In this document: positions 1 to 18,799 of the stretch, in pieces
Layout of the letters: each line of letters begins with the position of its first letter
Position numbering within the stretch: the first letter of the stretch is position 1
Assembly (NCBI GenBank): GCA_023382535.1
Contig: JAHDWA010000122.1
Coordinates: forward strand, 1 to 18,799
DNA: 18,799 nt
Direction: 5' to 3'
Source of the DNA: Anaerolineae bacterium
GTDB lineage: Bacteria; Chloroflexota; Anaerolineae; 4572-78; J111
The notes under the pieces: model-generated
What the model saw: only the letters and a program-made list of their open reading frames with translations
Told to the model about the DNA's origin: nothing
Databases searched by the model: none
Made by a program: the position numbers and the translations under genes

Positions 1-1
1 G

Positions 2-175
2 GAGATGAAAATCCTGCAACTGATTGCTACCGGCGCGACCAATCGGGAAATTGCCGAAACGCTGGTCGTTAGTGAAGGCACGGTAAAAAATCACGTCTCC
101 AATATCCTCAGCCGTTTAGGGCTGCGCGACCGGACCCGGGCGGCAATTTTCGTCCGAGAAAACAATCTATTATGA
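2..175 (+). CDS. LuxR/NarL-type regulator, C-terminal HTH fragment (5' end outside window)
   Basis: The reading frame is open from the window edge to a TGA and encodes the last 57 residues of a regulator. It shows a complete LuxR-family helix-turn-helix: the GATNREIAETLVVSEGTVKNH stretch (residues about 11-31), with the recognition helix at SEGTVKNHVSNIL, followed by the usual LGLRDRTRAA ending. In this family the domain binds DNA after phosphorylation of an N-terminal receiver or after ligand binding; the N-terminus is off the window, so the signal input cannot be told. The short tail and the 'RDRTRAAIFVRENNLL' ending fit NarL-type response regulators better than LALs. Its stop codon overlaps the stop of the convergent DUF116 gene by a few bases, so the two genes meet tail to tail with no room for a separate terminator. 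Confidence 0.88.
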   Translation, partial: EMKILQLIATGATNREIAETLVVSEGTVKNHVSNILSRLGLRDRTRAAIFVRENNLL

Positions 176-1360
176 TCTATTCATCCCCATGAGTTCTTGC
201 AGCTTGTTGAAATTGGCATCGGTTGAGCAGCCGTGCCGGCACCAATGCTGCCGGCAGCCAACGTAGTCAAGCAGGAGGCCCTGGGCCGGCAGCCCCAGCC
301 GGTCGGCCTCCCAGCCGGCGCTCCAGTTGGTCAGCGCACAGGAGAGACCCACCACGCCAATGCTTCCGCCAGTCTTCCCGGAGGCTAGACAGACCTTTTG
401 CAGTTCGTCGTCAGGGATGCTGTAAACCGCAAAACCAGCTTTTTCACCGAGTCTGGTCAATTGATGAATCCGGCAGTTCGGTTCACAGCCCTGGCATTTG
501 GCTCCCAGTGGGGTTTGGAGCGCCTGGCAACGATCCTCCGCTGGACCCGTATCCGGCCGCGTTCGCAGGCAGGGTGGGACGATCACTATTTTGTGGGGCG
601 TGGCCAGGAAGGGCGCCCGGTAAGACCGGTTAAGCAGTTCGGTACCCAGCATGCCCAAGTGGTACTCCAGGCGGGTGCGAAGCACCAATTCGCTGTCATA
701 ACGAAAGCGCAGTTGGGGCTTGACCGCAGTGCGAAATGATTCGACCCCGGTGGTATACTGTCCCAGGGCTGCTTCACTCTCCCGGGCAAAGTTACCGGCC
801 AGGGCCAGGCTTTGGCTGATCGCAGCCTGCGCGCGCTCCGGCCCGATGGTTTTCAAATAATCCAGCCAGACCGCGAGCCGGTCAGCCTGGGTACCCTGTC
901 CATGCGCCCGCAGCCAGTGCAGGAGACAGGTCACCGCCCCATCCCCGGCCGTTGCCTCCTGACCGTTCTTAGGTGTAGCAGTACCGTTCCACTCCCTCGG
1001 GGCGATCAGACCGCCGATGAAACCCCGTACAGCTTTAATCATGCCTTCAGCCCAGGGCCAGCGATCCTGCCAGGTAACCAGACCGGCCAGCAGATGGGCT
1101 GTCCAGGCGGGCAGTCCGGCGGCATGCCGGCTGTGTTCGCGTAACAATACTCCCAGAACAAGCAGTTCGAAAGTATCCTCGGCCGGCGAATGTTCCGGCA
1201 GGCCGGCAGTTCGGCGAAAGCGTTGAAATTCATTGATCAGGTCGCCAACCACGCTCTGCGCGTGGGCCAGCCATTGATCGGTCAAAGCGGAGATGGCGGT
1301 GTAGTATGAGTTGGAATTGCGCGCCTCCAGGCGCAGGGAATAGGTGAGTCTATCGGTCAT
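170..1360 (-). CDS. DUF116 domain protein, cysteine-rich
   Basis: This 396-residue protein has an N-terminal, mostly helical region (about 1-230) that I do not recognise and a C-terminal DUF116 domain (about 235-385). Diagnostic features are the IVIVPPCLR strand, the cluster C278, C289, C292, C296, then C324, the 'VVGLSCALTNW' segment with C341, and the final C369/C374/C378 group. The function of DUF116 is not established; the spacing of the cysteines suggests a metal or iron-sulfur site (inference). There is no signal peptide or obvious membrane segment, so it is probably cytoplasmic. The ATG at 1360 has an AAAGGG about 9 bases upstream. A perfect CRP/FNR-type palindrome lies 20-35 bases before the start. 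The gene is convergent with the LuxR fragment and separated from the next minus-strand gene by about 250 bases, so it is likely monocistronic. Confidence 0.8.
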   Translation of the reverse strand: MTDRLTYSLRLEARNSNSYYTAISALTDQWLAHAQSVVGDLINEFQRFRRTAGLPEHSPAEDTFELLVLGVLLREHSRHAAGLPAWTAHLLAGLVTWQDRWPWAEGMIKAVRGFIGGLIAPREWNGTATPKNGQEATAGDGAVTCLLHWLRAHGQGTQADRLAVWLDYLKTIGPERAQAAISQSLALAGNFARESEAALGQYTTGVESFRTAVKPQLRFRYDSELVLRTRLEYHLGMLGTELLNRSYRAPFLATPHKIVIVPPCLRTRPDTGPAEDRCQALQTPLGAKCQGCEPNCRIHQLTRLGEKAGFAVYSIPDDELQKVCLASGKTGGSIGVVGLSCALTNWSAGWEADRLGLPAQGLLLDYVGCRQHWCRHGCSTDANFNKLQELMGMNRS

Positions 1361-1379
1361 GGAGTAATGCCCTTTGTAA

Positions 1380-1395
1380 TGTGATATTATTCACA
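1380..1395. promoter_or_regulatory. CRP/FNR-family-type operator
   Basis: The sequence TGTGA-N6-TCACA is a perfect match to the classical CRP half-site arrangement, and it sits inside a larger AT-rich inverted repeat (ATATTATT-CACA-AATAATAT, 1384-1403). It lies 20-35 bases upstream of the DUF116 start, a position that would overlap the core promoter or the transcription start. That suggests repression, or activation from a close-in site. The match to the consensus is direct; binding by a Crp/Fnr protein of this organism is inference. The rest of the 1361-1609 gap holds no supportable gene. Confidence 0.5.
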
Positions 1396-1609
1396 AATAA
1401 TATAACCGATAGCGGCTGAATTATCACCAGCCAAGAGAGGGAAGGGGAGTCAGCAAGAAGTTGATCTTTCCGGGTGTTTGCCTCCACATCCCGCGTATGC
1501 GGCTCCACCAAATGTTGTACACTGGCCCCTTCATAGCTGCTCGAGTCCAGAAAAGCATTGGCGGCTTTAGACACCGAGCCCTGACAGGAAACATTGAACC
1601 GGGATGAGA

Positions 1610-2674
1610 TTACGGAAACCGGTGCCACCATAATGACAATGCAACGGCCACAGTGACAAAAACAATCCCCAGCACCGAAAAGACGACGCTGATTTCGACG
1701 GTTTCTTTTTGGAGGGTGATCTGGGCGGGCAGATTGAGAAACACTTGCAGTAACTGATTCGCATTTTCGGCCCGAAAATAGGTTCCGCCGGTTAGATCGG
1801 CCATGGCCTGCAAAGTCGGTTCATCAATAACCAGGAAGCGCCGAAAGCCGCCGCTCCCGCTAAAACTGCTTCCAAACCCCCCACCAAAAACATCAGCCCC
1901 TAACTGGTGTCGGGCGCAGACCATGGGACCGGGTTCTAATGTGCCGAACCCGATGGTGTAAATTCGCACCCCGCGCTGAGCCGCTTGCTGCGCGGCATCA
2001 AGGGGGTCTGGCCCCTGACTGTTCGCCCCGTCGGTCAGCAACACGATGATGTCCGGCTGGTAGCCATGTTCTGCCAATTCCAGCTTATCTTCGCTGATCT
2101 CGACATTGACCCCGCTCGGCGCAACCGCGAGGTTGATCTGGGCAATGGCGTCAATAGCTTTAAGGGTAGCGCTGCCGATAGTCGTCCCGATTGAGGTAGT
2201 AAAACTTCTGATGGCTTGTTGCAGGACTTCTTTATCCCTGGTGGGGGGAACCACGATCTCGGCAGACCCAGCAAAGGCGACGATGCCCATCTGACTTCCG
2301 GCCGGCTGGTCCTCAATAAAGGCCAGGGCTGCTTCCTGGGCCACTGTCAGCCGGTTAGGGGGGACGTCAGTTGCGCACATACTGCGGGAAACATCGAGGG
2401 CGAGGATAATGGTAGTCCGGCTGAGAGGTACTTCTACTTCGGCCACCGGCCGGGCCAGGGCGATTATCAGGCTGCTTAAACTGAGCAAAAAGAGGGCAAA
2501 CGGCAGGTGCCGTCGCCAGCGTGCACCCGCAGGCAGGGCTTCACGGATGAGGGTGAGACTGGAATAACGAACGGCAAAGCGGCGTTTGCGTCTCAACATC
2601 CAGACATAAACGGCCACCAGCAGCGGAATAAGCCCCAGCAACGGCAAAACCCACGGCCAAAGTAGATTCATCAT
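1610..2674 (-). CDS. BatA-like von Willebrand factor A membrane protein
   Basis: The 354-residue protein has the BatA/BatB layout. Two N-terminal membrane segments (about 3-25 and 57-75) flank a basic RRKRRFAVRYSSL stretch, followed by a VWA domain (about 88-310) and a C-terminal membrane helix (about 328-348) ending in WWHRFP. The metal-ion-dependent adhesion site is visible: DVSRS at 94-98, a threonine in the SIGTTIGSA loop (about 161-169), and LLTDG at 212-216. The domain therefore likely binds a divalent metal and a protein partner on the outer face of the membrane. An unusual Gly/Ser/Phe-rich loop occurs at about 260-278. Members of this family normally sit beside a MoxR ATPase and a DUF58 protein; none is here, so the gene is an orphan. 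The start is one of two adjacent ATGs (2674 or 2671), with no strong ribosome-binding site. Confidence 0.85.
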   Translation of the reverse strand: MMNLLWPWVLPLLGLIPLLVAVYVWMLRRKRRFAVRYSSLTLIREALPAGARWRRHLPFALFLLSLSSLIIALARPVAEVEVPLSRTTIILALDVSRSMCATDVPPNRLTVAQEAALAFIEDQPAGSQMGIVAFAGSAEIVVPPTRDKEVLQQAIRSFTTSIGTTIGSATLKAIDAIAQINLAVAPSGVNVEISEDKLELAEHGYQPDIIVLLTDGANSQGPDPLDAAQQAAQRGVRIYTIGFGTLEPGPMVCARHQLGADVFGGGFGSSFSGSGGFRRFLVIDEPTLQAMADLTGGTYFRAENANQLLQVFLNLPAQITLQKETVEISVVFSVLGIVFVTVAVALSLWWHRFP

Positions 2675-2796
2675 AAATCGAACAGGCCTTGAAAAGCAGC
2701 ACCTGGACCGGATACGGCTTCAGAGGATGCCGATAATTTAGCCGCGTTGCGTCAATTTGTAAAGTGAAGTGAACGTCTGGTAATCCGGGGCGACCA

Positions 2797-3237
2797 TTAA
2801 ACCACAGTTTCCTGAACGCCGGCCTGGCGCATAAGAGCGGCTATCTGATCAGTCCGGTCTTCATCAGTCTCCACAACTACCAGCACGCCGTCGCGGGCTG
2901 CCCGGCGAGCGAAGAAGATCGCCTGACTCTCGTCAACACCTCTGGCCATTAATTCCTGTTTGATCGCCAATTCGGCCGAGCGCGGATTTGGATCTGAGTC
3001 GTCAACTACCGGCACCAGGCCGATCGGGTTGTTGGAGCCGGTGGGAGCCGGCATGGCTACCGCAGTATGTGTGTCGGCGGCCAGGCCGGAAAAATTGTTC
3101 TGATCCAGTAGTTCAACCTCGTCGGCGCTGTCTTTACCGCCAATACCGTGCCGGAAGAGCAGGTCCATAGCCTGCTCGGCCTCCCGCTCGCTGCCAAATA
3201 ACCCGACAACTATTTTCTTGCTGCTAAAGATGCTCAT
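2797..3237 (-). CDS. General stress protein, YflT/GS17M-like
   Basis: The 146-residue soluble protein starts with a beta-alpha motif, KKIVVGLFGSEREAEQAMDLLFRHGI, typical of the heat-induced stress protein YflT / general stress protein 17M family. It ends with a second similar half (ELMARGVDESQAIFFARRAARDGVLVVVET..., about residues 93-125), linked by an acidic, proline-containing segment. The biochemical role of the family is unknown; members are induced by general stress. An in-frame ATG exists 18 codons upstream, but the start at 3237 is chosen because AAAGGAG lies 7 bases before it and the protein then begins directly with the domain. It stands alone, about 120 bases from the BatA-like gene downstream and about 230 bases from the ABC operon upstream. 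Confidence 0.72.
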   Translation of the reverse strand: MSIFSSKKIVVGLFGSEREAEQAMDLLFRHGIGGKDSADEVELLDQNNFSGLAADTHTAVAMPAPTGSNNPIGLVPVVDDSDPNPRSAELAIKQELMARGVDESQAIFFARRAARDGVLVVVETDEDRTDQIAALMRQAGVQETVV

Positions 3238-3468
3238 GGCAAAACTCCTTTTTTGGTTTTCATGAGCATTATAGGGTCCTGTCTCCGGCAAAACTATATT
3301 CGATCAGGCAGTCTTTAAGGCTGGAAAAGAGCTATCTTTTCTATCATTCTATTGGCTTCAAAAAGCCGGCTCACTTACCCGGACGGGCTAGTGCTCATCC
3401 GACCAACTTCTTAGCCTGACAAGTGCCTGTCACCTTAATTCCAAACGGGTCAAGGGCATTGGTAATGA

Positions 3469-5343
3469 TTATACCCGTTCAAGCTCTGGAAATACCTCAA
3501 GACCGGGAATCCTGTAATCCGCCGACTGGTGGCGGAAGTAGGTGTTGTAAAGCTCCGCATAGTGCCCACCACACGCCATGAGCCGGTCATGATCGCCCTC
3601 CTCGATGATCTGCCCCTGGCTTAGCACAATGATGCGGTCGGCTGACCTGATGGTTGACAGCCGGTGGGCAATCACGATGGCCGTCCGATTTTGAAGCACC
3701 TCGTCCAGCCCTTCCTGAATCTGAGCCTCGGTGAGGGGATCAACACTGGCGGTAGCCTCGTCGAGGATGATGATGGCCGGATCCTGGAGCAAGACGCGGG
3801 CCAGGGCGACAAGCTGGCGCTGGCCCATTGAAATTCCCTGCCCCGCTTCACCGACCACCGTTGCCAGCCCCTGGGGCAGCGCGTCCAGCCAATCGCCGCT
3901 GCCCACACGGGCGGCCACGGCGCTCACCTCGTCGTCGGTTGCATCCGGCTTGCCGTAGCGGATATTGTCGGCTACAGTTCCGGCGAACAAGAAGGGTGTC
4001 TGCGGCACGATGCCGAGTTGGCGGTGGTAAGAATGCAGGTCGAAGGTACGGATGTCCTGGTCGTCAACAAGCAACTGGCCCCCCTGGAACTCGTAGAAGC
4101 GGGCGACGAGCTTGCCCAGGCTCGATTTGCCCGCGCCGGTATGGCCGACCAGGGCCAGAGTTTCACCGGGCTGAATGGTCAGGTTGAAATCTTTAAGCAC
4201 CTGTTCTTTGACGGTATAACGAAAATCCAGGTGGCGGAACTCGATGCGACCTTGCAGAGCGGCCGCCGGCCTGTCGTCGCGCTGGACGATGCGTGGCTCA
4301 GCATCTACCAGGGCAAAGACTCGTTCGCTCGCGGCCAGGCCAAGCTGGAATTGGCTCCAGAACGAGGCAATACTGATCAGGGGAAACCAGAAAAGGTTGA
4401 TGCTCTCAACAAACAGGTAGAAGTTCCCGGCAGACACCGCGCCGCCGATAACACTCGCGCCGCCAGCATAGACCACCAGGGCCGTGCCGAGGCCGGCAAT
4501 AGTGCCCAAAATAGGGAATATGCTGCTGAAGGTCAAGCCCTGGCGCAGATTCAGCCGGTACGACTGAGCGTTGACCGGTTTGAACTCGTCATAGATACGC
4601 TGTTCCTGGCGAAAGTTTTTGGCGACCCCAATGCCGGTGATATACTCCTGAACGTTGGCATTCACCTCGGCCAGCACGCGCCGGGCCTGGGTTGTCGTGT
4701 ATCGGGCAATGCGGCGGAAGGCCAGGGCCGTCAAGACCACCACAGGCGCAATGGCCAGCGTAACCAGGGCCAGCCGCAGGTTGATGAAAACAAGGATACC
4801 CACGACAATCATTACGATCAGCACCTGGCTCATCAGGTTCAAGGTCAAGGTCACGACGTTGGAAAAATCCTGCGTGTCCGATGTGACCCGGCTGACAATC
4901 TTACCCGACGAGAACTCGTCATAGAATGACATGTCGCGCGCCAAGACGGCGTCAAAGGCATCCTGGCGCAGCTTAAATACCACATCGCCAACCGTCCGCG
5001 CCGTAAATTTCTGGCGGAAAAAGTTGAAGGTCCATGAGAGCAGGCCGGACAGAAAGATGGCGACTATCAACCAGGCTGTGCGCTGCCAAATCGTCTCGTT
5101 CAGAGTCTGCCCTGACGCGAAAGGGGTCGAGGGGGCAACCGTGCCCTGCAACTGGTCGAGGCTGCGGGCGATCAGGAAAGGAAAGGCGGCGTCCATCAGC
5201 GAATTGAGCACGATCATCCCCGCTACCAGGCCCATCGCCCCCAAATGGGGCCGGAAATACCCGCTGATCCGTTTTAGCAACTGGCGGTCCGTATACTCGC
5301 GGTCGTACGCTTCAGCGTCCAGACCGTCCATGATAAAACCCAT
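3469..5343 (-). CDS. Heterodimeric ABC exporter, subunit with degenerate signature motif
   Basis: This 624-residue half-transporter has an N-terminal six-helix exporter domain (about 35-335) fused to an ATPase domain (about 365-600). Walker A is GHTGAGKSS (400-408), the Q-loop is Q448, Walker B with catalytic glutamate is IIILDE (524-529, E529), and the switch histidine is H560. The ABC signature is ISMGQ (504-508) instead of LSGGQ. Paired with the upstream subunit, its Walker motifs should form the canonical site and its signature the degenerate one. The start at 5343 is supported by GGAGG six bases upstream. It lies 80 bases after the partner gene, and the gap is filled by heptamer repeats, so both are probably one transcript. 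A tail of about 25 residues follows the ATPase domain. The substrate cannot be read from sequence; multidrug or lipid export is usual for such pairs. Confidence 0.92.
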   Translation of the reverse strand: MGFIMDGLDAEAYDREYTDRQLLKRISGYFRPHLGAMGLVAGMIVLNSLMDAAFPFLIARSLDQLQGTVAPSTPFASGQTLNETIWQRTAWLIVAIFLSGLLSWTFNFFRQKFTARTVGDVVFKLRQDAFDAVLARDMSFYDEFSSGKIVSRVTSDTQDFSNVVTLTLNLMSQVLIVMIVVGILVFINLRLALVTLAIAPVVVLTALAFRRIARYTTTQARRVLAEVNANVQEYITGIGVAKNFRQEQRIYDEFKPVNAQSYRLNLRQGLTFSSIFPILGTIAGLGTALVVYAGGASVIGGAVSAGNFYLFVESINLFWFPLISIASFWSQFQLGLAASERVFALVDAEPRIVQRDDRPAAALQGRIEFRHLDFRYTVKEQVLKDFNLTIQPGETLALVGHTGAGKSSLGKLVARFYEFQGGQLLVDDQDIRTFDLHSYHRQLGIVPQTPFLFAGTVADNIRYGKPDATDDEVSAVAARVGSGDWLDALPQGLATVVGEAGQGISMGQRQLVALARVLLQDPAIIILDEATASVDPLTEAQIQEGLDEVLQNRTAIVIAHRLSTIRSADRIIVLSQGQIIEEGDHDRLMACGGHYAELYNTYFRHQSADYRIPGLEVFPELERV

Positions 5344-5354
5344 AATTTTCCTCC

Positions 5355-5389
5355 GATCAGTAGTCTGTAGTCTGTAATCAGTAGTCAGA
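5355..5389. repeat. Heptanucleotide tandem repeat (AGTCTGT-like)
   Basis: Five consecutive 7-base units run without a gap. Two are exact AGTCTGT copies, and the others (GATCAGT, AATCAGT, AGTCAGA) differ at two to four positions. The array sits in the spacer between the two exporter genes, directly upstream of the ribosome-binding site of the second one. It is the same size class as the heptamer arrays found elsewhere in this window, but with a different unit. Confidence 0.7.
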
Positions 5390-5423
5390 CAATTTCTATC
5401 TGGCTGCTGGCTACTACCTTGTC

Positions 5424-7220
5424 TTATTCGTACCGGGCAAAAATCCGCCGATACAGGTCACACCGCTCGATAAGCTCCTCGTGCGATCCCTGATCCACGA
5501 TCTCGCCGTGGTGGAGCACGAGTATTCGATCCGCCCGCCGGATCTGAGCCAGGCGATGGGTAATGAGCAAGGTGGTGCGATTTTCAAGCACGCGGCTGAT
5601 GGCGCGTTGGATCTGGTCTTCGGTGGCGCTGTCAATGGCGCTGGTCGAGTCGTCGAGGATCAGGATGCGCGGGTCGGTCAGCAAGGCCCGCGCAATAGCG
5701 ACACGCTGGCGCTGGCCGCCGGAGAGGGTCACCCCCCGCTCCCCGACCACCGTCTTGTAACCGTCGGCAAAACTCGTGATAAAATCATGGGCCTGCGCTG
5801 CTTTGGCGGCGGCTTCAATAGTGGCCTGGTCTGCCTGCTGGCCCAGGCCAAAGGCAATATTCTCGGCAATGGGCCGGGAAAAGAGGAAAATGTCCTGTTC
5901 GATGGTCGAGATCTGGGAACGCAGCGAAGCGAGATTCCAGTCGCGCACGTCAACCTCGTCAATGAGGATACGCCCCTCATTCACGTCGTAGGTGCGGTTG
6001 ACCAGCTTGGTCAGTGTTGTCTTGCCCGAACCGGTCTGGCCGACAATTGCAATCGTCTCCCCCGGTGCAGCCCGGAACGAGATGTCTCGCAGCACCGGCG
6101 GACCGTCGGGATCACTATCCAGCCGAAATGTTACATGCTCAAAGACGATCTCACCGCGAATGGTTGCGATGTAGCCGGCTTTGTTTTCATCCAATTCGGT
6201 CTCTTGTTTCATCAGCTCCAGAATGCGCCAGGCGCCGGCAAGACCCATTTGCACTAACGAAAAGGTGAAGATGGAGATAAAGGCCGGAAAGCGCAACACC
6301 CCCATGAGACCCATGTAGGCGACCAGCTCGCCGATGGATAGTCTACCGGCTGAAACCAACCACAAGCCGTGGGCGAACGCGCCGGTGAGGGCAAAGCCCA
6401 GCAGCAGCAGGGGCAGGTAACGCGCTTCGATCTCACCCTGCCTGACATACAGGTCGCGCACCCGGCGGGCGTTCTCTACAAATTTGCGCCGTTCCTGGGC
6501 TTCCTGCGCGGCCGATTTGACCACCTCAATCCCGGTGATCGTCTCGGTCAGCCCGGCATTCATCTCGCCGAAGCGCCAGCGCTGCTCGCCGGCGACCGGA
6601 CCGAGTTGGTTGACGTACCGGCGCAAGGCCAAGAGAAAGGCAATGACAAAGAGCACCGGCGCCACCAACAACTCGACCCGCAGCAAGGCGATGAAGACGA
6701 GAGGTGCAATCGTGCCCATGAGCGCCTCGATGTTGAGCGCGATACCCGGGTTCATCATGGGGTTGAGTTGGCGGACATCGTTGGTGGCCCGGGCCATGAT
6801 GTCGCCGACACGCTGGCGATTGTGGAAGGTCTGGCTCTTGCCCAGCAGGCTAATGGTCAGTTCCTCACGGGCGTCACGCTCGAGACGCTGGCCCAGCGTC
6901 TCCGCGGACCAGGAGTTAGTAATATCCAACAGCCCGCGCACCAGCACCAGGCCCAGGATTGACAGGGCAAGGGTGAGCAGGCGCGCCAGGCTGGGTTCGG
7001 GCCGAAGCACCTCGTCAAAAGCCAGGCCGGTGAGCCGCGGGACTGCCGAAAAGAGCACATTGGTCAGCGTGGCCGCCAAAAGAAAGCTGGCCAGGAAGTG
7101 TGGGTAGCGCAGCAGGTGCGAGAGAATCCAGCGTACCGGGCCGGAGCGGTCATAAACATACTCATCTGTCACGCTGAACTCGCGCTTAAATTCCGTAGGA
7201 GCAACGGCTTGGTTGAGCAT
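5424..7220 (-). CDS. Heterodimeric ABC exporter, subunit with degenerate Walker B
   Basis: This 598-residue half-transporter is the first gene of the exporter pair. The membrane domain spans about residues 35-335 and the ATPase domain about 355-590. Walker A is GQTGSGKT (394-401), the Q-loop glutamine is Q442, the signature is a perfect LSGGQ (499-503), and the switch histidine is H555. Walker B reads ILILDD (519-524), so the usual catalytic glutamate is an aspartate (D524). This is the reciprocal of its partner, which keeps the glutamate but lost the signature. The combination is the hallmark of asymmetric heterodimers such as TM287/288, LmrCD and BmrCD. The ATG at 7220 is preceded by GAGG, and a good sigma70-type promoter lies about 50-80 bases upstream. 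Confidence 0.93.
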   Translation of the reverse strand: MLNQAVAPTEFKREFSVTDEYVYDRSGPVRWILSHLLRYPHFLASFLLAATLTNVLFSAVPRLTGLAFDEVLRPEPSLARLLTLALSILGLVLVRGLLDITNSWSAETLGQRLERDAREELTISLLGKSQTFHNRQRVGDIMARATNDVRQLNPMMNPGIALNIEALMGTIAPLVFIALLRVELLVAPVLFVIAFLLALRRYVNQLGPVAGEQRWRFGEMNAGLTETITGIEVVKSAAQEAQERRKFVENARRVRDLYVRQGEIEARYLPLLLLGFALTGAFAHGLWLVSAGRLSIGELVAYMGLMGVLRFPAFISIFTFSLVQMGLAGAWRILELMKQETELDENKAGYIATIRGEIVFEHVTFRLDSDPDGPPVLRDISFRAAPGETIAIVGQTGSGKTTLTKLVNRTYDVNEGRILIDEVDVRDWNLASLRSQISTIEQDIFLFSRPIAENIAFGLGQQADQATIEAAAKAAQAHDFITSFADGYKTVVGERGVTLSGGQRQRVAIARALLTDPRILILDDSTSAIDSATEDQIQRAISRVLENRTTLLITHRLAQIRRADRILVLHHGEIVDQGSHEELIERCDLYRRIFARYE

Positions 7221-7270
7221 AGTTCCTCTGCTTTATCTCTCAGGATCAGAACTTTCGTTCTATTCGGACT

Positions 7271-7299
7271 ATTATAGCATAGGATTGGATCAATGTCCT
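7271..7299 (-). promoter_or_regulatory. Sigma70-type promoter of the ABC exporter operon
   Basis: On the minus strand, AGGACA (7299-7294) and a perfect TATAAT (7276-7271) are separated by exactly 17 bases. The -10 lies about 50 bases upstream of the exporter ATG. The match is direct; activity is inferred. Confidence 0.6.
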
Positions 7300-7729
7300 C
7301 CATCAAAAGGTGGATTTCGGCAGCTTTCATGTGGTTCTAAGGGACAGTTAACCCTTTTTTGAGCAAGGTTATGGTTCTGATAATGTAGGCTAAATGAACC
7401 GTGATACCTCTCTTCCCTGCTCTATAGTACACTGACGCAGATTGTGCCCTACTAAGAACCAACGAGGAAAGATTTAGCTTCACAATCAATTTTCTTCAAA
7501 ACGATTTTAAAGACGACACAAGATCAATTCTCACTTATGAGGGATAAAATTATGACCGGTTGTAAATGCGACGCTCCATTGGTCAGCAGTTTACTTTGTG
7601 TTTGTGGTGGGTGGGAGTATTGTGGATTGAGTAGCAATAGGGAAGATATAATGTAATTACTATACGAATACTCAGTGATGTATTCCCTACCCCAGCAGAT
7701 ATAATACGACAAACTCCTATGTGACCTAC
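7300..7729. other. AT-rich divergent intergenic region
   Basis: This stretch is clearly richer in A+T than the flanking genes. It has stops in all frames, with no open frame that looks like a real protein; the 62-codon frame at 7524-7712 (-) is low-complexity and has no ribosome-binding site. One notable structure is a perfect 6-bp dyad, GAATAC-N8-GTATTC, at 7666-7685, about 45 bases upstream of the LAL promoter -35, where an activator could bind. No RNA gene is recognised. Confidence 0.5.
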
Positions 7730-7758
7730 TTGTGTATAATTTTTTGAATTGCTATAAT
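7730..7758 (+). promoter_or_regulatory. Promoter of first LAL gene
   Basis: TTGTGT (7730-7735), a 17-base spacer and a perfect TATAAT (7753-7758) lie about 120 bases upstream of the LAL start. The same arrangement, including the GCTATAAT context and a similar T/A-rich spacer, occurs upstream of the second LAL (15725-15752), which supports it as a functional, co-inherited promoter. An imperfect inverted repeat, AAACCC...GGGTTT, follows in the leader at about 7789-7808. Confidence 0.6.
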
Positions 7759-7857
7759 CTCTACCGTGAATTGCTTACTCCCAAACCCAATTGAGCCACC
7801 AGGGTTTGAGTGAGTTCCAGCCGACGGTACAAACTACCAACGGTCTTGAGGTACACC

Positions 7858-7881
7858 ACGATCGCTTGAGGGGGGGATCGT
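7858..7881 (+). promoter_or_regulatory. Leader dyad enclosing the G-rich ribosome-binding site (LAL 1)
   Basis: ACGATC (7858-7863) and GATCGT (7876-7881) form a perfect 6-bp stem around a 12-base loop containing the poly-G Shine-Dalgarno stretch; the ATG follows immediately. An equivalent dyad with the same 12-base loop precedes the second LAL. It could act as an RNA hairpin limiting translation or as a DNA operator; the sequence alone does not decide. Confidence 0.5.
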
Positions 7882-10734
7882 ATGGCTGATACCAACCTAC
7901 CAACTGACCACGCAGGCAACCTGGCTGCCACCTCGCTCCTGAGCACCAAGTTATTCATTCCCCAGGCGCGACAGCTTCACGATGTTCTGCCCCGCCCTCG
8001 TCTGGTTGAACGGGTGAAGGCCGGGCTGTCAGGCCGGCTGACCTTGATCTCCGCCCCGGCCGGTTTTGGCAAAACTACCCTCCTGACCGAATGGATTCCC
8101 CACAGCAACCGCTGCGTCTGCTGGCTTTCTCTGGATGAAGCTGATAATGATCTAACCCGGTTCTTGACCTACTTCATCGCCGCCCTCCAGAGGCTCAAGG
8201 CTGATTTTGGCCAAGCCCTCCTGGCGATGCTTCAATCACCCCAGCCACCCGCTGGCGAAAGTCTGGTGACAGCCCTGGTGAACGAGATTACGGGTACACT
8301 GGATGAGTTTGCTCTGGTTTTAGACGATTATCACCTGATCCAATTACCAGCGATCCACGCGACTATCGCCTTCTTGTTGAACAACTTACCTCCCAATATG
8401 CATCTGATCCTCACCAGTCGGGCCGACCCACCCTTATCCCTGGCCCGGCTGCGCGCCCGCCGCCAACTAACCGAAATTCGAGCCGCCGACTTGCGCTTCA
8501 ACCCTGACGAGGCGGCAAACTTTCTGAATGAGGTCATGGGCTTGAGTCTCTCAGCCCAGGATATTGCTGCCCTGGAAACACGCACCGAAGGTTGGATCGC
8601 CGGGCTGCAACTGGCCGCGCTCTCCATGCAGGGCCGCCATGACCTGAGCGGCTTCATTCAGGCTTTCACCGGCAGTCATGTTTACGTGGTAGACTACCTG
8701 ACTGAAGAAGTACTGCAACGCCAGACCGAAAGTATGCAAACGTTCTTGCGACAAACCTCCATCCTGGAACGCTTGAGCGGTTCCTTGTGTGATGCGGTTA
8801 CCGAGGGAAAGGAGGGACAGGCCATGCTCGAGCAGTTGCAGCAGCACAACTTGTTCATTATTCCCCTGGACGATGAGCGGCGCTGGTATCGCTACCATCA
8901 CCTGTTTGCGGAACTGTTACGTGCTCGTCTGGAGCAAGCTTACCCGGACAGCGTGCCGGAACTCCATCAGCGGGCCAGCACATGGTATGAGCAGCAAGGA
9001 CTATTCGCCGATGCCGTGCAGCATGCCCTGGCCACTGGCGATGGTGCGCTCGCGGCCCGGCTGATAGAACTGGTGGCGCGTCCGATGCAACTACGGGGTG
9101 AGATGATGACCCTTATGGGGTGGTTCACCGCTTTACCAGAGGCCGAGCTGCAGGCACGCCCGCAGCTTGGCCTGATCTATGCCTGGGGGCTAACCACCAG
9201 CGGCCAGGTACTGGTAGCAGAACGCCGGCTGCAGGACATGGAACACCACCTCACTGCGCTTGGCGACCGTGACAACCTGCTGGGCGAGGTGAAGGTGATC
9301 CGCGCGAGGATCGCCCTCATCCAGGGCGATTATCCGCGGGTGATCGAGCTGGCGCGCCAGACGCTTGCCCATTTACCCGAAGATCAGTTGCTGCTGCGTG
9401 CTCTGACCTACGTATCTCTTGGCTCCGCCTGTATTCCCCTGGGCGATCTAGAGACGGCCAGCCTGAACCTCGCCCAGGCCAGCGTCCTCTACCAGGCCAG
9501 CGGCCAGCCGGCCATGGCGCTGCTGCCGCTGCGCCAGTTGGCCAGGGTGCAGCTCCAACAAGGTCGTTTGAACCAGTTGGACCAAACTACCCAGGAGGCG
9601 CTGCGGCTCGCGGCCCAGTCGGGGCAGCACTCACCTCTGGTGGGCTATACTTACATGAGCCTGGGCGAACTGTGGTATGAGCGCAATGACCTGGCGGCCG
9701 CCGGCCGCTACTTCGCCGATGGGCTGGCACTGGTCGAATTGGGTGGCACTGAAGATGTGTTGAACATGATGAATCTGGTGGATGCTCACCTGGGACTGGC
9801 CTGGCTCAAGCAAATGCAAGGTGAGCCGCAGGGCGCGTTGGAGCTGATACAACGGATTGAGCCTATCTGGGGGCAGTTGGCGCGAACGATCCAGCAGCGC
9901 AGTACCGGGGACGCGGACGGTACATTATGGAGCGAGTGGCAACCTGAGCCGGGTAGATCTCGACCCGGGCTGGGTTCATTGTATCTTGATCGGATCGCGG
10001 CTTGTCAGGTACGGTTATGGCTGAGCCAGGGTGACATCGGTGCGGCCAATCGGTGGGTTCAGAGCAGGGAATGGAACCTTGAAGGGGAGATCACGTTCTT
10101 TCAGGAAATCAGGTATGTTACGCTAACGCGAGTTCTGGTCGCTCAGGGCGAGTTTGAGCGCGCCCTCGCCCTCCTGGCGCGACTTCTGGACGCTGCCGAA
10201 ACCGTAGGACGGATGGGGCGAGTCATTGAGCTATTGGTACTCCAGGCCCTGGCGCTGTATGCCCATAGACGAGAAGCCGAGGCGCTTATCGCCCTGGAAC
10301 GCGCGCTGGTTCTGGCCGAACCGGAAGGCTACATCCGCACCTTTGTGGATGAGGGACCGCCGATGGCGGCGCTGCTTCGCGAAGCTCATACCCGTGCCAT
10401 TTTGCCAGCGTATGTTGCCAGGCTCCTGGCCGCCTTTGGGAAGGATGAAGGCAGAAGGATGAAGGATGAAACAAATTCGGAACCACTTCATCCTTCATAC
10501 CCAAAGGGCACGATGTCCCTCAGCTCTCAGCCTTTGGTGGAACCGCTGAGCAAACGCGAACTGGAAATACTCTCGCTCATGGCCCAAGGTTTGACCAACC
10601 CTGAAATCGGGCAGCAAATCTTCATCTCGGACCAGACGGTCAAAGTGCATACCCGCAACATCTTCGGCAAGCTCGGCGTTAACAGCCGGCGGCAGGCTGT
10701 CGTCAAGGCCAGGGACTTGGGTTTGCTGCCCTGA
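7882..10734 (+). CDS. MalT/LAL-family LuxR transcriptional regulator (paralog 1)
   Basis: The 950-residue protein has the LAL architecture. An STAND-type NTPase domain lies at about 20-340, with Walker A APAGFGKTT (58-66), Walker B ALVLDDYH (144-151) and the LILTSRADPPL sensor segment (175-185). A long TPR-like helical sensor region (about 350-850) follows, and the protein ends in a LuxR helix-turn-helix (889-950). MalT-type proteins oligomerise on ATP and inducer binding and activate transcription. The ATG at 7882 is preceded by a G-run. A terminator follows the stop, and the peroxidase-cassette promoter with its palindromic operator starts right after it, making this protein the natural candidate activator. 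The linker before the HTH (about 853-885) is encoded by heptamer-repeat DNA, so it is probably not functionally constrained. The inducer is unknown. Confidence 0.92.
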   Translation: MADTNLPTDHAGNLAATSLLSTKLFIPQARQLHDVLPRPRLVERVKAGLSGRLTLISAPAGFGKTTLLTEWIPHSNRCVCWLSLDEADNDLTRFLTYFIAALQRLKADFGQALLAMLQSPQPPAGESLVTALVNEITGTLDEFALVLDDYHLIQLPAIHATIAFLLNNLPPNMHLILTSRADPPLSLARLRARRQLTEIRAADLRFNPDEAANFLNEVMGLSLSAQDIAALETRTEGWIAGLQLAALSMQGRHDLSGFIQAFTGSHVYVVDYLTEEVLQRQTESMQTFLRQTSILERLSGSLCDAVTEGKEGQAMLEQLQQHNLFIIPLDDERRWYRYHHLFAELLRARLEQAYPDSVPELHQRASTWYEQQGLFADAVQHALATGDGALAARLIELVARPMQLRGEMMTLMGWFTALPEAELQARPQLGLIYAWGLTTSGQVLVAERRLQDMEHHLTALGDRDNLLGEVKVIRARIALIQGDYPRVIELARQTLAHLPEDQLLLRALTYVSLGSACIPLGDLETASLNLAQASVLYQASGQPAMALLPLRQLARVQLQQGRLNQLDQTTQEALRLAAQSGQHSPLVGYTYMSLGELWYERNDLAAAGRYFADGLALVELGGTEDVLNMMNLVDAHLGLAWLKQMQGEPQGALELIQRIEPIWGQLARTIQQRSTGDADGTLWSEWQPEPGRSRPGLGSLYLDRIAACQVRLWLSQGDIGAANRWVQSREWNLEGEITFFQEIRYVTLTRVLVAQGEFERALALLARLLDAAETVGRMGRVIELLVLQALALYAHRREAEALIALERALVLAEPEGYIRTFVDEGPPMAALLREAHTRAILPAYVARLLAAFGKDEGRRMKDETNSEPLHPSYPKGTMSLSSQPLVEPLSKRELEILSLMAQGLTNPEIGQQIFISDQTVKVHTRNIFGKLGVNSRRQAVVKARDLGLLP
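10441..10518. repeat. In-frame heptamer repeat element in LAL 1 linker
   Basis: Four tandem heptamers (AAGGATG, one variant AAGGCAG) at 10441-10468 are followed by a spacer, then two inverse-oriented units (CTTCATC, CTTCATA; 10486-10499) and a CCCAAAGGG-type core. The whole forms a loose dyad of about 80 bases inside the coding sequence. The 33-base segment 10486-10518 is identical to 16824-16856 in the second LAL gene but is translated in a different frame there, showing that it spread as DNA. Confidence 0.75.
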
Positions 10735-10759
10735 TTCTAAAAGCGAAGAAGAACTTTGA

Positions 10760-10792
10760 AGCCCACCGTTAACCCGGTGGGCTTTTTGTTTT
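10760..10792 (+). terminator. Rho-independent terminator of LAL 1
   Basis: AGCCCACCG and CGGTGGGCT form a perfect 9-bp stem around a 6-base loop, directly followed by TTTTG and a further T-run. It lies 25 bases after the LAL stop. A homologous hairpin with a compensated stem follows the second LAL. Confidence 0.9.
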
Positions 10793-10812
10793 CCGCCAAA
10801 ATACCACTTTTT

Positions 10813-10831
10813 ATACCCCGTTTTGGGGTAT
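10813..10831. promoter_or_regulatory. Palindromic operator ATACCCC-N5-GGGGTAT, probable LAL binding site
   Basis: This perfect 7-bp inverted repeat with a GTTTT centre lies just upstream of, and overlapping by two bases, the -35 of the cassette promoter, the position used by many LuxR-type activators. It is part of a 47-base block (10797-10843) repeated without change after the second LAL (18745-18791), although the surrounding terminators differ. Conservation of the spacer DNA argues for a protein-binding or promoter role rather than chance. Confidence 0.65.
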
Positions 10832-10859
10832 GACACTACCACCCTCTGTCGAATATACT
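10830..10859 (+). promoter_or_regulatory. Promoter of the peroxidase cassette
   Basis: ATGACA (10830-10835), an 18-base spacer and TATACT (10854-10859) give a good sigma70-type promoter about 65 bases upstream of the first cassette gene. The slightly long spacer and the adjoining palindrome fit an activator-dependent promoter. Confidence 0.6.
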
Positions 10860-10925
10860 GGCCTCATCAGTTCAATCAAATGTTGTCAAGCAACTTCAAA
10901 AAACAGTAAAAAAGGAGACTGTACG

Positions 10926-11561
10926 ATGCAAACTACTGTAACTTTGAGCAAAAAATCAGGTAAGGGCAAGACCGACCGGGTGATTTCCGAGATGGCCACG
11001 TTCTTCAAGGTCCTGCCGGGTAAAGCGGAGGAGCTTCGCGCAGCGTGTGAGCGGTTCGCCGCGACGGCCCTTCAGGGTGACCCAAAGGTCATCCAAAAGA
11101 GCGGCCTGCGCGACTCGCGGCATGTACTCTTCGACAACGATCAGCAGCTTCTGTGGGCCACAACCTTTGAGACCGAATGGGATCCCTATATTGACGACGC
11201 TGTCCTGGTTATGGGCTTTAGGGCCTTTGTTGACTGGATGCAGTATACTGTCGAGGGTAGCACCATCATCAAATCGATGAGGGACTCGGTCGCCGCAGGG
11301 GCTCCCAGCCTCAGTACAGCAAACAGCGGCGAAATCGATCAGTTCCTGTCCGCAAACACCAGCGATCTCAAGCGGATCCTACAGTCGGTTCAGGCACCCG
11401 CGGCTGGGTATTGGAATATGCTCGCAGATCAGACGACCCCCCAGATCCGCAAAGCGCAGCGGGTGGAAGCAGCCTTTCAGCAGGTCCTCGATAGTCCTGA
11501 AGCCGAGCAGGCCCTCTCACATCCGGCTCTACAGCCCCTCCTCGAACAGGCCGCCGACTGA
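10926..11561 (+). CDS. Uncharacterised cassette protein, possible dimeric alpha/beta-barrel fold
   Basis: The 211-residue soluble protein starts at 10926, preceded by AAAGGAG; a longer upstream extension of the frame is rejected because it would cross the promoter. The first 25 residues are polar. Residues about 20-105 read like a ferredoxin-like alpha/beta-barrel unit: a FFKVLPGKAEELRAACERF strand-helix, then RHVLFDNDQQLLWATTFETEWDPYIDD. The 'LLW.T.F...WD.YIDD' string resembles proteins I associate with peroxidase neighbourhoods, from memory and not verified. The C-terminal part (about 125-211) is helical, with 'SANTSDLKRILQS' and 'VEAAFQQVLDSPEAEQAL'. Being first in the DyP cassette, it may bind the same hydrophobic or heme-related substrate, or deliver it (inference). 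No enzymatic residues are recognised. Confidence 0.75.
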   Translation: MQTTVTLSKKSGKGKTDRVISEMATFFKVLPGKAEELRAACERFAATALQGDPKVIQKSGLRDSRHVLFDNDQQLLWATTFETEWDPYIDDAVLVMGFRAFVDWMQYTVEGSTIIKSMRDSVAAGAPSLSTANSGEIDQFLSANTSDLKRILQSVQAPAAGYWNMLADQTTPQIRKAQRVEAAFQQVLDSPEAEQALSHPALQPLLEQAAD

Positions 11562-11575
11562 TTGATGATGAAATA

Positions 11576-11604
11576 GGAGTCCAAAAGCACAGCTTTTGGA
11601 CTCC
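11576..11604 (+). repeat. Perfect 13-bp intercistronic hairpin
   Basis: GGAGTCCAAAAGC and GCTTTTGGACTCC pair perfectly around a 3-base loop in the 66-base gap between the first cassette gene and the peroxidase gene. No T-run follows, so it is not a standard terminator. An mRNA-stability or processing element, or a mobile palindrome, are the alternatives. Confidence 0.7.
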
Positions 11605-11627
11605 GGCAAAACTAAGGGAGAGAAACG

Positions 11628-12953
11628 ATGACGACAGCAACAAACCTGACCTTCGAACTAAACGAAATCCAGGCCGGCGCTCTGCGGCGCCGGCCCACGC
11701 CCTACACCGGGGCTTACTTCTTATTACGCCTTGACGAGCGGCAGGCCGGCCGGGAGTTCCTGCGCCGCCTCATCCCGGCCCTCGCCTCAGCCGCCGACCC
11801 TGAGCAGCAGGCCTGGCTGGCTGCCTCGCTCACCTTTCAGGGTCTCAGAGCTTTGGGGGTGCCGCAAGACTCGCTCGCCAGCTTTTCGCCTGAGTTTCAG
11901 CAAGGCATGGCCGCCCGCGCCGCCGAGTTTGGCGATACTGGCGAAAACGCCCCTGACCAGTGGGAGCAGCCGCTCGGCTCCCCTGACGTTCACATTGTAC
12001 TGGCGGCCATCGCCCCCGATTCATCCCGGTTTGAGGTGATCCTGGGCCGTGCCCGTGAGATCATGCACGATCTGCCCGGCGTCAGTCTGATCTGGCGGCA
12101 GGATGTTGGTTCCTTGCCCACCGAGCGCGACCCGTTCGGTTTCAAGGATGGCATCAGCCAACCTGCCATCGAAGGGAGTGGCATTCCCGGCAGCAACCCG
12201 CATGAAGCTCCGCTCAGGGCCGGTGAGTTCATCCTGGGCTACGTTGATGAAACCGGCGACCTGCCCCCTGTGCCGCAGCCTACGGTGCTGGGCCGCAATG
12301 GCACCTACATGGTCTTCCGCAAGCTGCACACGCGGGTCTCCACCTTCCGGCAGTACTTACGCGAGCGCTCGACCAGCCCATCTGAGGAAGAACGGCTGGC
12401 GGCCAAGATTGTGGGGCGCTGGCCCAGCGGTGCGCCGCTGGCGCTGGCCCCGGAGCACGATGATCCCGAATTGGGGGGCGACCCACAGCGGAACAATGCT
12501 TTTCTCTACGGCGACGACTCCCGCGGTCTCAAGTGCCCGTTTGGTTCGCACATCCGGCGGATGCATCCCCGCGACTCGGTTGTCGTCGGCGAGGTGCGGC
12601 TGCACCGTATGCTTCGGCGCGGCACCAGCTACGGCCCGCCGTTGGCCGAGGGTGTTTTGGAGGACGATGGGGCGGATCGCGGCATCATGTTCGCTTTCAT
12701 CGGGGCGCACATCGCCCGGCAGTTTGAGTTTGTCCAGGCCCAATGGGTTAACGATGGCAAATTTATCGGCGCGCCCGCCGAGAAAGACCCGTTCATTGGC
12801 CCCAACGACGGCAGCGGCCAATTCACCATCCCGCAGCAGCCTATCCGCCGCCGCTTGCAAGGACTGCCCGCCTTTGTGGTCAATCGCGGCGGTGAGTACT
12901 GCTTCATGCCCAGCCTGTCCGCCCTGCGCTGGCTCGCTAACCTGGACACGTGA
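11628..12953 (+). CDS. DyP-type heme peroxidase
   Basis: The 441-residue protein has the DyP-family signature. The GXXDG-type motif is GFKDG (171-175) with catalytic D174, the proximal heme-ligand histidine is in CPFGSHIRRMHPRD (H308), and the distal arginine is in MLRRGTSYG (about 330-331). DyP enzymes use hydrogen peroxide to oxidise dyes, phenolics, lipids or metals. Insertions and the length place it with the longer C/D-like classes rather than short A/B types. There is no Tat or Sec signal and no encapsulin-targeting tail is evident (it ends LANLDT), so it is probably cytoplasmic. GGGAGAG about 5 bases before the ATG supports the start. It is the second gene of the cassette; the neighbouring flavoprotein could provide reducing power (inference). 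Confidence 0.93.
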   Translation: MTTATNLTFELNEIQAGALRRRPTPYTGAYFLLRLDERQAGREFLRRLIPALASAADPEQQAWLAASLTFQGLRALGVPQDSLASFSPEFQQGMAARAAEFGDTGENAPDQWEQPLGSPDVHIVLAAIAPDSSRFEVILGRAREIMHDLPGVSLIWRQDVGSLPTERDPFGFKDGISQPAIEGSGIPGSNPHEAPLRAGEFILGYVDETGDLPPVPQPTVLGRNGTYMVFRKLHTRVSTFRQYLRERSTSPSEEERLAAKIVGRWPSGAPLALAPEHDDPELGGDPQRNNAFLYGDDSRGLKCPFGSHIRRMHPRDSVVVGEVRLHRMLRRGTSYGPPLAEGVLEDDGADRGIMFAFIGAHIARQFEFVQAQWVNDGKFIGAPAEKDPFIGPNDGSGQFTIPQQPIRRRLQGLPAFVVNRGGEYCFMPSLSALRWLANLDT

Positions 12954-13007
12954 GCCGTAAAACACACGGTGCATGTCACCCATAAAAAAGTGATAGGGGT
13001 AAATCCC

Positions 13008-13061
13008 CGTCTACCGTCTACTGTCTACGCCCTTCGGCGCACCCGTAGGGATGCCGTCTAC
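13008..13061. repeat. Heptamer repeat (CGTCTAC) with a CCC...GGG core
   Basis: Three tandem units, CGTCTAC, CGTCTAC and TGTCTAC (13008-13028), are followed by a core that can form a CGCC-CTTC-GGCG mini-hairpin (13028-13039) and a further CGTCTAC at 13055-13061. The layout of heptamers, a CCC/GGG core and more heptamers parallels the element in the second LAL gene, though the unit differs. It fills most of the gap before the DUF4331 gene and ends just before its ribosome-binding site. Confidence 0.7.
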
Positions 13062-13080
13062 TTTTTTTAAGGAGGTTATG

Positions 13081-14253
13081 ATGTCAGACCATTTTTCCGG
13101 CCCACGGGCCACGGCTGGTCCCGCCGCTGATATTGCCGATCTTTATGTTTTTCCCAGTCCTCAGCGACCCGGCTACCTGGTGCTGGTGATGACCGTTTTT
13201 CCGGCAGCCATGCCCGGCACATTCTTTTCCGATGGGATTATCTACCGCTTCCGGCTCCGGCTGGTTACTCCGACTTCCACCGGAGCCAGGCTGAAATTCG
13301 AGTTCAGCCAGACCGAATATGCGTTCAGTTGCACCTTCGTTGCTCCGGCCAAGCCTGACGGCGGGGGGACCATGATACAGACGGGTGTCTGTACCACTCC
13401 AGCGGGCAAGGCCATCCCTTTTCAGGTCAACGACGAGTTGGGTACGACAGCGGAGGGTCTGCGGGTCTTTGCCGGGTTGCGCCTGGACCCCTTCTTTATT
13501 GATTTACCGGGCGTCCAAGCCACCGAAAAGCTGCGCCGGCTCGCCTTCAAAACCCAGGGGACCAACGTACTTGAAGGGCAAAATGTCCTGAGTATTGTAA
13601 TCGAAGCCGAGATCGCGGCGATGTTTGACCCAACGCACGGCTCCCTCTTCGCTGTTGCCGCTGAAACCTTAACCGCTGGCAAAATCCCTATCCGCCTGGA
13701 GCGCGTGGGCCGGCCAGAACTGAAGAACGTTGTCCTGTCGTCAAAAGAGTTCGATCAGGTGAACCGCGATCTGGAAATTCGGGATTTATACAACCTGGAA
13801 GACCCATTCCATCTGGGCCGGGAGTATGCCGGGGCCTATCGCGCCCGGCTGAACGCCAATCTGGCCTTTTTTGACAGCCTGGACGACAAAACTGACTGGC
13901 CGCCCGACGAACAGGGCCACCACCCTCTGACCGAACTGCTGCTGGCGGACTTCCTGGTGATTGATATCTCAAAGCCGTACACAGACGACAGTTATTTCGA
14001 GATCGAGCGTGCCATGCTCCGGGGTGTCACGCCCAACACATGCGGCGGTCGCTCGCTCAACGACGACATCGTGGATAGTCTCTATACCCTGCTGGTTAAC
14101 GGTGGCAACGGCCCGCGCGTGAGTGACGGTGTGGACAAGGCAACCCGGCCTGCCTCCCTCACCTTTCCTTTCCTGGTTAGCCCCAACCCAAATCCGCCGG
14201 ACTTGAGAGCCAGAGCTGCCGCTCTTGCCGCTCCTCACCAGGAGGTGGCCTGA
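13081..14253 (+). CDS. DUF4331 family protein
   Basis: The 390-residue protein begins with the family's typical MSDHFSGPRATAGPAADIAD, followed by LYVFPSPQRPGYLVLVMTVFP, recognisable as DUF4331. Later conserved-looking parts are VFAGLRLDPFFIDL (about 127-140), the NVLSIVIEAEI strand, and a C-terminal 'DILLADFLVIDISKP'-like region with TCGGRSLNDDIVD (about 320-332). The function of DUF4331 is unknown; some family members are secreted, but this one has no signal peptide. Of three possible starts, 13081 is chosen because AAGGAGGT lies five bases before it; 13078 would leave only two bases. Its stop overlaps the next gene's start (TGATG), so the two are translationally coupled. Confidence 0.88.
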   Translation: MSDHFSGPRATAGPAADIADLYVFPSPQRPGYLVLVMTVFPAAMPGTFFSDGIIYRFRLRLVTPTSTGARLKFEFSQTEYAFSCTFVAPAKPDGGGTMIQTGVCTTPAGKAIPFQVNDELGTTAEGLRVFAGLRLDPFFIDLPGVQATEKLRRLAFKTQGTNVLEGQNVLSIVIEAEIAAMFDPTHGSLFAVAAETLTAGKIPIRLERVGRPELKNVVLSSKEFDQVNRDLEIRDLYNLEDPFHLGREYAGAYRARLNANLAFFDSLDDKTDWPPDEQGHHPLTELLLADFLVIDISKPYTDDSYFEIERAMLRGVTPNTCGGRSLNDDIVDSLYTLLVNGGNGPRVSDGVDKATRPASLTFPFLVSPNPNPPDLRARAAALAAPHQEVA

Positions 14254-15680
14254 TGTCCAGCCTGAGTAACCACACCGAACTGCTTACCCCGAAAGACGTC
14301 ACTTACGATCTAATTGTCATCGGCTCCGGCCCCGCCGGAGAAAGCGCTGCCCAAATCGCCTCTTATTTTGGCTATCGGGCGGCCATCATCGAGCGCCACC
14401 AACCCGGCGGCACGCCAACCACCCGCGGCGGCGCGCCGACCAAAACGCTGCGGGAAGCTGCCCTGGCCCTGACCGGTTTCTACCAGCAGGAAGTCTATGG
14501 CCTGGACCTGGGCGTTCCACCCGCCGTGGCGCTCGACAAAGTGGCCGAACGGACCCGGCAGGTCTGCCAATCCTTGCAAAAGACTGTCGCCCAGCGGATC
14601 GCCGTGTGGGAGATCGCCTATTTGTATGGAACAGCCCGGCTTATCCCAGGTGGCAAGGTTCGCCTGACCGAGACGGACGGCAGGGTAAGGGAGTTGTCGG
14701 CTCAAGTCATCCTGATTGCTACCGGTTCCCGGCCATTGCGTCCCGCTAATGTTCCTTTCGATGATCCCGCTGTCTTTGATGTGGACGACATCTACAGCCT
14801 CACCGCGTTGCCCAGGAGCCTGTGTATCGTGGGCGGCGGGCCAGTGGGAGTGGAATTTGCCACCATCTTCAACGCGCTGGGGACGAGTGTAACCCTGGTC
14901 CAAGCGGGCGACCAACTAGCCCCGACAATGGACGGCGAGGTGGCTCAAATGATGGCCCAGATTTTCGAGGGGCGCGGCGTCCGGGTTATCCTCGATGCGG
15001 GAACCGAGGCGGTCAAGCGAGTGGGGGACCGGCTCCAGGTCAGCCTGTCGAACGGCGCAATCTGTGAGGCTGAAGCTGTCTTTTTCGCTGCCGGTCGCCG
15101 TCCGAATACGGAAGAGTTGGGGCTTGAGGAGGTCGGGGTGGCCGTGGATAAGCGAGGCTATCTTGTGGTGGACCAGAATTTCCAAACGAGTGTCCCAGGG
15201 GTCTACGCGGCCGGTGATGTATTAGGGCCTGGCTTATCGTCGGTAGCGATGGAGCAGGGTCGGGTGGCGGCCTGCCGGGCATTCCATATTGATTTCCTGG
15301 AAAGGGTTGATCCTATCCCGATCTCGGCAGTCTACGGGATGCCGGAGATGGCCGGGGTCGGCTTAACCGAAGAACAGTGCCAGGAACAAGGGCTGGATTA
15401 TGCCGTTGGCCGCGCCGCGTTTGCCAACATCCCGCGCGGAGCTATCTCCGGCCACGATGGGTTGCTGAAACTCATTTTCCGCCGGGATGACCGGCGGCTG
15501 TTGGGTGTTCATTGCCTGGGCGAAATCGCTTCAGAAATCATCGGGGCTGGGCAGATGGTCCTGCATTATGGCGGAACCATTGACATTTTCAGCCAGATCA
15601 CTTTACCCACTCCCACCTACAGCTATGCTTACAAGAATGCTGCCTTCGATGGCCTGCGCCGGGTGATGAAACGTCCATAG
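14253..15680 (+). CDS. Disulfide-reductase-family flavoprotein (SthA-like) without redox cysteines
   Basis: The 475-residue protein has the complete pyridine nucleotide-disulfide oxidoreductase fold. The FAD dinucleotide motif is IGSGPAGESAA (23-33), ATGSRP is at 156-161, the NAD(P) motif is VGGGPVGVEFA (193-203), the second FAD motif is GVYAAGDVLG (316-325), and the dimerisation domain spans about 355-475. The active-site stretch that is usually GGTCLNVGCIPSK reads GGTPTTRGGAPTK (52-64), so both cysteines are replaced. The C-terminal His-Glu pair of true disulfide reductases is also absent (PTPTYSYAYKNAA). Thiol-disulfide chemistry is therefore excluded; a transhydrogenase, diaphorase or electron-donor role is more likely, and reducing the DyP system is a plausible inference. 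GGAGGT precedes the ATG, which overlaps the DUF4331 stop. Confidence 0.9.
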   Translation: MSSLSNHTELLTPKDVTYDLIVIGSGPAGESAAQIASYFGYRAAIIERHQPGGTPTTRGGAPTKTLREAALALTGFYQQEVYGLDLGVPPAVALDKVAERTRQVCQSLQKTVAQRIAVWEIAYLYGTARLIPGGKVRLTETDGRVRELSAQVILIATGSRPLRPANVPFDDPAVFDVDDIYSLTALPRSLCIVGGGPVGVEFATIFNALGTSVTLVQAGDQLAPTMDGEVAQMMAQIFEGRGVRVILDAGTEAVKRVGDRLQVSLSNGAICEAEAVFFAAGRRPNTEELGLEEVGVAVDKRGYLVVDQNFQTSVPGVYAAGDVLGPGLSSVAMEQGRVAACRAFHIDFLERVDPIPISAVYGMPEMAGVGLTEEQCQEQGLDYAVGRAAFANIPRGAISGHDGLLKLIFRRDDRRLLGVHCLGEIASEIIGAGQMVLHYGGTIDIFSQITLPTPTYSYAYKNAAFDGLRRVMKRP

Positions 15681-15724
15681 CCTAACTTAATGAACCTTGA
15701 CAGGAAATAGAGCATGATAAACAT

Positions 15725-15752
15725 TTGTATCTAATCTTCAAATCGCTATAAT
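15725..15752 (+). promoter_or_regulatory. Promoter of second LAL gene
   Basis: TTGTAT (15725-15730), a 16-base spacer and TATAAT (15747-15752) lie about 86 bases upstream of the second LAL start. The -35, the spacer ending in AAT.GC and the -10 resemble those of the first LAL promoter. Confidence 0.55.
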
Positions 15753-15815
15753 GTTTGCTGTTTGACGTTATTGCTCACCAAACCAAGAACGATTAGGTGT
15801 GTTTGGCGTACAGCA

Positions 15816-15838
15816 CGATCATCTGGGGGGAGGATCGC
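15816..15838 (+). promoter_or_regulatory. Leader dyad enclosing the G-rich ribosome-binding site (LAL 2)
   Basis: CGATC (15816-15820) and GATCG (15833-15837) surround a 12-base loop with GGGGGGAG, one base before the ATG. It matches the dyad at 7858-7881 in stem sequence, loop length and position; the sixth stem pair is lost here. Confidence 0.5.
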
Positions 15839-18682
15839 ATGGCTGAGACCGTCTTAACAGCAGACCGCTCCGGCAGCCCGGCTGCCAATATGCTCCTGAG
15901 TACCAAATTATTTATTCCCCAGGCGCGGCAACGGCAGGACGTACTGCTCCGCCCCCGCCTGATCGAACGGTTGAAGGCTGGGTCAGTCCGCCCGCTGACC
16001 CTCATCTCGGCCCCGGCTGGCTTTGGCAAAACCACCCTCCTGGCCGAATGGATTTCCCACAGTGAACGCTGCGTCTGCTGGCTCTCCCTGGATGAAACCG
16101 ATAATGACCTGACCCGTTTTTTGACCTATGTCATCGCCGCCCTCCAACTGCTCAAGGCTGAGTTTGGTCAGGTCATTCTGGGGATGCTCCACGCTCCCCA
16201 ACCGCCCCCTCTCGAAAATCTGATGACCACCCTGGTGAATGAGATCATTCAGACCCTGGCCGAATTTGCCCTGGTTCTGGATGATTATCACCTGATCCAC
16301 CTGCCGGCTATTCACGCGGCTGTCGCTTTTTTGTTGAACCATCTCCCCCCCAATATGCACCTGATCCTCACCAGCCGGGCCGACCCCTCCCTCCCCCTGG
16401 CCCGGCTGCGCGTGCGCGGCCAGTTGACCGAATTGCGAGCCGCCGACCTGCGCTTTACCCCGGATGAAGCTATCGCTTTCTTTCACCAGATTAAGGCTTT
16501 ACCGCTCCCGACCGCTCAGATCGAAGAGTTGGAAACGCGCACCGAAGGCTGGGGCGCCGGGTTGCACCTGGCGGCGCTGTCGTTGCAAGGGTTGGACACG
16601 GTTGGCACTGCTCGCTTCATCCGTGACTTTACCGGCAGCCACCATCATGTTTTTGATTACCTGACCGAGGAAGTTCTTCAGCAGCAGCCGGAGGAGATTC
16701 AACGTTTCTTGTTGTACACTTCTGTTTTGGACCGGCTGTGTAATCCTTTGTGTGATGCCGTCCTCGGAAAGCCGGAAGGCGGAACGCCCCGCGTGAAGGA
16801 TGAGAAGGAAATATTCCCTGAGTCTTCATCCTTCATACCCAAAGGGCACGATGTCCTTCATCCTTCATCCTTTATCCTTGAATATCTTGAACACGCCAAC
16901 CTCTTCCTCGTACCCCTCGACGGCGAACGGCGCTGGCATCGCTATCATCATCTCTTTGCTAATTTTCTCCGCGACCGCTTGACCCGTGAAGTCGGCGCTG
17001 TGGGCGTCGCAGCCCTCCACTGTCGAGCCAGTAGGTGGTATGAGCAAGAGGGGTTGGTTGACGAGGCTATAAATCACGCCCTGGCCGGGCACGATTTTGA
17101 GCAGGCAGTCCGTCTGATCGAGTTTGTTCATATTATCAAGTGGCAGGCCGGTGAAATCAAGACGCTGCAAGCTTGGTTGGCGACCCTGCCGGTGGCATCC
17201 TGGCGTACACACCCGCGCCTATGGCTGGTTCAAGCTTGGGCCTCCATAACAGTCGGCGAGTTTTCCGAGGCGGATGAGAAGCTGCGGGGGGCCGAAGAAG
17301 CCCTCGCTTTTCTGGACGAGGAAAGTGCTCGCAGCCTGCGTCCTGAGGTTTTGGCTCTTCGCGCCAGCTATGCCAGCCTTATTCAAGACCCATCCGCCGT
17401 TGAGCTGGCGCAGCAGGCCCTGCGAGAATTGCCCAAAGACTACTGGCTGCGTGGGATACTGGTTGTTTTCCTGGGGACTGCCTATTATACAATGGGCGAT
17501 CTAAATGCCGCCGGGACTGTGTTGGCGCAAGGATCTGGCTCAACTCTGTCAACCCCCGGCCCTCAGCCTCATCAAATTCATCTACTGGTGTTTGACGGTA
17601 TGGTTCACCATGCCAAAGGTAGATTGCAAGCTGCCCGGGCGCTCATGCAGCGGGCCTTGGAACTGGCTGAGCCTGGGGGTCAACCCATCCCCTTTGTCGG
17701 GACCCTGTTTGCCTACATGTCCTCAAGCCTGGTGTTGTATGAGCTGGGTGAGTTTGATCAAGTTGAGGTCTATTTAGCCCGGTGCGCCGACCAGGCCGTG
17801 AAACTCGGTAGCGCCGAGGCTCAGGTCTTTGCCCTGAGCGGCCTGGCCCGTATTTGTCTCGCGCGTGGTGACTTGGCCGCCGCGGCGAGTTACACCGATC
17901 AAATTGACACCCTCCTGCAAGCCCAAGCCTTGGCCAGTGGCATTATGGCCTATGTCGAATACCATCGCTTCCAACTCCTGCTGAAGCAAGGAAACCTCGC
18001 GGCTGCTACGGTATGGGCCGAGACGCACTCCGATCAGTCAAGTCCGTTAAATCCCTATGCCTTCCACCGCCTGGCGCTGCCACAAATACTGATCGCCCAG
18101 GGGAGGTTTGAAACCGCTTTGGACAAACTCGCCGTCCTCATCCAGGAAGCTGAGGCCACCGGCCACGGCAGTTTGTTGATTAAAGCCCTGGTTTTGCAAG
18201 CGCTGGCTTTTCAGGCGTATGGCAACAACAAGCAGGCCTTGACTACCCTCGAACAGGCCTTGACCCTGGCCGAACCGGAGGGCTACATCCGCCCCTTCGT
18301 GGATGAGGGACTGCCGATGGCGGCCCTGCTCCGCGAAGCCCACACCCGCGCCATTATGCCCGCCTATGTCACCAGGCTCCTGGCCGCCTTTCGGAAGGAT
18401 GAAGGCGGAACGCTCCGCGTGAAGGATGAAACAAATTCGGAACCACTTCATCCCGCTTCGCGATCCTTCATCCCTCATCCTTTAGTAGAGCCTTTGAGCA
18501 AACGCGAACTGGAAATTCTGTCGCTGATAGCCCAAGGCTTGACCAATCCTGAAATCGGGCAGCAAATCTTCATCTCGGATCAGACGGTCAAGGTGCATAC
18601 CCGCAATATCTTCGGCAAACTCGGCGTTAACAGCCGGCGGCAGGCTGTTGCCAAGGCCAGGGGCTTGGGTTTGCTGTCCTGA
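15839..18682 (+). CDS. MalT/LAL-family LuxR transcriptional regulator (paralog 2)
   Basis: The 947-residue paralog of the protein at 7882 has the same domains: Walker A APAGFGKTT (58-66), Walker B ALVLDDYH (144-151), a TPR-like region and a LuxR HTH (886-947). The HTH differs from paralog 1 at only 4 of 62 residues, whereas the TPR-like middle is strongly diverged. Both should therefore read the same DNA site but sense different ligands (inference). A GTG 14 codons upstream is in frame, but the ATG at 15839 aligns with the MADT start of paralog 1 and has the matching ribosome-binding site. Two heptamer-repeat insertions are translated in frame: residues about 311-346, absent from paralog 1, and the linker at about 853-882. 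The first falls at the end of the NTPase/winged-helix region and could alter activity. Confidence 0.92.
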   Translation: MAETVLTADRSGSPAANMLLSTKLFIPQARQRQDVLLRPRLIERLKAGSVRPLTLISAPAGFGKTTLLAEWISHSERCVCWLSLDETDNDLTRFLTYVIAALQLLKAEFGQVILGMLHAPQPPPLENLMTTLVNEIIQTLAEFALVLDDYHLIHLPAIHAAVAFLLNHLPPNMHLILTSRADPSLPLARLRVRGQLTELRAADLRFTPDEAIAFFHQIKALPLPTAQIEELETRTEGWGAGLHLAALSLQGLDTVGTARFIRDFTGSHHHVFDYLTEEVLQQQPEEIQRFLLYTSVLDRLCNPLCDAVLGKPEGGTPRVKDEKEIFPESSSFIPKGHDVLHPSSFILEYLEHANLFLVPLDGERRWHRYHHLFANFLRDRLTREVGAVGVAALHCRASRWYEQEGLVDEAINHALAGHDFEQAVRLIEFVHIIKWQAGEIKTLQAWLATLPVASWRTHPRLWLVQAWASITVGEFSEADEKLRGAEEALAFLDEESARSLRPEVLALRASYASLIQDPSAVELAQQALRELPKDYWLRGILVVFLGTAYYTMGDLNAAGTVLAQGSGSTLSTPGPQPHQIHLLVFDGMVHHAKGRLQAARALMQRALELAEPGGQPIPFVGTLFAYMSSSLVLYELGEFDQVEVYLARCADQAVKLGSAEAQVFALSGLARICLARGDLAAAASYTDQIDTLLQAQALASGIMAYVEYHRFQLLLKQGNLAAATVWAETHSDQSSPLNPYAFHRLALPQILIAQGRFETALDKLAVLIQEAEATGHGSLLIKALVLQALAFQAYGNNKQALTTLEQALTLAEPEGYIRPFVDEGLPMAALLREAHTRAIMPAYVTRLLAAFRKDEGGTLRVKDETNSEPLHPASRSFIPHPLVEPLSKRELEILSLIAQGLTNPEIGQQIFISDQTVKVHTRNIFGKLGVNSRRQAVAKARGLGLLS
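16824..16883. repeat. Heptamer repeat element inserted in LAL 2 NTPase region
   Basis: Units CTTCATC and CTTCATA (16824-16837), the CCCAAAGGG core, and then CTTCATC, CTTCATC, CTTTATC and CTTGAAT (16856-16883) form a symmetrical element. Together with the upstream GC-rich part (from about 16769) it adds roughly 30 residues absent from paralog 1. Bases 16824-16856 are identical to 10486-10518. Confidence 0.75.
18395..18485. repeat. Heptamer repeat element in LAL 2 linker
   Basis: AAGGATG, AAGGCGG, a GCGGA..TCCGC mini-palindrome and another AAGGATG (18422-18428) are followed by inverse TTCATCC-type units to about 18482. Its middle matches the linker repeat of LAL 1, and its GC-rich part (GGCGGAACGC-CCGCGTG) matches the insertion at about 16780-16800, so it links the other two copies. 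Confidence 0.7.
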
Positions 18683-18708
18683 TCCAAAAAGCGCAGAGAA
18701 AACTTTGA

Positions 18709-18740
18709 AGCCCACTACCTCGCAGTGGGCTTTTTGTTTT
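18709..18740 (+). terminator. Rho-independent terminator of LAL 2
   Basis: AGCCCACT and AGTGGGCT form a perfect 8-bp stem around a 7-base loop, followed by TTTTG and TTTT. It is homologous to the terminator after LAL 1, with compensating stem changes and a different loop. Confidence 0.9.
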
Positions 18741-18744
18741 CTGT

Positions 18745-18791
18745 CAAAATACCACTTTTTATACCCCGTTTTGGGGTATGACACTACCACC
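18745..18791 (+). promoter_or_regulatory. Second copy of the operator/promoter block
   Basis: These 47 bases are identical to 10797-10843. They include the ATACCCC-N5-GGGGTAT palindrome (18761-18779) and the ATGACA -35 (18778-18783). The expected -10 lies just beyond the window edge. By analogy a downstream operon under the same control should begin about 65-80 bases past the end of the window. Confidence 0.65.
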
Positions 18792-18799
18792 ATCTATCG

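Follow-up and report, generated by a model that had tools for sequence, protein, structure and literature searches.

A class V-like DyP peroxidase and its neighbor orfA in an operator-linked gene cassette of an Anaerolineae bacterium

Gene content of the cassette

The window (the whole stretch of 18,799 nucleotides that was analyzed) carries an operator and promoter followed by orfA and by genes for a DyP-type peroxidase, a DUF4331 protein, and an SthA-like flavoprotein, in that order on the + strand. A first-pass annotation had placed a promoter with a palindromic operator ahead of four co-directional genes. This arrangement was confirmed (10926–15680, all +), as was the proposed one-base overlap, the DUF4331 stop and the flavoprotein start having base 14253 in common. 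Two LAL genes (7882–10734 and 15839–18682) flank the cassette.

7882–10734, +: LAL1, MalT-like STAND LuxR regulator, 950 aa; TPR_MalT and GerE above cut-off
10758–10785, +: terminator-like hairpin after LAL1; 11 pairs, then a T-rich tail
10813–10831, no strand assigned: operator core, inverted repeat ATACCCCGTTTTGGGGTAT; block conserved in related loci L001–L003
10830–10859, +: sigma70-like promoter ATGACA-18-TATACT; 10/12 match; abuts the right edge of the operator
10926–11561, +: orfA, 211 aa; predicted ABM-like ferredoxin barrel followed by a helical C-terminal region
11576–11604, no strand assigned: 13-pair hairpin in the orfA–DyP gap
11628–12953, +: DyP-type peroxidase, class V-like; TIGR01413; D174, H308, and R330 present
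13081–14253, +: 390-aa DUF4331 protein belonging to the module subfamily; PF14224 97.9 bits, cut-off 27
14253–15680, +: SthA/LPD-like flavoprotein without redox cysteine pair, 475 aa; Pyr_redox_2 and Pyr_redox_dim above cut-off
15839–18682, +: LAL2, second MalT-like regulator; HTH 95% and body 53% identical to LAL1
18761–18791, no strand assigned: operator block, second occurrence, close to the end of the window

The identities first suggested for the DyP, DUF4331, and SthA-like genes were borne out, with TIGR01413 and PF14224 above cut-off and the SthA model as the best NCBIfam match. The DyP scored 113.1 bits against TIGR01413 (cut-off 100.5) and just 22.7 against Pfam DyP_N, below the cut-off of 27.5. 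With positions set by alignment to 8re3 and 2d3q, the distal Asp of the GXXDG motif (D174), the proximal His (H308), and the distal Arg (R330) were kept in 37/38 aligned rows, the remaining row being gapped at each. The nearest solved structures were 8re3 (444 bits) and 8re2 (441 bits), with the fungal DyP 2d3q at 149 bits, which places the window enzyme nearest to class V structures; the assignment of 8re2 to class V is taken from the available text of PMC10820274. The DUF4331 protein has a conserved N-terminus (MSDHFSGPRA), and profile A2 sets this module-type subfamily apart from other DUF4331 proteins. Its predicted model (pLDDT 88) gave no convincing match in a fold search, and the literature searched contained no mention of DUF4331.

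The gene that most often accompanies the DyP is orfA, described only as a "possible alpha/beta-barrel" protein in the first-pass annotation. Searches of Pfam (E 0.001) and NCBIfam found no family for it, including no ABM family match in Pfam at that threshold. Its predicted model had a pLDDT of 85, and ABM-type folds ranked top in both fold searches, with modest scores, in tentative support of the barrel suggestion. A start at 10830 is too early; the ATG at 10926 sits behind AAAGGAG. There were 314 relatives, and a conserved C-terminal tail was absent from both Sinorhizobium copies. Among 45 orfA sequences, 13 columns were invariant, one of them Tyr and none of them His, Cys, or Met. A function for orfA in heme handling, in which it would load the DyP by donating or removing heme, could use this Tyr as a ligand; the absence of His, Cys, and Met from the invariant columns speaks against this reading, which is distinctly unlikely.

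LAL regulators and the operator

LAL1 combines a MalT-like TPR region (TPR_MalT, 246.2 bits) with a C-terminal LuxR HTH (GerE, 72.9 bits), both above cut-off, as expected of a LAL. In the N-terminal NTPase region, AAA_16 scored 28.8, below its cut-off of 32.6. The resemblance to MalT lies in TPR_MalT and LuxR HTH scores above cut-off and in a MalT model that aligns over residues 19–662; the differences are scores below the cut-off of 537 for the MalT equivalog NF003420 (499.7 for LAL1, and 479.1) and a separate operator. The HTH domains of cassette LALs were 88–95% identical to one another, whereas most bodies were only 52–53% identical. The same HTH was only 39–66% identical to those of 15 other LALs, this control being a hand-picked set of 16 from the 18 further TPR_MalT hits listed for genomes G001–G003 with scores over 150 bits, minus one (L169) that was cut before the HTH.

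The pattern ACCCC-N5-GGGGT occurred exactly at two window positions, 10815 and 18763. With two or fewer mismatches it was no commoner than in shuffled sequences (10 observed versus 13.3 expected), and the weight of the operator therefore lies in its conservation and not in the motif alone. A 75-nt element downstream of LAL2 was 95% identical to the copy ahead of orfA, and LAL2 probably belongs to a further cassette beyond the downstream end of the window, on the remainder of the 78,670-base contig. In L001–L003 the block is conserved although the right arm is imperfect, and TATACT stands at the equivalent position. The right arm of the operator may resemble MalT boxes. Between 10700 and 15900, 4 sigma70-like sites were found, compared with 1.5 in shuffles. 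The hairpin at 11576–11604 was found for the – strand only and is thus no terminator of an orfA–DyP operon.

When G001–G003 (7.9–9.4 Mb) were scanned allowing up to three mismatches, each genome contained one operator site, the block was absent elsewhere in all three, and a reversed-pattern control gave 0. Because the pattern was drawn from L001–L003 and the window, the zero mismatches at these sites arise by construction; the informative point is the absence of any other site. Comparison among Anaerolineae thus shows an upstream MalT-like LAL paired with an operator set directly against the predicted orfA promoter, an example of a likely LAL target readable from sequence. LAL control, as first proposed, is well supported in Anaerolineae by the single site per genome and the HTH control. 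An upstream co-directional STAND/LuxR regulator was found at no fewer than 6 of the 36 loci described below, a lower bound because several contigs were short upstream and the scan used the LAL1 HTH alone as query (E 1e-5). LAL control therefore appears local to a few lineages.

orfA and DyP genes in other genomes

First, the gene order recurs in other genomes, and the coherent module suggested at the outset is conserved: across 36 loci found through orfA, in five phyla, a DyP was present at 34, always on the same strand, and DUF4331 at 29. L023 had a partial orfA and no DyP, and in L158 the sole orfA match was weak (2.6e-5) and not adjacent. A mirror comparison correlating the families used the 25/36 loci that had all three families and scores above 500 for DyP and 350 for DUF4331; its permutations make no correction for relatedness among species, and the 36 loci cannot be treated as independent samples. 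Second, in 20/20 plasmid records with an orfA match, two Streptomyces records being assessed by separate comparisons, a copy lay no more than 0.32 kb from a same-strand DyP match. Third, at 21 of 22 plasmid loci orfA was either fused to DyP or no more than one gene away; these loci were hand-picked from 50 listed of 81 DyP records with the orfA list already known; 16 of the 22 were outside that list, and 15 of these contained orfA. Four of the 21 matches were weak (L195, E 2e-6; L198, 8e-8; the fused L196 and L202, 28–29 bits). A gene separated orfA and DyP in L186 and L195 and about 1 kb did so in L197 and L203, orfA was downstream of DyP in L188, and orfA was absent beside the L199 DyP, which is 30% identical to that of the window.

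These comparisons show the cassette to be one local form of a widespread module and orfA to be the core partner of class V-like DyPs, as judged from gene content and order. Hitch-hiking of unrelated genes could account for module-type DUF4331 genes with no DyP within the 19 kb read around them (G966 and the truncated G664) and for the presence of the flavoprotein at a minority of loci. For the orfA–DyP pair, however, a chance reading is already contradicted by recurrence in five phyla and on plasmids and by the two fused proteins, and it is highly improbable for the cassette.

Other partners varied. Of the 36 loci, 15 had an enoyl-CoA hydratase-family (ECH) gene, accompanied in 14 cases by a molybdenum enzyme; at 3 loci FUSC plus a P450-like protein replaced the SthA-like flavoprotein. 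Among the 22 plasmid records, 11 had a catalase-family gene and 6 had fatty-acid/lipid genes or P450; the lipid genes of L184 and L191 were on the opposite strand. Partners of aromatic or polyketide type (FUSC, SnoaL, NIPSNAP) occurred at some loci and count against a lipid-derived substrate. In an alternative aromatic or polyketide-like oxidation pathway, which we regard as unlikely, orfA would act as an ABM-type oxygenase that needs no cofactor, the DyP would couple or cleave an aromatic, and the remaining proteins would finish or export the product.

Possible function and known DyP systems

SthA is the best NCBIfam model for the window flavoprotein, which nonetheless scored 430.3 bits against it (NF003585), below the cut-off of 465, and has GGTPTTRGGAPTK instead of GGNCTHLGTIPSK. 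Its best PDB chain was 9n4y (275 bits). The label "cysteine-less" holds for the redox pair of LPD/GR/MerA disulphide reductases, which is absent, but six cysteines are present elsewhere. Across 131 rows, made up of the window protein, 10 loci, and the best 120 of 6195 matches, none had Cys in the redox motif region, one row being blank there. The flavoprotein should therefore act on a non-disulphide acceptor.

Close to the idea of the first-pass annotation is a cycle in which DyP and H2O2 oxidize a small quinol or phenol, the flavoprotein re-reduces this diffusible mediator with NAD(P)H, and H2O2 is removed. The missing redox cysteines agree with such a cycle, as do other flavoproteins at some other loci, one likewise without the pair (L008) and two Pyr_redox_2 proteins at L158, below every NCBIfam cut-off and read as NDH-2/quinone-reductase-like. 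Rv3303c-LpdA (1xdi), presumably a quinone reductase, is also among the PDB matches of the window flavoprotein. Nevertheless, the SthA-like protein occurs at only 7/36 loci, with ECH at 15 and FUSC plus P450-like at 3; orfA and DUF4331 are left unexplained; and anthraquinone dyes are turned over with a low kcat by SaDyP1 and SaDyP2 (PMC8395514). We consider this cycle unlikely, and a flavoprotein dedicated to electron transfer for the DyP, as first stated, is unsupported.

The explanation that we favor, with a probability of roughly 40%, is that orfA and DyP form a cytosolic peroxidase module acting on an organic, perhaps lipid-derived, substrate. The LAL would activate the operon in response to a signal that its variable body detects, and orfA would bind the DyP, activating it or supplying substrate at cytosolic pH. 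With peroxide, the DyP would oxidize an organic substrate, plausibly fatty acid hydroperoxides or related oxylipins; the flavoprotein and NAD(P)H would reduce a quinone-like or carbonyl-like non-disulphide product or mediator; and DUF4331 and, where present, a TPR protein could be further subunits or processing enzymes. A lipid-derived substrate is plausible because of neighbors in other genomes (catalase-family, lipid/P450, and ECH genes); ECH, catalase-like, and other lipid genes are all missing from the window, and this suggestion is thus carried over from other layouts. More tentatively, bacterial class V DyPs may depend on orfA as an obligatory subunit or activator. In that case the enzymes characterized to date, among them the D. 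radiodurans DyP and the slow SaDyPs, may be half-enzymes, and the orfA–DyP complex would be the working unit, serving interchangeable redox modules that include the LAL-controlled DUF4331/flavoprotein form.

EfeUOB and encapsulin–DyP systems similarly join a DyP to dedicated partner genes (PMC8197335, available text); the partners differ, and among nine window proteins scanned none matched an iron-transporter or capsid family. What bacterial class V DyPs do physiologically is described as an open question in PMC8395514 and PMC10820274. Those of Streptomyces avermitilis, SaDyP1 and SaDyP2, have relatives in Streptomyces hirsutus (PMC8395514), where both class V-like DyP genes are preceded by orfA; the main text of that paper nowhere uses the words operon, gene cluster, neighbor, or upstream.

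The closest parallel is DR_A0145 of D. radiodurans (8RE2/8RE3; class V, former C), which is 47.7% identical to the window DyP by tblastn; the DyP of the genome record aligns to 8RE3 end to end. Its D189, H324, and R348 (PMC10820274, available text) correspond to D174, H308, and R330, although it has GXXDM where the window DyP has GFKDG. An orfA homologue (94 bits; WP_051618841.1 in isolate DRR11) lies directly upstream, one base from the DyP, which is followed by a catalase-family gene, with no DUF4331 or flavoprotein annotated within 11 kb. DR_A0145 and DR_A0146 are both up under UVC/vacuum (PMC5731708). The crystallized enzyme is reported to be inactive at physiological pH (pH 7.5), and the authors speculate that protein interactions may govern its activity (PMC10820274). 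DyPs studied in isolation so far may normally work with further partners, and synteny names a concrete candidate, orfA. A single co-expression could address the partner question, since orfA occupies an equivalent, operon-like position in many taxa, D. radiodurans and Streptomyces among them.

Cassette and protein families

As the first-pass annotation had correctly observed, four genes follow a promoter with an inverted repeat. The cassette is flanked by two MalT-like LAL regulators, LAL1 (7882-10734) and LAL2 (15839-18682).

Genes of the cassette
orfA, 10926-11561, + strand, first of the four genes after the promoter
DyP, 11628-12953, + strand, scores above the cut-off of the NCBIfam DyP superfamily
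DUF4331, 13081-14253, + strand, passes the Pfam cut-off
flavoprotein, 14253-15680, + strand, nearest model SthA, score below the SthA cut-off

The flavoprotein gene and the DUF4331 stop overlap by one base. A 13-pair hairpin occupies 11576-11604, between orfA and DyP, and GTCTAC words recur in the DyP-DUF4331 gap (12960-13070), possibly as a small repeat element. Both LAL genes contain TTCATCC heptamer repeats (10457-10500, 16825-16877, and 18467-18480; 6 matches versus 0.01 expected) that keep the reading frame.

Pfam and NCBIfam scans gave no family match for orfA. Its predicted model (pLDDT 85) was a ferredoxin-like barrel, and ABM-type structures ranked first in both fold searches with modest scores, which suggest an ABM-like fold but not a function. 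Asp174, His308, and Arg330 of the window DyP align with residues named for the Deinococcus radiodurans enzyme in the accessible part of PMC10820274, and are conserved in 37 of 38 aligned DyP rows, with a gap in the remaining row. The second glycine of GXXDG is replaced by serine or proline in 5 of the 38. Cysteine was absent from the redox motif region in all 131 rows of the flavoprotein alignment (the best 120 of 6195, 10 loci, and the window; one row is blank there). The C-terminal region, which in disulphide reductases carries His-Glu, reads PTPTYSYAY. Fold searches with DUF4331 gave no convincing match.

orfA as the companion of DyP

By gene neighbourhood, orfA, and not the flavoprotein, is the key partner of DyP. 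First, scanning an orfA alignment against one genome per species (84,980 species) yielded 36 loci, whose gene content was determined with phmmer, using proteins of the window and of the loci as queries, and later recounted. DyP was present in 34 loci, on the same strand as orfA, and DUF4331 in 29, whereas the SthA-like flavoprotein was found in only 7; the coherent module proposed earlier is thus real, and wider than described. The two loci without DyP had a partial orfA (L023) or reached a contig end (L031); at L005, the anchoring orfA was 6.7 kb from DyP, which a separate orfA copy accompanies. Other neighbours were a TPR protein downstream of DUF4331 (11/36), an enoyl-CoA hydratase-family gene after DyP (15 actinobacterial loci, 14 with a sulphite-oxidase-like molybdenum enzyme as well), an alpha/beta hydrolase read as epoxide-hydrolase-like (3/36), and, in three Ktedonobacter-type loci lacking DUF4331 (L028, L029, L032), FUSC and a P450-like protein following orfA-DyP. 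This P450-like protein had a single short Pfam match. At the Anaerolineae cassette loci L001 and L003, for example, the DUF4331 gene overlaps the TPR gene (stop 13839, start 13836) and the flavoprotein gene (stop 13230, start 13227), respectively; such overlaps suggest that the module genes are arranged as operons. Distance matrices of orfA, DyP, and DUF4331 from 25 loci correlated at 0.88, 0.90, and 0.94, and none of 2000 permutations was as high, in a test that leaves shared species kinship in. At L149, L036, and L025, DUF4331, flavoprotein, and SUOX-like genes were split across frames, reflecting decay or assembly error.

Second, tblastn against plasmids matched DyP in 81 records, whereas orfA was matched in 20. 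Coordinate comparison, supplemented by separate analyses for two Streptomyces megaplasmids, placed an orfA copy ≤0.32 kb from a same-strand DyP match in all 20; the two megaplasmids also carry a second, distant orfA copy. When 22 DyP records hand-picked from the 81 were searched with an orfA HMM, 21 had orfA either fused to DyP or with at most one gene in between. The tblastn orfA list had lacked 16 of the 22, and 15 of these 16 are among the 21. One gene separates orfA from DyP at L186 and L195, about 1 kb at L197 and L203, and orfA is downstream of DyP at L188. Single proteins of Rhizobium leguminosarum (L196) and R. sophoriradicis (L202) combine an orfA-like segment (28-29 bits) with a DyP domain. 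Matches were also weak at L195 (E 2e-6) and L198 (8e-8), and the HMM search found no orfA at L199, whose DyP is 30% identical to the window DyP. The fused proteins, of about 1000 residues, lie beside heparin-lyase-family genes, with an additional CHAT gene in R. leguminosarum. A Sinorhizobium plasmid module (L160) is preceded by hemA and followed by cytochrome c, 2Fe-2S, and molybdopterin genes.

The crystallised D. radiodurans DyP, encoded in one of these 22 records, adjoins an orfA homologue (94 bits) with one-base spacing, and Streptomyces hirsutus has two class V-like DyPs, both with orfA in front.

Finally, the neighbourhood survey that had been proposed for DUF4331, including Chloroflexota and cyanobacteria, found DyP nearby in 5 of 7 new genomes (G039, G541, G786, G685, G820). 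Profile A2 sharply divides the module subfamily from other DUF4331 proteins: 3 of 350 Chloroflexota genomes scored >600 bits (next best 69; any match 64), as did 2 of 296 Actinomycetota (next best 77; any match 48); 5 of 199 Streptomyces scored >250 bits (any match 74), and 2 of 244 cyanobacteria matched at E 1e-30. Together these hits come from 11 distinct genomes, of which the orfA scan had already yielded four. DyP is on the opposite strand from DUF4331 in G685 and G820, and the G820 DUF4331 gene is fragmented; G664 (truncated DUF4331) and G966 had no DyP within the 19 kb read. At the Rhizobium T136 locus found via DUF4331 (L158), the only orfA match was weak and non-adjacent.

Operator and LAL regulation

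Each LAL is followed by a 75-nt element (copies 95% identical) that includes a terminator-like hairpin along with the inverted repeat ATACCCCGTTTTGGGGTAT. In the copy upstream of orfA, a sigma70-like promoter starts at the right arm of the repeat. Exact ACCCC-N5-GGGGT occurs in the window only within these two elements; allowing 2 mismatches gives no more sites than chance would. The block upstream of orfA is conserved in L001-L003 (63-66 of 76-77 columns). In three genomes of 7.9 to 9.4 Mb, the pattern ATACCCCGTNNTGGGGNATGNNACTACCACC, derived from these loci and the window, had exactly one site per genome (≤3 mismatches), which in every case lay between LAL and orfA; the reversed control had none.

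Each of these genomes carries several strong MalT-type LALs. Relative to LAL1, the three cassette LALs show 88, 91, and 89% identity in the HTH (LAL2, 95%) and 78, 52, and 53% in the body (LAL2, 53%), compared with 39-66% and 39-49% for 15 other LALs of the same genomes. The DNA-binding domain and operator are thus conserved jointly, with a variable sensing part. The proposed LAL control is well supported locally; a co-directional upstream STAND/LuxR regulator accompanies at least 6 of 36 orfA loci (L001-L003, L009, L010, and L012, the last a fragment with one gene intervening). G786 has one too, at L006 its place is taken by a divergent BTAD/AAA_16 protein, and the regulator scan detected none upstream at the remaining loci.

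The operator element recurs after LAL2 (18761-18799 and beyond), and a second orfA protein, P0154, is 60% identical to that of the window; its longest contig, 78,670 bases, is the same figure as for the window orfA and flavoprotein. From this sequence evidence, a second, predicted cassette probably lies downstream of LAL2.

Putative function and known systems

We infer an enzyme function for the module: orfA and DyP most likely constitute a peroxidase unit in the cytosol, with accessory genes that would be swapped between lineages. Fatty acid hydroperoxides can serve as substrates for catalase-like hemoproteins. Among the 22 picked plasmid records (two without annotation; product names as given there), a catalase-family gene lies close to orfA-DyP in 11 (D. 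radiodurans, Rhodococcus, Sphingobium, Acinetobacter, Rhizobium, Terrarubrum, Paracoccus, Methylorubrum, Ketogulonicigenium, Sphingomonas, Haematobacter), and genes for a hydroxyacyl-CoA dehydrogenase, oleate hydratase, thioesterase, patatin, acyl-CoA dehydrogenase, or P450 occur in 6, on the opposite strand at L184 and L191. The three tested catalase-family neighbours with a Pfam Catalase match all scored below its cut-off, and the S. hirsutus neighbour gene had no match. Because such genes adjoin orfA-DyP in other genomes, they point to lipids; because the window has none of them, the substrate is the weakest step of the mechanism.

No description of the module, and no paper on DUF4331, was found in the literature searched. 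According to the available portion of PMC8395514, functions of homologues of the Streptomyces avermitilis enzymes SaDyP1/2 had not been reported so far. In the part of PMC10820274 at hand, the D. radiodurans DyP is inactive at pH 7.5 and the authors speculate about partner proteins; the words operon and cluster are absent from its main text. In an excerpt of PMC12027078, drA0145 serves merely as a peroxidase marker. DR_A0145 and DR_A0146 are among the proteins increased by UVC/vacuum in the accessible text of PMC5731708, and, because the tags are consecutive, DR_A0146 is presumably the catalase-family neighbour of the D. radiodurans DyP.
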